Shown here piece after piece: positions 1 to 64,000 of a stretch of 64,000 bases of DNA. The number at the start of each line of letters is the position of its first letter. The first letter of the stretch is position 1. Origin of the DNA: Desulfarculus sp. (GTDB lineage Bacteria > Desulfobacterota > Desulfarculia > Desulfarculales > Desulfarculaceae); the NCBI GenBank assembly GCA_016218705.1, contig JACRDC010000035.1, forward strand, positions 1 through 64,000. Direction: 5' to 3'. The notes below the pieces were generated by a model. The model searched no databases and was not told the origin of the DNA. It saw nothing but the letters and a program-made list of their open reading frames with translations. The position numbers and the translations under genes were made by a program.

Positions 1-133
1 CGCCGCATAGGGGGGGCGCACGGCGGCTCGCGAGGGGAAATCCCCTCCGGGCTACGCCCTCCGGGGATTCCCCCTCGCGCAAAAAACCGGACAGTTTATG
101 TGCTACTACACCGGACAGTTCTATTTGTTGACA
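1..133. mobile_element. Probable right end of an insertion sequence (IS21/IS481-like), cut by the window edge
   Basis: Two copies of the decamer accggacagt lie 24 bases apart (about 86-95 and 110-119), followed by a terminus ending in tgttgaca near 133. Repeated short end motifs of this kind are known from the ends of IS21-type and related elements. Inside them an inverted repeat pairs 30-45 with 64-79 with one mismatch. No transposase is visible because the rest would lie left of base 1. It sits about 20 bases past the stop of the last gene of the LPS cluster. It could equally be an isolated remnant. Confidence 0.4.
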
Positions 134-154
134 ACAGCCCTGGCCTGGTTGCTG

Positions 155-1255
155 CTAGGCGGCCGCCGCCCGCTCCAACAGGGCCGAGGTGGCATCCAGC
201 CATTGGCGCGGCGTGGGCAGGTGGTGGGGCACCGGCCGGGGCAGGCCAAGAGCGCGCCGGCAGGCCAGGGCCAGGGCCGGTGCGTCGCTGGGCTCGCCCA
301 AGAGGCAACCGCTGACGCCTTCTTGCACCAGCTCCGAGGCGCCGTTGGCCAGGGTGGTCACCACCGGCAGGCCCAGGTAGAGGGCCTCCAGGCAGGCGTT
401 GGCGCAGGGGTCGTAGATGGTGGGCAGCACCAGGGCGTCGGCGGCGGCCAAGAGCCCCGGGGCGTCGGTCTGCTGCCCCAGAAAGCGCACCCGGCCTGGC
501 ACCCCCAGACGGCGGGCCAGGCGCTCGTAGGCCGTGATGCGGTCGCGGCCGGCCACCAGCAAGATGGCCTCGGGCAGGTGGGCCAGGGCCTGGATGGCAA
601 AGGCCAGGCCCTTGCGCTCAAAACCCGAGCCCAAAAACAACAAGGCCGGCTGCTCCTCCCCAAGCCCCAGCGCCCGGCGCCTCTGCTGGCGCACGGCCAC
701 TTCCCGGGCCGGGGCCAGGCGAATCTCGTCCACGGCGTTGTGGATCACCGTCACGCGCTCCGGCCCCAGGCCGTGGAACTCCTCCAGCTCGCGGGCCACC
801 AGGTGGCTGTTGGCGATGACTTGGATCAGTTCCGGGGCCATGAGAGTCCGGCGTTCCAGGTCCAGGAAGGCGCGGTGCAGGGGGTTGAAGGCAAAGGACC
901 AGCGCTTGAGCCGGCCCTCGTAGGCGGCGCGGCGCTTGAGCCAGGCCGCGTGGCAGCCGTCGCCGGCCCGGAATAGCGGGGCGCCCGGCACCCGCTCCAG
1001 GCTGAGCCAGGTGTCCAGCTTGAGGGCCTCGGCCTGGCTCCGGGCCGCCGCCGCGAAGGCCCGCAGGCGGGCTGCCCCATGGCCAGGGGCGGCCACCGCG
1101 TGCACGGTCAGGCCCGCCGGCGCCTGCCCCCGCCAGGCGCTGGCGATGACGTGCACCTGGTGGCCTCGCTCCATGAGCCCCCGGGCCAAAAGGCCCAGGG
1201 TGGTCTCGGCCCCGCCGCCGGGCTCGTACTTCAAGCGCGCCAGGCCCAGGCGCAT
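155..1255 (-). CDS. Family 4 glycosyltransferase, WaaG-like LPS core glycosyltransferase
   Basis: 366 residues with a GT-B fold layout: an N-terminal acceptor half with a glycine-rich GGGAETT segment near residue 13, and a C-terminal nucleotide-sugar half with the GSGFERKG motif and the E-x7-E type region (DPCANACLEALYLGLPVV). The order and the mid-protein SLERVPGAPLFRAGDGCHAAW stretch resemble WaaG (RfaG), which adds the first hexose to the inner-core heptose at the cytoplasmic face of the inner membrane. It is the last gene of the LPS cluster, 2 bases after the heptosyltransferase stop, so translation is probably coupled. The sugar donor cannot be read from the sequence. Family call is firm, WaaG role is inferred. 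Confidence 0.85.
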   Translation of the reverse strand: MRLGLARLKYEPGGGAETTLGLLARGLMERGHQVHVIASAWRGQAPAGLTVHAVAAPGHGAARLRAFAAAARSQAEALKLDTWLSLERVPGAPLFRAGDGCHAAWLKRRAAYEGRLKRWSFAFNPLHRAFLDLERRTLMAPELIQVIANSHLVARELEEFHGLGPERVTVIHNAVDEIRLAPAREVAVRQQRRRALGLGEEQPALLFLGSGFERKGLAFAIQALAHLPEAILLVAGRDRITAYERLARRLGVPGRVRFLGQQTDAPGLLAAADALVLPTIYDPCANACLEALYLGLPVVTTLANGASELVQEGVSGCLLGEPSDAPALALACRRALGLPRPVPHHLPTPRQWLDATSALLERAAAA

Positions 1256-1257
1256 GG

Positions 1258-2322
1258 TCAGGCCGTCCGGGCCAGCAGGCGGTCAATGGCCTGGCACACC
1301 GGCGCCGGCTCCATCTCCAGCAGGCAGCGGGAGAGCTTGGAGCCGTCGCAGCCGTCGCGGCCGCACGGCCGGCAATCCATGGGCAGGGTCAGCACCTCGC
1401 TTTCCACCTGCCATGGCCCCCACATCTTCTCGCCCGAGGGGCCGAAGAGCACCGCCACCGGCACGCCCAGGGCGGCGGCCATGTGCATGGGCGCGCTGTC
1501 CACCCCAAAGAAGACCCGCGCCTGCTGGGTCAGGGCCCCTAGCAGGGGCAAATCCAGCCGCCCGCCCAGGTCCAGCACCCCGGGCACTGCCCCCAGGTTG
1601 TGTTGCACCAGGGCCAGGAAGTCCAGCTCCCGGGATGCTGGCGCGGCGCTCAGGATCACCTTTAGCCCCTGGTCCAGCAGATGGCGTATGACCTGGGCGT
1701 TGCCCTCGGGCGACCAAGTCTTGAACATCCAACGGGAAGTCGGGTGCACCAGGGCGTAGGAGCGGGGGGCGAGGCCATGTTCGGCCAATGTGGCCAACGC
1801 CTGCTCCTGGGCCTGGGGCGAGGGGTAGAGCTTGAGCGCCAGGTCCTGGGGCTCGATGCCCAAGAGGCGCACGGGCCGCAGCAGGGTTTCCACCACGTGG
1901 TTTTGGGTGCCCCGGGGGTCGGCCAGGCGATGGAAGGCCCGGGCGCGGATGTGAGGCTTCTTGGGCTCGAACCCCACCCGAAGGCGCGCGCCGGTCATGA
2001 AGGCCAGGAAGGCCCCCCGGTCGCCGCCAGAGAGATCAAGGGCCAGATCAAAGCGGCCCCGCCGCAGGCTGGCCAACAGGTCCAGGTTGGTCCGCGCCGC
2101 TTGCCAGGCCGACTGTGGCCTTTGCAGCACCAGCACCCTATCCACCCAGGGGCTGTTCAGCACCATGGCCTGGGTGCCCTCCTCCACCAGGGCCGTGAGA
2201 TGCAGGCCGGGGTAGGCCTCCTTGAGGGCGGTGAAGACCGGCGTGCTCACCAGCACGTCGCCGATGTGCCCCAGCTTGATGACCAGGGCGCGGCGGGGGG
2301 CGATGTGGCCGGGGTGGCGCAA
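1258..2322 (-). CDS. ADP-heptose:LPS heptosyltransferase family protein (GT9), TTG start
   Basis: 354 residues from a TTG at 2322. The N-terminus RRALVIKLGHIGDVLVSTP and the C-terminal PVAVLFGPSGEKMWGPW region are GT9 heptosyltransferase hallmarks; cysteines near the C-terminus (DCRPCGRDGC) are also common in the family. The frame stays open upstream to 2574, but that part encodes low-complexity sequence that is the shadow of the Trm112-like gene, so it was trimmed. The TTG has GGAAG seven bases upstream, inside the end of the upstream gene. It is the third GT9 enzyme here, so a RfaQ-type heptose III or another outer-core heptose transfer is likely; exact acceptor unknown. Confidence 0.88.
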   Translation of the reverse strand: MRHPGHIAPRRALVIKLGHIGDVLVSTPVFTALKEAYPGLHLTALVEEGTQAMVLNSPWVDRVLVLQRPQSAWQAARTNLDLLASLRRGRFDLALDLSGGDRGAFLAFMTGARLRVGFEPKKPHIRARAFHRLADPRGTQNHVVETLLRPVRLLGIEPQDLALKLYPSPQAQEQALATLAEHGLAPRSYALVHPTSRWMFKTWSPEGNAQVIRHLLDQGLKVILSAAPASRELDFLALVQHNLGAVPGVLDLGGRLDLPLLGALTQQARVFFGVDSAPMHMAAALGVPVAVLFGPSGEKMWGPWQVESEVLTLPMDCRPCGRDGCDGSKLSRCLLEMEPAPVCQAIDRLLARTA

Positions 2323-2324
2323 AC

Positions 2325-2498
2325 CTAGTCTTCCAGGGGCCGGGCCTCGTCCACCAGCATGATGGGGATGTCGTCCCGCACCTCGTAGCGCAGGCGGCAG
2401 CGCCGGCAGATGAGCCAGGCCTGGTCCGGGGTGGGCTCCACGGGCTGTTTGCACTGGGGGCAGGCCAGGATATCCAGAAGCTCGGGGCTCAAGGGCAT
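2325..2498 (-). CDS. Trm112-like zinc-ribbon mini-protein
   Basis: 57 residues, beginning MPLSPELLDILACPQCK and ending in LVDEARPLED. It has the Trm112/YcaR pattern: a CPxC pair (C13, C16), a second CRRC pair (C31, C34) and the conserved RYEVRDDIPIML segment. In E. coli the homologue YcaR sits between lpxK and kdsB; bacterial members are otherwise poorly understood, while eukaryotic and archaeal Trm112 activates methyltransferases. Here it is sandwiched between the epimerase (2 bases upstream) and the heptosyltransferase start (2 bases downstream), which argues for an operon role in LPS synthesis or simply coupling. The gene is small and easily missed. Confidence 0.88.
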   Translation of the reverse strand: MPLSPELLDILACPQCKQPVEPTPDQAWLICRRCRLRYEVRDDIPIMLVDEARPLED

Positions 2499-2500
2499 GG

Positions 2501-3460
2501 TCACACCTCCCGTAAAACGGGCAGCATCTGGCGCACCCAGGCCACCTCGGCGGCCAGGCCTTTCTTAAGATCATAGCGGGGGTCGAAGCCCAACACCGCC
2601 CGCGCCCGGCTGGTGTCGGCCTCGGTGTCGCGCACGTCGCCCTTGGCCACGGCCAGGCGCTCGATGGGCGCTTGCTGGCCCGTGATCTCCTCCAGCATGG
2701 CGATGACCTGGTTGACGCTGACCCGCGAGCCGCCGCCGATGTTGAAGATTCCGCCCCTGGCCTCGGGTATCAAAGCGGCGGCGATGGTGGCCTCCACGAT
2801 GTCGGAGACATAGGTGAAGTCCCGCGACTGGCCGCCGTCGCCGTAGAGGCGAATGCCGGTGCCCTCGATCTGGGCGCGGATGAAGCGGTGGAAGGCCATG
2901 TCCGGCCGCTGGCGGGGGCCGTAGACCGTGAAGTAGCGCAGGCTCACGGTGTCCAGGCCGAAGTTCTTGTGGTACAGGGTGCACAGGTGCTCGGCGGCCA
3001 GCTTGCTGACCCCATAGGGCGACACCGGCCAGCAGACGCTCTGCTCGCGCATGGGCAGGTCCCGGGTGTCGCCATAGACCGAGGAGGAGCTGGCGTAGAC
3101 CAGGCGCTTGAGGCCCAGCTCTTTGCCCAACTCCAAGAGCCGCTGGGTGCTGAGCAGGTTGTTGTGGGTGTAGACCTGGAAATTGGCGCCCCAGGAGCGG
3201 CGCACCCCGGCCTGGGCCGCCAGGTGGATGACCACCTGCACGCCCTCCAGCAGGCTGGCGGGGCTGGCCTCCAGGATGTCCTGCTCCAGGAGGCTGAAGC
3301 CGGCATGGTCCCGGCAGGTGGCCAGGTTGAGCTCCTTGAGGCGGCGCGAATAATAATCGGTGAAGCAATCTATGCCGCGCACCTGGTAGCCCAGCTCCAG
3401 GAGCCTCTCCGCCACCTGGGAGCCGATGAACCCGGCCACGCCTGTCACCAGAAACTGCAT
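2501..3460 (-). CDS. NAD-dependent nucleotide-sugar epimerase/dehydratase (extended SDR)
   Basis: 319 residues starting MQFLVTGVAGFIGS. Rossmann motif GVAGFIG at residues 7-13, substrate serine cluster SSSS near 124-127, and the catalytic YxxxK pair Y149/K153 are all present, and RYFTVYGPRQRPDMA is typical of UDP-glucuronate or UDP-glucose 4-epimerases. It probably supplies a modified sugar nucleotide for the LPS core or O-chain. The ATG at 3460 was chosen over upstream in-frame codons because AGGAG lies six bases before it. The substrate cannot be decided: GalE, uronate epimerase and dTDP-glucose dehydratase relatives share these motifs. Confidence 0.85.
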   Translation of the reverse strand: MQFLVTGVAGFIGSQVAERLLELGYQVRGIDCFTDYYSRRLKELNLATCRDHAGFSLLEQDILEASPASLLEGVQVVIHLAAQAGVRRSWGANFQVYTHNNLLSTQRLLELGKELGLKRLVYASSSSVYGDTRDLPMREQSVCWPVSPYGVSKLAAEHLCTLYHKNFGLDTVSLRYFTVYGPRQRPDMAFHRFIRAQIEGTGIRLYGDGGQSRDFTYVSDIVEATIAAALIPEARGGIFNIGGGSRVSVNQVIAMLEEITGQQAPIERLAVAKGDVRDTEADTSRARAVLGFDPRYDLKKGLAAEVAWVRQMLPVLREV

Positions 3461-3503
3461 GCTCATCTCCTGTGATCCGCCAACCATGGCGCCCTGGCTC
3501 GCC

Positions 3504-4529
3504 TCAGGGGCGCGCCTGATCCAGCCGCGAGAGCGCGGCCAGGGCCACCTCCTCGGGTTCGAGCCCGGTCAGGCAACGGGGGGCGGGGCAATTGCGCCGG
3601 AAGCAGGGGCTGCACTCCAGGCCCAGGCGCAGCACCACATGCCCCGCGCCGTAGGGCCCCGTGCGGCCAGGGCTGGTGGGGCCGAAAAGGGCCACCACCG
3701 GCCGGCCCAGGGCCGCGGCCAGGTGCATCACCCCGGTATCGGTGGCCACGGTCAGGTCGGCCAGGCTAAGCACCGCGGCCAACTCCTTGAGACTCACCGC
3801 CCCGGCCAGGTCCCAAAGGCCCTCGGCCAGCCCGGCCTGTCCGGCCATGGCCTGGGTGACGCCCCGGTCGGCCGCCGAGCCGCTCAAGACCAAATCCAGC
3901 CCGGCCTGGTGCAGCAGGCGGGCCAGCCGCGCCCAGTGGGCCACCGGCCAGAGCTTGGACTCCCACTTGGCCACCGGGTGCAGCACCACCAGTTGCCGCC
4001 CCGGCCGCCGTCCGGCCAGGAGCGCCTCCGCCTTGGCCAGGGCCGGGGCCTGGGGCTCCAGGCCGAAGCGGGGCGGGGCGGGCCGCTCCAGGCCCAGGGG
4101 CCCCAGCAGGTCCAGGTAGCGCTCCAGGGCGTGGCGCTGGGGGTCATAGGCGGGCAGGCGCTCCGTGAGTGCCCAGGCCGCCAGGGGCTCCTTGCCCCCG
4201 CTGAAACCGATCTTGCGCCGCCCCCGGCCAAGGCCAACAAAAATAGCACTTTTCATAAGGCCTTGCAAGTCGAGCACCGCGTCGTACTCCACGGCGCGCA
4301 GCACCTTTAACCACTGCCTGACCTGGCCCAGGGAGCGCCCGCCCGGGCGGCGGCGGGGACTGACCAGCACCCGGCTCAAGGCCGGGTGGCCCTCCAGCAG
4401 GCCGGCCGAGGGCGCCTCCACCAGCCAATCCACCTGGGCCTGTGGGACCTGCCCCCGGATGGCCATGGCCACGGGCAGGGACTGCACCACATCGCCCAGG
4501 GCCGAGAGCTTGACGATCAGCACCTTCAC
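3504..4529 (-). CDS. waaC: LPS heptosyltransferase I (WaaC-type)
   Basis: 341 residues, GTG start. MKVLIVKLSALGDVVQSLP is the classic N-terminal signature of heptosyltransferase I, which transfers L,D-heptose from ADP-heptose to the Kdo residue of Kdo2-lipid A on the cytoplasmic face. The C-terminal DTGVMHLAAALGRPVVALFGPTSP donor-binding block is intact, followed by a CSPCFRRNCPAPRC cysteine cluster. The GTG overlaps the stop of waaF by four bases, a sign of translational coupling. Length is close to the E. coli enzyme (about 319 residues). Confidence 0.9.
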   Translation of the reverse strand: MKVLIVKLSALGDVVQSLPVAMAIRGQVPQAQVDWLVEAPSAGLLEGHPALSRVLVSPRRRPGGRSLGQVRQWLKVLRAVEYDAVLDLQGLMKSAIFVGLGRGRRKIGFSGGKEPLAAWALTERLPAYDPQRHALERYLDLLGPLGLERPAPPRFGLEPQAPALAKAEALLAGRRPGRQLVVLHPVAKWESKLWPVAHWARLARLLHQAGLDLVLSGSAADRGVTQAMAGQAGLAEGLWDLAGAVSLKELAAVLSLADLTVATDTGVMHLAAALGRPVVALFGPTSPGRTGPYGAGHVVLRLGLECSPCFRRNCPAPRCLTGLEPEEVALAALSRLDQARP

Positions 4530-5626
4530 GGCTGGCCCGCCCCCTGCCCTGCCCCGGCGGCTGGCGCGCGCTGCAAGAGCCCCCGGGCGGCCTGGGCCAC
4601 CTCCTGGGGGGTAATGGAGTCGAAGCAGCGCAGGTCACCCGTGGGGCAGACCGGTTTGAGGCAAGGGCTGCACTCGATGGGGTGGCGCACCAGTTCCACC
4701 CAAGGCCCCAGAGGGGCCGTGGTCACGGGGTTGGTGGAGCCGAAGACGGCCACCGTGGGCACCCCCAGGGCGGCGGCGGCATGCATCAGGCCGCTGTCGT
4801 TGGTGACGAACAGGTCCAGGCGCCCCAAGAGGGCCAGGGCCTGGGCCAGCCCGGTGCGGCCGGCCAGGTCCACGACCCGTAGGCCCTCCAGCCCCTGGGC
4901 CACGGCCCGGGTGGCGGCGGCCTCGGCCGGTGAGCCAAAGAGCAGCACCGTGGCGCCCGCCTGGCTGGCCAACCCTTTTAGGGCGGCGGCGAAGCGCTGG
5001 GCTGGCCAGCACTTGGCCGGGCCGAAACTGGCCCCGGGCGCGCAGCCATAGAGCGGCCCGGCCGGCAGGTCCTGGCCAGCCAGGAAGCCCTGGGCCCAGC
5101 CCTGGTCGTGGGGGCTCAATTCCAGCACGGGCCGCACGCCACCCGCCGGCGGCTCCTCGGGTAGCAGGCCAGCCTCGAACAGGATGTGCAGGTAGTAGGC
5201 CGTCTCGTGCATGGCCCGCACCTGGGGCGTGCGCGCCACCGGGTGGCTGAGCAGAAGCCGCCGGCCGTCGCTGGCATAGCCCAGGCGCACCGGCACCCCC
5301 GCCAGCCAGGCTATCAGGGCGGCCTGGATGGCATTCTGCCACAGCACCGCCCAGTCATATTGCCGGGCCTTCAGTTCTCGCGACAACCGCCACAGCCCGG
5401 CCAGGCCGGCGTGGGCGCCCTTGGCGTCAAAGGTCAGCACCTCGTCCACGGCTGGCGAGGCCTGGTACACCGCCGCCACCCAAGGCTTGGCCAGCACCGC
5501 GATGCGGGCCTGGGGGCAGGCCGCGCGCAGGGCCGCGCAGGCCGGCAAGGTCATCACCGCGTCGCCCACCCAGTTGGTGGCGCGCACCAGGATGCGCTGG
5601 GGGTCCGCGGGCCGTGGGGGCTTCAT
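4526..5626 (-). CDS. waaF: LPS heptosyltransferase II (WaaF-type)
   Basis: 366 residues from MKPPRPADPQRILVRATNW. The RILVRATNWVGDAVMTLPA segment and the C-terminal TNDSGLMHAAAALGVPTVAVFGSTNP block match heptosyltransferase II, which adds the second inner-core heptose. The ATG overlaps the acyltransferase stop (ATGA) and the gene's own stop overlaps waaC. An upstream in-frame extension up to 5932 is a shadow of the acyltransferase gene. A C-terminal CSPCLKPVC cluster parallels that in waaC. Confidence 0.9.
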   Translation of the reverse strand: MKPPRPADPQRILVRATNWVGDAVMTLPACAALRAACPQARIAVLAKPWVAAVYQASPAVDEVLTFDAKGAHAGLAGLWRLSRELKARQYDWAVLWQNAIQAALIAWLAGVPVRLGYASDGRRLLLSHPVARTPQVRAMHETAYYLHILFEAGLLPEEPPAGGVRPVLELSPHDQGWAQGFLAGQDLPAGPLYGCAPGASFGPAKCWPAQRFAAALKGLASQAGATVLLFGSPAEAAATRAVAQGLEGLRVVDLAGRTGLAQALALLGRLDLFVTNDSGLMHAAAALGVPTVAVFGSTNPVTTAPLGPWVELVRHPIECSPCLKPVCPTGDLRCFDSITPQEVAQAARGLLQRAPAAGAGQGAGQP

Positions 5627-6522
5627 CGGCCCTGCTCCCGGGGCCAGGCATGGAAGGGCTTGGTCTTCCAGCGCTGGTGCATCCAGAACCACTGCTCCGG
5701 CCTCTGGCGGATGATCGCTTCCAAGGCCTTGGTGTAGAGTTGGGTGTTGTTCCAGACGTCCATGGTCTTGTCGCCGCTTTTGATCAGCGGCAGGGGCGGA
5801 CCGAAGTAGACATCGAAGCAGCCGTCCGGGGCGCGGAAGTTGTGGTAGGTGAGGACCGGCGCGCCAGTGGCCATGGCCAACAGGGCCAGGCCCTTGTTGG
5901 TGCAGGCTGGCCGGCCGAAGAAATCCACCCACTCGCCGTCGTACCAGTCAACGTTCTGGTCCAACAACACCCCGACCAGCTTGTTGCGCTTGAGGGCGCG
6001 CAGTACTTGCCGCGCCGAGCGGGCCTTGGGAATGACCTCCCCGCCGCACCTGGTGCGCCAGTAGTTCACTAGGGCATCCGCCGGGGGCCAGTCCAGGGGA
6101 CGGGCCACGGGGCAGGCCCCGCCCACGATGATGCCCGAGGCCACGCTGGCCCATTCCCAGTTGCCCAGATGGCCGGTGAGCGTGAGCACGCCCTTGCCCA
6201 AGGCGCGGGCCTGCTCCAGGTTGTCCAGGCCGTGATGACGGGTGCGCTCCAAGATGCTCTCAGGCGACAGACGCACCAGGCGCGGTATCTCCAGGATCAC
6301 CTGCCCCAGGTGGCTGAAGCAGGCCCGCGCCGTGTCCAGGACCCAGGCCTCGTCGCGCTCGGGAAAGGAGGAGCGCAGGTTGTCGGTCACGATGCCCCAG
6401 TGTCGGTCGTCCAAACGGCTCGCCAGGCGCCCCAGGCCCCGGCCCACGGCACTGGTCAGGCCCAGGGGCGGCAGCGAACCCAGCCAGGCCGCGCCCTTCA
6501 GGGTCTGGAAGGCCAGACTCAC
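5623..6522 (-). CDS. lpxL: Lipid A biosynthesis acyltransferase (LpxL/HtrB family)
   Basis: 299 residues from a GTG at 6522 overlapping the lpxK stop (GTGA). The catalytic HX4E motif is visible as GHLGNWEW (H118, E123), followed by PVARPLDWPPAD and GVLLDQNVDW, all typical of late acyltransferases that add a secondary acyl chain to Kdo-lipid A from acyl-ACP. One N-terminal membrane-associating stretch is present around residues 8-28. Only one such enzyme occurs in the window, so a penta-acyl lipid A, or a second copy elsewhere, is possible. In-frame sequence upstream to 6894 is antisense-like shadow. Confidence 0.9.
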   Translation of the reverse strand: MSLAFQTLKGAAWLGSLPPLGLTSAVGRGLGRLASRLDDRHWGIVTDNLRSSFPERDEAWVLDTARACFSHLGQVILEIPRLVRLSPESILERTRHHGLDNLEQARALGKGVLTLTGHLGNWEWASVASGIIVGGACPVARPLDWPPADALVNYWRTRCGGEVIPKARSARQVLRALKRNKLVGVLLDQNVDWYDGEWVDFFGRPACTNKGLALLAMATGAPVLTYHNFRAPDGCFDVYFGPPLPLIKSGDKTMDVWNNTQLYTKALEAIIRQRPEQWFWMHQRWKTKPFHAWPREQGR

Positions 6523-7643
6523 AGCTTGCGCCCCCAGGGGGCCAGGCCCCAGGCCAGCACCTGATCCAGGGCCTGGGGTCCCTCGTCGAACTCCAGTTCC
6601 AGGCGAGTGACCCACAGGTCCAGGTCCAGGGGCAGCACCGCCGGCAGGCGGGCTTCGTCCTTCTCGCTGGTCACCAGGGCCTGGGCGCGCAAGGCCTTGG
6701 CCTGGGACCACAGGCCGGCGATCTCGGCCGGGGTGTAGGCGTGGTGGTCGCCGAAGGAGCGGAAGTCCACCATCACCAGGCCCAGGCCGCGCAAAGCCTG
6801 AGCGAAATCCTGGGGCCGGGCCAGACCGCAGAAGGCCAGCACTCGCCTGCCCTTCAGTTCCGGTGGCGCCATTTGCCGCCCGCCCGGCGCACACAGGCCC
6901 CGCAGGCGATGGCGGCAGGCCAGCACCGGTCCCGGTCCCCAGAAGCTCCTGAGCCAGGCCCGGGTGGCGCGCGTGGCCTCTGGGTCGTCGGCCCGGGTGA
7001 GCACGATGGCCTGGGCGCGGCGCAGGCCCCGGGCCGGCTCGCGCAAGGGGCCGGCGGGCAACAGCCGGCCGTTGCCCAGGGGCCGGCTGGCGTCAAGGGC
7101 CACCAGGTCCAGGTCGCGGTGCAGGCCCCGGTGCTGAAACATGTCGTCGCCCACCAGCACCCGCAGGCCGGTGCGGTGCACCACCTCGCGGCCCACGGCG
7201 TGGCGGTTGGGTCCCACGGCCACGGGCACCTGGAGCCGCCGGGCCAGGAGCACCGGCTCGTCCCCGGCCTGGGAGGCGGTGACCAGGGGGCCTTGCCCCA
7301 GGGAAACCCAGGTGACGGACCGGCCCGACCGCGCCGCTTGGCCGCCATAGCCTCGGCTGACCACGGCGCTGGGCAGGCCCAGGCGGGCCAGGGCGGCCAC
7401 CACCTCCATGACCAGGGGTGTTTTGCCCGTGCCCCCCACCGTGAGGTTGCCCACCCCCACCACCGGCACCGGCAGGTAGCGGGCCGGGGCCAGGCCCAGG
7501 TCATGGGCCAGGTTGCGGGCACCCACCCCCAGACCGTAGAACCCGGAGGCCGCCCGCGCCAGGCCGCGCAGGCCCGTTAGCCAGGCCGGCCCAGCTTCAG
7601 GGCTGCTCAGGCGCTCGAACAGGTCCTGCGCGCCGCCGCTCAT
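6519..7643 (-). CDS. lpxK: Tetraacyldisaccharide 4'-kinase LpxK
   Basis: 374 residues. The P-loop GVGNLTVGGTGKTP near residues 62-75 and the SRGYGG motif soon after are diagnostic of LpxK, the membrane-associated kinase that phosphorylates the 4' position of the lipid A disaccharide. DDMFQHRGLHRDLDLV matches the conserved DDGFQH region, here with Met in place of Gly, a small deviation. It overlaps waaA by four bases upstream and lpxL downstream. Confidence 0.93.
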   Translation of the reverse strand: MSGGAQDLFERLSSPEAGPAWLTGLRGLARAASGFYGLGVGARNLAHDLGLAPARYLPVPVVGVGNLTVGGTGKTPLVMEVVAALARLGLPSAVVSRGYGGQAARSGRSVTWVSLGQGPLVTASQAGDEPVLLARRLQVPVAVGPNRHAVGREVVHRTGLRVLVGDDMFQHRGLHRDLDLVALDASRPLGNGRLLPAGPLREPARGLRRAQAIVLTRADDPEATRATRAWLRSFWGPGPVLACRHRLRGLCAPGGRQMAPPELKGRRVLAFCGLARPQDFAQALRGLGLVMVDFRSFGDHHAYTPAEIAGLWSQAKALRAQALVTSEKDEARLPAVLPLDLDLWVTRLELEFDEGPQALDQVLAWGLAPWGRKL

Positions 7644-8929
7644 GCCGGCGCTCCTTTCAACAAGGCCGCCGCCTCGTCCACGGCGCGTTGCACGGCCCCC
7701 CGGTGGGCACGGCAGAACTCCAAGCCGGCCTGGCCCATGGCCCGGGCCTCGGGGGGATGGTCCAACAGGCGCCCCCAGGCCGTGGCCAGCTCTTCGGCGC
7801 CCTTAAGGCGCAGACCACCGCCGCACTCCTCCAGGCCCCGGGCCATTTCCAGGAAATTGTGGGTGTGCGGTCCGAAGAGCACCGGCACCCCCTGGGCCGC
7901 CGGCTCCAGCAAGTTGTGTCCGCCCACCGGCACCAGGGAGCCGCCCACGAACGCCGCCTGGGCCAAGGCATAGGCCTGGGCCAGGCGTCCCAGCAGGTCC
8001 AGTACCACCACCTGGGTGCCCGCTGGCGGCGCGCCCTGGGACAGACAGGCCGCGCTCAACCCCAGGCCAGCGGCTAGGCGCGAGAGCTCCCGGCCCCGCT
8101 CCACCTGGCGGGGGGCCAGCACCAGGGCCAGGCCCTCGTGGCCGGCGTCCAGGGATTGGTAGGCCTTAAGACACGCCTCTTCCTCGCCGGGGTGGGTGGA
8201 GCCGGCCACCAGCACCCGCCGCCCGGTCAGGCCCAACTCGGCGGCCAGGGCCTGGCGAGTCTCGGCATCCAGCAAGGCCGGCGCGCTGTCGAACTTGAGA
8301 TTGCCGCCCACGGCCAGCCGCACCGGCTCCACCCCCACCTGGAGCAGGCGCTCCTGGTCCACGCCAGTCTGCACCAGGATGCGCGAAAAACCATTCAGCA
8401 GGCCGCGGGCCAGGGGGCCGGCGCGGCGATAACCCCGGAAGGTGCGGGGGCTAACGCGGCCGTTGACCAATAGGCTGGGCACCCCCCGCCGGGCCAAGCC
8501 CCAATTCCAGCCTGGCCAGATGTCGCCCTCCACCAGGCAGAACAGGGCCGGCCGCAGACGGTTCAAAAGCCGCTCCACGTTCCAGTACAGATCCAGGGGG
8601 CGCACGAAAAGGCTGACGCCGGCTTGCCCCGCCAGTTCCTGCCGAGCCACGGCCAGGCCCTGGGCCGTGGCCACCGACAAGGCCAGGGGCCGCTCCGGGA
8701 AGCGTTGGCCCAGGGCCTTGATTAGCGGCAGGGTGGAGCGCACCTCGCCCACGCTCAAGGCGTGCAGCCAGATACCTCCCGCCGAGGGCGGCGGCAGCCA
8801 GGCTGAGCCCAGGCCCAGGCGAGCGGCTGCGATGGTCCGGTAGCGGCCCTTGGCCAGGCGGGCTGCCAAGAGTGGGGCCGCCAGGGCCAGGCCCCCGGCC
8901 AAGGCCAGGTTGTAGGGCAATAGCATCAC
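7640..8929 (-). CDS. waaA: 3-deoxy-D-manno-octulosonic acid transferase (Kdo transferase)
   Basis: 429 residues starting MMLLPYNLA with an N-terminal membrane anchor. IWLHALSVGEVRST carries the conserved SVGE active-site region, EGDIWPGWNW and the C-terminal GGSLVPVGGHNLLEPAA block are WaaA signatures. It transfers Kdo from CMP-Kdo to lipid IVA at the inner membrane. Four-base overlaps with the ArnD-like gene upstream and lpxK downstream tie it into the LPS operon. Whether one or two Kdo residues are added cannot be told. Confidence 0.93.
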   Translation of the reverse strand: MMLLPYNLALAGGLALAAPLLAARLAKGRYRTIAAARLGLGSAWLPPPSAGGIWLHALSVGEVRSTLPLIKALGQRFPERPLALSVATAQGLAVARQELAGQAGVSLFVRPLDLYWNVERLLNRLRPALFCLVEGDIWPGWNWGLARRGVPSLLVNGRVSPRTFRGYRRAGPLARGLLNGFSRILVQTGVDQERLLQVGVEPVRLAVGGNLKFDSAPALLDAETRQALAAELGLTGRRVLVAGSTHPGEEEACLKAYQSLDAGHEGLALVLAPRQVERGRELSRLAAGLGLSAACLSQGAPPAGTQVVVLDLLGRLAQAYALAQAAFVGGSLVPVGGHNLLEPAAQGVPVLFGPHTHNFLEMARGLEECGGGLRLKGAEELATAWGRLLDHPPEARAMGQAGLEFCRAHRGAVQRAVDEAAALLKGAPA

Positions 8930-9870
8930 GCCCCGGCCCTGGCCAGGGCCGAGGGTTGGAAGGCCAGCTCGCCGGCCCGGCCCAGCACCGTGCCCCAGGC
9001 GATGGCCTCGGCCGGCAGGGGGGCCTGAGCGGCCTGGCGGGCGGCATCCACGAGGCGCTCAAACACCACCCCGCGCTCCAGCAGGATGTGTAGGAACTGG
9101 CGCAGGACCGGGGCCATCTGGCGTCCCTCCACCTCGCCGTGCAGGGTGAAGACGTTGAGCCCGCCCGGGACCACTTGGCCGGCCAGGTAGCGCCCGGCAT
9201 TGCCCGGGTTCACCTGGGGCAGGCCCAAGACCTCGTCCAGGCTGGGCATGGTGGTGGGCAGCTCGATCAGCGGCAGGGCGCGGCCAGCCACCAGGGGCCG
9301 GAAGGGGCGCGCGCCCCGGGTGCAGGAGACGTGGGTCAGGCCCATGGCGGCCATGGCGGCTAGCGCCGCTTCGTTGACCTGCCAGCCAGGCGAGGCGAAG
9401 CTGGCCGGCGCCATGCCGGTTATCTCGCGGAAGAGACCAGCGGCCAGCTCCAGTTGGCGGCGGGTGCGGCTGGCGTCCAGGTGGCGCACGCGGTCATGCC
9501 AATAGACGTGGTCCCAGCCGTGCAGGCCCACTTCGTGCCCCTCGTTGATGAGGCGATTGAGCAAGCCCGGGGCGCTACGGGCGATGATGGGGCCAGGCAG
9601 CAGCAGGCCGTAGAGCATGGTGATGGGGCCGTAGGCCGCCGCCGCGCCGGAGTGCATCTGCTTTTTCAGGAACCCAGGCCGGAAGACGCGCTTCAGGGCG
9701 CGGCCCGAGTGGTCCGGCCCCATGGCCACGAAGAACGAGGCCTTGAGCCCCAACTCGCCTAAAATGTCGGCCAGGCGCCGGGTGCCGTCCAAAAGCCCCA
9801 CCTTGGTGTCCACGTCCACCTTGAGCACCAGGCGGGTGGCGGGGGCGGCGGGACTTTGGGGCTCGGGCAT
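8926..9870 (-). CDS. ArnD/NaxD-like polyprenyl-phosphate amino-sugar deformylase/deacetylase
   Basis: 314 residues of the NodB polysaccharide-deacetylase fold. KVDVDT near residue 17 gives the metal-binding Asp, and HEVGLHGWDHVYWHD supplies the metal His pair. The segments SFFVAMGPDHSGRALKR, SPGWQVNEAAL and RPFRPL track E. coli ArnD almost block by block. ArnD deformylates undecaprenyl-phosphate-Ara4FN; the related Francisella NaxD deacetylates undecaprenyl-phosphate-GalNAc. With no ArnA or ArnB gene nearby, the NaxD-type role is a serious alternative. It follows the arnC-like gene after a 150-bp hairpin element. Confidence 0.87.
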   Translation of the reverse strand: MPEPQSPAAPATRLVLKVDVDTKVGLLDGTRRLADILGELGLKASFFVAMGPDHSGRALKRVFRPGFLKKQMHSGAAAAYGPITMLYGLLLPGPIIARSAPGLLNRLINEGHEVGLHGWDHVYWHDRVRHLDASRTRRQLELAAGLFREITGMAPASFASPGWQVNEAALAAMAAMGLTHVSCTRGARPFRPLVAGRALPLIELPTTMPSLDEVLGLPQVNPGNAGRYLAGQVVPGGLNVFTLHGEVEGRQMAPVLRQFLHILLERGVVFERLVDAARQAAQAPLPAEAIAWGTVLGRAGELAFQPSALARAGA

Positions 9871-9895
9871 GCTGAACTACCCCCGTGGCGGCTTT

Positions 9896-10045
9896 TACCA
9901 ACTTGCGGCCAACCTAGTGGTTTGGCCGCAAGTTGGTATGCGGGCCATGGACGGCCCGCCGGGCGCGAAAGCGCCCGGGAGGCAGGGCAAAACCACGCTT
10001 TTGCCCTGCCGATAAGCAATCAAAGCCATGGATGGCTTTGATTGC
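9896..10045. repeat. 150-bp five-hairpin element, copy 1
   Basis: Five inverted repeats follow each other with hardly any gap: 9896-9912/9922-9938 (17 bp), 9940-9946/9953-9959, 9959-9966/9971-9978 with a GAAA loop, 9981-9992/9999-10010 (12 bp) and 10016-10029/10032-10045 (14 bp). The element starts 7 bases past the arnC-like stop on the minus strand and ends 25 bases before the ArnD-like start. Copy 2 has exactly the same length and hairpin order. It could be a terminator or mRNA stabiliser, a MITE-like repeat, or a structured RNA. Confidence 0.85.
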
Positions 10046-10052
10046 ATCTAAA

Positions 10053-10997
10053 TTAGTCCCGCGTCTCGCGGATGACGAAGCGCGGCCGGCGGCGCACCTC
10101 GCGGTAGATACGCCCCACATACTCGCCGATGAGCCCCACCCCCAGGATCTGCAGGCCCACGAAGACGAAGAGGATGGCGAACAGGGTGAAGACACCTTCC
10201 ACCTCCGGCCCCACGATGAGCCGGCGGATGAATAGGAAGCAGCCAAAGGCCAGGCCCACCAGGGCCACCAGGGAGCCCACGAAGCTGACGAACTGGATGG
10301 GCAGCACCGAGAAGCCGGTCATCAGATCGAATTGCAGGCGCAAGAGCTGCAAGGGGCCGTATTTGGAGCGCCCGCCCTGACGCTCGGCGTGGCCCACGGG
10401 TATCTCCACCACCTGGGAGGCGTAGGTGTTGGCCAAGGCCGGGATAAAGCTGCTGGTCTCCTGGCATTCGTTCATGGCCTGAACCACCTCGCGGCGGTAG
10501 GCCCGGAGCATGCAGCCATAATCCTTGAGGTCCACCCCCACCACCCGGCTGGTGATGCGGTTGACGATCATGGAGGGGAAGGTGCGCAGCCAGGAGTCCT
10601 GCCGGAACTGGCGCCAGCCGCCCACCACGTCGTAGCCCTCCTCCAGCTTGGCCACCAGCTTGGGCACGTCCTCGGGCGGGTTTTGCAGATCAGCGTCCAG
10701 GGTGGCCACCACCTGGCCACGCACCCGCTCGAAACCGGCGAAGACCGCCATGTGCTGGCCGTAGTTGCGGTTGAAGCGCACCAGGCGCACGTGGCCGTCG
10801 GCCTGCTGGATGCCTTCCAGGAGCTTCCAGGAGCGATCGCGGGAGCCATCATCCACGTAGATGACCTCCCAGGCGTAGCTCATGGCGTTCAGGGTGGTGG
10901 CCAGGCGGGCGTGCAACTCCGCCAGGTTCTCCTCCTCGTTGAATACCGGTATGACCACCGACAAATAGGGGCAATCCGGCGCGGTCTGCTGCTCCAT
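10053..10997 (-). CDS. ArnC-like undecaprenyl-phosphate glycosyltransferase (GT2)
   Basis: 314 residues from MEQQTAPDCPYLSVVIPV. GT2 motifs are clear: PVFNEEENL, DDGS, DADLQNPPED, and GGRSKYG. RNYGQHMAVFAGF, DYGCMLRAYRREV and two C-terminal transmembrane helices match ArnC, which loads a sugar from a UDP donor onto undecaprenyl phosphate. Without ArnA/ArnB the donor may be UDP-N-acetylhexosamine, as for Francisella FlmF2. The ATG at 10997 has GGAGG five bases upstream; a promoter with perfect 17-base spacing lies at 11046-11074. It is bracketed by the two 150-bp repeats. Confidence 0.87.
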   Translation of the reverse strand: MEQQTAPDCPYLSVVIPVFNEEENLAELHARLATTLNAMSYAWEVIYVDDGSRDRSWKLLEGIQQADGHVRLVRFNRNYGQHMAVFAGFERVRGQVVATLDADLQNPPEDVPKLVAKLEEGYDVVGGWRQFRQDSWLRTFPSMIVNRITSRVVGVDLKDYGCMLRAYRREVVQAMNECQETSSFIPALANTYASQVVEIPVGHAERQGGRSKYGPLQLLRLQFDLMTGFSVLPIQFVSFVGSLVALVGLAFGCFLFIRRLIVGPEVEGVFTLFAILFVFVGLQILGVGLIGEYVGRIYREVRRRPRFVIRETRD

Positions 10998-11045
10998 GTC
11001 AACCTCCGCCAAGGCACCAAAGCCAAGCGAGCAACTCATGGGCTA

Positions 11046-11074
11046 CTATTACAGGTGCGCGCCGGGGAAATCAA
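11046..11074 (-). promoter_or_regulatory. Candidate sigma-70 promoter of the arnC-like gene
   Basis: On the minus strand TTGATT (11069-11074), a 17-base spacer and TAATAG (11046-11051). It lies between repeat copy 2 and the gene start, so the arnC-like gene may be transcribed separately from the upstream arnT-like genes. Confidence 0.5.
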
Positions 11075-11087
11075 GACAGGGGGGTTA

Positions 11088-11237
11088 TACCAAGTTGAGA
11101 TCAAAATATTAATTTGATCGCAACTTGGTATGCGGGCCATGGATGGCCCGCCGGGCGCGAAAGCGCCCGGGAGGCCGGGCAAAAACACTCTTTTGCCCGG
11201 CCGATCAGCAATCAAAGCCATGGATGGCTTTGATTGC
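11088..11237. repeat. 150-bp five-hairpin element, copy 2
   Basis: Same architecture as copy 1. The first stem pairs 11088-11107 with 11111-11130 with one mismatch near its middle and differs in sequence from copy 1 while keeping pairing. The GAAA-loop hairpin (about 11151-11170) and the last stem (11208-11237) are identical to copy 1. The fourth stem (11173-11202) differs by a compensated A-T to C-G change. It begins 9 bases after the stop of the upstream arnT-like gene on the minus strand. Confidence 0.85.
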
Positions 11238-11246
11238 ATATTGAAG

Positions 11247-12956
11247 TCAGAGGGGGCGGTTGGCGAACAGGACCTTGTCGCCCACACTCGCCCACGGGTA
11301 ATGCTTGAAGCCCTCCACGTTCTTGAAGCGCTCCTGGAAGCGGGCGTATTCGTCGCTGAAGCACAGCACCACCACACGCCGGCGGCTATCCCTCATCAGG
11401 GCCATCAGCTCGCCGGGGCCGGGCAGGAACCACTGGGCGGCCTGGGGGTCGCGGGCGCGGCCGAACTCCAGCTCGCCCCAATTGCCGGCCACCACCACCC
11501 GCCGGCCGGTGTACAAGGGCAGGCCCTGGAAGTAGTCGCCAAAGGAGACCAGCACGTCCTCGGCGGCCAGGCGTCCCTTGAGAATGGCGGCCAACTGCTT
11601 GACCGAGCGGTACTCTTCCAGGCGGGGCGCGGCCAGGGACACGCACAGCACCACCCCGGCCGCCACCAACAGCGGGGCCGCCAGCCCGGCCCAGGCCCGG
11701 CCCCTGATGGCATACAGGCCCAGACCCAGCCCCGCCAGCAAGAGGGGACCTATCAAAAGGAAGGCCCCCACTTGGTCGTAGCCGATGTCGGGGCTAAGGG
11801 CCGGCACCAGGGGCAGGCCGCAGGCCGCGGCCACCGCGCAGGCCGCCAAGGCCGTCACCCCCCAGCGCACCCCGGGTGGGGCCGCTTCCTGCCGCAAGTC
11901 CGCCAGGGGCCTGATGAGGAGCGCCGCCAGGGGCCGGCCCATGAGGAGCGCCAGGGGCGGCAGCATGGGCAGGGCGTAATGCATCATCTTGGAGGAGCCG
12001 GCGGACAGAAAGAGCAGGAAGGAGCCCAGCCACACCGCCGGCAGCAGCCAAGGCCGGTTGGGCGTGGCCAGCCAGGCCTTGCCCGGCCAAGTCTGCTTGA
12101 GTCCCCAGGGCAAAAAGGCCACCCAGGGCAGGAAGCCCGCGGGCAACAGCGGCAAATAGTACCAGAAGGGTTGATGGCGCTTGAACTCCTGGCCGGCCAC
12201 CAGGCGGCCCACGTTTTCGTGCAGGAAGTAGGCCGGGTACTCGGGGTTGGCCAGGCTGACCAGGATGTTCCAGGGCGCCACCAGCACCAGGAACAGCAAG
12301 GCCCCCCGCCAGTCGGCCAGGCGCCTGAGCAGGGCCCACTCCCGCCCCAAGAGGGCAAACAGCACCACGGCCATGGCCGGCAGGCCCGGACCCAGGAGGC
12401 CCTTGGTCAAGAAGCCCACCGCGCAGCCCATCCAGAAGAGATAGCCGCCCCAGCGCCGGCCCAGGCGCAGCTCCCAGGCCCCGTACACGGCCAGCACCAC
12501 CCCGAAGCACAGCACCATGTCCACGATGAGCACCCAGGACAGGGCCATGAACATCAGCGAGGTGGCCAGGCAGAGCGCGGCCATGAAGCCGCTCCTGGCC
12601 TCCCACAGGGAGCGCCCCAGCAGGTACACCAAGAGCACCGTCAGGGTGGCAAACAGGGCCGGCGTGATCCTGGCCGACCAGTCGGAGATGCCGAATATCT
12701 TGAAGGAGCCGGCCACCAGCCAATAGGTTAGGATGGGCTTCTCGAAGTACTTGACGTAGTTCAGGCGGGGGGTGACCCAGTCGCCGCTCTGAACCATCTC
12801 GCGGGCGATTTCGCCGTAGCGGGCCTCGTCGGTTTCCCACAGGCTGCGCTGGCCCAATAGGCCGAAGAACAACAGCCCGCACAGGGCCAGCAAGACCAGG
12901 GGATAGGCCAGGTCGCCCCAGGGGCGCGGTGGCTGGGCGGCGGGGCGCGGGCTCAT
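11247..12956 (-). CDS. ArnT-like lipid-linked sugar glycosyltransferase (GT83), paralogue 1
   Basis: 569 residues, about 12 transmembrane helices. WETDEARYGEIAREMVQSGDWVTP near the N-terminus contains the periplasmic loop with the DE pair that is catalytic in ArnT, and YFEKPILTYWL follows as in the family. ArnT enzymes transfer an aminosugar from undecaprenyl phosphate to lipid A phosphates on the periplasmic side. The ATG at 12956 overlaps the stop of the second ArnT-like gene; in-frame sequence upstream is its shadow. The pair could act on different lipid A positions or acceptors. Confidence 0.87.
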   Translation of the reverse strand: MSPRPAAQPPRPWGDLAYPLVLLALCGLLFFGLLGQRSLWETDEARYGEIAREMVQSGDWVTPRLNYVKYFEKPILTYWLVAGSFKIFGISDWSARITPALFATLTVLLVYLLGRSLWEARSGFMAALCLATSLMFMALSWVLIVDMVLCFGVVLAVYGAWELRLGRRWGGYLFWMGCAVGFLTKGLLGPGLPAMAVVLFALLGREWALLRRLADWRGALLFLVLVAPWNILVSLANPEYPAYFLHENVGRLVAGQEFKRHQPFWYYLPLLPAGFLPWVAFLPWGLKQTWPGKAWLATPNRPWLLPAVWLGSFLLFLSAGSSKMMHYALPMLPPLALLMGRPLAALLIRPLADLRQEAAPPGVRWGVTALAACAVAAACGLPLVPALSPDIGYDQVGAFLLIGPLLLAGLGLGLYAIRGRAWAGLAAPLLVAAGVVLCVSLAAPRLEEYRSVKQLAAILKGRLAAEDVLVSFGDYFQGLPLYTGRRVVVAGNWGELEFGRARDPQAAQWFLPGPGELMALMRDSRRRVVVLCFSDEYARFQERFKNVEGFKHYPWASVGDKVLFANRPL

Positions 12957-14710
12957 GGCCGGCCCCCTTGCCCCCCAGGTTCGCGGTTGATGCGCCGGCC
13001 CCAAAGCTCATGTCCCCCGCCGTTACCGCCCAGCAGGTAGCCCTGGTAACGCGCCACCTCCAGGAAGCCCGGCACCTCCTTGAGCCGGGGCAACAGGCTC
13101 ACCCGGGTCAGCACCAAGAGCGGCTCGCGCTCGCCCAGGCGCCGCGCCAGCTCCTCCTGGTCCTTGTGACGCAGACGCGGTATCTCGCGGTCCAGGTAGA
13201 ACAGCAGCGAAGGCTTCCACAGGCCGAAGGTGACGACCGCGGCCTGTCCGGCCCCGCGCTCTCTTATCTCGCGGGCCATCTGGCGGGCCGGGTCCTGCAC
13301 CAGGGCCGAGCCCTGGGGCAACAGGCCCAGCATCATCACCCCGCACAAGAGGGCGCCCCCCAGGGCCAGCGCCGGCCCCAAGAGCTTGGCCCGTCCGCCG
13401 CGCACCAGCAGGCGCGCCCCCATGAGGGTGCCGGCCAGGGCCAGGGCGGCCAAGAGTGGCCACAGCCACAGGACGGGCGCCAGTTCGGGCAGGGCGTACT
13501 CGCTGCTGTCGGGGCGGATGCTGGCCTGGATTTTGTCCCAGGCCAGGGGCAGGCCGGCGGGCAGAGCCAGGAAAACCGCCAGGAACAAGCCGCCCAGGCC
13601 GTACAGGCCGCCCCAGAAGACCCCGCGCGCCAGGCGCCCGCCAGCCTCGCCGGCGCCCAGGCGCCACAGGTGATAGCCGGCCAGCACCGCCACAAAGGGC
13701 ATGGCCGGCTGCACGTAGTTGATCTGCTTGGTGGCGGCCAGGGTGAAGACCACCAGCACCACCAGCACCGCGATGGCCGCGAAGAGACGCAGGCGGGCCA
13801 GGGGGTCGGCGGCGCGGGCGGCACGGCTGTTCTTGGCCAAGGCGCTGCCCAGGGCCGGTAGGGCGGCCACCGAGAAGGCGTAGCCCCCCAGGAGCAGCAC
13901 CGGCAGGTAATAGAAATAACCACCGCCGTGGCCCAGGAGCACCTCGCTGAAGCGGCGCAGGTTCTGGGAGACGAAGAAGGCCTGCCAGAGCTTGTCGCCC
14001 AGGCGCCAGAAGGCCAGGCCGTACCAGGGCAGGTTGACCGCCACAAAGATGAGAAGGCCCCAGTGAATCTGCGCCCGCTTGAGGATGGCCCACAGCCGGC
14101 CCTGGCACAGGGCGTGGATCAGGCAGGCGGGCAGCACCACCGCCGGGGCCACCGGCCCCTTGGTCAAGAAGGCCAGGCCCAGGCCCAGCCAGGCGGCCAG
14201 GTACCAGGGTCGGTCCCGGGGCGGCGGGGTTTCGCTGGCCAGGAAGAAGCCCCCCAGGGCCAGAGTGGTGAAGAGGGTCAGGGGCATGTCGGTGAGGCAG
14301 GCCCGGCCCACCAGGGCGTTGAGCGGCATGAAGGCAAAGGCCGCGGCGGACAGCGTGGCCGCCGCCAGGCTGCCCGAGACGCGCCAGACCAGATAGCCCA
14401 CGGCCAACACCAGCAGGAAGGCGCTCACCGCCGAGGGCAGGCGAGCGGCCCACTCGCCCGGCCCCACCAGCCAGTTGGTGGCGGTCATGGCCCAGAAGAG
14501 CAGGATGGGCTTTTCCAGATAGGGCTGGCCATTGAGGTGGGGAATGAGGTAATCGCCGCGCTGGGCCATGGCCGCCACGGCGGCGGCGTACTCGCCCTCG
14601 TCGCGGTCGGAGAGCGGCATGTCCCCCAGTTGGGCGAAGTACAGCGCCCCGGCCAAGACCACCACGGCCAGGGCCAGGGCCGGCCAGGGGCCGTGGGCTT
14701 GGGCCTTCAT
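12953..14710 (-). CDS. ArnT-like lipid-linked sugar glycosyltransferase (GT83), paralogue 2
   Basis: 585 residues, polytopic. MPLSDRDEGEYAAAVAAMAQ with the DE pair, then YLEKPILLFWAM, mark the ArnT/PMT-like superfamily. It diverges strongly from paralogue 1, with DEGEY replacing DEARY, so it is an old duplication, not a recent copy. The ATG at 14710 overlaps the PAP2 stop (ATGA). A C-terminal soluble domain of about 150 residues follows the last membrane helices. Donor is presumably the product of the arnC/arnD-like pair; acceptor unknown. Confidence 0.85.
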   Translation of the reverse strand: MKAQAHGPWPALALAVVVLAGALYFAQLGDMPLSDRDEGEYAAAVAAMAQRGDYLIPHLNGQPYLEKPILLFWAMTATNWLVGPGEWAARLPSAVSAFLLVLAVGYLVWRVSGSLAAATLSAAAFAFMPLNALVGRACLTDMPLTLFTTLALGGFFLASETPPPRDRPWYLAAWLGLGLAFLTKGPVAPAVVLPACLIHALCQGRLWAILKRAQIHWGLLIFVAVNLPWYGLAFWRLGDKLWQAFFVSQNLRRFSEVLLGHGGGYFYYLPVLLLGGYAFSVAALPALGSALAKNSRAARAADPLARLRLFAAIAVLVVLVVFTLAATKQINYVQPAMPFVAVLAGYHLWRLGAGEAGGRLARGVFWGGLYGLGGLFLAVFLALPAGLPLAWDKIQASIRPDSSEYALPELAPVLWLWPLLAALALAGTLMGARLLVRGGRAKLLGPALALGGALLCGVMMLGLLPQGSALVQDPARQMAREIRERGAGQAAVVTFGLWKPSLLFYLDREIPRLRHKDQEELARRLGEREPLLVLTRVSLLPRLKEVPGFLEVARYQGYLLGGNGGGHELWGRRINREPGGQGGRP

Positions 14711-15327
14711 GGCCGCCGCCAGGCTTTGGCCGCCACGGCCTGGCCAAGGGGCCAGCCCACCATGAGGCCCAGCAAGGCCCCGGCCAGCACGTCGCTGAGA
14801 TAATGGGAGTTGCCCACCACCCGGCCCAGGGATATGAGCGCGGCCAGCAGATAGAACAGCCAAGCCAGGCGGGGATAGAAGACGCTCAAAGCAGCGGCCA
14901 CCGCTAAGCTGGTGGTGGCGTGCCCCGAGGGGAAGGAAAGCAGGTCGCTCTGGAAGGTGGGGCCGAAGTATTCGTCGCTGGGCAGGGCCAGGCGGGGGCG
15001 CGGCCGGCCGAAGAGGTGCTTGCAGACCTGCACCAGGATGCCCGACAGGGCCACCGAGGCCACCCCGGCCAGGCCGGCGCGCCAATGGGTGGGCCGGCGC
15101 CCCCACCAGCCCCACAACAGGGCCAAGGCGGCCAGCAGGGTGGCCTGCGTGCCCCCCAGGCCACCCCAATAGGCCAGCCAGGCCCAAAGCCTGGCCAGGG
15201 GCGAGGGCCGCCAGGCCTCGGACCACCGCTTTACAGGCTCGTCGGCGCCCAACGTGATGACCAGGACCACCCCTGCCAGCATCAAGGCCAGGGCGGCCAG
15301 GCGCGGCCAGGAAAAGCTAGGCCTCAC
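14707..15327 (-). CDS. PAP2-family lipid phosphatase
   Basis: 206 residues from a GTG at 15327, which has GGAGG six bases upstream and overlaps msbA's end. The three acid phosphatase motifs are intact: KHLFGRPRP, FPSGHATTS, and SLGRVVGNSHYLSD with the catalytic His and Asp. About five membrane helices. Between msbA and the arnT-like genes it may be a lipid A phosphatase of the LpxE/LpxF type or an undecaprenyl-diphosphate phosphatase recycling the carrier; motifs alone do not separate these. Confidence 0.85.
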   Translation of the reverse strand: MRPSFSWPRLAALALMLAGVVLVITLGADEPVKRWSEAWRPSPLARLWAWLAYWGGLGGTQATLLAALALLWGWWGRRPTHWRAGLAGVASVALSGILVQVCKHLFGRPRPRLALPSDEYFGPTFQSDLLSFPSGHATTSLAVAAALSVFYPRLAWLFYLLAALISLGRVVGNSHYLSDVLAGALLGLMVGWPLGQAVAAKAWRRP

Positions 15328-17098
15328 GGCCCACCTCCAGGCCCTGGTCCACGGCGAACTGCATGCGGTGCAGGCGGCTGTACACGCCACCCAGGGCCAG
15401 GAGTTCCTCGTGCCGGCCCTCCTCCACGATGCCGCCCTCGCTCATCACCAGGATGCGGTCGGCCCGCTGGATGGTGGACAGCCGGTGGGCGATGACCAGG
15501 GTGGTGCGGCCGCGCATGAGGTTCTCCAGGGCCTTCTGCACATAGAGCTCGCTCTCGGTGTCCAGGCTGCTGGTGGCCTCGTCCAGGATGAGTATGGGCC
15601 GGTCGGCCAGGATGGCCCGGGCTATGGACAGGCGCTGGCGCTCGCCGCCCGAGAGCAGCACCCCGGCCTCGCCTATCACGGTGTCGAAACCTTGTGGCAG
15701 GCGCTCGATAAAGTCCAGGGCATAGGCCGCCCGCGCGGCCTCGATTATCTCCGCCTGGCTGGCCTCGGGCCGGCCGTAGGCGATGTTGTTCTTCACCGTG
15801 TCGTTGAACAGGATGGTCTGTTGGGTGACCACGGCGATCTGGCCGCGCAGGCTTTTGATGGTGCAGTCGCGGATGTCCACGCCGTCCACGAGCACCGCGC
15901 CCTCATTCACCTCGTAGAAGCGGGGCAGCAGGTTGACCAGGGTGGTCTTGCCGCCGCCGCTGGTGCCCACCAGGGCCAATAGCTGGCCGGCCGGCACCGT
16001 CAGGTTGATGTGCTTCAGCACCATCTCGCCGGGGCGGTAGGCGAAGCTTACGTCCCTGAACTCGATGGCCCGGCTTAGGCTGGGCAGCGCACAAGCCTGG
16101 GGCTTGTCCACGATCTGGGGCGGGGCGTCCAGTATCTCATAGACCCGGCTGGCCGAGGCCAGGCCGTTTTGTATCTCGTTGTTCAGCCCGCTCAGGCGCT
16201 TGACCGGCTCGTAGAGCATGATGAGCGCCGCCAGGAAGCTGAAGAAGGTGCCCGGCGTGGACTGGCCGTTTATCACTTGCCAGCCGCCGTAGAAGATGAT
16301 GCCCGCGACGCCAAGTCCGCCCAGGAACTCCATCAGGGGGCTGGAGATGGCCCGGGTGGAGACGTCCTTCATGCGCAGGCGAAACAGGCGCTCGGCCTCG
16401 GCGCTGAAGCGGGCGATCTCGTGGTCCTCGCGGCAGAAGCCCTTGACGATGCGCGCGCCGCTGATGGTCTCGTGCAGCAGCACGCTGACGTCGGCCATGG
16501 TCTCCTGGGAGCGGTGGCTGATCTTGCGCAGCTTGCGGCCAAACTTGACCAGGGGGATCATGCAGAGGGGGAAGACGCCCACCGCGAACATGCCCAGGAA
16601 CCAGTCACGGTACAGAATGACGAAGATCAGGCCGAAGATGGTGAACAGGTCCTTGAGCACACCGGTGACCACGCTGCTGACCGCGCCCTGGATATTGTTG
16701 ACGTCGTTGGTGATGCGGCTCATCAGCTCGCCGGTGGGCACCCGGTCGTAGTAGCTCAGCGAGAGCTTTTGCAGGTGGGCGTAGAGGTCAACGCGAAACT
16801 GGGTGATGATGCGCTGGCCCACGAACTGCATCAAATAGGTCTGGCCGTAGGAGCAGGCCCCCTTGACGCCGTAGAGGCCGATCACCGCCAGGGGCACCAT
16901 GAAGAGCATGGCACGGTCCTTGGCCACGAAGATATCGTCCATCACCGGCTTGACCATGTAGGCCATGGCCGAGGAGGCGGCGGCCACGATGACCATTAGC
17001 AGCATGGCCCAGAACAGGCGGGTCCAATAGGGACGCACCTTGGCCAGCAGGCGCCGGTAGAGCGCCATGTCGCTCGTCATGTTGGGTTCTTTGCTCAA
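15317..17098 (-). CDS. msbA: Lipid A export ABC transporter MsbA
   Basis: 593 residues, fused membrane and ATPase half-transporter. Six N-terminal helices, then Walker A GTSGGGKT (378-385), signature LSGGE (482-486), Walker B ILILDEA and an H-loop IAHRLST. It flips core-lipid A across the inner membrane using ATP. The TTG at 17098 overlaps the lpxB stop (TTGA); an ATG at 17080 is an alternative start six codons later and neither has a strong ribosome site. Location right after lpxB supports MsbA over a generic exporter. Confidence 0.9.
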   Translation of the reverse strand: MSKEPNMTSDMALYRRLLAKVRPYWTRLFWAMLLMVIVAAASSAMAYMVKPVMDDIFVAKDRAMLFMVPLAVIGLYGVKGACSYGQTYLMQFVGQRIITQFRVDLYAHLQKLSLSYYDRVPTGELMSRITNDVNNIQGAVSSVVTGVLKDLFTIFGLIFVILYRDWFLGMFAVGVFPLCMIPLVKFGRKLRKISHRSQETMADVSVLLHETISGARIVKGFCREDHEIARFSAEAERLFRLRMKDVSTRAISSPLMEFLGGLGVAGIIFYGGWQVINGQSTPGTFFSFLAALIMLYEPVKRLSGLNNEIQNGLASASRVYEILDAPPQIVDKPQACALPSLSRAIEFRDVSFAYRPGEMVLKHINLTVPAGQLLALVGTSGGGKTTLVNLLPRFYEVNEGAVLVDGVDIRDCTIKSLRGQIAVVTQQTILFNDTVKNNIAYGRPEASQAEIIEAARAAYALDFIERLPQGFDTVIGEAGVLLSGGERQRLSIARAILADRPILILDEATSSLDTESELYVQKALENLMRGRTTLVIAHRLSTIQRADRILVMSEGGIVEEGRHEELLALGGVYSRLHRMQFAVDQGLEVGREA

Positions 17099-18249
17099 GT
17101 CAACGTCCCCGCCATCATGTCCCGGGCCAGCTCCGCCACCCGGCGGCTGGCCCCGGGCTGGCCCAGCTTGCCGCGCACCTCGCCTAGCCCCTCGATCATC
17201 TCCCGGCGCCCCGCGCCATCGGCCATGAGGGCCAGGGCGGCATCGCCCACCGCCTGGGGCGTGGCCTTTTCTTGCAACAGCTCTGGTATCACCTCGCGCC
17301 CGGCGACGAGATTGGGCATGGCGATATGATTCACCTTAATCAGCTTGCGGGCCACCAGTGCGTTCAACGCCCCGGTCTTGTATACCACCACCATGGGGGT
17401 GCCGGCCAGGGCCGCCTGCAAGGTGGCGGTGCCCGAGGCCACGATCAGCACCCGCGACTGGGCCATGATGGCCGCGGCCCGGCCGGGCAGCACGGTGATG
17501 CCCGGCATGGCCCCCTGGCTGATGTGGGGCTCCAGGTCGTCCAGGGTCAGCCCGGGGGCCAGGGGCAACAAAAAGTGCAGGTTCGAATTCTTGCTCCGCA
17601 TGTAGCGGGCCGTCTCGATCATCAGGGGCAGGAGCCGCGATATCTCGGAGTGGCGGCTGCCAGGCAAGAGACCCACCAGTTCAGCGCCGGCGGGCACGGG
17701 CAGCACCTGGCCCGCCTTCTGGCGGTTGGCCTCGTCCTCGTCCATGATGGGGTGGCCCACGAAGGTCACCTTGAGATCAGGCGCCACGCCCTGGTAAAAC
17801 TGCTCCTCAAAAGGGAAGACCACGGCCAGGTGGTCCATGAGCTTGGGCATTTTGAGGGCGCGCTTCTGGCGCCAGGCCCAGACCTGGGGGCTGATGTAGT
17901 AGAGCACCTTGAGCCCCAGGGCCTTGGCCCGCTTGGCCACCCGGAAGTTGAAATCCGGGAAGTCCACCAGGATCACCAGGTCGGGCCGCTCGGCCTTGAG
18001 GTGCTGGCTTAAGCCCCGCAGGGCCTCCCAGATAAGCTTGAGCTTGCCGAAGACCTCGCTGACCCCCACCAGGGCCAGGTCCTCGGCCCGGTAGAGCAGC
18101 CTGGCCCCGGCCGCCTCCAGGGCCGGCCCGCCCACGCCGCTGACCACGAGCCCTGGCTCCAGTTGGCGCAAGGCCTCGATCAGGCGGGCGGCATGGGCGT
18201 CGCCGCTGGCCTCGCCGGCCACGATCACCACCTTGGGCGCGGCGGACAA
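17095..18249 (-). CDS. lpxB: Lipid-A-disaccharide synthase LpxB
   Basis: 384 residues, GT19. VVIVAGEASGDAHAARL and VDFPDFNFRVAKRAK, then YYISPQVWAWRQKR, are unmistakable LpxB motifs. It condenses UDP-2,3-diacylglucosamine with lipid X. The start is a TTG at 18249 directly after the stop of the preceding gene; GGGGAAG lies five bases upstream and supports it. It uses the UDP-sugar made by LpxD and the lipid X made by LpxI, both encoded just upstream. Confidence 0.94.
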   Translation of the reverse strand: MSAAPKVVIVAGEASGDAHAARLIEALRQLEPGLVVSGVGGPALEAAGARLLYRAEDLALVGVSEVFGKLKLIWEALRGLSQHLKAERPDLVILVDFPDFNFRVAKRAKALGLKVLYYISPQVWAWRQKRALKMPKLMDHLAVVFPFEEQFYQGVAPDLKVTFVGHPIMDEDEANRQKAGQVLPVPAGAELVGLLPGSRHSEISRLLPLMIETARYMRSKNSNLHFLLPLAPGLTLDDLEPHISQGAMPGITVLPGRAAAIMAQSRVLIVASGTATLQAALAGTPMVVVYKTGALNALVARKLIKVNHIAMPNLVAGREVIPELLQEKATPQAVGDAALALMADGAGRREMIEGLGEVRGKLGQPGASRRVAELARDMMAGTLT

Positions 18250-19263
18250 TTATTCTTCCCCAGGTGGGAGCGCGCCCACCAGGCGCCGCGACACGGCCAG
18301 GTACTGCTCCATGTCCCCCAGGCCCTGGCACACCCGCTCGCGCACCGCCAAGGCGCAGGCCAGGGCGCGGCGGCCGTCGGCCCCATCCACCCGGGGCCGC
18401 CGGCGGGTCTTCACCGCCTCCAGGAAATCCTTAAGCTCCGACTCCAGGGGGTCGCTCTTGGGGAAGCGCGGGCGCTCGGCGTCCACCTTGGGCAACCGCC
18501 CTGGGCGAAACTCCACCTTGCCCACCACCGTGAGCCGGCGTTTCTTAAAGTCCAGGGAAAGGTAGGCGTCGGGTTGGAACACGCGCATCTTGCGTTCGTC
18601 CTTCAAGGCCAGGCGGCTGGCGGTGACATTGGCCACGCAGCCGCCAGGGAACTCCAGCCGGGAGTTGACGATGTCGGCGTGCTCGCCGATCACCGGCACT
18701 CCCACGGCCCTGATCTCCTTGGGGTCCTCGCCCACTAAAGCCAGGATGATGTCCAGGTCGTGGATCATCAAATCCAGCGCCACGTCCACGTCGGTGGCCC
18801 GGGCCTTGAAGGGCGCGATGCGGTTGACCTCGATGAACAAGGGCCGCCGCACCCGGCGCACCAGTTCCTCCACCGCCGGGTTGAAACGCTCCAAATGCCC
18901 CACTTGCAGGATGCAGCCCTTTTGGGCGGCCAGGGCCACCAGCGCGTCGGCCTGCTCCAGGGTGGCTGTGATGGGCTTCTCGCAGAGCACGTCCTTGCCG
19001 GCTTCCAGAAAGTCCATGGCCACCTGGTGGTGGCTCACCGTGGGCGTGACCACGGTGACGGCCTGCACCAACTCCAGCACCTGGCGGTGGTCGTCAAAGG
19101 CCCGCACCCCCAGATCGGCGGCCAGGGAGCGCGCCCGCATCAGGTCGCTGTCCACCACGGCCACCAGCTCGGCGTTCTTGAGACGCTTGAGCTTCTCGGC
19201 GTGGAAGCGGCCCAGATAGCCCACGCCGATCACCGCCACCTTCACCTGGTCCTGACCCACCAT
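18250..19263 (-). CDS. Gfo/Idh/MocA-family sugar oxidoreductase in the lipid A cluster
   Basis: 337 residues. VAVIGVGYLGRFHAEKL is the NAD(P) Rossmann start and CEKPIT is the conserved EKP motif carrying the catalytic Lys; IHDLDI supplies the usual His. The family includes GnnA, the UDP-GlcNAc 3-dehydrogenase that, with the aminotransferase GnnB, makes the 2,3-diamino sugar found in some lipid A. Lying between lpxI and lpxB makes a lipid A role likely, but no GnnB is in the window. Start choice is uncertain: ATG at 19266, ATG at 19263 or GTG at 19260 all follow GGGAGG. Confidence 0.82.
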   Translation of the reverse strand: MVGQDQVKVAVIGVGYLGRFHAEKLKRLKNAELVAVVDSDLMRARSLAADLGVRAFDDHRQVLELVQAVTVVTPTVSHHQVAMDFLEAGKDVLCEKPITATLEQADALVALAAQKGCILQVGHLERFNPAVEELVRRVRRPLFIEVNRIAPFKARATDVDVALDLMIHDLDIILALVGEDPKEIRAVGVPVIGEHADIVNSRLEFPGGCVANVTASRLALKDERKMRVFQPDAYLSLDFKKRRLTVVGKVEFRPGRLPKVDAERPRFPKSDPLESELKDFLEAVKTRRRPRVDGADGRRALACALAVRERVCQGLGDMEQYLAVSRRLVGALPPGEE

Positions 19264-20087
19264 CATCCTCCCGTCCCGGACCAAGCCAGGATGCATATGC
19301 CGGTCTCGTCGGCGCGCTTGACCATGGCCTGCCGGTCGAAGACCAGGGTGAGGCCGGCCTCGATGACCAGGCAGGAGGCACCGGCCTTCTGCATCACCGC
19401 CACGGTGCCCTCGCCCACGCTGGGCAGATCAAAGCGCCGGTCCTGGCCCGGCTTGCAGCGCTTGACCACCACGGCCCTCTCGCCGCCGGCCAGGTGGCCG
19501 CCGCGGCGGATGCACTCGTCGGTGCCCTCCATGGCCTCCACGGCCACCACGGCCTTGCCCTTGACCACCACGGCCTGGCCGATGTCCAGCTTGCCCAGCT
19601 CGCCGGCCATCTGCCAGCCCAGCTCGGCGTCGGCCCGCTCGGCGGCGTCCGGCCCCCGGCGGGTGTATTGCCCCGCCTGGGCCAACAGGTCGGGCACCAT
19701 CTCGTGGCTGGCCACGATCTCGATGCCCTCTTCCATGAGCACCCGGGCCAGGGTGCGCAGGATGCCGTCGTCGGCCATGTGCCGAAGCTTGTTAATAAGC
19801 AAGAGGGCCTTGAGGTCGGGCTTGATGTCGCTGAACATGCGGGGTTTGCTTACCCCCCCGCACATCACCGCCCGGCTCACCCCGGCCCGCTGGAAGGTCT
19901 TTATCAGCTTGCCCAACTGGCCCAGCTTGACCCAGGCGATCTCGTCCACCTCGGCCGCCAGGTCCAGGCTGGTCTCGCCCTGGATGGCCACGGCCACCAC
20001 CCTAAGCCCCGCCGCCCGGGCCGCCCGGGCGAAGAGAATGGGGAACTGGCCCTTGCCGGCGATGAGGCCGATGCTGCCTTGTGGCAT
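19263..20087 (-). CDS. lpxI: UDP-2,3-diacylglucosamine pyrophosphatase LpxI
   Basis: 274 residues. MPQGSIGLIAGKGQFPIL, MCGGVSKPR and ARVLMEEGIEIVASHEM match LpxI (formerly DUF1009), the pyrophosphatase that replaces LpxH in alphaproteobacteria and many deltaproteobacteria and yields lipid X. The C-terminal half holds RRFDLPSVGEGTV and the conserved final domain. It lies 2 bases after lpxA and overlaps the oxidoreductase by up to four bases. Confidence 0.93.
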   Translation of the reverse strand: MPQGSIGLIAGKGQFPILFARAARAAGLRVVAVAIQGETSLDLAAEVDEIAWVKLGQLGKLIKTFQRAGVSRAVMCGGVSKPRMFSDIKPDLKALLLINKLRHMADDGILRTLARVLMEEGIEIVASHEMVPDLLAQAGQYTRRGPDAAERADAELGWQMAGELGKLDIGQAVVVKGKAVVAVEAMEGTDECIRRGGHLAGGERAVVVKRCKPGQDRRFDLPSVGEGTVAVMQKAGASCLVIEAGLTLVFDRQAMVKRADETGICILAWSGTGG

Positions 20088-20089
20088 GG

Positions 20090-20863
20090 CTAGCGGGCCA
20101 CCCCCCGCTCGGACTTGCGGATGAACTCCACGAAGTGACGCACCTCGGGCAGGTCCGGCACCTCGCCCTCCACCTGCTGCAAGGCCGTGGCCAGGGGCGT
20201 GCGGGTGCGGAAGACGATCTTGTAGGCCTGCTTGAGGGCCTCCAGCGTCTCGTTGCCAAAACCGGCCCGCTTAAGTCCCACTATGTTGAGGCCGTGGGTC
20301 TTGGCCCGGTTGCCCTCGCACAGGCAATAGGGCGGCAGGTCCACGCTGACTCCGGAGAGCCCCCCCACGAAGCAATAGCGGCCGATGCGCGTGAACTGGT
20401 GCACGGCCACCAGCCCGCCCAGGCCGACGTGGTCCTCTATGGTCACGTGGCCGCCCAGGGTGGCGGCGTTGGCCATTATGACGTGGTCGCCCAATTGGCA
20501 GTCGTGGGCCACATGGCTGTAGGCCATTAGCAGGCAGTTGTCGCCCACCCGGGTGGTGCCGCCGCCGTGAAGGGTGCCGCGGTTGACGGTGACGAACTCC
20601 CGGACCTGCACCTGGCGGCCGACCTCCAGGAAGGACTCCTCGCCCCCGAACTTGAGGTCCTGGGGGTCGCTGCCCAGGGAGGCGAAGGGCCAGACGTGGC
20701 TGCCCTCGCCAATGGCGGTGTTTTTCTCGACGTTGACGTGGTGGTCAATACGGCAGCCGGCGGCGATGGACACGCCGGGGCCGATGAAGGTGTAAGGCCC
20801 AATCACCGCGTCCGGCGCGATATTGGCGCTCTGGTCCACCACCGCGGTGGGATGAATGTTCAT
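20090..20863 (-). CDS. lpxA: UDP-N-acetylglucosamine O-acyltransferase LpxA
   Basis: 257 residues. A left-handed beta-helix of hexapeptide repeats runs from residue 1 to about 185, with the catalytic His in SHVAHDC and the LNIVGLKRAGF segment linking to the C-terminal helices, as in E. coli LpxA (262 residues). It transfers a 3-hydroxyacyl chain from ACP to the 3-position of UDP-GlcNAc, or to the 3-amino group if the sugar is the diamino form. Standard lpxD-fabZ-lpxA order is kept. Confidence 0.95.
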   Translation of the reverse strand: MNIHPTAVVDQSANIAPDAVIGPYTFIGPGVSIAAGCRIDHHVNVEKNTAIGEGSHVWPFASLGSDPQDLKFGGEESFLEVGRQVQVREFVTVNRGTLHGGGTTRVGDNCLLMAYSHVAHDCQLGDHVIMANAATLGGHVTIEDHVGLGGLVAVHQFTRIGRYCFVGGLSGVSVDLPPYCLCEGNRAKTHGLNIVGLKRAGFGNETLEALKQAYKIVFRTRTPLATALQQVEGEVPDLPEVRHFVEFIRKSERGVAR

Positions 20864-20923
20864 AAGCCGTGCTTTCCTTGCTGGGTTGCGGGGCGCCGGA
20901 GCGCGTCCCCGTCGGTCAGGAGG

Positions 20924-21358
20924 TTACCAGGCGGCGGTCACCTCGGCCTGGGCCGCCACCTTGCCGTCCACCAGGCCCTTGCCTTCCATCTTCCAGGCCC
21001 GGCTGGAGCGGTGCAGGTGGGAAACCTCCAGGATGAGCTGGTCGCCCGGCACCACCGGCCGGCGGAACTTGACCTTGTCAATGGCCATGAAGTAGATCAG
21101 CTTGCCCCGCAGGTTTTCGTCGGTGTGATAGGCCAGGAGCCCCCCCACCTGGGCCATGGCCTCGATGATGAGCACGCCGGGCATCACCGGCCGGCCGGGG
21201 AAGTGACCCTGGAAGAAGGGCTCGTTGAAGGTGACGTTCTTGAGCGCCCGCATGAACCGGCCCGTTTCCATCTCCAGCACCCGGTCCACCAGGAGCAGGG
21301 GATAGCGGTGGGGCAGCACCTGCATGATCTCTTCCATGTTCATCACGGGCTGGGTCAT
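20924..21358 (-). CDS. fabZ: 3-hydroxyacyl-ACP dehydratase FabZ
   Basis: 144 residues, hot-dog fold. MEEIMQVLPHRYPLLLVDR and the active-site stretch QGHFPGRPVMPGVLIIEAMAQ contain the catalytic His and Glu. It dehydrates 3-hydroxyacyl-ACP for fatty acid elongation and so competes with LpxA/LpxD for the same substrate pool. The ATG at 21358 has AGGAG five bases upstream; upstream in-frame codons are the shadow of lpxD. Confidence 0.95.
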   Translation of the reverse strand: MTQPVMNMEEIMQVLPHRYPLLLVDRVLEMETGRFMRALKNVTFNEPFFQGHFPGRPVMPGVLIIEAMAQVGGLLAYHTDENLRGKLIYFMAIDKVKFRRPVVPGDQLILEVSHLHRSSRAWKMEGKGLVDGKVAAQAEVTAAW

Positions 21359-21368
21359 GGCCGCTCCT

Positions 21369-22403
21369 TTAGGCTTGAGGCCCTTGCATCTTCTTGATCT
21401 GGGCTTCCAGGCCGCGGACCCGCTCCAGCAATTCGGGCAGCCGGCGCAGGGCCAACAGGTTGCGCAGGTTCTGCTTGTGGGGCACCGGCGGGGTGCCGGA
21501 GACCACCTCGCCAGGGCCGATGTTGGCGGCCACGCCACTTTGGGGTCCCACGATGGCGTTGTCGCCAATGGTCAGGTGGCCGCTGATCCCCGCTTGGCCG
21601 GCCAGGATGACGTGCTTGCCCACCTTGGTGGAGCCGCTGATGCCCACCTGGCACACCAGCAGGGTGTCCTCGCCGACAACGCAGTTGTGGGCCACATGCA
21701 CGTGGTCGTCCATCTTGACGCCGCGCTGTACCCAGGTGCGGCCGGTGGCGGCGCGGTCAATGGTGCACAGGGCGCCCACCTCCACATCGTCGTCAACCTG
21801 CACGATGCCGATCTGCGGAATCTTGAAGTAGGCCTGGCCGTCGGGCGCGAAGCCGTAGCCGTCGGCGCCGATGACCGTGCCCCCGTGGATGATGCAACGC
21901 TGGCCCACCAGGCAGCCGTGGTAGAGCACCACCCCCGGGTGCAGCACGCTGTCGTCGCCCACCCGGCAGCCCGGCCCCACATAGACATGGGGGTGCAGCA
22001 CCACGCGGTCGCCCAGCACGGCGCCCTCGCCCACATAGGCCAGGGCGTGCACGCTGACGTCGCGGCCCAGGCGGGCGCTGGCCTCCACCACCGCCTGGGG
22101 ATGCACTCCCAGGGGCTTAAGGGGCTGGCGGATGGCCTCGGTCAACACCTTGGCGTAGGCCAGGTAGGGGTCGTCCACCCGAATCACGGCCAGGCCCTCG
22201 GGCACTTCCTGGCCGGGACGCACCAGCACCACGCCCGCCCGGCAGGCGGGCAGGAGCTTGGCGTACTTGGGGTTGGCCAAAAAGGCCAGGTCCTCGGGTC
22301 CGGCGTCCTCGATGCCCTTGATGCCCTTTATAACGCGCTCGCCCGGTCCTTCCAGGCGGCCGCCCAAGAGGGCGGCCAGTTGGCTTAGGTTGATCTGTTG
22401 CAT
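21369..22403 (-). CDS. lpxD: UDP-3-O-acylglucosamine N-acyltransferase LpxD
   Basis: 344 residues. An N-terminal uridine-binding domain (LSQLAALLGGRLEG) precedes a hexapeptide beta-helix, with the catalytic His in HVHVAHNCVVGEDTLL and the closing PPVPHKQNLRNLLALRRLPEL coil. It adds the second 3-hydroxyacyl chain to the 2-amino group. It follows ompH by 12 bases and precedes fabZ by 10. Confidence 0.95.
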   Translation of the reverse strand: MQQINLSQLAALLGGRLEGPGERVIKGIKGIEDAGPEDLAFLANPKYAKLLPACRAGVVLVRPGQEVPEGLAVIRVDDPYLAYAKVLTEAIRQPLKPLGVHPQAVVEASARLGRDVSVHALAYVGEGAVLGDRVVLHPHVYVGPGCRVGDDSVLHPGVVLYHGCLVGQRCIIHGGTVIGADGYGFAPDGQAYFKIPQIGIVQVDDDVEVGALCTIDRAATGRTWVQRGVKMDDHVHVAHNCVVGEDTLLVCQVGISGSTKVGKHVILAGQAGISGHLTIGDNAIVGPQSGVAANIGPGEVVSGTPPVPHKQNLRNLLALRRLPELLERVRGLEAQIKKMQGPQA

Positions 22404-22415
22404 GCCGTCCCGGGC

Positions 22416-22949
22416 CTAGGGGTTGGCCTTGTCGTAGGCGGCGATCACCTGGCCGGTTATGTCCGCGCTCTTGGGGAAGTACAGGGGCATGCGGGCGTCC
22501 AGGATGACCGCGTAGCCGCCCTTGGTGCCCATGTCGTCTATTATCTTGATCATCTTGCCCTGGATCGGCGAGAGCATGTCGCGGGTGGCCTCGTTCATCT
22601 CTTGCTCGGCGTCGCGCTTGCGGTCGTTCAAGAGGCGCTGCTTGCGCTCGAAGTCACGCTCCTTGGCCAGCTTGGCCTCGGTTTTGAGCAGGGCGGCGGT
22701 GTTCTCCAGGTCCTTGCGCATGTTCTGGAGCTCGTCATTCAGGTGCTTCAGCTCGGCCTTGAGCTTGTCGGCCTTGCGGTTGAGCTCGGCCTGGGCCTTT
22801 TTGCCGGCCGCGCACTCGAAGATGGCCCGCTCCAGGTTCACCACCGCCACGGGGCCTTGCGCCAGGGCCAGGGAGGGCAAGGCCAAGGCGGTCATGATCA
22901 GCAAGGTCAGGACGCCGCAGAAGAATTGTTTCTCGTTAACTTTACGCAT
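22416..22949 (-). CDS. ompH: Periplasmic chaperone OmpH/Skp
   Basis: 177 residues with a signal peptide ending around LALPSLALAQ, a short beta start (VAVVNLERAIFE) and a long charged helix from about residue 48 to 130 typical of the Skp tentacles, then a final IIDDMGTKGGYAVILD strand. Skp trimers carry unfolded outer membrane proteins to the BAM complex encoded by the preceding gene. AGGGAG lies eight bases before the ATG. Confidence 0.92.
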   Translation of the reverse strand: MRKVNEKQFFCGVLTLLIMTALALPSLALAQGPVAVVNLERAIFECAAGKKAQAELNRKADKLKAELKHLNDELQNMRKDLENTAALLKTEAKLAKERDFERKQRLLNDRKRDAEQEMNEATRDMLSPIQGKMIKIIDDMGTKGGYAVILDARMPLYFPKSADITGQVIAAYDKANP

Positions 22950-22995
22950 GCTGTCTGCTCCCTAGCGGTACCGGGACCAAAGGGCCCCAGGGTGA

Positions 22996-25647
22996 TTAGA
23001 AAATGCTGCCGATGGTGAATTCCCAGTTGGACTGGCTGTCGTCCGGCTTGGGGTCCAGTACGTAGCCGTATTCCAGGCGCAAGGGGCCCATGGGCGAGTA
23101 CCAGCGGATGCCGCCGCCCACGCTCTGGCGCAGATCGCCCAGCTTGTAACCGTCCTCCTGGCTCCAGACGTTACCAGTGTCGAAGAAGACCACGCCCACC
23201 AGGCCGGCCTTGGGCAACAGCGGGAAGCGGTACTCCACGTTGGCCAGGGCCATGCGCTCGCCGCCGATGCGGTCGTTGGTCGCGGGGTCGCGGGGGCTGA
23301 CCGACTGGTAGTCGAAGCCGCGCAGGGTGTTGATGCCACCAAGGAAGAACTTCTCGTAGATGGGCAGGTCGCCGCCGCCGTGGCCGGTCAGCCAGCCGGC
23401 GCGGCCGTGCAGCACGAAGACGTGGTCCCACCACAAGGGGAAATACCAGCCTGTATCGCCTATGACCTTGATGAAGGCGTTGGTGCCGCCCAAGGGATCA
23501 CCGGCGTACTCGGCGCTTATGCTGTTGTCCGAGCCCTTGGTGGCGTTGAAGGCGTGGTCGCGGGTGTCGCGGCGCAGGATGGCGCGCACCGCGCTGGTGG
23601 TGTGCTCGCCCTTCTGGTCCTTGATGATGCGGGCGGCGTTGCTCTGGATATCGTAGATGTCGGCTATTTCGTAGGTGTAGTAGGTGTAGAGCCGGGTGGC
23701 CCGGAAGGGGGTGGGCCAGCCCAGGCGCAGACGGCCGCCGATGGCGTCCTTGGTGTAGGTGAAGTACTCCCGGGACCAGTCGTAGAGATCCACGCCGGCG
23801 CTGACCGGGCGGTCGAAGAGCCAGGGCTCGGTGAAGCTGATGGTGTAGCGGGTGGAGGTGCCGCCCACCTGGCCCTTGAGCTCCAACTGCTGGCCGCGGC
23901 CGAAGAGGTTGTTCTCGCCGATGCGGCCCATGATCATGAACTTGTCCACCGTGGAGTAGCCGGCGCCCACGCTGAACTGGCCGGTGCGCTTCTCCTTGAC
24001 GTCAATCTTGAGGTCCATGCGGTCGGGGGCGCTGCCCTTGGCGGTGGTGATGTGGATGTCCTCGAAGAAGTTGAGGCGCCTGAGGCGCATGTTGCCGTCG
24101 CGCAGGGCCGTGCCCGAGAACAGATCACCCTCGGCCACGCCCAGCTCGCGCCGGATGACGTTGTCGCGGGTGTTGGCGTTGCCGGTGATGAGGATGCGCT
24201 CGAAGTAGACCTTGTCGCCCTTCTTGATATTGAAGGCGATGCTGACCGAGTGCTTGTCCATGTTCTGCTGGATCTGGGGGCGCACGTCCACATAGGCGAA
24301 GCCGCGGTCGGCGTAGAGGTTGTTGAGGTTGGCCATGTCCTGGCGCAACAGGTCGCGGTTGAACCATTGGCCGGGCTTGATCTTGAGCGACTCCACCACT
24401 TCCTTCTGGGGCACGATCATCTCGCCGCTGACGGCCACGTCGGCAATCTTGAAGCGTGGGCCTTCCTCGACATTAAAGAGCACCACCAGGCCGTCGGGCT
24501 CACGGGTGACGGTGGGCTCGCCCACCCGGGCACTCATATAGCCGTTGTTGTAGTAAAAATCGGTGATCTTCTCCACGTCCTGGTCCAGCTTGCTGCGCTC
24601 CAGCACGTTGGATTCGGTTATCCAGGTGAACCAGCCCTTCTGGGTGGTGGACATCTGGTCGCGGATCTCGTCTTCCTTGAAGGACTTGTTGCCGGTGAAG
24701 GATATCTTCTTGATGAAGACCTTCTTGCCTTCCTCGATCTTGAAGGTCACGCCGGGATCGCCGGAGGGGGTGGTTATGATCTCGCTGGCCACCTTGGCGT
24801 CGTAGTAGCCCTTGTCGTGGTAGAGTTTGACGATCTTGGCCTCGGCCTCCTTGATGGTCTCGGGCTTGAACACGCCGAAGGCCTTGATGCCGATCTGGTC
24901 GCGCAGGTCCTTGGTGTCAATGGCCTTGTTGCCGACCAGGTTCACCTCGCGGATGGTGGGTTTTTCCTTGACCACCACCGTGACCACCTTGCCCTGGGCC
25001 GAATCGCTGGCATCCAGGCGCACGTCGTCGAAGTAGCCCATCTTCCAGATGGCGCGCAGGTCCTCGTCCAGGCGCACGGGGGCGTAGGCCCCGCCCACCT
25101 TGGACTGCATCACGGCCTTGATGGCCTCGGCCTCGATGCGCTTGTTGCCCTCCACCTTGATGTCGGCCACCTGCTCGCGGCCGGCGGCCTGGGTGCTTAG
25201 CTCGCGGGCCAGGCGGTCGGTGAGTCCCTCCAGGGAGTCAGTGCCCGTGCCTTCCACGAACAAGGACTGGGGACGCCGCATGCCCAGCACGTCCAGCAGC
25301 TTGACGTCCAGGGACACCCGGTTGCCGATCTTGGTCAGGGAGCCGTAGACCGCGTACTCGGCCCCCAGGCGGCCGGCCAGGTTGCGGGCCAGGGTGAGGT
25401 CCAGGGGCTTCTTGGCCTCGGCCAGGGCGCGGTTGACGTCCTTGAGGTCCAGGACATTGAGCCCCTCGGTCTTGAGCTTCTTGGCCAGGGTGGACTGCAA
25501 GCCCTGGCGAAGTTGCTCCAGCGGCTCCTGGCTGAAGACGTCAAAGGGGAATACCGCCACCTTGGCGGGTTCGGCCGAGAAGACCACGCCCGGCCAAGCC
25601 ATTAGCAGAAGGGCAGCCAGGACCCACAGCAGTGCCTTGTTCTTCAT
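22996..25647 (-). CDS. bamA: Outer membrane assembly factor BamA with an extra N-terminal domain
   Basis: 883 residues, about 70 more than E. coli BamA. Signal peptide 1-25, then an additional domain at about 26-155 (start AKVAVFPFDVFSQEP, core LGAEYAVYGSLTKIGNRVSLDVKLL) that looks like the CsgG/FlgO/LpoB-type alpha-beta fold, then POTRA repeats from about 159 (ADIKVEGNKRIEAEAI) to about 500 and a 16-strand barrel ending TIGSIF, with a terminal aromatic. GGFDY-like motif LRGFDYQS marks the loop 6 region. It inserts beta-barrel proteins into the outer membrane. ATG 25647 was preferred to a TTG at 25665. Confidence 0.94.
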   Translation of the reverse strand: MKNKALLWVLAALLLMAWPGVVFSAEPAKVAVFPFDVFSQEPLEQLRQGLQSTLAKKLKTEGLNVLDLKDVNRALAEAKKPLDLTLARNLAGRLGAEYAVYGSLTKIGNRVSLDVKLLDVLGMRRPQSLFVEGTGTDSLEGLTDRLARELSTQAAGREQVADIKVEGNKRIEAEAIKAVMQSKVGGAYAPVRLDEDLRAIWKMGYFDDVRLDASDSAQGKVVTVVVKEKPTIREVNLVGNKAIDTKDLRDQIGIKAFGVFKPETIKEAEAKIVKLYHDKGYYDAKVASEIITTPSGDPGVTFKIEEGKKVFIKKISFTGNKSFKEDEIRDQMSTTQKGWFTWITESNVLERSKLDQDVEKITDFYYNNGYMSARVGEPTVTREPDGLVVLFNVEEGPRFKIADVAVSGEMIVPQKEVVESLKIKPGQWFNRDLLRQDMANLNNLYADRGFAYVDVRPQIQQNMDKHSVSIAFNIKKGDKVYFERILITGNANTRDNVIRRELGVAEGDLFSGTALRDGNMRLRRLNFFEDIHITTAKGSAPDRMDLKIDVKEKRTGQFSVGAGYSTVDKFMIMGRIGENNLFGRGQQLELKGQVGGTSTRYTISFTEPWLFDRPVSAGVDLYDWSREYFTYTKDAIGGRLRLGWPTPFRATRLYTYYTYEIADIYDIQSNAARIIKDQKGEHTTSAVRAILRRDTRDHAFNATKGSDNSISAEYAGDPLGGTNAFIKVIGDTGWYFPLWWDHVFVLHGRAGWLTGHGGGDLPIYEKFFLGGINTLRGFDYQSVSPRDPATNDRIGGERMALANVEYRFPLLPKAGLVGVVFFDTGNVWSQEDGYKLGDLRQSVGGGIRWYSPMGPLRLEYGYVLDPKPDDSQSNWEFTIGSIF

Positions 25648-25676
25648 TCGGCCCCCGTTCGTCAATTTTGTGTAGC

Positions 25677-25703
25677 GGGTCCAGCCCTTCGAGGCCTGGA
25701 CCC
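25677..25703. terminator. Hairpin between lolD and bamA
   Basis: Inverted repeat GGGTCCAG (25677-25684) with its complement at 25696-25703. No U-run follows, so it is more likely an mRNA processing or attenuation structure than a full terminator. Confidence 0.35.
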
Positions 25704-25755
25704 TCCGCCAGCCGCCGTGAGGCTCAGGCGGTGGCCAGGGTGAAATATCCCGCCC

Positions 25756-26496
25756 CTAGGGCAGGGGAATGATCCGCCCCTCGGCCAGGCGCAGCCGGCG
25801 GTCCAGGGAGGCCGCCAGGCGCTCGTTGTGGGTGACCACCAGGGTGGTCAGCCCCATTTCGGCGTTGAGGCGCAAGATCAACTGATGCACCTTCTCGCCG
25901 GTCCTTTCGTCCAGGTTGCCGGTGGGCTCGTCGGCCAAGAGCAGCCGCGGCCGCAAGACCAAGGCCCTGGCAACCGCCACCCGCTGGGCCTCGCCGCCCG
26001 ACAACTCGCCCAGGCGGTGGCCCAGACGCTGGGCCAGGCCCACCTCGGCCAAGAGTTCGCCCGCCAGCTTCTCGGCCTGCCGGCGGTCCTGCTTGGCGAT
26101 CAGGGCCGGCATCATCACGTTCTCCAGGGCCGAGAACTCTGGCAACAGGTGGTGGAACTGGAACACGAACCCAATGTAGCGGTTCCGAAAGGCCGCCAGC
26201 CCCGGCTCATCCAGGCTGGCCAGCTCTTGCCCATCCACCACCACCCGGCCCGCGGATGCGCGGTCCAGGGTGCCTATTATGTGTAAAAGCGTGGACTTGC
26301 CCACGCCCGACGACCCCACGATGGCCACGGTCTCCCCCGCCGCCACCTCAAGGTCCAGACCCTTGAGGACTTCCACTTTATCACGCGGACCCTCGTAGGT
26401 CTTGCAAAGCTTTTCTATTAGAATAAAAGGTGTCTGCTTTGTCAAGGCTTTAGGCCCCTCAGACCCCGCTATTTCCTGGCCGGCGGGCTGGCTCAT
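25756..26496 (-). CDS. lolD: Lipoprotein-releasing ABC transporter ATPase LolD
   Basis: 246 residues. Walker [11 protein letters not shown], signature LSGGEAQRV and Walker [14 protein letters not shown] are intact; [16 protein letters not shown] is typical of LolD within the MacB/LolD family. It energises release of lipoproteins from the inner membrane to LolA. It overlaps the lolC stop by four bases. The first 25 residues are a poorly conserved lead and the real start could be slightly further in. Confidence 0.92.
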
Positions 26497-27719
26497 TCGT
26501 ACCTCAGGGCCTCCACCGGGTCCAGGCGGCCGGCGGCCAGGGAGGGATAGATGGTGGCCAGCAGGCTGATGACCACCGCCGAGGCGGCCACCAGGGCCAC
26601 CACCAGGGGTTCCACCTCCACCGGCAGAGTGCTCAAGGGGTAGACATCGGCCGGCAGGTCAATGAACTTGTAGCGGGCCAGGAGCCCGCACAGAATGAGC
26701 CCCGAGGCCAGGCCCACCAGGGTGCCCACCGTGCCGATGATGAGCCCCTCCAGCATGAAGATGCGCCGGATGCTGGCCGCCGTGGCGCCCATGGCCTTCA
26801 ATATGCCGATGTCGCGGGTCTTTTCCATGACGAGCATGATGAGGGAGCTGACGATGCCAAAGGCGGCCACCAGGACGATGAGGATAAGGATCACGAACAT
26901 GGTGATCTTTTCCAGCTTGAGGGCCGCGAAGAGGTTGTGGTTGGCGGCCATCCAGTCGCGGGCGAAATAGCCCGGACCCAGTTGGCGGCTCAAGCGCGTG
27001 CCCACCTTGCCGGCCTGGTAGATGTCCCTGACCTTCAGCTCCACGCCGTTGACCGCCCGGCCCAGCCCGAAGAACTCCTGGGCCGCGGGCAGGGAGATGT
27101 AGCACAGGGTGGAATCGTACTGATACATCCCCGACTCGAAGACCCCCACCACCCGAAAGGGCTCGCTCTTGGGCGCCCGGCCCACGGGGGTTTCCTCGCC
27201 CAGGGGGTTGACCACGTTGACCATCGAGCCGCGCATCAGGCCCAGCTTGCGGGCTAAAGCCCCGCCCACCACCAGGCCGGGCAGGGAGCCGCCGGGGTCC
27301 ATGAGGTCCTGGGGCGAGCCCTGCACCATGGTCTTCTCCAGGTCCAGCACCTTGAGCGCGCTGGGCAGCTCGATGCCCCTCAAGAGCGCCCCCGTGGCCC
27401 CCGAGCCGGCCAGGATCATCACCTGGCCGTAGACATAGGGCGTGGCCTCGAGCACTTCGGGGTCGGCCTGGGCGGCGGAGATCACCCGGGCCGGGTCGTT
27501 GATCTGGTCGGTGAGCCTGAAGATCATCACGTGGGAGTTGACGCCCAGTATCTTTTCCTTGAGTTGACCCTCGAAGCCGCCCATCACCGACAGCACCACG
27601 ATCAGTGCGCAGACCCCCAGCGCCACGCCGGCCATGGACAACAGCGAGATGAGCGAGATGAAGGTCTGCTTGCGGCGGGCGCGCAAGTAACGCAGGGCGA
27701 CCTGTACCTCGAAACCCAT
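26493..27719 (-). CDS. lolC: Lipoprotein-releasing permease LolC/LolE
   Basis: 408 residues with one N-terminal helix (residues 22-45), a large periplasmic MacB-like domain, and three C-terminal helices, ending in [21 protein letters not shown]-like sequence. [23 protein letters not shown] is the hallmark start. Only one permease gene is present, so the transporter is probably a homodimer of the LolF type with LolD. The ATG overlaps the lysS stop (TGATG). Confidence 0.92.
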
Positions 27720-29260
27720 CAGCCCTGCTCGGGCCTAAGCAGCGGGAACAGGATCACCTCGCGGATGCTGGGCTGGTCGGTGAGTAGCATCACCAGACGG
27801 TCTATGCCCAGGCCCTCGCCGGCGGTGGGGGGCATGCCGAACTCCAGGGCGCGCACGTAGTCGGCGTCCATGAACTGGGCCTCGTCGTCGCCGGCCTCGC
27901 GCTGGGCCACCTGGTCCATGAAGCGCGCGCGCTGGTCGTCGGGGTCGTTGAGCTCGCTGAAGCCGTTGCCCATCTCGCGGCCGGCTATGAAGAACTCGAA
28001 GCGGTCCACGATCTCGGCGTCCAGGTCGTTGGTGCGCGACAGCGGTGATATATCCAGGGGGTAGCCGGTGATGAAGGTGGGCTGGAACAGCTCGGGCTCC
28101 ACCAGCACGTCGAAGATCTTGCCCAGGGCCTTGCCCAGGCCGTCACCGGCTTTGTGCACCCCGCCCAATTGGCGCGAGAGGTCCAAGGCCTTCTCGGTGT
28201 TGAAGAGCACGTCCGGCGGCACCCCGCCGATCTCCAAGAGGCTGGTACGGAAATCGAAGTTCTGCCAGGGGGGAGTAAGGTCTATCTGGCGCCCCTGGTA
28301 GGGGACCTTGAGGGAGCCCAGCACCGCCTTGGCGCACAGGCCCACCACCTCCTCGGTGGTGGACATCAGGTCCTCGTAGGTGGCATAGGCCTGGTAGAAC
28401 TCCAGCATGGTGAACTCGGGGTTATGGCGCACGCTCACGCCCTCGTTGCGGAAGTTGCGGTTGAGCTCGAAGACGCGCTCCAGGCCGCCCACCACCAGGC
28501 GCTTGAGGTACAGCTCCGGGGCCACGCGCAGAAACAGCTTCATGCCCAGGGCGTTGTGGAAGGTCTCGAAGGGCCGGGCCATGGCCCCGCCGGGGATGTG
28601 CTGCATCATGGGGGTTTCCACCTCCAGGAAGCCCCGGTCTTGCAGGTAGCGGCGGATGGTGGCCACGATGGTGGAGCGGGCCTTGAATATCTCGCGCACC
28701 TCCTGGTTCATTATCAGGTCCAGGTAGCGCTGGCGGTAGCGCTGCTCCACGTCGGTGAGCCCGTGGAACTTCTCGGGCAGGGCGCGGTAGTTCTTGGTGA
28801 CCAGTTGCCAGTGCTCCACCCGAAGCGTCAGCTCCTGGGTGCGGGTGCGGAACAACGGCCCGCGCACCCCGATGATGTCGCCCACGTCCAGCTTCTTGAA
28901 CAGGCCGTAGCGCTCCTCGCCCAGCACGTTTTTCTCCAGGTGGCATTGCAGGGCACCAGAGCGGTCCTGGAGCTTGATGAAGGCGGCCTTGCCAAAGGAG
29001 CGGATGGCCATGATGCGGCCGGCCAGGGCGAATTTGGTGTCCTGCATGTCCTCCAGGCGGCCGGAGTCCATGCGCTCATGCTCGGTCATGATGTCGGCGA
29101 TGAGGTTGCGGGGGCGGAAGTTGTTGGGGAACAGCGCAATCCCGGCCTCTTTCAGCTCCTGGGCCTTCTGCCGCCGCTGGCGCATGAGCAGGTTGTCATC
29201 CAATATCTTGGCCAGCGGCTTTTCGGGGGTGTCGGCGTTCTTGGTAGGCTTATCAGACAC
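27719..29260 (-). CDS. lysS: Lysyl-tRNA synthetase, class II
   Basis: 513 residues, GTG start with AGGAG eight bases upstream. An OB-fold anticodon domain (LAGRIMAIRSFGKAAF, residues about 75-180) precedes the catalytic core with class II motif 2 (FRNEGVSVRHNPEFT) and motif 3 (GEGLGIDRLVMLLT). It charges tRNA-Lys. As first gene of the 29-kb cluster it shares the promoter at 29342-29370 with lolCD and possibly everything downstream. Confidence 0.95.
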   Translation of the reverse strand: MSDKPTKNADTPEKPLAKILDDNLLMRQRRQKAQELKEAGIALFPNNFRPRNLIADIMTEHERMDSGRLEDMQDTKFALAGRIMAIRSFGKAAFIKLQDRSGALQCHLEKNVLGEERYGLFKKLDVGDIIGVRGPLFRTRTQELTLRVEHWQLVTKNYRALPEKFHGLTDVEQRYRQRYLDLIMNQEVREIFKARSTIVATIRRYLQDRGFLEVETPMMQHIPGGAMARPFETFHNALGMKLFLRVAPELYLKRLVVGGLERVFELNRNFRNEGVSVRHNPEFTMLEFYQAYATYEDLMSTTEEVVGLCAKAVLGSLKVPYQGRQIDLTPPWQNFDFRTSLLEIGGVPPDVLFNTEKALDLSRQLGGVHKAGDGLGKALGKIFDVLVEPELFQPTFITGYPLDISPLSRTNDLDAEIVDRFEFFIAGREMGNGFSELNDPDDQRARFMDQVAQREAGDDEAQFMDADYVRALEFGMPPTAGEGLGIDRLVMLLTDQPSIREVILFPLLRPEQG

Positions 29261-29341
29261 TTGAAATACTCCTGCCCCAGCCCGGCCCCGGTTGGCGGTT
29301 ACGCCTGGCCCGGCGGTTTTTTCCTTTGAACTAGGCTACGT

Positions 29342-29370
29342 TATCTACGTCAGGGCCGCGCTTTTGTCAA
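29342..29370 (-). promoter_or_regulatory. lysS operon promoter
   Basis: On the minus strand a perfect TTGACA (29365-29370), 17-base spacer and TAGATA (29342-29347). The leader to the lysS GTG is about 75 bases. Confidence 0.7.
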
Positions 29371-29522
29371 GTACGGCGCCAGGCGGTCCGGCGGGAAAGC
29401 CGGCCCAAATCCGCCCCAAAACCGGGGTTGCTTGACGGTAATGGGGGGCAACCGAATAATTTCGCGGCCAATAGCCAGACTAGGCAGGTTTGTGGGCGGC
29501 GCCCCTTGCCGCCATGGCGCCC

Positions 29523-29552
29523 TTGACAGGCCACAACTTTATGCCATATTTA
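29523..29552 (+). promoter_or_regulatory. Candidate promoter of the PxxKW gene
   Basis: TTGACA at 29523-29528, an 18-base spacer and TATTTA at 29547-29552; the leader to the start codon is about 95 bases. Confidence 0.5.
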
Positions 29553-29652
29553 GCTTTTGCCATGGCATGCGGCCCAGCCTCAGGGCCGGGCCAAACAGCA
29601 ACCAACCAAGGGGCGCTGGTCCCCTGAACTTTATTCTTTAGGAGTACGGGCA

Positions 29653-29937
29653 ATGCTCTGCACCACCACCAGAGAAGGCATGGAATGCAACTTCATGTCC
29701 CCCAAGGGCTGCCGGTTCACCGCTGGCACCTGCCACCCCATCGTGGAGGCCTGCCAGGGCTGCGACCGCACCGTGACCGCCGGTGAGCAGGCCTACTGCA
29801 AGAGCTACCCCGACCCGGCCTCCAAGTGGCGCAACGGCCCCTGCAACTTCGCCACCCACATCAAGGTCGAGTCCAAGGAATCGGCCAAGATCAACCCCTT
29901 GAAGGCCAGCAAGCGCGCCTCGGCCAAAAAGAAGTAA
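29653..29937 (+). CDS. PxxKW-family cysteine-rich small protein
   Basis: 94 residues with eight cysteines (3, 12, 20, 27, 34, 37, 49, 64), including EACQGCDR, and the family signature PASKW at 56-60 followed by RNGPCNFATHIK. The last 25 residues are lysine-rich and probably disordered. The cysteine spacing suggests a metal site or a post-translationally modified small protein; the function of the family is not known to me. AGGAG precedes the ATG by eight bases and an own promoter is present, so it is a monocistronic gene, followed by a large palindrome. Confidence 0.8.
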   Translation: MLCTTTREGMECNFMSPKGCRFTAGTCHPIVEACQGCDRTVTAGEQAYCKSYPDPASKWRNGPCNFATHIKVESKESAKINPLKASKRASAKKK

Positions 29938-29986
29938 CACCGGGGTCCAACCGCACCGGTTTGCGGGCCGTCATCGTGGCAATACG

Positions 29987-30068
29987 CGGGCGGGGATAAA
30001 CCCCACCCCTACGAAACCCAAAGAAAACAATGGCTTTTCTTCGTAGGGGCGGGGTTTATCCCCGCCCG
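29987..30068. repeat. Large palindrome between convergent genes
   Basis: A 29-base left arm (29987-30015) matches the complement of 30040-30068 with one mismatch; the loop is 24 bases. It lies between the stops of the PxxKW gene and the RtcA-like gene, so it may act as a bidirectional terminator. The GC-rich arms with taaacccc core resemble dispersed palindromic repeats (REP/MITE-like). Confidence 0.8.
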
Positions 30069-30104
30069 TCGTTTTGCCAACTTTGGCAACCGCCTTATCT
30101 GAGG

Positions 30105-31175
30105 CTACACCGCCCGTCCCAGGTCGCGGCCCATCACCCGCAAGAGGGCCGGCCCGCCCTTGGGGTCGTCGTAGAGGCGCGCGCAGCCCGGCCAAACGGC
30201 CTCCACGGCCTTGACGGCGGCCTTGAGCTCGCGGCTGGCCGCCTCCACGCTAAGGCGGCTTAGGCCCCGGGCGCAAGCCAGGGGGGCCAGCAGCCGGGCG
30301 GCCAGGCTGGCGGGCAGGCCGGCGCCGCTTTTAAGGAAGGCCATCAGGGCCTCCACGGCCTCGGTGGCCAAGGCCTCGGGCCGTCCGCCCCGCCGGCCCA
30401 GGGCGTTGAAGCCCACCCGCAGGCCGTTCTGGCCCTCGGCCCAGACCAAGAGCGCCATGCCCACGCCGCCCCGGGCCTTGCGCAGGCGGGTCTGGGGCTT
30501 GATGCCGTGCAGCTCCAGGCGGGCCAGGGCGCCTTCCAAGGCCTGCTCGGCCAGGTGCACGGGCAGGCCCGAGGAGAGCACCTCCAGCCCCACCCGCGCC
30601 GGCGCGAAGGCCTCCTCGGCCACCAGGGGATTAATAAGCGCGCAGGTTTCCAGGCGGGCCTCGGCCTCGCCGCCGCCCTCGGGATAAAAGCCCGGCGTCA
30701 CCTCGGTGTAGGCCACCTCCAGCCCCATTAGCCGCCAGTTGGGCACCAGCACCTGCCTGATCTCGTCGCTGGTGGGGCCGCCCATGACGTGGGTGCCACC
30801 CAGCATATACAGGCTGCTCTCTCCGCCCGCCGCGGCCAGGGGCAAGAGGAGGGTCTCCAGAAGCCAGCTCAGGGGCGCGGCGCTCTGGCGCTGGCCGGAG
30901 ACATCGAAGTCATAGTCGCCGGCCTGGGGCCGCCCCGGCTCCAGGATGATCTCCTCGCCGCCCAGCTCGGCGCTCAAGCTGCCGTTGGTGACCATGGCCA
31001 CGGCCTGGGCCACGGTCAGATGGCCAGGCCCCAGGCCGGGCTTGGGGCGGGGGTTGTCGTCCAACAGCCCACGGCAGACCAGGGGGCGGCCAGCCAGGGC
31101 GCACAGGCCCAGCGCGGTGCGCAGGGCCTGGTTGCGGCCGGCCCCGGCCTCGGGGAGCAGCACGGGATTGGGCAA
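30105..31175 (-). CDS. RNA 3'-terminal phosphate cyclase (RtcA)-like protein with altered active site
   Basis: 356 residues from a TTG at 31175, which has AGGAGG five bases upstream and gives the family's short N-terminus. Family landmarks are LRTALGLCALAGRPL (18-32), PKPGLGPGHLTV, GGTHVMGGPTSDEIR and GFYPEGGGE. Two departures stand out: the N-terminal EGGGQ motif reads EAGAGRNQ, and the nucleophilic histidine of E. coli RtcA (His309, in SCHLLTNIAVVE) aligns by eye with E316 in SRELKAAVKAVE. Cyclase activity through a His-AMP intermediate is therefore doubtful. Inactive relatives (Rcl1) act in eukaryotic rRNA processing. No RtcB or RtcR lies nearby. Confidence 0.8.
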   Translation of the reverse strand: MPNPVLLPEAGAGRNQALRTALGLCALAGRPLVCRGLLDDNPRPKPGLGPGHLTVAQAVAMVTNGSLSAELGGEEIILEPGRPQAGDYDFDVSGQRQSAAPLSWLLETLLLPLAAAGGESSLYMLGGTHVMGGPTSDEIRQVLVPNWRLMGLEVAYTEVTPGFYPEGGGEAEARLETCALINPLVAEEAFAPARVGLEVLSSGLPVHLAEQALEGALARLELHGIKPQTRLRKARGGVGMALLVWAEGQNGLRVGFNALGRRGGRPEALATEAVEALMAFLKSGAGLPASLAARLLAPLACARGLSRLSVEAASRELKAAVKAVEAVWPGCARLYDDPKGGPALLRVMGRDLGRAV

Positions 31176-31249
31176 GGGTGCCTCCTGAAAAGCGAATTCC
31201 TCGGCCTCCCTGGGGCGGACCAAAGGCCGCCGGCCCGGGAGCATGGGCC

Positions 31250-31279
31250 AGTATACCCCATTATGCCACGCCTCCCACA
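31250..31279 (-). promoter_or_regulatory. Weak candidate promoter for the RtcA-like gene
   Basis: A TATACT (31250-31255) on the minus strand with a TTGTGG-like element about 19 bases upstream. Spacing is not ideal. Confidence 0.3.
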
Positions 31280-31314
31280 AGAGGACCCGCCCCTGCCCTT
31301 TCCTGGCCCGGCCC

Positions 31315-31343
31315 TTGCCGGGCCAGGGGGGCTGGGCTATCCT
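31315..31343 (+). promoter_or_regulatory. Candidate mfd promoter
   Basis: TTGCCG at 31315-31320, 17-base spacer and TATCCT at 31338-31343. The -35 region is embedded in a small GC hairpin (tggcccgg paired with ccgggcca). Confidence 0.5.
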
Positions 31344-31406
31344 AGGAAGATCGCCGCCCCTGGTAGGCCAGCGGCGGCATGGCAACCAGGCAGAGGTAGT
31401 AACCGC

Positions 31407-34400
31407 TTGAGCGTCTCCACCCCATCCCCCACCCCTTCCTGGCCTCTTGGGCCGGAGCTGGAACGCGCCTTAAGTCTGTTGCGGGACCAGGGCCAGGTGC
31501 TGGTCAGCGGCCTGGAGGCCGGGGCGCGGGCCTTTGCCCTGGCCCGGGCCTGGCTGCACAGCCCAAGCACCTGGCTGGTGGTCTGCCACACCTTGGCCGC
31601 GGCCGAGGCCCTGGCGCGCGATCTGGAGTTCTTTTTGGCCGGTCAGGCCGAGGGGCAGAGCCCCGTGCGCCTGTACCCGGCCTACCAGTTCTCGCCCTAC
31701 CAGGACATGGCCGCCCCGCCGGAGGTGACCGCCCGCCGCCTGGGGGTGCTGTGGGAGCTCTTGGCCGGCCAGGGGCCGCTGATCGTGGTCACCTCGGCCC
31801 GGGGGCTGACCAGCCGCCTGTGCCCGCCCGAGTACCTGGTGGATAGCGCCCTGGAGCTGGGGCCCGGCCAGACCCTGGAGCGCCAGGCCCTGCAGGACGC
31901 CCTCTTGGCCGGTGGCTACACCCAGGTCTCCCTGGTGGAGCAGGTGGGCGACTTCGCGGTGCGCGGCTCGGTGGTGGATTTCTTCGGTCCGCTCCTGGAC
32001 GAGCCGGTGCGCGTGGAGTTCTTCGGCGACGAGATCGAGAGCCTGCGCGGCTTCGACCCCACCGACCAGCGCTCCCAACTGCCCCTGGCCGGCGCCACCC
32101 TTATTCCCTGCCACCCCGTGGACCTGTCGCCCCAGGCGGCGCAGCGCGCCGTGGGGGCCTTGCGCAAGCTGGCGGCCAGCGAGGGCCTAAGCACCCGGCG
32201 CCTGAGCGAGCTGATAGAAAAAATGCAGCTTAGGGTCACCTTCGGCGGCCTGGAGCCCCTGCTGCCCCTGTACTTCTCCCGGGCCGCCGACCTGTTCGAG
32301 TTCCTGCCCGGCGACTGCCAGCACATCCTACTGGAACCGGCGGAGGTGCGGTCACGCCTCTTGGCCGAGGCCGAAACCCTGGTCCAGGAGTTCGAGGAGG
32401 CCCGCGAGGAAGGGCGCATCGTGCTGCCGCCGCCCATGCTGCGGCGCACGCCGGCCCAGGTGGCCCAGCGTCTGGAGGCCCGGCCGCGGCTGTTGATGAA
32501 GGCCCTGGCGCTCACCAGCCAGCCCGAAGAGGAGGCTGTGCTGGTGACCATGCGGGCCGCCGGCCACACCGGCCTGCACGGCGAGCTGGCGCGCAAGGGC
32601 GAGGGCTCGCTCCTGGAGCGCTTCCTGGGCTGGGTGGAGGACCAGGGCCAAGATGGACGCGACGTCATCCTGGTCTGCCGCTCGCGCTCCCAGGTGGAGC
32701 GCCTGGGCGAGTTGTTCGCCGAGCGCGAGGTGCCCACCACCGCCCTGGGCCAAGCCGCCCAGGCGGGGGTGGGCACGGGCCGGGGCGCCCTGTGGCTGGT
32801 GGTGGGCGCCCTGGGGGCCGGCTTCGCGCCCCAGGAGCTGCCCCTTACCTTCGTCACTGAGGACGAGGTCTTCGGCGCGCCACGGGTGGTGCGCCAGAAG
32901 GCCCCGCCCCGGCTCTCGGCCATGTTGGCCGCCCTGGACGATCTCACGCCCGGCGACTTCGTGGTGCACGTGGACCACGGCATCGGCCGCTACGAGGGAC
33001 TGTCCAGCATGGCCGTGGGACCGGCTGAGAGCGACTTTTTGCTCCTGACCTTCCAGGGCGGCGACAAGCTCTACCTGCCCGCCGACCGCATGGGGCTCAT
33101 CAGCAAGTACCGCGGCCCTGGCGATACCCCCCCGCCCCTGGACCGCCTGGGCGGCAAGGCCTGGCACAAGACCAAGAGCCGGGTCAAGAAGGCCGTGGAG
33201 GCCATCGCCCGCGACCTGGTGGAGCTCTACGCCGCGCGCAGCTTCCAGAAGGGGCACGCCTACGCCCCGCCGGACAGCGCCTTCCGCGAGTTCGAGGCCA
33301 CCTTCCCCTATCAGGAGACCCCGGACCAGGCCAAGGCCATCGAGGACGTGGTGGCCGACCTCACGGCGCCCCGGCCCATGGACCGGCTCATCTGCGGCGA
33401 CGTGGGCTATGGCAAGACCGAGGTGGCCTTGCGCGCCGCCTACCTGGTGGCCATGCAGGGCCGGCAGGTGGCCTTCCTGGTGCCCACCACGGTGTTGGCC
33501 GAGCAGCACTACCAGACCTTCTTCGAGCGCCTCAAGGACCAGGCCCTGGTGGTGGAGTCCCTGAGCCGCTTCAAGACCGTGGCCCAGCAGAAGCAGGTGC
33601 TGGCCAACTTGGCCGCCGGCAAGGTGGACATCATCGTGGGCACCCACCGCCTGCTGCAAAAGGACGTGGTCTTCAAGGACCTGGGGCTGGTGGTGGTGGA
33701 CGAGGAGCAGCGCTTCGGGGTGCAGGACAAGGAGCGGCTCAAGAAGCTCAGGCGCCTGGTGGACGTGCTGACGCTGACCGCCACGCCCATACCCCGCACC
33801 CTGCAGATGAGCCTGTCGGGCATCCGCGACCTGAGCGTCATCAACACCCCCCCGGCCGACCGCCAGGCCATCAAGACCTACCTGGCCAGCTTCAACCCCA
33901 AGAGCCTCAAGGAGGCCATCGAGCAGGAACTGGCCCGGGGCGGGCAGATATTCCTGGTGCACAACCGCGTGCAGGACATCAGCCGCATGGCCCGCCTGGT
34001 GACCCAGCTCACCCCCCAGGCCCGCGTGGGCGTGGCCCACGGCCAGATGGCCGAGAAGTCGCTGGAAAAGGTCATGCTGGCCTTTGTGCGCCGCAATCTG
34101 GATGTGCTGGTCTGCACCACCATCATCGAGAGCGGCCTGGACATCGCCAGCGCCAACACCATCATCATCAACGACGCCGACAAGCTGGGGCTCAGCCAGA
34201 TATACCAGCTCCGGGGCCGGGTGGGCCGGGCGGGAGAGAAGGCCTACGCCTACCTCTTCGTCAAGAGCGAGGGCTCGCTGGGGCGCGACGCGGCCAAGCG
34301 TCTCAAGGCCCTGATGGACTTTACCCAACTGGGGGCCGGGTTCGCCATCGCCATGCACGACTTGCAGATACGCGGGGCGGGCAATCTCTTGGGCGAGGTG

Positions 34401-34937
34401 CAATCGGGCCAGGTGGCCGAGGTGGGCTACGAGCTGTACGTGCGCATGCTGGAGGAGGCCGTGGCCAGCTTGAAGGGCGAGGCCCCGGCCGAGGGGCCGG
34501 AGCCGGAACTGCACCTGGCCATCAACGCCAGCCTGCCCGAGAGCTACGTGCCCGACAGCCAGGTGCGCTTGAGCCTGTACAAGCGCCTGAGCCTGGCGCG
34601 GGCCCCCGAGGAACTTGCCTCCGTGGCCGCCGAGATGAGCGACCGCTTCGGCCCGCCGCCACCAGCGGCCAGCAACCTGCTTGAGGCCGTGGAGCTCAAA
34701 TACACCCTGCGCCGGCTCCATGCCAGCCGCCTGGACCTCTCGGGCGGACAGTTGCAGGTGCATTTTGGCCACGAGGCCCGCGTGGACCTGGACCGCCTCT
34801 TGGGCATGGCGCGCAAGGAGCCCAAGCGGGTGCAGGTCTTCCCCGACGGCCGGGTCAACTATAGCCTGGACCAGACGGCCCCACCCCTGGCCCAGGCCAA
34901 GGACTTCTTGCAATACATCGGGGGACATGGTAACTAA
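31407..34937 (+). CDS. mfd: Transcription-repair coupling factor Mfd
   Basis: 1176 residues from a TTG at 31407 (AGAGG about ten bases upstream). Domain order is normal: UvrB-like N-terminal module ([18 protein letters not shown]), RNA polymerase-interacting CarD-like domain ([12 protein letters not shown]), then superfamily 2 translocase motifs [33 protein letters not shown] and [11 protein letters not shown], and the C-terminal TRCF domain. It displaces stalled RNA polymerase at DNA lesions and recruits UvrA. In-frame sequence upstream of 31407 is shadow of the divergent gene. Confidence 0.93.
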
Positions 34938-35925
34938 CCTGCTTGTTATGCTGCAAGAATCTCCCCAGGGGCCCCGGCGGGGCCGCTCAGGCCGCTTTCT
35001 GGCCTGCGGCCTAATGTTGCTGTCCCTGGCCATGGCCGGGGCCTGCGACAAAAAATCCCACTCCCCGGAGTTGGCCAGCGTGGAAGGCCAGGCCATCCTC
35101 ATGGAGGACTTCCTGGCCCAAAGCGCCTTCATGGGCCTGGGCAAGGACCCCACGGCGCTGACCCGCGACCTCAGGCGGGCGGTACTGGAGACCCTGGTGC
35201 GGCGGCGCCTGGTACTGGTTCAGGCCCAGGCCAAGTCCATCCGCCTGGAGCCCGAGGAGTTGGACCGCGAGGAGGCCTCCCTGCGCCGGGGCCTGAGCGA
35301 GGAGGCCTTCGACCGCTCGCTCTTGGCCCAGGGCATCGAATACGAGGAGTGGCGCCGGGTGCTGTCCCAGGAGATACTCATGCGCAAGGCCCTGGACCTG
35401 CTGCTGGGCGGGCGGGTGCACATCGCCGCCGACGACGTGCGCGCCTACTACCAGGCCCACCGCGAGGACTTCCGCCGGCCCGAGCAGGTACTGGCCCAGC
35501 ACGTGCTGATGCCCAGCAAGGAGTCGGCCCAGGACCTGGTGCAGCGCCTGGCCAAGGGCGAGGACCTGGGCACGGCGGCGGCCGAGTTGGGCCTGGCCCT
35601 GGCCGACGACGGCGAGCCCACCTGGCTCAGCCGGGGCCACATGCCTCCGGCCCTGGAGGATAAAATCTTTGGCCTGGAACCGGGCAAGTTGGCTGGTCCC
35701 TTGCCCAGCCCTTACGGTTTTCACGTGGCGCGAGTGCTGGCCAAGCGCCCGGCGGCTGAACTGGACCTGAACCAGGCCGCCGAGGAGATACAACGCCGGC
35801 TCTCGGCCGAGAAGCGGGAGGCCCTGGCCTCCTCGTACATCGAGGAATTGCGCTCCAAGGCCCGCGTGGTGTTCGAGGCCCGTTTCGAACAGAGCGGACT
35901 GCTTGGCGACGCAGGGGGACAATGA
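34927..35925 (+). CDS. PpiC/SurA-like peptidyl-prolyl isomerase lipoprotein
   Basis: 332 residues. A basic N-terminus and hydrophobic stretch lead to a lipobox-like LAMAGAC with Cys at 40, so it is probably a lipoprotein. A SurA-type N-terminal helical region is followed by a parvulin domain from about 165 to 285 (QVLAQHVLMPSKESAQDL, YGFHVARVLAKR). It probably chaperones outer membrane proteins. The ATG overlaps the end of mfd; a second ATG at 34948 is an alternative start. Confidence 0.8.
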   Translation: MVTNLLVMLQESPQGPRRGRSGRFLACGLMLLSLAMAGACDKKSHSPELASVEGQAILMEDFLAQSAFMGLGKDPTALTRDLRRAVLETLVRRRLVLVQAQAKSIRLEPEELDREEASLRRGLSEEAFDRSLLAQGIEYEEWRRVLSQEILMRKALDLLLGGRVHIAADDVRAYYQAHREDFRRPEQVLAQHVLMPSKESAQDLVQRLAKGEDLGTAAAELGLALADDGEPTWLSRGHMPPALEDKIFGLEPGKLAGPLPSPYGFHVARVLAKRPAAELDLNQAAEEIQRRLSAEKREALASSYIEELRSKARVVFEARFEQSGLLGDAGGQ

Positions 35926-36920
35926 TGGCCAGTCTGAGAATGATGCTACCGGCGCTGGGCTGCCTGTTAACCCTGATCTTGGCGGCCGCCCCGGCCCCAG
36001 CCCAGGTGAACCGGGTGGTGGCCGTGGTGGGCGACGAGGTGATAACCTCCCTGGACCTGGACAAGGTGGGGGCCCTGCTGGAGGCCCAGGTGGCCGCGGC
36101 GGCCGCCGCCCGCCCTGGGGAGCAGTTGCCCAGCAAGGGCCAACTGCGCCGCATGGCCTTGGAGCGTTTGATCGAGGACAAGATATTTGAACAGGAGGTC
36201 AAGCGCGCCAATCTCGCGGCCACCACGGCCGAGATTGAACATTACATCGAGCGCATCAAGGCGGCCAACCAAATGGGCGACGAGGAGTTCACGGCCCAGC
36301 TCAGCCGGCGGGGGCTGACCCCCGATGAGTACCGCCAAGAGCTCAAGCGCGAAATCCTCAAGCACAAGCTGGTGGAGCGTAGCGTCAAGAACCGGGTGGT
36401 CATCAGCGACAAGGAGGTGGAGGCCCATTACCGCCAGCAGCAGGGCCAGGCCGGCGATGAGCCCGGCAAGGAGGTGCGCCTGCGGGCCTTGTTCCTCAAC
36501 CTGCCCGAGAACTCCACCCCCGCCGCCGAGGAGGCGGTGCGCAAGCAGGCCGAGGACCTGCGCAAGCAGGTGGCCGGCGGCCAGGACTTCGCCGAACTGG
36601 CCCGCCGCCACTCCCAGGGTCCAGGCGCCAGCCAGGGCGGCGAGCTGGGGCCGGTGCCCGAGAGCGATCTCTTGCCCGAGATGCGCCAGGCCCTGAGCCA
36701 GCTCAAGCCCGGCCAGGTCAGCCAGGTCCTCAAGCTGCCTGGCAGCTACGCCTTCCTACAGATCATGACGCAGCCCAGCGGCGGCGGCAGCGCCCTGCGC
36801 CCGGAGATGCGCGAGCAGCTTCGGGTCAAGCTGGAGCAGGAGGCCCTGGAGAAGCGCTTCCGGGAATGGCTCACCGAGCTGCGTTCCAAGTCTTACGTCA
36901 GGGTGATGGATGTAGATTAA
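35922..36920 (+). CDS. surA: SurA-type periplasmic chaperone/peptidyl-prolyl isomerase
   Basis: 332 residues. A signal peptide ends near AAAPAPAQ, then the SurA start VNRVVAVVGDEVITSLDLD, a helical core and one parvulin domain at about 185-275 (RLRALFLNLPENSTP, SQGGELGPVPESDL). E. coli SurA has two parvulin domains; this single-domain form is common outside gammaproteobacteria. It overlaps the preceding isomerase gene by four bases and the two probably cooperate in delivering barrel proteins to BamA. Confidence 0.87.
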   Translation: MMASLRMMLPALGCLLTLILAAAPAPAQVNRVVAVVGDEVITSLDLDKVGALLEAQVAAAAAARPGEQLPSKGQLRRMALERLIEDKIFEQEVKRANLAATTAEIEHYIERIKAANQMGDEEFTAQLSRRGLTPDEYRQELKREILKHKLVERSVKNRVVISDKEVEAHYRQQQGQAGDEPGKEVRLRALFLNLPENSTPAAEEAVRKQAEDLRKQVAGGQDFAELARRHSQGPGASQGGELGPVPESDLLPEMRQALSQLKPGQVSQVLKLPGSYAFLQIMTQPSGGGSALRPEMREQLRVKLEQEALEKRFREWLTELRSKSYVRVMDVD

Positions 36921-36934
36921 GACCGCGCGCTATT

Positions 36935-37015
36935 CACGGCTGGGCTGGCCATGGCGGTCCAGCCGTGGCGCGTTCAGGCCCCAGGCAGGCGCGATTGCGC
37001 CTGGGTATGATGGCT
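36935..37015. terminator. Hairpins between surA and trpS
   Basis: Two inverted repeats: CACGGCTGG with its complement around 36936-36968, and AGGCGC-GATT-GCGCCT near 36984-36999. No U-run follows and no leader peptide or T-box elements were recognised, so the role is open. Confidence 0.35.
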
Positions 37016-37048
37016 CCTAGATTCTGGGCCAGGGAGGTTTTTTCAGGC

Positions 37049-38014
37049 ATGCGCGTCCTATCGGGTATCCAGCCTTCGGGCACCCTGCACATCGGCAACT
37101 ACTTCGCCATGATGCAGCCCATGATCCGTTTCCAGGAGGAGCACCAGCTCTTCTGCTTCATCGTCAATTACCACGCCCTGACCACGGTGAGCGAGGGCGA
37201 GCGCCTCAGGCAGGGCACCCTGGACGCGGCCTTGGACTTCCTGGCCCTGGGCCTGGACCCCGAGCGCGCCTATTTCTACGTGCAGGCCGACGTGCCCGAG
37301 GTCTGCGAGCTGACCTGGATACTCAACAACCACGCCCCGGTGGCGCGCCTGGAGCTGGCCCACTCCTACAAGGACAAGCTGCAAAAAGGCTTCACGCCCC
37401 ACAACGGCCTGTTCAGCTACCCGGTGCTCATGGCCGCCGACATCCTGCTCTACCAGGCCAACGTGGTGCCCGTGGGCAAGGACCAGAAGCAGCACCTGGA
37501 GATCACCCGCGACATAGCCATGCGCTTCAACCACGCCTACGGCGAGACCTTTGTGGTGCCCGAGGCCTGGATTGACGAGCACACCGCCGTGGTGCCGGGC
37601 ATTGACGGCCAGAAGATGTCCAAAAGTTACGGCAACACTTTGGAGATTTTCTGCCCCGAAAAAGAGCTCAAGAAGAAGGTCATGAGCATCGTCACCGACT
37701 CCACGCCCCTGGAGGAGCCCAAGGACCCGGACAAGTGCAACGTCTTCGCGCTCATCAGCCTGTTCCTCGGCGAGGACGAAAAAAAAGACCTGGCCGAGCG
37801 CTACCGGGCCGGCGGCCTGGGCTACGGCACGGTGAAGAAGGAGCTCTTCAGCCGCATGTGGGAGTATTTCGCGCCCTACCGCGCCCGGCGGGCCGAGTTG
37901 GCCGCCGACCTGGGCGAGTTGCACCGCATCATGCGCATGGGCGCCGAAAAGGCCCGCGCCGTGGCCGCGCCCACCCTGGAGGCCGTGCGCGCCAAGGTGG
38001 GTTTGAGCTACTGA
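37049..38014 (+). CDS. trpS: Tryptophanyl-tRNA synthetase
   Basis: 321 residues from MRVLSGIQPSGTLHIGNYF. The class I signatures are HIGN (15-18) and KMSKS in GQKMSKSYGN; SYPVLMAADILLYQANVVPVGKDQKQH is strongly conserved in TrpRS. It charges tRNA-Trp. Length is the usual bacterial size. The ATG at 37049 was chosen by homology; AGGGAGG lies upstream, though at a wide spacing of about 11 bases. Confidence 0.95.
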   Translation: MRVLSGIQPSGTLHIGNYFAMMQPMIRFQEEHQLFCFIVNYHALTTVSEGERLRQGTLDAALDFLALGLDPERAYFYVQADVPEVCELTWILNNHAPVARLELAHSYKDKLQKGFTPHNGLFSYPVLMAADILLYQANVVPVGKDQKQHLEITRDIAMRFNHAYGETFVVPEAWIDEHTAVVPGIDGQKMSKSYGNTLEIFCPEKELKKKVMSIVTDSTPLEEPKDPDKCNVFALISLFLGEDEKKDLAERYRAGGLGYGTVKKELFSRMWEYFAPYRARRAELAADLGELHRIMRMGAEKARAVAAPTLEAVRAKVGLSY

Positions 38015-38128
38015 GTAAATCGCCCGGGGCACCCGGCCCCAGGCCAAGCGAGGGCCACGATTAGCCGCCAGGACTTCCCCTTCACACCGGCGCGCTGGCG
38101 CCAATCCCAGCGCCGCCTGCTGGCTCGT

Positions 38129-38548
38129 GTGGCCGCTCCCGGCCAGGCCGCCACCCGCGGCCTGGCCGCCCAACTGGAGGCCAGCCTGGAGCCGGCCCGC
38201 CAGGCCTTCGCCCGCCTGTGCCCGGAGCTTTGCCCGGCCTGTCCCCGGGTCTGCTGCCTGGGCATCAGCCCCCACGGCCTCCTCGATCAGGTGGACCTGA
38301 TCTACTTCGCCGCCCTGGACCTCAAGCACCTGCCCTACCCCCGCCCCCGCGAAAAGGGCTGTCCCTTCCTGGAGTCCGAGGGCTGCCTGCTGCCCTGGCG
38401 GGCGCGGCCCTACGCCTGCCTGCACTATGTCTGCCCGCGCCTGGCCGCGGCCCTGCCCGGCCCCGAGCTGGCGGTGGTGGAACAGGCCCTGGAGCGGGCT
38501 GGGCAGTTGCGCGCCAGGCTGCACGCAGCCTTCGTTGACCCGGGCTAA
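38129..38548 (+). CDS. YkgJ-family cysteine cluster protein (putative zinc/iron-binding)
   Basis: At least 139 residues from a GTG at 38129. The cysteine pattern LCPELCPACPRVCC, then GCPFL, GCLLPWRARPYACLHYVCP is that of the YkgJ/Fe-S oxidoreductase-like cluster proteins, whose function is unknown but which bind a metal. The reading frame stays coding-like back to 38060, where an ATT codon has GAGG six bases upstream; a rare start there would give 162 residues. It runs convergent with the next gene, overlapping four bases. Confidence 0.75.
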   Translation: MAAPGQAATRGLAAQLEASLEPARQAFARLCPELCPACPRVCCLGISPHGLLDQVDLIYFAALDLKHLPYPRPREKGCPFLESEGCLLPWRARPYACLHYVCPRLAAALPGPELAVVEQALERAGQLRARLHAAFVDPG

Positions 38549-39075
38549 TCCTTGGCTTTGGCCTGGGACTGCCGCGGCCAGAACCCCCCGGTTGTGGCGG
38601 CGTAGTCGCGATAATCCTGGCCGAAGCTGACCTCCAGGATCGCCTCCTCGCGCTTGGCCAGGCTCATCCACAGAGGCAATAGCAGAGCGGCCCAGGCCAG
38701 CATGACATAGCTGTTCAGGGCCAGGGCCAGGCCCGGCGCCAAACACCAGACAAAGGCCGCGTACTGGGGGTGGCGCATATAGCGGTAGGCACCGGTGGTG
38801 CACAGCCGGCGGCCCAGGTCCCCCAGGCGGCGCACGCTCAACAGGCTCCAGAGAACCAGGCCCAGACCCAGGCCCATCCACAGCAGCCCCAGGTCGGTCA
38901 AGAGTTTCTGATGGCCGCTGATGATGAGCAGGCCCAGACGCTGGTCCAACTCCCAGGCCAATATCCCCAACAGGGCCGAGGGCAGGGCCGCCGCCGGCCC
39001 CACCCCCACCATGTATCCCACTTGCAACAGCTTGTCCGGCGCCCGCCGGTTTTGCTTGGGCTGGTCCGGCCCCAT
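38545..39075 (-). CDS. Isoprenylcysteine/phospholipid methyltransferase-like membrane protein
   Basis: 176 residues with about four membrane helices. The C-terminal half TTGAYRYMRHPQYAAF and EEAILEVSFGQDYRDYAATT follow the RHPxY...EE pattern of the ICMT/PEMT family that binds S-adenosylmethionine. The bacterial substrates are mostly unknown (small molecules or lipids). It sits 3 bases after the flavoenzyme gene on the same strand and may be co-transcribed. Confidence 0.75.
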   Translation of the reverse strand: MGPDQPKQNRRAPDKLLQVGYMVGVGPAAALPSALLGILAWELDQRLGLLIISGHQKLLTDLGLLWMGLGLGLVLWSLLSVRRLGDLGRRLCTTGAYRYMRHPQYAAFVWCLAPGLALALNSYVMLAWAALLLPLWMSLAKREEAILEVSFGQDYRDYAATTGGFWPRQSQAKAKD

Positions 39076-39078
39076 GGC

Positions 39079-40179
39079 CTACTTGCCGGCCGCTTTCTTC
39101 AGCTCTTGGCCGCAGGCCACGCCGCCCTTCATGCCCACGCCGAAGCACTGGCCACAGGAGATGCAGGTGGCCTGATCCGACTGCCCGCTCTTCCACAGCT
39201 TGGCCAGGTGGGGCTGGCGGATGAAGGGCCGGGACATGGAGACCGCGTCCACCTTGTCCAGGGCCGCCTCCACCCTTGCCTTGCCGCGCCAGCCGCCCAC
39301 CACCATAACCGGGCACTTGACGGCGGCCTTGATGGCCAGGGCGTTGTTGAAGAAGTAGCCCTCATCCTCGGGCTTGACCACCGGGCGCGCGCTGCCCAGC
39401 TTGCCCGCCGCCGGTACCCCACCGCTGACCTCGATGGCGTCTATGCCCGCCTGGTCCAGCATCTTGGCCACCTCCACCGCCTCGGCGGGGGTGAAGCCGC
39501 CCTCCAGGCCATCCTCGGAGTTGAGCTTGATGAAGACCGGGTAACGCGGCCCCAGGGCGCGGCGCACCGCCTGGTACACCTCCAGGCAGAAGCGGGCGCG
39601 GTTGGCCAGGCTGCCGCCGTACTCGTCGCCGCGCAGGTTGATGTTGGGGCTCAAGAACTGGCTGATGAGGTAGCCGTGGGCACCGTGCAGCTCCACGGCG
39701 TCGTAGCCCGCCGCGCGGGCGCGCAGGGCCGCCTCGGCGAACTGCTCCACGATGCGGGCGATGTCGCTTTTGCTCAACTCGCGCACCTGTTCCTTGAAGG
39801 CCGGGTGCACGATGGCCGAGGGGCCTTCGGGCTGGCCGCCGATCCAGTCAGCCCTGGTCTGGCCGCCGGCGTGCACGATCTGGGCGGCGATCAGGCCCCC
39901 CAGCTTGTGCACCGCGTCGGTGATGCGGGTCTGCGGCCCCACCATGGCGTCAATGTGCATGCCGCTCTGCTTGGGCAGCCCGCGCCCCAGGGGGGTTATG
40001 AAGCTGTAGCCGGCGATGATGAGCCCCACGCCGCCCTCGGCCAGGTCGGCGGTGAAGTTGACGGTATCAATGGTGGGCGTGCCGTCGTCCAGGGCCATGC
40101 CCTCCCAGGTGGCGGAGCGCACCAGGCGGTTGGGTATCTCCAGGTCCTTTATTTTCCAGGGGGTGAAGATGTCGGCCAT
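39079..40179 (-). CDS. NADH:flavin oxidoreductase of the Old Yellow Enzyme family
   Basis: 366 residues from MADIFTPWKIKDLEIPNR, with GAGG six bases before the ATG. A TIM barrel with FMN-binding signature (AAQIVHAGGQT), the substrate motif ELHGAHGYLISQFLSP and NLRGDEYGGSLANRARF are classical. The C-terminus adds CISCGQCFGVGMKGGVAC, a cysteine cluster like that of the Fe-S containing 2,4-dienoyl-CoA reductase subclass, but with no second NAD domain. It may reduce an enoate or enone; substrate unknown. It follows the ABC binding protein gene after a hairpin. Confidence 0.87.
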   Translation of the reverse strand: MADIFTPWKIKDLEIPNRLVRSATWEGMALDDGTPTIDTVNFTADLAEGGVGLIIAGYSFITPLGRGLPKQSGMHIDAMVGPQTRITDAVHKLGGLIAAQIVHAGGQTRADWIGGQPEGPSAIVHPAFKEQVRELSKSDIARIVEQFAEAALRARAAGYDAVELHGAHGYLISQFLSPNINLRGDEYGGSLANRARFCLEVYQAVRRALGPRYPVFIKLNSEDGLEGGFTPAEAVEVAKMLDQAGIDAIEVSGGVPAAGKLGSARPVVKPEDEGYFFNNALAIKAAVKCPVMVVGGWRGKARVEAALDKVDAVSMSRPFIRQPHLAKLWKSGQSDQATCISCGQCFGVGMKGGVACGQELKKAAGK

Positions 40180-40268
40180 GGCAAACCTCGCAAGATGGGT
40201 GATAAGGGTGGCGTAGCTAATGAACTTTAGCCTGCCCGGCCTTTCCAAGCAAGTGCTCGCTAAAGACC

Positions 40269-40298
40269 GGGCGCGCGAGGCGATGGCCCCGCGCGCCC
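40269..40298. terminator. GC-rich hairpin between the binding-protein gene and the flavoenzyme
   Basis: GGGCGCGCG (40269-40277) pairs with 40290-40298; loop 12 bases. Placed 25 bases after the binding-protein stop on the minus strand. No U-run, so probably an mRNA-stabilising or partial terminator. Confidence 0.45.
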
Positions 40299-40323
40299 GT
40301 GGTGGAAGCTCCTGGCGGGATGG

Positions 40324-41511
40324 CTACTTGACCATCACGTACTTGCCGCCCTTGATCTCCAGCATGACCATGGAGTCGGTGTCCAGGCCGTTGTGGTCCT
40401 CGGGCGTAAGGTTGAACACGCCGCTGACCCCCACGTAGCCCTTGGTGTTCTCCAGGGCGCTCCTCAGCTTCTCGGGGTCGCCGCCGGCCTGCTTCAAGGC
40501 CCCGGCCAGCAGGTACAGGGCGTCCCAGGCATAGCCCGAGTGGGTGTTGATGGGGTATTCCTTGTCGAACTTGTAGACCTCGTTGTACAGGCGCACGAAC
40601 TCGGCGATGACCTTCTTCTGGGGGTCGTTGTCGGGCAGTTGCTGCCAGGCCATGAGCTTGGTGGCGGGCATGAGGTTGCCCTCGGCGGCCGGACCGGCCA
40701 GGTCCAGGTAGCGCGGGCCGGGCAGGCCGTGGCACTGCACCAACGGGGCCTTGATACCCAGCGCCTGGTGGTTCTTGGCCACGATGGCCCCGGCGTCACC
40801 GATGGTCCAGCAGATGATGGCCTGGGGCGCGGCGGCATTTAGCTTGGTTAGTTGGCTCTTCATGTCCACGTCGCTGGGCTCGAACTGCTCCTTGCCCACG
40901 ATGGTCAGCCCGAAGTCGGGGGCCAGCTTCTCCAGCCAGCGCAGGCCGTCGCGGCCAAAGCCGTCGCTGGCGGTGATGAGCCCGATCTTGGTCAGGCCCT
41001 TGTCCTTAAGGTAGCCCATGACCTTGGAGACCGCCGTGGAGGAGCGCTGGGGGGTCTTGAAGACGTAGCGGGCGGTGCCGAAGTCCATGTTGCCCATCTT
41101 GCCTTCCATGATGACCGGGTCGCCGCCCACGCACATCACCGTGGGCATCTTGGCCTCCTCGGCCTGCTTCTTCACCGCCATGCCGGTGTCGGTGCGCGTG
41201 GGACCCACCACGGCCACCACCTTGTCCACGGCCAGGAACTTCTTGTAGACCATCACCGCCTTGGTGGGATCGCTCTCGCTGTCGCCCAGGATCAGCTCGA
41301 TGGGCCGGCCGTTGATGCCGCCCTCCTTGTTGATCTTGTCGGTGACCATCTGGGCCACCAGCTTGGTGGGCGTGCCGATGCTGGCCGCCGGCCCGCTCAG
41401 GTCAAAGAAGGCGCCGATCTTGATGGGCTCGGCGGCCAGGGCCGAGGCCGAGAAGGCCAGGGCCAAAACCAGGGCCGCGGCCAGGGTCAGATATTTCTTG
41501 CCTGCCGACAT
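40324..41511 (-). CDS. Periplasmic binding protein of a LIV-type ABC transporter
   Basis: 395 residues with a signal peptide cleaved near SASALAA, then EPIKIGAFFDLSGPAASIG and the two-lobed Peripla_BP_6 fold (DSESDPTKAV, GPTRTDTG, GLITASDGFGRDG). It captures a ligand for the livHMGF-type membrane complex encoded upstream. The PaaK-like ligase next door hints at an aromatic or other carboxylate instead of a branched-chain amino acid. GGGAGG lies six bases before the ATG. Confidence 0.9.
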   Translation of the reverse strand: MSAGKKYLTLAAALVLALAFSASALAAEPIKIGAFFDLSGPAASIGTPTKLVAQMVTDKINKEGGINGRPIELILGDSESDPTKAVMVYKKFLAVDKVVAVVGPTRTDTGMAVKKQAEEAKMPTVMCVGGDPVIMEGKMGNMDFGTARYVFKTPQRSSTAVSKVMGYLKDKGLTKIGLITASDGFGRDGLRWLEKLAPDFGLTIVGKEQFEPSDVDMKSQLTKLNAAAPQAIICWTIGDAGAIVAKNHQALGIKAPLVQCHGLPGPRYLDLAGPAAEGNLMPATKLMAWQQLPDNDPQKKVIAEFVRLYNEVYKFDKEYPINTHSGYAWDALYLLAGALKQAGGDPEKLRSALENTKGYVGVSGVFNLTPEDHNGLDTDSMVMLEIKGGKYVMVK

Positions 41512-41524
41512 TTCTTCCCTCCCT

Positions 41525-42100
41525 CTAATCTTCGGTTTTAACACCCGGATTACCGCTCAGTTCTGCCATTCTTACCGCCAGTGCGGCAAATCCCTTGGCT
41601 CCATCAAGATTCGCAAAATTAACTCTCCTTCCGGAATTTGTAATCCATCCTTCATAGATTATCCAGACATCATAGTAATCCATATTCGTCAATCCTCTAT
41701 GATATAAACTATGAGTCATCACATACGGACCCTTGATAGTAATTTTTATCAATTTGCTCCATTTTATATGGTCATTATGTCTATCCTCATATCTTACATA
41801 GACCTCTTTCCCTTCATTTTTAGGTGTAAATGCTTTGATTTCCCCATACTCGAATTTAATAGCGCTATCATCAATTTTTATCATTCCGTTTGCCAACATG
41901 GTCCTATCGGCTAGGAATAGGCTATTTGCCAAGACTTTTCGTATTGCGGCAGCCCCTTGTGCTTTGTCTGATACTTTTTCAGATACCTTTTCCGTGATAG
42001 CCACATCCACGGATTGTTTTGCAGCCCTGCTAGCATCCAAACAACCATAGCAAGCGGCTATGGCCACGAGCAGACAAAGGCAACCACCTATTCGTTTCAT
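41525..42100 (-). CDS. Uncharacterised lipoprotein in an AT-rich island
   Basis: 191 residues. The start MKRIGGCLCLLVAIAACYGC gives a signal with possible lipobox cysteines at 17 and 20. The rest is mixed alpha/beta with no motif I recognise (KEVYVRYEDRHNDHIKW, YYDVWIIYEGWITNSGRRVNF). Base composition is far more AT-rich than anything around it, which points to recent acquisition. It lies between the PaaK-like ligase and the binding protein on the same strand, so it may be read with them. No transposase or direct repeat flanks it. Confidence 0.7.
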   Translation of the reverse strand: MKRIGGCLCLLVAIAACYGCLDASRAAKQSVDVAITEKVSEKVSDKAQGAAAIRKVLANSLFLADRTMLANGMIKIDDSAIKFEYGEIKAFTPKNEGKEVYVRYEDRHNDHIKWSKLIKITIKGPYVMTHSLYHRGLTNMDYYDVWIIYEGWITNSGRRVNFANLDGAKGFAALAVRMAELSGNPGVKTED

Positions 42101-42142
42101 TGTCCCCCCACTTCCTTCAGTTGTTTTAGCGCTCGGTGAGTG

Positions 42143-43432
42143 CTACTTCTCGAATCGCCTGTCGAAAACCCGCTTGCTCTTGCGGTCGCTACGCGGCAGG
42201 GAGCCGTAATCCACCAACTCCACCTCCACGCTGACCAGGATGCCGGCCTTGATGGCTCTGACGATCTCGGCGGCCACTTGCTGATCGTCGGCGGTGGAAG
42301 CTCCCTCAATGCGCTCCACCCGCACGACCATGCGTTCGCGGCCGTCCCCCTGGGGCTCCAGGATGATCTGGTACTCCGAGCCCACGCCGTGGCTATGGCT
42401 CAGCACCGCGTCTATCTGGCCGGGGTAGATGTTCACCGCCCGGAATTTGATCATGTCGTCGCTGCGCCCCAAGAGGCGGTCGTGACGGGGCAGCGTATTG
42501 CCGCAAGCGCAGGGCTCGGGCAGGAGCCGCGTCAGGTCGCGGGTGCGGTAGCGGATCAAGGGCGCTGCCTCTTTGCGCAGGGTGGTGACCACCAACTCGC
42601 CGATCTGGCCCGGTGCCACGGGCTCCAGGGTCACGGGGTTGATGATCTCCGCGATGTAGTAATCGGCCCAATAGTGGATGCCCTGGTGGGCGGAGCACTC
42701 CAGGCCGGTGCCCGGGCCGTAGAGCTCGGTCATGCCGGGGATGTCGTAAAGCTCCACCCCGCCCAGGCCCTCGATGATACGCCGGCGCATGGCCTCGGAG
42801 GTGCGCTCCGAGCCGTAGATGATCTTTCTCAGACTGATGCGGTCCAAGAGCCCCCGGCGCTGCACCTCCTCGGCCAGCAAGAGGGCCATGGAGGAGGTGC
42901 TGCACAGCACGGTGCTCTGGAAGTCCTCCAGGAACTGGCACTGCATCTCCAGGTTGCCCGGCCCCACGGGCACGGCCAGGGCTCCGAAAAGCTCGCAACC
43001 GCGCTGGAAGCCGGCCCCGGCCGTCCACACCCCGTAGCCCACGCAGATCTGCACCCGGTCCAGGCGGGTCAGGCCGGCCATCTCGTAGCAGCGGGCGAAC
43101 ATGTGCGCCCAGTCATCCAGGTCCCGCTGGGTGTAGGACATGACCTTGCGCTTGCCGGTGGTGCCGCTGCTGGCGTGGATGCGCACCACGTCCTCCATGG
43201 GCGTGGACAACAGCGGGAAGGGATAGCCCTGGCGCAGGTGCTCGGCGGTGGTGAAGGGCAGTCGCTTAAGGTCCTCCAGGCCCTTGATGTCGCCCGGCGT
43301 CACCCCGGCCTCTTGAAGGTGCTGGCGGTAGAAGGGGCTGTGCCCGTAGGCGTGGCCCACGGTCCATTGCAGGCCGGCGGCCTGCAGGGCCTCCAGTTGG
43401 TCAAGGCTGCTCCAGGATGGCATGAAGGTCAT
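42143..43432 (-). CDS. paaK: Phenylacetate-CoA ligase-like adenylate-forming enzyme
   Basis: 429 residues. The AMP-binding P-loop IHASSGTTGKRKV near residue 88, YGVWTAGAGFQRG and the PGMTELYGPGTGLEC block are typical of PaaK; the C-terminal domain has GRSDDMIKFRAVNIYPGQID. It activates an aryl or other carboxylate to its CoA thioester. Its position inside the transporter locus suggests activation of the imported compound on entry. Phenylacetate itself is a guess; related ligases act on benzoate-like acids. Confidence 0.87.
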   Translation of the reverse strand: MTFMPSWSSLDQLEALQAAGLQWTVGHAYGHSPFYRQHLQEAGVTPGDIKGLEDLKRLPFTTAEHLRQGYPFPLLSTPMEDVVRIHASSGTTGKRKVMSYTQRDLDDWAHMFARCYEMAGLTRLDRVQICVGYGVWTAGAGFQRGCELFGALAVPVGPGNLEMQCQFLEDFQSTVLCSTSSMALLLAEEVQRRGLLDRISLRKIIYGSERTSEAMRRRIIEGLGGVELYDIPGMTELYGPGTGLECSAHQGIHYWADYYIAEIINPVTLEPVAPGQIGELVVTTLRKEAAPLIRYRTRDLTRLLPEPCACGNTLPRHDRLLGRSDDMIKFRAVNIYPGQIDAVLSHSHGVGSEYQIILEPQGDGRERMVVRVERIEGASTADDQQVAAEIVRAIKAGILVSVEVELVDYGSLPRSDRKSKRVFDRRFEK

Positions 43433-43439
43433 GGCGTGG

Positions 43440-43829
43440 CTAGGCTCCGTACCAAAGGGGAAAGGCGTAGGCCGCGGCGCTGAGCAGGAACAGCAAGCCG
43501 AGCACGAGGGAGAGCGGATGGCTGGCCTTAAAGTAGCTGAACTGCAAGCCCAGCCGCAAGAGCCAGAAGCCGGCCATCAGCCCCAGCACCTGCCGGCCCA
43601 GATAGCTGTCCACCAACTCGGGCGCCCAATACAAGGAAAGAAAGGCCGCGGCCAAAAAGTAATAGGCCAGGCAGAAATTCATGATGCGCATGACGGCGCT
43701 GTTCACCGGGTCCAAGGAGGCCAGATTGGCCGCCCACTTGAACAGGCGAGGGAAAAGCAGATGAAACACGGCCCAGCCCAGGTGCAACAGCCCTCCCAGA
43801 TAGACACAGGCCAGATCAATATCAATCAT
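43440..43829 (-). CDS. Small four-helix membrane protein, unknown function
   Basis: 129 residues, nearly all hydrophobic, with four predicted helices (about 5-27, 45-65, 80-98, 105-127) and a conserved-looking HLGWAVFHLLFPRLF near the start. No enzymatic motif is seen. It lies 7 bases before the PaaK-like gene and 60 bases after the GntR gene, so it is probably part of the transporter operon. Confidence 0.7.
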   Translation of the reverse strand: MIDIDLACVYLGGLLHLGWAVFHLLFPRLFKWAANLASLDPVNSAVMRIMNFCLAYYFLAAAFLSLYWAPELVDSYLGRQVLGLMAGFWLLRLGLQFSYFKASHPLSLVLGLLFLLSAAAYAFPLWYGA

Positions 43830-43889
43830 GGCTAGACCTTTTCTGGGCTGGCCGTTCGGTGGCGCTCCCCGTCAGAAGGCCCATGCCCT

Positions 43890-44621
43890 TCATGGCTTGG
43901 GTCCCTTGGGGCTGGCGGGCGCCTCGTCCTGGGCGGGGGCCGGGGCCTGGTAGGCCTTGAGCCGTGACAAGAGCCACTTGCCGCCGCGCTGCACGTGCTC
44001 GCGGCACAGGCGGCCGGCCTTGACGGCGTCGCCGGCCTTGATGGCCTCCACTACCAGGCGGTGGTCCTTGACCGACCACTGGCCGGCCTGCATGCTCATC
44101 ATGATGGCCCGGGAGATGCGCTCCACCTCCTCTTGCAACTCGCTGAGCATGTGGTGCAGCAGGGTGGAGTTGGCCGCCTGGTACAAGAGTTCGTGGTAGC
44201 GGGTGTTCAGTTCCACCAGGCGCACCTCGTCCTGCTTGGCCAGGGCCTCCTCAAACTGCTCCAGGTTGCGCTCCAGGTCCTTGATCTGCCTGGGCTGGGC
44301 GCGCCGGGCCGCCAGCTCGCCGGCGTAGCCTTCCAGCACGCCGCGCACGCCCACCGCCTCCTCCACCTCCTCTGGGGTCAACGGCCGCACCTCGTAGCCT
44401 CCGCGCGGCCGCTTGAGCAACAAGCCCTCTTGCTCCAGGCGGTGCAGGGCCTCGCGGATGGGCGTGCGGCTAAGGCCCAGTTGCTGGCCCAGGCGCTCCT
44501 CCACCAGGCGCTCGCCAGGGGTAAGCTCGCCGCGCATGATAAGCCGCCGGAGCAGAATGGTGGCCTCCTGGCCCAGGGGCCGGCGGCGCAGGTTGGGTTG
44601 CGCGGTTTTCGAGGTTTTCAT
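43890..44621 (-). CDS. GntR-family regulator with FCD domain
   Basis: 243 residues. Winged helix at about 18-85 (LGLSRTPIREALHRLEQEGLL) followed by an all-helical FCD ligand domain with the metal-binding pattern around NTRYHELLYQAA and KDHRLVVEAIKAGD and a final His (REHV). Such regulators sense small carboxylates. Encoded inside the operon it presumably controls, overlapping livF by four bases. The dyad GTATgcagtATAC at 48084-48096 upstream of livH is a suitable operator. Confidence 0.88.
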   Translation of the reverse strand: MKTSKTAQPNLRRRPLGQEATILLRRLIMRGELTPGERLVEERLGQQLGLSRTPIREALHRLEQEGLLLKRPRGGYEVRPLTPEEVEEAVGVRGVLEGYAGELAARRAQPRQIKDLERNLEQFEEALAKQDEVRLVELNTRYHELLYQAANSTLLHHMLSELQEEVERISRAIMMSMQAGQWSVKDHRLVVEAIKAGDAVKAGRLCREHVQRGGKWLLSRLKAYQAPAPAQDEAPASPKGPKP

Positions 44622-45356
44622 GGCCGTCCGTCCGTGGGGCCGGCCTGATGCTCGGGACCCAGGAAGGCCTCGCGCAGCAGGCGGTCGTTGAGTATTTCCG
44701 TGGCCGTGCCCGTGAAGCGTATGCCGCCGTTGGTCAGCACATAGCCCCGCTGGGCCACCGAGAGCGCCCCCATGGCGTTCTGCTCCACCAACAGCACGCT
44801 GCATCCTTGGCTGGGCAGCCTCCTGACGATATCGAAGATCTCGCGGGTGACCAGGGGCGCCAGGCCCAGGCTGGGCTCGTCCAATAAAAGCACCCGGGGC
44901 GCGGCCATCAAGGCCCGGCCCATGGCCACCATCTGCTGCTCGCCGCCGCTCAAGGTGCCCGCGGCCTGGCGCCGGCGCTTGGCCAGGGGAGGGAACAGGT
45001 CGTAGACCCGCTCAAAGTCGCGGACCACCTGCGCGCGCTGCTGGCGGCCCCGGCGGCAGTAGGCTCCCAGTTGCAGGTTCTCCTCCACGCTCAAAGGCCC
45101 GAAGACCTGGCGCCCTTCGGGCACCTGCACCAGGCCGGCGCGCACCAGGGCCGAGGGCTTCAGCCCGTTCAGGGTCCGTCCCTCCAGCTTGACCGCGCCG
45201 CGCTGGGCCTGGTTGAGCCCGCTGATGACGCTGAGCAGGGTGGTCTTGCCGGCGCCGTTGGCCCCCAACAGGGCCACGATCTCGCCACCGCCCACGGTGA
45301 GGCTCACCTCCCTGAGCGCCCGCACCGGGCCGTAGCTGAAATCCACGCGCTCCACG

Positions 45357-45364
<8 letters not shown>
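44618..45364 (-). CDS. livF: LIV-type ABC transporter ATPase LivF
   Basis: 248 residues from MLSVERVDFSYGPVRAL. Walker A LLGANGAGKTTLL, signature LSGGEQQMV, Walker B VLLLDEPSLGLAP and the LVEQN switch typical of LivF. It couples ATP hydrolysis to uptake together with LivG. GGAGG lies six bases before the ATG; it overlaps the livG stop by eight bases. Confidence 0.92.
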
Positions 45365-46171
<807 letters not shown>

Positions 46172-46172
<1 letters not shown>

Positions 46173-47125
46173 CAGGCGCTCCTGGCGGCGCGGGCGCGCG
46201 CGTGCCGTGTCCACAGGCCGGCCAGGCCCTGGGGCTGGTAGATCAAGAGCACCAGCAGTATGCCGCCGAAGAAGACGTCCTTGTATTCATCGAAGACGTG
46301 CAGCACCTGGGGCAGCGGGGTGAGGAAGGCCGCGCCGAAGAAGCCGCCCCACAGCGAGCCCATGCCGCCCACCAGGCACATGGTGACCAGCTCCACCGAG
46401 AAGAAGATGTCAAAGGTCTTGGGCGTGACGATGCCGAAGTAGTGGGCGTAGAGCGAGCCGGCCAGGGAGGCGTAGACCGCGCTGAGCACGAAGACCTTCA
46501 CCTTGTAGGCGGCGGTGGGCACGCCCACGGCGGCGGCGGCCACGGGCGAGTCGTGCAGGGCCTTGAGCCCGCGCCCCACCCGCGAGTCGGCCAGGTTGCG
46601 GGCCAAGAGCAGACCCAAGAGCGCCGCGCCCCATACCAGCCAATAGAACTGCTGGTCGCTGGCCAGGGAGCGGCCCAGCACCTTCAGCGGCGGTATGCCC
46701 GAAAATCCGCTGGGGCCGCCGGTGAACTCGTCCAGTTGCAGGATGAGGATGGTGACGATGAGGTTGAAGCCCAGGGTGGCCATGACCAAGTAGTTGCCGG
46801 CTAGGCGCAGGGTGGGGATGCCGATGACCAGGGCCACCAAGGCCACCACCAGGGCGGCGGCCAGGGAGGAAAGCCAGGGGTCCCAGCCGTGGGTGGAGCT
46901 CAGGATGCCGCTGACATAGGCGCCCAGGCCGTAGAAGGCGGCGTGCCCCAGGCTGATGTGCCCGGCGAAGCCGATGAGCAGGTTGAGGCCGGTGACCACC
47001 AGCACGTTCAGCGCCATGACGTTGAGCACGTTGAGGTGGTAGGGGTTGCCCACCAGGAGGGGGGCCAGGACCACGGCGGCGGCCAGGGCCAAAAGCTGCC
47101 AGAGAAAGGCCCGGCCGCCGTTCAT
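46172..47125 (-). CDS. livM: LIV-type ABC transporter permease LivM
   Basis: 317 residues, about nine membrane helices. NVLVVTGLNLLIGFAGHISLGHAAFYGLGAY is the family signature, and the C-terminal half has the EAA-like loop. It forms the channel with LivH. ATGA overlap with livH. Confidence 0.92.
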
Positions 47126-48006
47126 ACCCGCGTCTCCTCGCCACCGCCCAACAGCCCCCGGGGGCGCACGAAGAGCACCAGCAGGAGCACCACGAAGGCG
47201 ATGACGTCCTTGTAGGTGCTGGAGAGCGCGCCGGCCCCCAGACTCTCCAGGAGGCCCAGGCTCAGCCCCCCCACGATGGCCCCCAGGAAGTTGCCGTAGC
47301 CGCCCAGCACGGCGGCGGCGAAGCCCTTGAGCCCCATGAGCACCCCCACGTTGTAGGAGGCCGTGGTGATGGGGGTGATGATGGCCCCGGCCAGGGCGCC
47401 CAGGGCCCCGGCCAGGGCAAAGGACAGGCGCACCATGCGGCGGGTGTCAATGCCCATCAGGGCGGCGGCCTTGGGGTTGATGGCCACGGCGCGCACGGCC
47501 CGGCCGGTGAGGGTGTGGTTGAAGAAGTAGATGAGCACCGCGATGGCCGCCAGGGTTATGCCCAATATCCACAGGTTCTGGGGGGTGAAGGTGGCGCCCA
47601 GGAGCTTGAGGGGCACGTCGGGCGAAAGCGGCGGCACGGCCAGGGCCTGTTTGCCCCACACTTCCTTGAAGACCCCCCGGAAGAGCACGCTGGCCGCCAC
47701 GGTGATGAAGATGAGTACCGTTATCTCGCGGCTCTTGGCCCGGCCCACGGCCGCGGCCTCCAGGACCACCCCTAGGCCGGCCACCACGGCCACGGCCAGG
47801 GGCAGGGCCAAAAGCGCCGGCAGGCCGGCGGCGCCCAGCAGGGTGTACATCATCAGGCCGCCCAGGCTGATGAAGTCGCCCTGGGCGAAGTTGACGATGT
47901 GGGTGGCGTTGTAGATCAGGCAGAAGCCCAGGGCCGCCAGGGCGTAGATGGAACCGGTGGTCAGCCCGCTCATGATGTACTGGCTAAGCTGCTCCCAGCC
48001 GGACAT
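47122..48006 (-). CDS. livH: LIV-type ABC transporter permease LivH
   Basis: 294 residues, about eight membrane helices. QYIMSGLTTGSIYALAALGF and IYNATHIVNFAQGDF are classical LivH motifs; MGIDTRRMVRLSFALAGALGALAG is the cytoplasmic loop. First gene of the transport operon, with promoter and probable GntR operator about 80-125 bases upstream. Confidence 0.93.
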   Translation of the reverse strand: MSGWEQLSQYIMSGLTTGSIYALAALGFCLIYNATHIVNFAQGDFISLGGLMMYTLLGAAGLPALLALPLAVAVVAGLGVVLEAAAVGRAKSREITVLIFITVAASVLFRGVFKEVWGKQALAVPPLSPDVPLKLLGATFTPQNLWILGITLAAIAVLIYFFNHTLTGRAVRAVAINPKAAALMGIDTRRMVRLSFALAGALGALAGAIITPITTASYNVGVLMGLKGFAAAVLGGYGNFLGAIVGGLSLGLLESLGAGALSSTYKDVIAFVVLLLVLFVRPRGLLGGGEETRV

Positions 48007-48083
48007 GGGGCATCAAGCTCCCTAAGTGGTGGATTTTGCGAGGTGCCTAAATCAGGAGCACGTGGCGGCACGCTTTGTATTCT

Positions 48084-48096
48084 GTATGCAGTATAC
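48084..48096. promoter_or_regulatory. Probable GntR/FCD operator of the liv operon
   Basis: Dyad GTAT-N5-ATAC, the type bound by FadR-subfamily GntR regulators, located exactly at the predicted transcription start of livH. The operon encodes such a regulator. Confidence 0.55.
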
Positions 48097-48102
48097 GCAG
48101 CG

Positions 48103-48131
48103 AAAATAACGAATTTGCGTGGGGTTGTCAA
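48103..48131 (-). promoter_or_regulatory. livH operon promoter
   Basis: On the minus strand a perfect TTGACA (48126-48131), 17-base spacer and TATTTT (48103-48108). Confidence 0.65.
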
Positions 48132-48251
48132 TGGGCAAATTGTACAGGGTCATGGTGGGGGATTAAGGAACCGGGTCAGGGCATGGGGGAAATCGGGGGT
48201 GGCGGCGGGGAAATCAACGGCAGTCGTAGGGCCTCATCAAATAATGTGTTG

Positions 48252-48280
48252 GGGCGGGGAAGGACCGCCCTTCCCCGCCC
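48252..48280 (-). terminator. Probable cydAB terminator
   Basis: A perfect 12-bp GC stem (48252-48263 with 48269-48280) and 5-base loop, 74 bases past the cydB stop. The following bases on the minus strand are AT-rich but not a clean U-run. Confidence 0.5.
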
Positions 48281-48353
48281 ACGCATGTTCAATCTTGGAT
48301 GCCGCGCGGGCTGGCCACGTGCCTACCCGCCCCCCAACCCAACCAGGCGCCCC

Positions 48354-49376
48354 CTAGTATTCCTCATAGGCCAGGTCCTCCTCGGTTACCTTGTGGCGGA
48401 AGGTGTAGTAGGCCCAGGCCTGGTAGGCGATGACCACCGGCACCATCACCAGGGCCACGCCCAGCATGATCTTGAGCGTGAGCGGGCTACTGGCCGAGTT
48501 GCTTATGGTCATGCTAAAGGCCGGGTCCAGGCTGGAGGGCAAGAGGTTGGGGTAGAGCCCGGCCACGCCGAAGAAGGTGCAACCCACGATGGTCAGGGCC
48601 GAGGCGAACCAGGCCTTCCACCAGGCCCCCTGGGCCATGGCCAGGCGGTTGTAGAGCAGGGCCGCCACGGCCAGCAAGGGGAAGACCCATAGGGCCAGGT
48701 TGCTCATGTAGTTGGCCCACAGGCGGGTGCTGACCCAGGTGGCGGCCAAGAACACCACCGCCACCCCCACCAGCGCCGGCCACAGGCGCTTGGCCATGGC
48801 CTGGGCGCGGGCGGCCAATTCGCCGTCGCTCTTGATGGCCAGCCACAACGAGCCGTGCACCATGAACAGCAGCACGAAGAGCACGCCCCCCAAGAGGCCA
48901 TAGGGGTTGAGCAGAGTGAAGAGGGTCCCCTGGTACACACCCTGGGCGTCAAAGGGGATGCCCATGAAGATGTTGGCAAAGGCCACGCCCAAAAGCAGCG
49001 CCGGTAAAAAGCTGCCCAGCCACAGGCAGGCGTCCCACAGGCCGCGCCAGGCGGCGTTGTCCACCTTGCCCCGGAACTCGAAGGCCACCCCGCGCAGTAT
49101 CAGGGCGAAGAGCAGGAGCATTAGCGCGGAGTAGAGGGAGCTGAACATCACGGCGTAGGTGGCCGGGAAGGCGGCGAAGGTCACGCCGCCCGCCGTCAGG
49201 AGCCACACCTCGTTGCCGTCCCAGAAGGGACCCATGGCGTGGTAGATGACCCGTTTGTCGGTCTCGTTCTTGGCCAAAACCGGCATGAGGGCGCCCAGGC
49301 CCAGGTCAAAGCCGTCCAGCATGAAGTACACCGCCCACAAGACCCCCCACAGCACGAACCAGATGGTCTCCAGCAT
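48354..49376 (-). CDS. cydB: Cytochrome bd ubiquinol oxidase subunit II
   Basis: 340 residues, about eight membrane helices. MLETIWFVLWGVLWAVYFMLDGFDLGLG is the CydB start and GPFWDGNEVWLLTAGG the conserved core. It partners CydA in reducing O2 to water with quinol electrons. The ATG lies 5 bases after the cydA stop. In an anaerobe this serves oxygen scavenging more than growth. Confidence 0.93.
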   Translation of the reverse strand: MLETIWFVLWGVLWAVYFMLDGFDLGLGALMPVLAKNETDKRVIYHAMGPFWDGNEVWLLTAGGVTFAAFPATYAVMFSSLYSALMLLLFALILRGVAFEFRGKVDNAAWRGLWDACLWLGSFLPALLLGVAFANIFMGIPFDAQGVYQGTLFTLLNPYGLLGGVLFVLLFMVHGSLWLAIKSDGELAARAQAMAKRLWPALVGVAVVFLAATWVSTRLWANYMSNLALWVFPLLAVAALLYNRLAMAQGAWWKAWFASALTIVGCTFFGVAGLYPNLLPSSLDPAFSMTISNSASSPLTLKIMLGVALVMVPVVIAYQAWAYYTFRHKVTEEDLAYEEY

Positions 49377-49381
49377 GGCCC

Positions 49382-50704
49382 TTACCTCCCTTCCGCGGCG
49401 GCCAGGGGCGCCGGTCCCTTGCGGGCGTACTTGAATATCAGATAGAAGGCCGCCAGGCCCAAGAGGCCGTAGACCAGGATGAAGGCCGCGAAGGACACCG
49501 CCACCTGGCTGGTGGCTATGGGGCTGACGGCGTCCGCCGTGCGCATTAATTGCCAGACGATCCAGGGCTGGCGCCCCACCTCGGCCACGGCCCAGCCGGC
49601 CTGCAAGGCCAGGTAGGGCAGCGGGATGACCCAGACCAGGATGGTCAACAGCCAGCGGTTCTGCTCTAGCTTCTTGCGCTTGAGCCAGGCCAGGACGGCC
49701 AGCACGATGAACAGGGTGCCCAGGCCCACCATGACGCGGAAGGCCAGGAAGGTGAGCAGCACTGGCGGACGGTCGGCGGGCGGGATGTCGCTGAGCCCCT
49801 TGACCTCGGCCGAAAAGTCGCCAAAGGCCAGGAAGCTCAAGGCGCCGGGGATGGGGAAAAGCTCCACGGCGTTCTTGGCATTCTTCTCGTCGGGCACCAC
49901 GAAGAGGTACATGGGCGCGGCCTTCTTGGTCTGCCAATGGGACTCCATGGCCGCCAGCTTGCTGGGCTGCTTCTCGGCCACCTCCTTGCCGCTCAGGTCG
50001 CCGTTGATGGCCGTGAAGACCGCGAAGACCAGGGCAAAGACCGCGGCCATGCGGAAGCTCTTGTTGAACAGCGCCGTCTCGCGGCCGCGCAGAAGGTGCC
50101 AGGCGCTGACGCCCATGACGAAGAAGCCGGCCAGGATGTAGGCCCCGCCCACGGTGTGCACGAACTCCAGCACCGCCCACTTCTGGGTTACGATGGCCAG
50201 GAAGTCATCCAACTCGGCGCGGCCGTTGCGCAGCACATAGCCCACGGGGTGCTGCATGAAGGAGTTGGCCGCCAGGATCCAATAGGCCGAGACGTTGGAG
50301 GCCAGGGCCACCAGCCAGATGGACAGGGCGTGCATCTTGGGCGAGAGCTTCTTCCAACCGAAGATCCACACCGCGATGAAAGTGGACTCCAGGAAAAAGG
50401 CCAGGGTGGCCTCGATGGCCAGGAGCGAGCCGAAGATGTCGCCCACGTAACGGGAGTAGCGCGACCAGTTGGTGCCGAACTGGAACTCCAGGGTGATGCC
50501 GGTCACCACCCCGATGGCGAAGTTGATGATGAAGAGCTTGCCCCAGAACTGGGCCATGCGTTTGTAGTCTTCGTCGCCCCGGCTGACGTAGAGCGACTCC
50601 ATGATGGCCACCAGCACCGACAGGCCCAGGGTCAGGGGCACGAAGAGAAAATGAAAAAAAGTAGCGGCCGCGAACTGCAACCGCGAGAGCATGAGTACAT
50701 CCAT
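49382..50704 (-). CDS. cydA: Cytochrome bd ubiquinol oxidase subunit I
   Basis: 440 residues, short Q-loop type (E. coli has about 520). Haem ligand His18 lies in TFFHFLFVPLTLG; EATLAFFLESTFIAVWIFGW and AGWAVAEVGRQPWIVW are conserved quinol and haem regions. A strong minus-strand promoter lies at 50738-50767. Confidence 0.94.
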   Translation of the reverse strand: MDVLMLSRLQFAAATFFHFLFVPLTLGLSVLVAIMESLYVSRGDEDYKRMAQFWGKLFIINFAIGVVTGITLEFQFGTNWSRYSRYVGDIFGSLLAIEATLAFFLESTFIAVWIFGWKKLSPKMHALSIWLVALASNVSAYWILAANSFMQHPVGYVLRNGRAELDDFLAIVTQKWAVLEFVHTVGGAYILAGFFVMGVSAWHLLRGRETALFNKSFRMAAVFALVFAVFTAINGDLSGKEVAEKQPSKLAAMESHWQTKKAAPMYLFVVPDEKNAKNAVELFPIPGALSFLAFGDFSAEVKGLSDIPPADRPPVLLTFLAFRVMVGLGTLFIVLAVLAWLKRKKLEQNRWLLTILVWVIPLPYLALQAGWAVAEVGRQPWIVWQLMRTADAVSPIATSQVAVSFAAFILVYGLLGLAAFYLIFKYARKGPAPLAAAEGR

Positions 50705-50715
50705 GGGTCCCCTCC

Positions 50716-50737
50716 TTATCGAGAAACTTTTCGATAA
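50716..50737. promoter_or_regulatory. Dyad in the cydA leader
   Basis: TTATCGA (50716-50722) and TCGATAA (50731-50737) form a perfect inverted repeat just downstream of the predicted start of transcription and next to the ribosome site. It could be a repressor operator or an RNA hairpin; I do not recognise the regulator. Confidence 0.5.
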
Positions 50738-50767
50738 TTATTACTATATAGATATTGGAAATGTCAA
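50738..50767 (-). promoter_or_regulatory. cydA promoter
   Basis: On the minus strand TTGACA (50762-50767), 18-base spacer and TAATAA (50738-50743), in an AT-rich pocket of otherwise GC-rich DNA. Confidence 0.6.
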
Positions 50768-50901
50768 GCTGGAATTATGTATTAATTATGCGCCCCAGTT
50801 TTCAATGATGACAAGCGGTTGTGCGGAGAGGGGCCAGGGTGTGCGGAGGACAAGGCTGGTTTCTGCCGGGGCCAAGTGGATGCCGAAAAAAGTGGCGCGG
50901 C

Positions 50902-51612
50902 CTAAACCGCCGGACCGGCGAGCCTTTGCGCGGCCCAGGCGGCGATATCGGCCACGGGCTTGTTTGCCAAAGCCCCCTCCCAGGGCAAGCGCGCCAGGGC
51001 ACGGTCCCCGGCCAGCCGGGCCAAGGCCGGGGCGGCCTCCGGCGCGGCCAGCACGCCCAAGGCCCAGGCCGCGCACCCACGCACCTCGGGTTGGGGCGCG
51101 GCCAACAGGGGCAGCAGCAGATCAGGTCCTCCGCCCTGCCCCGCCACCCCTGGGTCGGCCTGGGCCAGGCGGCCCACCCCCCAGGCCGCGCCAGCCTGCA
51201 AGGGTGGGTGCTCCAGGTAGTTGGGCCCCGGGGTCAGGTAGGAGCACAGAAGCTTGCCGTACTCCCCGGCCAGGGCGGGCACCTGGTGGAGTATCTCGCC
51301 CAGGGCCTGGGGCGCCGCCCAGCCGATGCCTCCCGACTCCTCGTTGAGGCTCCACATCAGGCGGCGTAGCACCTCGCGCACCGGCTCCAGCCCTCCGACT
51401 GCGGCCAGGCGCGCGGCCATAAACCCTACAAGGCCCACCGCCCGCCAGCGCTCATCCTCCCCGGAGGTGCTGAGGCCCAGCAGCAAGGCGCGCAATACGG
51501 CCTTGGCCGGGGCGCTGGCCAGCTCTGGCGGCAACTCCGGGGGCCAAACGAGCAGGTCCGGCGCCTGGAGCAGACGCCGGACCTGGTTTTTGATATCGGC
51601 AGCCCTGGTCAA
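50902..51612 (-). CDS. HEAT-like repeat protein (DVU0298-type)
   Basis: 236 residues made of helical repeats, e.g. RWRAVGLVGFMAARLA, GIGWAAPQALGEIL, LQAGAAWGVGRLAQ and VRGCAAWALGVLAAPEAAPAL. This is the HEAT/PBS-lyase-like arrangement of proteins related to Desulfovibrio DVU0298; a scaffold or partner-binding role is inferred. Starts at a TTG 9 bases after the flavodiiron gene stop with no clear ribosome site, so coupling is likely. Reported next to oxygen-stress genes, but its function is unknown. Confidence 0.65.
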   Translation of the reverse strand: MTRAADIKNQVRRLLQAPDLLVWPPELPPELASAPAKAVLRALLLGLSTSGEDERWRAVGLVGFMAARLAAVGGLEPVREVLRRLMWSLNEESGGIGWAAPQALGEILHQVPALAGEYGKLLCSYLTPGPNYLEHPPLQAGAAWGVGRLAQADPGVAGQGGGPDLLLPLLAAPQPEVRGCAAWALGVLAAPEAAPALARLAGDRALARLPWEGALANKPVADIAAWAAQRLAGPAV

Positions 51613-51621
51613 GCGGCCAGG

Positions 51622-52836
51622 CTAGAGCTTGCAGGCGCAAGCTGGCACGCCGCTGTCCTTGACGGCCTGGGCCACCTTGAAGCCCAGCTCGCGGCACTTG
51701 TGCAGGGCCGGGTGGTCGGGCACGAACTGATGGCGCAGGCCATCGTCAATCACCTGGAGCTTCATGTCGGCCAGGTACTCGTTGATGTGCTTGACCGCCT
51801 CGCCGCTCCAGCCGTAGGAACCGAAGGCCGCGGCGATCTTGCCCGTGGGCTTGAGGCCCCGCAGGTAGGTGAGCAGGTCGGCCATGCGCGGCAGCATGCC
51901 GTTGTTCAGGGTGGAGGAGCCGAAGACCAGGGCCTTGGCGTCCAGCACCTCGGTGAGGATGTCGCTGCGGTGGTTGAAGGCCAGGTTCATCAGCTTGACA
52001 CACAGGCCCTCGTCAATCAGGGCGTCGGCCACGGCATGGGCCATCTTCTCGGTGCTGTGCCACATGGTGTCGTAGGCCACCACCACCTTGGCCCAGGCCT
52101 GCTGGCGCGACCAGCAGTCATAGGCGTTGATGATCTTGCCCGGCTCGCGCCAGATGGGGCCGTGGTCCGGGGCGATGGTGTCAACCTCCAGCTTCATCTC
52201 GGCCACCGTGGCCAGAAGCTTCTGGATCAGGGGCGAGTACAACAGCAGGATGTTGGCGTAGTACTTGGCCGCATGGCTCATCAGCTCGGCCTGGTCGAGC
52301 TGGTCGGCGAAGCGCTGGGAGGTGGCCCAGTGCAGGCCGAAGCCGTCGTTGCTGATCAGGAGCTTCTCCTGGGGAATGTAGGAGAACATGCTGTCGGGCC
52401 AGTGCACCATGCGGGTTTCCAGAAAGTGCACGCTGCGGCTGCCCAGGCTGATGCTGTCGCCGGTCTTGACCACCTGCACGGGCCAGTCCTGCTGGTGGAA
52501 GTGGCTCTGCATGATCTTCTGGCCCATGGGCGAGGTGAAGACCTTCTCGGGCCGGACATGCTCGATGACCTGGGGAAGGCTTCCCGAGTGGTCCATCTCC
52601 AGGTGGTTGACCACCAGGTAATCTATCTTCTGGGGGTCAATGATCTGGTGGATGCGGTGCAGGAGCTCGCCTTGGAAGCCGCTCTTGACCGTGTCGAAGA
52701 GCGTGACCTTATCGTCTATGACCAGGTAGGCGTTGTAGGTGGTGCCCTTTTCGGTGGAGTAGCCATGGAAGTCACGGATGTCCCAATCCACGGCGCCCAC
52801 CCAGTAGATGCCCTTTTTTATCTCAACCGGCTTCAT
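51622..52836 (-). CDS. fprA: Flavodiiron protein (FprA/rubredoxin:oxygen oxidoreductase type)
   Basis: 404 residues. The metallo-beta-lactamase-like domain has NHLEMDH (H78, E80, D82, H83) and later His/Asp ligands of the diiron site, followed from about residue 255 by a flavodoxin domain (VVAYDTMWHSTEKMA, FGSYGWSGEAVKHI) that binds FMN. It reduces O2 to water (or NO to N2O) with electrons from rubredoxin, which is encoded by the preceding gene. No extra C-terminal rubredoxin domain. Confidence 0.93.
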   Translation of the reverse strand: MKPVEIKKGIYWVGAVDWDIRDFHGYSTEKGTTYNAYLVIDDKVTLFDTVKSGFQGELLHRIHQIIDPQKIDYLVVNHLEMDHSGSLPQVIEHVRPEKVFTSPMGQKIMQSHFHQQDWPVQVVKTGDSISLGSRSVHFLETRMVHWPDSMFSYIPQEKLLISNDGFGLHWATSQRFADQLDQAELMSHAAKYYANILLLYSPLIQKLLATVAEMKLEVDTIAPDHGPIWREPGKIINAYDCWSRQQAWAKVVVAYDTMWHSTEKMAHAVADALIDEGLCVKLMNLAFNHRSDILTEVLDAKALVFGSSTLNNGMLPRMADLLTYLRGLKPTGKIAAAFGSYGWSGEAVKHINEYLADMKLQVIDDGLRHQFVPDHPALHKCRELGFKVAQAVKDSGVPACACKL

Positions 52837-52867
52837 GCTCGCCTCTGCTCTTACAGGAATTGGCTAA

Positions 52868-52886
52868 GGGGCGCTGATTGCGCCCC
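52868..52886 (-). terminator. Hairpin between rubredoxin and flavodiiron genes
   Basis: GGGGCGC (52868-52874) pairs perfectly with 52880-52886 around a 5-base loop, 50 bases after the rubredoxin stop. Possibly attenuates read-through. Confidence 0.4.
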
Positions 52887-52937
52887 CCGCAACGGCCAGG
52901 CGGTACCGGCCATCAGCCGGCGCCGGGCGCCTCGGTC

Positions 52938-53099
52938 CTAGCCCTCGGGCTCGAACTGGTCCTTGGAGGCGCCGCAGACCGGGCAGGACCAGTCGTCGGG
53001 CAGGTCCTCGAAGGCGGTGCCCGGCGCCACGTGGCCCTCGGGGTCGCCCTTGGCGGGATCATAGGTGTATCCGCACACGCCGCAAACGTACTTTTTCAT
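52938..53099 (-). CDS. Rubredoxin
   Basis: 53 residues, [18 protein letters not shown] to KDQFEPEG. The two CxxC pairs (C6/C9 and C39/C42) bind one iron; [15 protein letters not shown] is the canonical second half. It shuttles electrons to the flavodiiron protein, and to desulfoferrodoxin and rubrerythrin encoded next to it. AGGAG lies upstream of the ATG at a wide spacing. Confidence 0.97.
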
Positions 53100-53151
53100 T
53101 ATGTCCTTCTCCTTGTGCCGCGAGGGCTGGTTGGGGGTGGCTAGCGTGGCG

Positions 53152-53180
53152 CCGAGCGGCCCCCGGGGCCGCTCCGGCGT
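53152..53180. terminator. Hairpin between desulfoferrodoxin and rubredoxin genes
   Basis: A GC-rich near-perfect inverted repeat of about 9-10 bp per arm centred near 53166, in the 100-base gap between the two genes. Confidence 0.4.
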
Positions 53181-53199
53181 TGTTCAGCGCTGGCGAGGT

Positions 53200-53574
53200 T
53201 TAGGACTTCCAGTGGCCGTGCAGGTTGCAGTAGGCCCGGGCGGTGACGCCCTCGGCCTCGACGCAGAACACCGCCTCCGGCGCCTGGCCCGGCTTGAGGA
53301 ACTCCAGGTAGGTCTTGTCGCCGGCGAGCAACTCGATCCACTCGATATAGTGCTTCTCCTCCATGGGATGAGGCACGCTGCCCAGCTTGACCTTGTAGCC
53401 TTGGGGCACCTTCTCGATCACCGGCACGTGCTTTTCCTTGGCCGCGTCCACGGTGTTCTCGCTCTGGAGCTTCATGGGCTGGCCACAGCAGACCAGCTCG
53501 CCCTGGCCGGCGTGGAGCATCCCCACGATGTTGCCGCACAACTCGCATTTGTACACCTGGAGTCTCTGGGTCAT
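53200..53574 (-). CDS. dfx: Desulfoferrodoxin (superoxide reductase, two-iron type)
   Basis: 124 residues. Centre I cysteines C10, C13, C29, C30 form the rubredoxin-like Fe(Cys)4 site; centre II ligands H49, H69, H75, C116 and H119 are all present, including [10 protein letters not shown] and the C-terminal CNLHGHWKS. It reduces superoxide to peroxide without making O2, using rubredoxin electrons. Peroxide is then handled by rubrerythrin encoded upstream. Confidence 0.97.
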
Positions 53575-53642
53575 TTAGGGCTCCTCCCTGTCCTATAGAG
53601 CAATGGGATACCAAATATTCTGGAGTTTTTTGGGGGGCAGGT

Positions 53643-54218
53643 CTACCAGTTTTCGCCCTTGATCTCGAAATGGGCCTGAGGGTGGGCGCAGGCCGGGCAG
53701 GTGTCCGGCGCGCAATCGCCCTCGTGGATGTAGCCGCAGTTGCGGCAGCGCCAGGTGGTTTCCTGCTGGCGCTTGAAGACCCGGCCGGCCTCGATGTTGG
53801 CCGCCAGGTCCTTGAACCGCTTCTCGTGGAAGCGCTCGGCCACGGCGATGGCCTCGAAGACCTGGGCGATCTCGGGGAAACCCTCCTGGCTGGCCACCCG
53901 GGCGAAGCCGGGGTACATGATGACCTGCTCGTGGTTCTCGCCGGCGGCCGCCGCCCTGAGGTTGTCCACGGTGCCGCCGATAAGCCCGGCCGGGAAGACG
54001 GCCACCACCTCCACGTCGCCGCCCTCCAGGAACTTGAACAGGCGCTTGGCGTGCTCCTTTTCCTGGTTGGCCGTCTCCTCGAAGATGAAGGCCATCTGCT
54101 CGAAGCCTTCCTTCTTGGCCTTGGCCGCGAAGTAGGTGTAGCGGTTGCGGGCCTGGGACTCGCCGGCAAAGGCCGTGAGCAGGTTCTTCTCGGTCTGGGT
54201 CCCCTTCAGTTCAGGCAT
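53643..54218 (-). CDS. rbr: Rubrerythrin
   Basis: 191 residues. Ferritin-like four-helix domain with diiron ligands in TAFAGESQARNRY, ETANQEKEHAKR and EAIAVAERFHEKRF, then a C-terminal rubredoxin-like domain with CRNCGY and CPACAHPQ. It reduces hydrogen peroxide. 68 bases separate it from desulfoferrodoxin. Confidence 0.96.
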   Translation of the reverse strand: MPELKGTQTEKNLLTAFAGESQARNRYTYFAAKAKKEGFEQMAFIFEETANQEKEHAKRLFKFLEGGDVEVVAVFPAGLIGGTVDNLRAAAAGENHEQVIMYPGFARVASQEGFPEIAQVFEAIAVAERFHEKRFKDLAANIEAGRVFKRQQETTWRCRNCGYIHEGDCAPDTCPACAHPQAHFEIKGENW

Positions 54219-54289
54219 GGTCGAACTCCCTCTGTTTATCAGATGCAGCGATAGGTTCCCGAAGGGTGGACGGCGCTGGCCGCCGGGGA

Positions 54290-54520
54290 CTAGGGCTTGG
54301 CCGCCGCCTGGCCAGCCGGCGTGAGCCCGTATTTGCAGCGCACCGGGCTGTCCACCAGGCCCTGGCCCTTGAGGCCCTTGATGACCTCGCTCACCACCTT
54401 GCCGTCCAGGCCGGCGGCCTGGGCGATCTGTTTGGGGGCCTGGGGGCCGCCGGCCTGGGCCAGGGCCTTGAGTACCTGGCGCCCCTCTTGGTCCAGGGCG
54501 TTCTTGTCCTTGGCGGTCAT
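54290..54520 (-). CDS. Small winged-helix-like DNA-binding protein
   Basis: 76 residues. LDQEGRQVLKALAQAGG, APKQIAQAAGLDGKVVSEVIKGLKGQGLV and a YGLTPAGQ wing look like the MarR/ArsR-type helix-turn-helix fold reduced to its core. No effector domain or cysteine pair except one Cys at 62. It lies between perR and rubrerythrin on the same strand and may be a co-regulator of the oxygen-defence genes. Family assignment is tentative. Confidence 0.65.
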   Translation of the reverse strand: MTAKDKNALDQEGRQVLKALAQAGGPQAPKQIAQAAGLDGKVVSEVIKGLKGQGLVDSPVRCKYGLTPAGQAAAKP

Positions 54521-54555
54521 GCCTTTGTCACTCCGCGATGATTTTGGTTGATGGC

Positions 54556-54975
54556 TCAGGCCGTGGCCTGGGCCTGGCGGCAGTCCGGGCAGTGGCCCAC
54601 GAACTCCAGGCGGTGGCCCAGGACCTCGAAACCGCTGTATTGGCCCACGGTGTTCTCCAGCCCCTGCAGGGGCCTCATCTCCACGTCCACCACGCGGCCG
54701 CAATCCAGGCAGCGCAGGTGGTAATGGTTGTCCACCGTGCCGTCAAAGCGCATCTCCAGGCCGGCCACGTCCAACTTGAGCACCACCCCCGAGCGCGAGA
54801 GTATCTCCAGGTTGCGGTAAACGGTGCCCAGGCTGATGCGGGGCAGACGCTGCCGCACAATCTGGCATAGCTCACCGGCGGTGGGATGGCTCTTGAGCTT
54901 GCGCAGCTCCTCCAAGATCACCTGCCGCTGCGTGGTCATCCTAAGTTTGGCTGAAGCTTGCACCACTGACTCCAT
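54556..54975 (-). CDS. perR: Fur-family regulator, PerR-type peroxide sensor
   Basis: 139 residues. Helix-turn-helix with GTVYRNLEIL, then the metal region RFDGTVDNHYHLRCLDCGRVVDVE. Candidate regulatory metal ligands match B. subtilis PerR: H30, D82, H84, H86 and D97 (equivalent to PerR Asp104, where Fur proteins have Glu), and the structural zinc cysteines C89, C92, C129, C132. It heads the oxygen-defence cluster. The ATG at 54975 has no ribosome site; GTG codons four and five residues later follow GGAG and could be the true start. Confidence 0.85.
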   Translation of the reverse strand: MESVVQASAKLRMTTQRQVILEELRKLKSHPTAGELCQIVRQRLPRISLGTVYRNLEILSRSGVVLKLDVAGLEMRFDGTVDNHYHLRCLDCGRVVDVEMRPLQGLENTVGQYSGFEVLGHRLEFVGHCPDCRQAQATA

Positions 54976-54976
54976 T

Positions 54977-54991
54977 TAGTAACAATTATCA
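54977..54991. promoter_or_regulatory. Candidate Per box overlapping the perR start
   Basis: On the minus strand TGATAATTGTTACTA, a 7-1-7 match to the PerR box, better in the left half than the right. Placed between the -10 element and the start codon, as expected for autoregulation. Confidence 0.5.
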
Positions 54992-54996
54992 ATTAA

Positions 54997-55025
54997 AATT
55001 TAACGCCTGGGCAGGCGCGTGTCAA
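54997..55025 (-). promoter_or_regulatory. perR promoter
   Basis: On the minus strand TTGACA (55020-55025), 17-base spacer and TAAATT (54997-55002). The predicted leader is only about 15 bases. Confidence 0.65.
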
Positions 55026-55081
55026 TCCTCGGCGTTGAAATTATCTGGCTGAAGAAAAGACACTCCCCCGTTTGTACCGCC

Positions 55082-55104
55082 GCACAAAGGGGCAATCTTT
55101 GTGC
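55082..55104. repeat. Inverted repeat in the perR-queC intergenic region
   Basis: GCACAAAG (55082-55089) with its perfect complement at 55097-55104, 7-base loop, within a wider GTAC-flanked segment. May be an operator or a small hairpin; neither neighbour's promoter overlaps it. Confidence 0.5.
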
Positions 55105-55184
55105 AAAGCAGTACAGACAACCATAAACCAGCTTAATCCTAGGATCAAGAGCTAACTAACTGTGAAATGGTCCCAACCCGCCTA

Positions 55185-55213
55185 TTGGCGGCGGCGGGGG
55201 GCGGGTTTATACT
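55185..55213 (+). promoter_or_regulatory. queC promoter
   Basis: TTGGCG at 55185-55190, 17-base spacer, TATACT at 55208-55213. The leader of about 30 bases is too short for a preQ1 riboswitch. Confidence 0.6.
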
Positions 55214-55248
55214 CCCCGCAAAGGCCACTTTGCTTGACTGGAGGAAAA

Positions 55249-55953
55249 ATGACCCCACCAGACCCCGGGCCACCGGCTGTGGTGCTGCTCTCCGGTGGGC
55301 TGGATTCCAGCACCGTGCTGGCCCTGGCGCGCCAGGACGGCTACACCTGCCACGCCTTGAGCTTCCGCTACGGCCAGCGTCACGCCGTGGAGCTAAAGGC
55401 CGCCGCCCGGGTGGCCCAGGCCCTGGGAGCTGCGCAGCATCTGGTGATGGATATGGACCTGCGCCTCATCGGCGGCTCGGCGCTGACCAGCGACCTGCCG
55501 GTGCCCAAGGACCGCCCCCACCAGGCCATGGCCCAGGGCGTGCCCGTCACCTATGTGCCGGCCCGCAACACCCTGTTCCTGTCCCTGGCCGTGGCCTGGG
55601 CCGAGACCCTGGACTGCACCGACATTTTCATCGGGGTCAACGCCCTGGACTATTCCGGCTATCCCGACTGCCGGCCGGAGTTCATCGCCGCCTTCCAGGA
55701 GGTGGCCAACCTGGGCACCCGCCTGGGCGCCGAGATGGGACGGCGCTTTGGCATCCACACCCCCTTGATAAACCTGAGCAAGGCCCAGATCATCGCCCAG
55801 GGGCTAAGGCTGGGCCTGGACTACGCCATCACCCACTCCTGCTACGACCCCGGCGAGCACGGCCTGGCCTGCGGCCGCTGCGACTCCTGCCAGCTCAGGC
55901 TCAAGGGCTTTGCCCAGGCCGGCGCGCGCGACCCCCTCCCCTATGCCGTGTGA
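55249..55953 (+). CDS. queC: 7-cyano-7-deazaguanine synthase QueC
   Basis: 234 residues from [22 protein letters not shown]. The PP-loop [26 protein letters not shown] and the zinc site SCYD...[14 protein letters not shown] are diagnostic. It converts CDG to preQ0 in queuosine synthesis. GGAGG lies four bases before the ATG. Its last 13 bases overlap the end of the convergent DedA gene. No other que genes are present here. Confidence 0.94.
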
Positions 55954-56516
55954 CGCTTTCGCCGGCGCTTGAGCCAGGCGCGCGCCAGCATCGCCAGGGT
56001 CCACAGCAACACCAGCCCGGCCAGGATCAGCAGGGAATGTTTGTGTATTTCGCCCAGGTAGCGCTCCAGGGCCTGGCCGAAAAGATAGCCGGCCCAGGCC
56101 CCGGCCACGGCCCAGATCAGGGCGCCGATGGCGTTAAGGGTGGCGAAGCGGACCAGGGGCACGCCGCTCATGGCCAGCACGAAGGGAGTGGGGTTGCGCA
56201 AACCCCAAAAGAAGCGGAAGGTGAGCATCCACAGATCCAGGTAGCGTCCGGTCTTGTGGCGAATCCTCTCGATCTTTTCTTGCCAGCCGGGGAAGCGGGC
56301 CACGATGGGCCGGCCCCAGCGGCCGCCGATGAAAAAGGCCAATTGGTCGCCCAGCAGGCTACCGGTGAAGGCCGATGCCATCACCCAGGGCAACTCCAAA
56401 AGCCCCTGCTGGGCCGCCAGCCCACCCAGCACCAGGATGGTCTCGCCCTCCAGAAAGGTGCCCACGAACAGCGCCAGGTAGCCGTACTGGGTGACCAGAC
56501 TTTGCAGGTCGAGCAT
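55941..56516 (-). CDS. DedA-family membrane protein
   Basis: 191 residues from [25 protein letters not shown], with GGGAG five bases before the ATG. The FLEGE and [12 protein letters not shown] motifs and the [19 protein letters not shown] segment are DedA/SNARE-associated signatures; about four to five helices. DedA proteins flip undecaprenyl phosphate or other lipids, which would fit carrier recycling. Acceptor here not known. Confidence 0.85.
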
Positions 56517-56616
56517 GGGCGCTCCCGGAGGGGCCATGGCTGAGGGACCGTGGTTGGCGCCGGGGCGGCCCGTCAGGCGCCGTTAGCGGCCCCTTCGCGG
56601 GATGGGCCAGCGGTGT

Positions 56617-58680
56617 CTAGCGCGGCGGGCTGGCCGGCGCTCCCGTGGCCGCGGACGGTGCCGGGGGCGGCAGGGCCGGGGCCGCGGGCATGGGCGTCAC
56701 GGAGGTGGCCGCGGGCACCAGGGACGGGGACGGGATGCTGGAGGGCTCCACCGGTACCAGTGTCTCCGAGCCGTCCAGGCGCCGGAAGGCCTCGCCGCGC
56801 ACCGTGAACAAGGGCAGTGGCTTTTTGATGCGGCGGTCGGGACTCACGGAGAGCGGGCCGCAGACACCGGGCACGTCCTTGATCTCGGCCAGGACGTCGC
56901 GCATGCCCTGGCGGGTGCGCGGCGGCTGGGGTCCTTGCAGGATGCCCCGCAGGATAAGGGCGGCGTCGTAGCCGTGTGCGTCTATGACGTTGGGATCGCG
57001 CCCCATGGCCTGCCGAAACTGCCCCACGAAGCCGGCCACCAGGGGCGAGGGGTCGCTGGCGTCGAAGGCGTCGGGGATGATGGCGTTGTGCAGGAAGCGG
57101 CCGGCCATCTCCACTAGCTTGGGGTTATGCCACAGGCTGGTGCCCAGGAGGGGCAGGCCGGCCACGTCGTGATACACCAACTGGGGCACGATCAGCCCCA
57201 CCCGCTCCACGTTATCGGGGATGAACAGGGCGTCGAAGTCCATGGTGGGCTTGGGTCCGTCTCCGCGCCCCCCCCGATAGCCAGGCGGCAGGTGGCCCAG
57301 TTGGCGGATGTCGGTGGAGAAGTCGGTCTGGTTGGGGTCGTAGAATACCGTGCGCACCACCTGGCCGCCCCGGGCCAGCACCCCGGCGTCAAAAAGCTTG
57401 GCAAAGCCCTGGCCATAGGCGGTGCGGGGAGCCAGCACCGCCAGGCGCTTGAGCCCCCGCCGGTCCATGGCCTCATCCAGGAGGGCGGCCACCTGGTCGG
57501 CCGGCGAGAAGAAATTCTGGAAGACGTAGTCCCCGGCCTTGGTGGCCCCCTCCACCACGCTGGGCGTGATGAGCGGCACCTTGAGGGCCTGGGCCTGTCG
57601 GGCCGTGGCCAGGGCCGAGGCGCTGTCCAGCGGGCCAATCACGGCCATGACCTTGCGCTCGCCGGCCAGGCGGGTCAGGGCCTCCACGGCCTGCCTGGGG
57701 TCGTTGCCGCTGTCCTCGATGAACAGGACCGAGGCCTGGTCGCCGCCGCTCAAGAGCCCCAGGCCCAGTTCCACGGCGGCCAGCACATTGCGGCCGTGGC
57801 TCTCGTAGGGGCCGGAGAGCGGCAGGATCACCCCCACGGCGCTGGCCCGCACCTGCCGGGCCTGGCCCAGCTCCTGGGCCAGGGCCTCCACCCGCGGCAG
57901 GTAGGGCTGGGCCGCTGGTGTCTGGCGCAGGCTGTTCAGGCCGGCCTCGGCCTGCTCGGCGCGCCCCTCGCGCAGGTGGGCCTGGGCCAGGGCCAGGGCC
58001 AGGGCCGCCCGCAGGGAGGCGTCGGCGGCCTGATTCAGCAAGGGCTCCACCTGGCGGCTGGGGGCCTGGCCGGCCACCTCGGCCAGGCGCAGGCCCAGGG
58101 CCGTCAGTTGGTCGGGCGGGGTGTCCGGCGCCAGGCGCAGCAGATAAGCCGCCGCCGCCGCGTGCTGGCCCTGGGTTTGCAGCACCTCGGCCAAAAGCCC
58201 CAGGGCCTGGCGCCGCTCCTGGGGACCCGGCATCAAGGTTGGGCTGGCCAGCAGGGTGCGCAGGCGCGTCTCGGCGGCGCCCAACTGGTTCTGGTCGCGC
58301 TCCAGGCGCGCGGCCAGGAGCCCGGCCTCCAGTTGCGCCGCCGGCAGCGGCCCGCTGGCCAAGAGTTCCTGAAGCTGGGCCAGGGCCAGGGCCTTCTCGC
58401 CGGCTCCGATCAGGGCCTTGGCCAGGCCCAGGCGGGCCTCGGCCACCTGGGCCGGCGTGGAGCGCATCTTGAGCGCCGCCCGGAAGGCGTCTGCCGCCTC
58501 ATGGTGCTGGCCCCGGGCCAGGCGCTCCTGGCCCAGGCGCAGCACGGCCTGGGTCTCGTCGGCCGGCGTGGGGCGGGTAAGCACCGGCGCCGGAGTCAGG
58601 GGCTCCTTGGCGCAGCCCAGGGGCAAAAGGATGGCGGCGGCCAAAAGGGCCGCCAGCCATATGACCAGACGTGCTGGCAA
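56617..58680 (-). CDS. LpoA-like lipoprotein: helical repeats plus periplasmic-binding domain
   Basis: 687 residues. Signal with lipobox LPLGC (Cys23), a tetratricopeptide-like alpha region from about 40 to 275 (LARGQHHEAADAFRAAL, LREGRAEQAEAGLNSL) and a Peripla_BP_6 domain from about 283 (AVGVILPLSGPYESHGRNV) to 640, ending in a proline/alanine-rich tail. This order is that of LpoA, the outer-membrane activator of penicillin-binding protein 1A; the call rests on architecture. It begins immediately after the dnaK stop. Confidence 0.8.
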   Translation of the reverse strand: MPARLVIWLAALLAAAILLPLGCAKEPLTPAPVLTRPTPADETQAVLRLGQERLARGQHHEAADAFRAALKMRSTPAQVAEARLGLAKALIGAGEKALALAQLQELLASGPLPAAQLEAGLLAARLERDQNQLGAAETRLRTLLASPTLMPGPQERRQALGLLAEVLQTQGQHAAAAAYLLRLAPDTPPDQLTALGLRLAEVAGQAPSRQVEPLLNQAADASLRAALALALAQAHLREGRAEQAEAGLNSLRQTPAAQPYLPRVEALAQELGQARQVRASAVGVILPLSGPYESHGRNVLAAVELGLGLLSGGDQASVLFIEDSGNDPRQAVEALTRLAGERKVMAVIGPLDSASALATARQAQALKVPLITPSVVEGATKAGDYVFQNFFSPADQVAALLDEAMDRRGLKRLAVLAPRTAYGQGFAKLFDAGVLARGGQVVRTVFYDPNQTDFSTDIRQLGHLPPGYRGGRGDGPKPTMDFDALFIPDNVERVGLIVPQLVYHDVAGLPLLGTSLWHNPKLVEMAGRFLHNAIIPDAFDASDPSPLVAGFVGQFRQAMGRDPNVIDAHGYDAALILRGILQGPQPPRTRQGMRDVLAEIKDVPGVCGPLSVSPDRRIKKPLPLFTVRGEAFRRLDGSETLVPVEPSSIPSPSLVPAATSVTPMPAAPALPPPAPSAATGAPASPPR

Positions 58681-60588
<1,908 letters not shown>

Positions 60589-60644
60589 GGTAAACTGCCT
60601 CCCCGCAAATCTGGTGGGCCGGCGGCGCCTGGCGCCGATGGCTA

Positions 60645-61259
60645 TTAATTGATCGTGATCTTAATCTCGGTGCCCTCGTCGTCGCTGGGCGCCGGCCTTT
60701 TGCTCACCACCACCATGGCCGGCCTGAGCAGCCGCCCCTGGAACATGTAGCCCTTTTGCAACTCCGTGAGCACGGTGTTCTCGTCCTGGGCCGGGTCCTC
60801 CTGCTGCATCATGGCCTCGTGGAACTCGGGGTTGAAGGGCTGGCCCAGGGCCTCGATCTTCTCCAGGCCGTGGCGCTCCAGCACCTTCATCAGTTCCTGG
60901 ACAGTCAGCGAGACGCCCTCGGCCAGGGTGCCCTGGCCGCTAGGCTCGGCGGCGTGGCTCAAGGCCCGCTCCAGGTTGTCCAACACCGGCAAGAGGTCCT
61001 TGACCATGCCCTCGTTGGCCCGGCGCAAGAACTCGGCCTTGTCTCGCTCCAGCCGTTTCTTGAAGTTCTCGGTCTCGGCGGCCAGGCGCAGCATGCGGTC
61101 CTTGAGCTCGTCGCGCTCGGAGGTGAGGGCGGCCAGGGGGTCGGCTTCCACTTTGGGAGCATCCCCAGCCTGGGGGGCCGGCTCGGATTGAGGCGCCGCC
61201 TCGGAGGCCACGTCCTGCTTCTTGCTCTTCTCGCCCGCCGGTGACTCCTGCTTGACCAA
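60645..61259 (-). CDS. grpE: Nucleotide exchange factor GrpE
   Basis: 204 residues. An acidic, disordered N-terminus leads to a long coiled-coil (residues about 45-100, [17 protein letters not shown]) and the beta domain with [16 protein letters not shown] and [18 protein letters not shown]. It exchanges ADP on DnaK. 24 bases after hrcA. Confidence 0.95.
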
Positions 61260-61283
61260 ATTATCCTCCAGGCTGACGGCGCC

Positions 61284-62324
61284 CTAGTCCCGGGACCCCA
61301 GGATGCGGCTGACCAATTGGGCGGTGTAATCCACGATGGGGATGACCTTTGAGTAGTCCATGCGCGTGGGGCCGATCACCCCCAAGGCCCCCAGGGGCGC
61401 GCGCCTGCCGCCATAGGCGGCCGTCACCGCGGTCAAGCCCTCCAGCCCGGCCAGATCGCTCTCGGCGCCGATGAATATCTGCACCCCCTGAGCGGCCAGG
61501 GACTTTTCCAAGAGCCGCAGCAGGGTGGATTTTTCCTCAAAGGCCCGGAATATCAGGCGCAACCTGGCCACGTCCGCGAACTCGGGGGCGCCCATCAGGT
61601 TGGTCTGCCCCTCCACGAACACATCGCCCGGCCCACCGCCTGGCAGGGCCTTTTGCCCCAGACGCAAGGCCCGGCTCAAGACCCGGTCAAAGCGCACCTT
61701 CTCGCGCGCCATCTCCCGGGCCACCCGCTCTTTGACCTCGCTTAAGGTAAGATCGGCCAGCAGTTCATTCAAGTACCTGGTGAATTTATCCAGGTCATCT
61801 TGTTTAAGGTCGCTATCGGCCTCGATAATTCTGTTCTGGACCCCGCCGCTTTTAGTCACCAGCACCACCAGGATCAGCCCCGGCTGCAACAGCGCGAACT
61901 CAACATGCCTGAAGACCTCCTGCTCGGGCAGGGGCGCGGCCACCACCGCCGCCTGCTGGCTCAAGAGGCTCAACGACCGGCTGGCGGCCTGGAGCACCTC
62001 GCGCAGGTCCAGGGGCTGGCGCTCGTGCAGGGCCTGGTTAATCTGGGCCTTGGCCTGCTGATCCAGCTCGCGCACCTCCAGTATGGAGTCCACGTAGAAG
62101 CGCAGGCCCTGGGAGGTGGGCACCCGGCCAGCCGAGACGTGGGGCTGGGCCAGGTAGCCCAGGTCCTCCAGGTCGGACATGACGTTGCGGATGGTGGCCG
62201 GTGACACCGACACGCCCGTGAGCTTGGAGATGGTTCGCGACCCCACGGGCTCGGCGGTGGCGATGTAGTTGGCTATCACCGCCGAGAGCACCAAGCGAGC
62301 GCGCTGCGAAAGCTCTTCGGTCAC
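61284..62324 (-). CDS. hrcA: Heat-inducible transcription repressor HrcA
   Basis: 346 residues. Winged helix VLSAVIANYIATAEPVGSRTI and SPATIRNVMSDLEDLGYL, then the central dimerisation domain and a C-terminal GAF-like part (VIGPTRMDYSKVIPIVDYTAQLVS). It represses its own operon by binding CIRCE, located 16 bases upstream of the GTG/ATG start. Confidence 0.95.
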   Translation of the reverse strand: MTEELSQRARLVLSAVIANYIATAEPVGSRTISKLTGVSVSPATIRNVMSDLEDLGYLAQPHVSAGRVPTSQGLRFYVDSILEVRELDQQAKAQINQALHERQPLDLREVLQAASRSLSLLSQQAAVVAAPLPEQEVFRHVEFALLQPGLILVVLVTKSGGVQNRIIEADSDLKQDDLDKFTRYLNELLADLTLSEVKERVAREMAREKVRFDRVLSRALRLGQKALPGGGPGDVFVEGQTNLMGAPEFADVARLRLIFRAFEEKSTLLRLLEKSLAAQGVQIFIGAESDLAGLEGLTAVTAAYGGRRAPLGALGVIGPTRMDYSKVIPIVDYTAQLVSRILGSRD

Positions 62325-62340
62325 GGGCAGTTACCCCCTA

Positions 62341-62367
62341 TCAGCACTCAAGTGCCCCGAGTGCTAA
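62341..62367. promoter_or_regulatory. CIRCE operator
   Basis: [T/C]CAGCACTC-N9-GAGTGCTAA: the right arm is a perfect consensus and the left differs in one base. It overlaps the predicted transcription start of hrcA-grpE-dnaK. Confidence 0.92.
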
Positions 62368-62370
62368 GCA

Positions 62371-62399
62371 AATCTAACAACGCCCCCCCACCATGTCAA
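62371..62399 (-). promoter_or_regulatory. hrcA-grpE-dnaK promoter
   Basis: On the minus strand TTGACA (62394-62399), 17-base spacer, TAGATT (62371-62376). The -35 element borders repeat copy 1. Confidence 0.7.
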
Positions 62400-62572
62400 G
62401 CCGGCCCGGTGCCCGGGCTGGCATTGACGGGTCGGGCGGGGTTGTCGAACTGGCCAACCGTGCGGGCTCCCGGTGCAGGGTTATGTAATCTCGCAAGCCG
62501 GCCCGGTGCCCGGGCTGGCATTGACGGGTCGGGCGGGGTTGTCGAACTGGCCAACCGTGCGGGCTCCCGGTG
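62397..62572. repeat. Pair of 79-bp direct repeats, 97-base period
   Basis: 62397-62475 recurs as 62494-62572 with no mismatch I can see, separated by an 18-base unique spacer. Each copy contains a GC-rich inverted repeat (gccggcccgg facing ccgggctggc). They fill the gap between the hrcA promoter and the end of the receiver-like gene. Confidence 0.85.
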
Positions 62573-62614
62573 AAGGTTGCTCATCATCAGAGATGGCGAA
62601 GCCGGGCTGGCCGC

Positions 62615-63448
62615 TTAAGCCGCTTCCAGCCAGAGGCCCAAGGCCCCCAGCAGGGCCTGGTCGCCGGGGTCCAGGCCGGCAGCCCGGCGGGCTAAGTCCA
62701 GCAAGGCCTGGCCCGCCGGGCCGCGCTCACCCCGCCCATCCAGGCAGGTCAGAGCGCGTTGCAGGGCCTGGGTCAGTTCCCGGAGTCCGTCCTGGCCGGC
62801 CAGGCGGGCCAAGAGCGGGCCGGCCCGCATGCCCAGGCGGCGCTCCACGGCGGCGTGGGCGGCCCGGGCCAGGCCGGGCGCGGCCTGGCGGGTGGCCAGG
62901 GCGATGGCCTGGTCGCCAGCGCCCTGGGGCTTCTGCAAGAGCCCCTCGGCCCCGGCCAGGCTGAGGGCCACGGCATCGGCGTACAGGGCCTTGCGCGAGT
63001 AGCCCAGGGCGGCGGCATGGGGGTAGTGGCGCCGCGCCTGCTCCAGGTTGTATAGCCCATAGGCCCGGCCCTGGCCCAAGTCCCCGGCTGCCTGTAAAAA
63101 GGCCCGCTGCCAGCGCTCCACCTGGCCGTAGAGCCGGCGCAGGTACAGGTTGCCCGCCTCTGCCCCGGCCTGCTCCAGGCCCTCGTACAGGGAATCCAGT
63201 GGTGTGCCCGGCCCCAGGTCCCGTTCAAGCTCGGCCAGGTCTGGGATGCGCGGGGCGCTCACCCGGGGGCCGGCCCCGTAGATGTCCAACAAAAAGCACA
63301 GGGGATATTCCCCAGCCAGGCGCTCCCTGGCCTCGCCAAAAGTACGGGCGTAGACAAAACGCGCCCGCGCAAAGGCCGGGGCGGCATTCTGCGCGAAGTT
63401 GTCCAGCTCGAACTGGGCGTCATCTATGAAGCAAAAGACGGGCGGCAT
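62615..63448 (-). CDS. Receiver-like orphan protein with a C-terminal helical region
   Basis: 277 residues from MPPVFCFIDDAQFELDNF (GGGAGG eight bases upstream of the ATG). The first 70 residues resemble a response-regulator receiver: an acidic pair IDD at 9-11 and a strand ending LCFLLDIYG that would carry the phospho-acceptor Asp. The expected downstream Thr/Ser and Lys are not obvious. The remaining 200 residues are alanine-rich helices of no recognised family. No sensor kinase is adjacent. Could be a stand-alone adaptor. Confidence 0.65.
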   Translation of the reverse strand: MPPVFCFIDDAQFELDNFAQNAAPAFARARFVYARTFGEARERLAGEYPLCFLLDIYGAGPRVSAPRIPDLAELERDLGPGTPLDSLYEGLEQAGAEAGNLYLRRLYGQVERWQRAFLQAAGDLGQGRAYGLYNLEQARRHYPHAAALGYSRKALYADAVALSLAGAEGLLQKPQGAGDQAIALATRQAAPGLARAAHAAVERRLGMRAGPLLARLAGQDGLRELTQALQRALTCLDGRGERGPAGQALLDLARRAAGLDPGDQALLGALGLWLEAA

Positions 63449-63540
63449 GGCGGGCGCCTCCCTGCGGGTTATGTGGATGGGGTGCTTGTCATGCCATAGC
63501 ACCCGTGGCGGGCCGGGGCAAGCGGGCATTGTGGCCGCCC

Positions 63541-63569
63541 TTGACCGGTCCCCTGGGCCGTGCTAGGAA
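63541..63569 (+). promoter_or_regulatory. Candidate promoter of the CGGC-family gene
   Basis: TTGACC at 63541-63546, 17-base spacer, TAGGAA at 63564-63569. Confidence 0.45.
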
Positions 63570-63641
63570 TATCCCTGCGATTATCAGGTGATAACAGAGC
63601 GCCCCCAGCGCCTTACTGGGGATTTGCCAGGAGGGCCAAAG

Positions 63642-63986
63642 ATGAAACCAGTGGCGGTGATCGGTTGCGGCTCCTACATGGACGCGGGGTACGGCTGCCC
63701 GGGCGAGTGGCGCTGCCTCAAGGCGGCGGCCCTGGGCACGGGCAAGTTCACGGAGCCGGTGCAGGTGGTGGCCTTCATAAAGTGCGAGTGCCCGGGCCGG
63801 GCCACGGTGCCCAACCTGGGGCACTTCATGAAGATGGCCGAGATGCGCCCCGAGGCGGTGTATCTGTCCTCGTGCATGGTGGGCGCCAAGCCCGAGTGCA
63901 AGAACATGTCCCTGGAGGACCGCGTGGCCTTTATCCAGGAGAAGACCGGCCTGCCGGTGCTCCTGGGCACGCACGAGTACCACTAG
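63642..63986 (+). CDS. CGGC-domain family small cysteine-rich protein, variant motif
   Basis: 114 residues. It follows the family pattern closely: a GCGSYMDAGYGCPGEWRCLKA start, ALGTGKFTEPVQVVAFIKC, CPGRATVPNLGHFMKMAEM, AVYLSSCMVGAKPEC and a GLPVLLGTHEY end. The eponymous CGGC is CEC here (KCECPGR), so the motif is incomplete. The cysteines suggest a metal or persulfide site; function unknown. AGGAGGG lies before the ATG. The gene is complete, stopping 14 bases before the window end. Confidence 0.78.
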   Translation: MKPVAVIGCGSYMDAGYGCPGEWRCLKAAALGTGKFTEPVQVVAFIKCECPGRATVPNLGHFMKMAEMRPEAVYLSSCMVGAKPECKNMSLEDRVAFIQEKTGLPVLLGTHEYH

Positions 63987-64000
63987 CTAGCAGATAGGGC

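Follow-up and report, generated by a model that had tools for sequence, protein, structure and literature searches.

Twin five-hairpin repeats among lipid A genes of Desulfarculus sp. as probable copies of a MITE-like mobile element with a hairpin core found across the order

Two hairpin-chain repeats at the ends of arn-like genes

The stretch of DNA analyzed here (hereafter the window) comprises 64,000 nucleotides from Desulfarculus sp. and carries genes resembling arnD, arnC and arnT on its minus strand, with lpxK, a KDO transferase gene and msbA as their neighbors (Table 1). The lipid A setting noted in an earlier, sequence-only reading of this region is therefore correct, with the qualification that all three arn-like matches fall below the curated cut-offs of the respective models. 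Two repeat cores at positions 9896-10045 and 11088-11237 are present in direct orientation, exhibit 87% identity over 161 bp and feature five hairpins, HP1 to HP5, in identical order. This direct repeat, together with folding z-scores of -11.6 for copy 1 and -13.5 for copy 2 against dinucleotide shuffles, bears out the twin five-hairpin architecture described earlier. ORFs running across the two copies are chance frames.

The length of 150 bases given in the sequence-only reading holds true for the span of the hairpins, while the whole elements are longer, amounting to 157 and 159 bp. The shorter value was obtained because the right ends of both copies are damaged. The reported spacing of 7-9 bases to a stop codon was likewise correct, i.e., 7 and 9 bases when read on the minus strand, which carries the genes, as was the placement at 3' ends for the two window copies. 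These 7-9 bases between HP5 and the stop are occupied by the degenerate right inverted repeat, with the stop codon serving as the target-site duplication. In complete agreement with the first description, the GAAA-loop stem and the last stem do not differ between copies 1 and 2. Differences in stems 1 and 4, which had been presented as compensated, are mostly paired, e.g., GGCAGGG/CCCTGCC vs. GGCCGGG/CCCGGCC in stem 4, but mismatches remain in stem 1 of copy 2, which is 91% complementary.

Table 1. Positions of the arn-like genes and of the parts of both repeat copies within the window.
Feature	Position	Strand	Remarks
arnD-like polysaccharide deacetylase gene, downstream of copy 1	8926..9870	-	NF011923 E=1.1e-55 (below curated cut-off); PF01522
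arnC-like glycosyltransferase gene, between copies	10053..11039	-	NF007986 E=1.9e-112 (below curated cut-off); PF00535
arnT-like PMT-family gene, stop is copy 2 target	11247..13004	-	NF009784 E=4.8e-65 (below curated cut-off); PF02366
Copy 1, left target duplication	9893..9895	.	TTT, apparently mutated from TTA
Copy 1, entire element	9896..10052	+	157 bp, HP1 to HP5; absent from G003 and G001
Copy 1, HP1	9896..9938	+	left inverted repeat folded upon its own inverse
Copy 1, HP2	9940..9959	+	loop AUGGAC; ANGGAN hexaloop, C-G closed stem
Copy 1, HP3	9960..9977	+	GAAA loop
Copy 1, HP4	9981..10010	+	GGCAAAACCACGCTTTTGCC core
Copy 1, HP5	10016..10045	+	loop AUGGAU; stem is inner right inverted repeat
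Copy 1, decayed right end	10046..10052	+	ATCTAAA vs. consensus ATATTGGTA of intact copies
Copy 1, right target duplication	10053..10055	-	TTA, i.e., TAA stop of arnC-like gene
Copy 2, left target duplication	11085..11087	.	TTA, vs. TCA on the right
Copy 2, entire element	11088..11246	+	159 bp; present in G003, absent from G001
Copy 2, HP1	11088..11130	+	
Copy 2, HP2	11132..11151	+	loop AUGGAU
Copy 2, HP3	11152..11169	+	GAAA loop
Copy 2, HP4	11173..11202	+	
Copy 2, HP5	11208..11237	+	loop AUGGAU
Copy 2, decayed right end	11238..11246	+	ATATTGAAG vs. consensus ATATTGGTA
Copy 2, right target duplication	11247..11249	-	TCA, i.e., TGA stop of arnT-like gene

Dispersed copies, inverted ends and empty sites

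Searches of the source genome revealed at least 40 near full-length copies. Among the matches listed, 299 one-sided ones (two per hairpin) put the left hairpin at about 150 occurrences, and 90 with no more than one mismatch represent the last hairpin, so that the copy number in the source genome lies at roughly 90-150 among the matches listed, the sites being unrelated. Complete copies (n = 45) range from 80 to 206 bp, most of them measuring 161 bp. They are delimited by terminal inverted repeats, TACCAAGTTGCGATCAAA on the left and the imperfect inverse TACCAATATGCAATCAAA on the right, where the end can also be read as TACCAATATGC..., and a perfect 3-bp TNA target duplication flanks 39 of the 45. 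For copy 1 in the window, comparison with other copies suggests a duplication that is apparently damaged (TTT on the left, TTA on the right). Empty sites are provided by congeners: G003 lacks copy 1 (...GTGGCGGC-CTAA-TCCCGCG) and contains copy 2, while G001 has neither copy and a single TCA at the empty copy 2 site.

The element of about 159 bp thus has inverted ends and a TNA duplication, it is dispersed in dozens of copies, and congeners have empty sites. It is short and non-coding and in all these respects conforms to MITEs. The twin repeats are very probably copies of one such non-autonomous, MITE-like mobile element, which would be moved by a DDE transposase acting in trans on its ends.

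Some observations stand against the MITE reading. First, an autonomous partner was found neither in the source genome, where transposases of the families PF01609 and PF13359 gave no match, nor in the relative G007, a genome consisting of one contig of 3,655,731 bp. There, no autonomous element of 1-3 kb lies between matching ends, the end pattern gave only pairs of about 210, 137 and 41-46 bp, and 5 kb read around each of two single ends contained no recognizable transposase-like ORF. The loci read in G031 and G052 did not include an autonomous relative either; these searches were limited, and draft assemblies lose insertion sequences. Locus L080 of G031 was considered as an autonomous end and rejected, as it is another non-autonomous repeat with matching ends. 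Second, HP2, the loop of HP4 and that of HP5 are conserved from genus to genus, which drift of a selfish element leaves unexplained.

The window copies abut stop codons because TNA covers both TAA and TGA on either strand, and the right duplications TTA (10053-10055) and TCA (11247-11249) are the TAA and TGA stops of the arnC-like and arnT-like genes on the opposite strand. Insertion at a TNA stop codon would restore the stop and would thereby be harmless. Stop-codon insertions make up 11 of the 45 source-genome copies, and the share expected from the intergenic-or-stop TNA/YTNAR sites of the window is 12.7-12.9%. With this only mild excess, stop-codon targeting as a rule was rejected.

Pairing of the stems and its probable origin

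Stem pairs were analyzed in 30 source-genome copies of equal length. Pairs with changes on both sides leading to a new Watson-Crick pair were observed 11 times, as compared to 0.28 expected if changes were independent. Transversions, which are impossible via a wobble intermediate, account for four of these 11 changes, and one-sided stem changes (10 G-T, 21 A-C) do not show any preference for G-U on the plus strand. Two further compensated pairs, private to the G003 ortholog of copy 2, lie in HP1. Within the genus, 14 cells in HP2-HP5 are changed on both sides against a shuffle mean of 2.1, an excess that is predicted by arm correction as well as by selection.

Template switching between hairpin arms has been described as a source of such paired changes (PMC8794818). 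During replication, it would copy one arm of a hairpin onto the other and in this way keep stems paired. Judged from compensated pairs that come without wobble preference, arm correction by template switching would be the simplest explanation for the recent insertions. Selection on a plus-strand RNA as the cause of compensation is not supported by the G-T vs. A-C counts, and the earlier statement that selection on structure is implied likewise finds no support; compensation without G-U preference fits arm correction within palindromes. Deviation from the consensus affects 2.2% of paired and 9.0% of unpaired positions, and given these rarer changes at paired positions constraint beyond arm copying is possible. 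Inversion of the HP1 loop, considered as a further mark of template switching, is a weak one, being limited to one or two copies (L006, L055).

According to the sequence-only reading, the repeats would be just a MITE if copies with decaying stems were numerous and scattered over unrelated positions. Many unrelated copies indeed exist, but their stems are repaired and not decaying. Such repaired stems constitute a natural data set for hairpin repair by template switching, a process that can mimic the covariation of functional RNAs.

A hairpin core with exchangeable ends across the order

A covariance model was built on HP2-HP5 and 60 relatives were searched with it, as had been proposed along with the first description. 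The hairpin chain was recovered from 12 of the 60, all within one order, and was found neither in genomes of genus g4 nor in the other orders among these relatives. The detail given by the model covers six genomes. Judged by the pattern of the HP4 core, Dethiosulfatarculus sandiegensis, Desulfocarbo indianensis and Desulfarculus MAGs are among the carriers.

Stems and ends vary between the genera of the order. Copies in G007 possess GAGGCYGCTGCACGG ends and a 5-bp duplication that was detected for 19 of 23 long and four of five short (41-137 bp) copies, i.e., for 23 of 28 in total. End hairpins of the G007 type also occur solo as units of 41-46 bp with duplications, and one G007-type copy (L030) is present in the source genome. 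In G006, insertions reside inside terminator-like hairpins that are duplicated as a whole (13-31 bp) in 11 out of 14 cases, each exceeding every mismatched-pair control. Ends of the CTAG type are found in G009 and G020. In other families, TACCAAGTTGC ends occur on unrelated interiors (G031 and G052). Modular forms range from HP1 alone and HP1 with a short HP5 to copies without HP4 and copies bearing an extra hairpin in the loop of HP2 or HP4.

HP2-HP3-HP4 is an old cassette distributed across the order on at least three unrelated types of transposon ends, and core and ends thus evolve as exchangeable modules. The element would be a composite with the hairpin core placed between end hairpins that are built from the inverted repeat of whichever transposon mobilizes it. 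A non-autonomous element is normally taken for the relic of a single parent transposon. In the present case, the ends are exchanged among mobilizers producing duplications of 3 bp, 5 bp or hairpin length and it is the interior that stays conserved, which suggests that the interior itself is kept.

Comparison with known elements

Ends of IS5-like elements (IS1031/IS427) have TNA as target. The TNA duplication of the copies from the own genus resembles this group, from which the present element differs in that no such transposase was found here. IS1182-like elements insert into palindromes. Insertions in G006, G009 and G020, with ends of the CTAG type and duplication of terminator-like hairpins, may resemble this group; only non-autonomous copies were seen there.

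With the bacterial MITEs Correia/NEMIS, RUP and ERIC (PMC2229807) the present element shares its shortness, the lack of an ORF, terminal inverted repeats, target duplication, dispersal and long stem-loops. In contrast to these, it is GC-rich, forms a chain of separate hairpins instead of one fold and has a core that recurs in elements whose ends and duplication lengths differ. BOX elements from Streptococcus pneumoniae (PMC3049150) are similarly composed of modular hairpins with variable length, inverted ends, duplications and lone modules. In the present case, however, the internal hairpins keep their order across a bacterial order while the ends are swapped, and the likeness is one of architecture.

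GGA loops and the question of CsrA binding

On top of its mobility, the element might act as a CsrA-binding RNA, with the A(N)GGA loops of HP2 and HP5 binding CsrA when transcribed. We regard this possibility as rather unlikely; it would supplement the MITE explanation with a function for the element and not replace it. GGA is present in the HP2 loop of 69 and in the HP5 loop of 65 out of 71 copies from seven genera, always on one strand, and these loops are retained although the HP5 stems are unrelated between genera. The high-affinity motif of Csr/Rsm RNAs is an ANGGAX hexaloop sitting directly on a stem (PMC4005645), and ANGGA loops on stems are indeed found here. Furthermore, csrA occurs in nearly all element-bearing genomes tested and is absent from two tested element-free g4 genomes, although this absence represents a single phylogenetic contrast. 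Genome G002 (97% complete), on the other hand, contains at least 64 copies without any csrA match, orientation relative to genes is unbiased in the source genome and in G007, and the 90 close HP5 copies include several loop changes that break GGA, so that young copies lose the motif freely.

A further-reaching version holds that HP2-HP3-HP4(-HP5) is a strand-specific CsrA-binding module of the whole order, which captured ends from several unrelated transposons, was spread by them and titrates or recruits CsrA through dozens of dispersed copies per genome; this appears improbable but not negligible. If the GGA loops bind CsrA, a global regulator would be rewired by mobile DNA. TwoAYGGAY RNA and the Csr/Rsm sponge RNAs also have two hairpins with AYGGAY or ANGGA loops, while the present element is mobile and occurs in high copy number. 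The TwoAYGGAY (RF01731) and Csr-type Rfam families gave no match with E values up to 5 at the window site and 0.01 in relatives. Other Rfam hits were sub-threshold chance matches, e.g., YenS in the window and Pxr in relatives. The g4 genomes G008 and G012 are nearly complete, belong to the same family and contain neither a csrA match nor the hairpin element.

A cis-acting structure at lipid A gene ends?

The sequence-only reading had interpreted the repeats as insulating expression among the genes for lipid A decoration, with a fresh promoter after copy 2. In its wider form, this proposal posits that a conserved structure acting in cis, as an insulator, a terminator or a protector of mRNA 3' ends, is kept selectively at the ends of lipid A genes. 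Gene contexts, called with a simple codon-score gene caller, are convergent for 15, tandem for 17 and divergent for five source-genome copies. The preponderance of convergent over divergent gaps (15 to 5) would agree with an insulator, as would the strong, repaired hairpins and the copies at stop codons (11/45 vs. 12.7% of candidate sites). Orientation in tandem gaps is unbiased, however (10 vs. 7), contexts in G007 are close to random (7/6/5/5) and the copies adjoin unrelated genes. At the window site, neither a sigma-70-like promoter nor a GC hairpin with U-tract terminator was detected at the elements, and nothing promoter-like was found after copy 2. With about 100 unrelated sites, both window loci empty in congeners and no terminator or promoter signal, a dedicated insulator is very unlikely, and the excess of convergent gaps fits better with tolerance of insertions away from promoters.

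To our knowledge, Y1 elements produce no target duplication, and an assignment to REP/BIME-type palindromes moved by RAYT (Y1 tyrosine transposase), which the abundant intergenic hairpins, high copy number and solo hairpins bring to mind, is contradicted by true inverted ends and by duplications measuring 3, 5 or 13-31 bp and is very improbable.

Structural variants of the element

Several loci deserve mention for their structure. L242, L243 and L240 in G007 each consist of just one hairpin (41-46 bp) that has its inverted ends in full and is flanked by a 5-bp duplication; they rank among the smallest apparently mobile units. A duplicated terminator-like hairpin is located on either side of the element at the G006 loci L117, L138, L175, L191, L193 and L194. 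L251, L256 and L266 in G031 represent a distinct repeat that has TACCA(A/G)GTTGCGATCAAA ends as well, with a GGCGGGGATAAACCCCGCC-type hairpin in its interior. The HP3 arms of copies from G007 and G006 (e.g., L155 and L117) contain a conserved CGAG/CGAG internal loop, in which sheared G-A pairs could arise in tandem.

In the source-genome copies L040, L042, L043, L048-L053 and L060-L063, as well as in L178, L183 and L186-L191 of G006 and L254 of G002, the HP2 loop encloses another small hairpin, ACCCC-stem-GGGGACCCCG. This hairpin is present twice in tandem in L188 and L254, resides in the HP4 loop of L054, and may represent a miniature element in its own right, with hairpin loops as its targets. 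Finally, L085 (G010:C78) is a tandem array with a period of 119 bp, in which the HP2 hairpin occurs at least four times.
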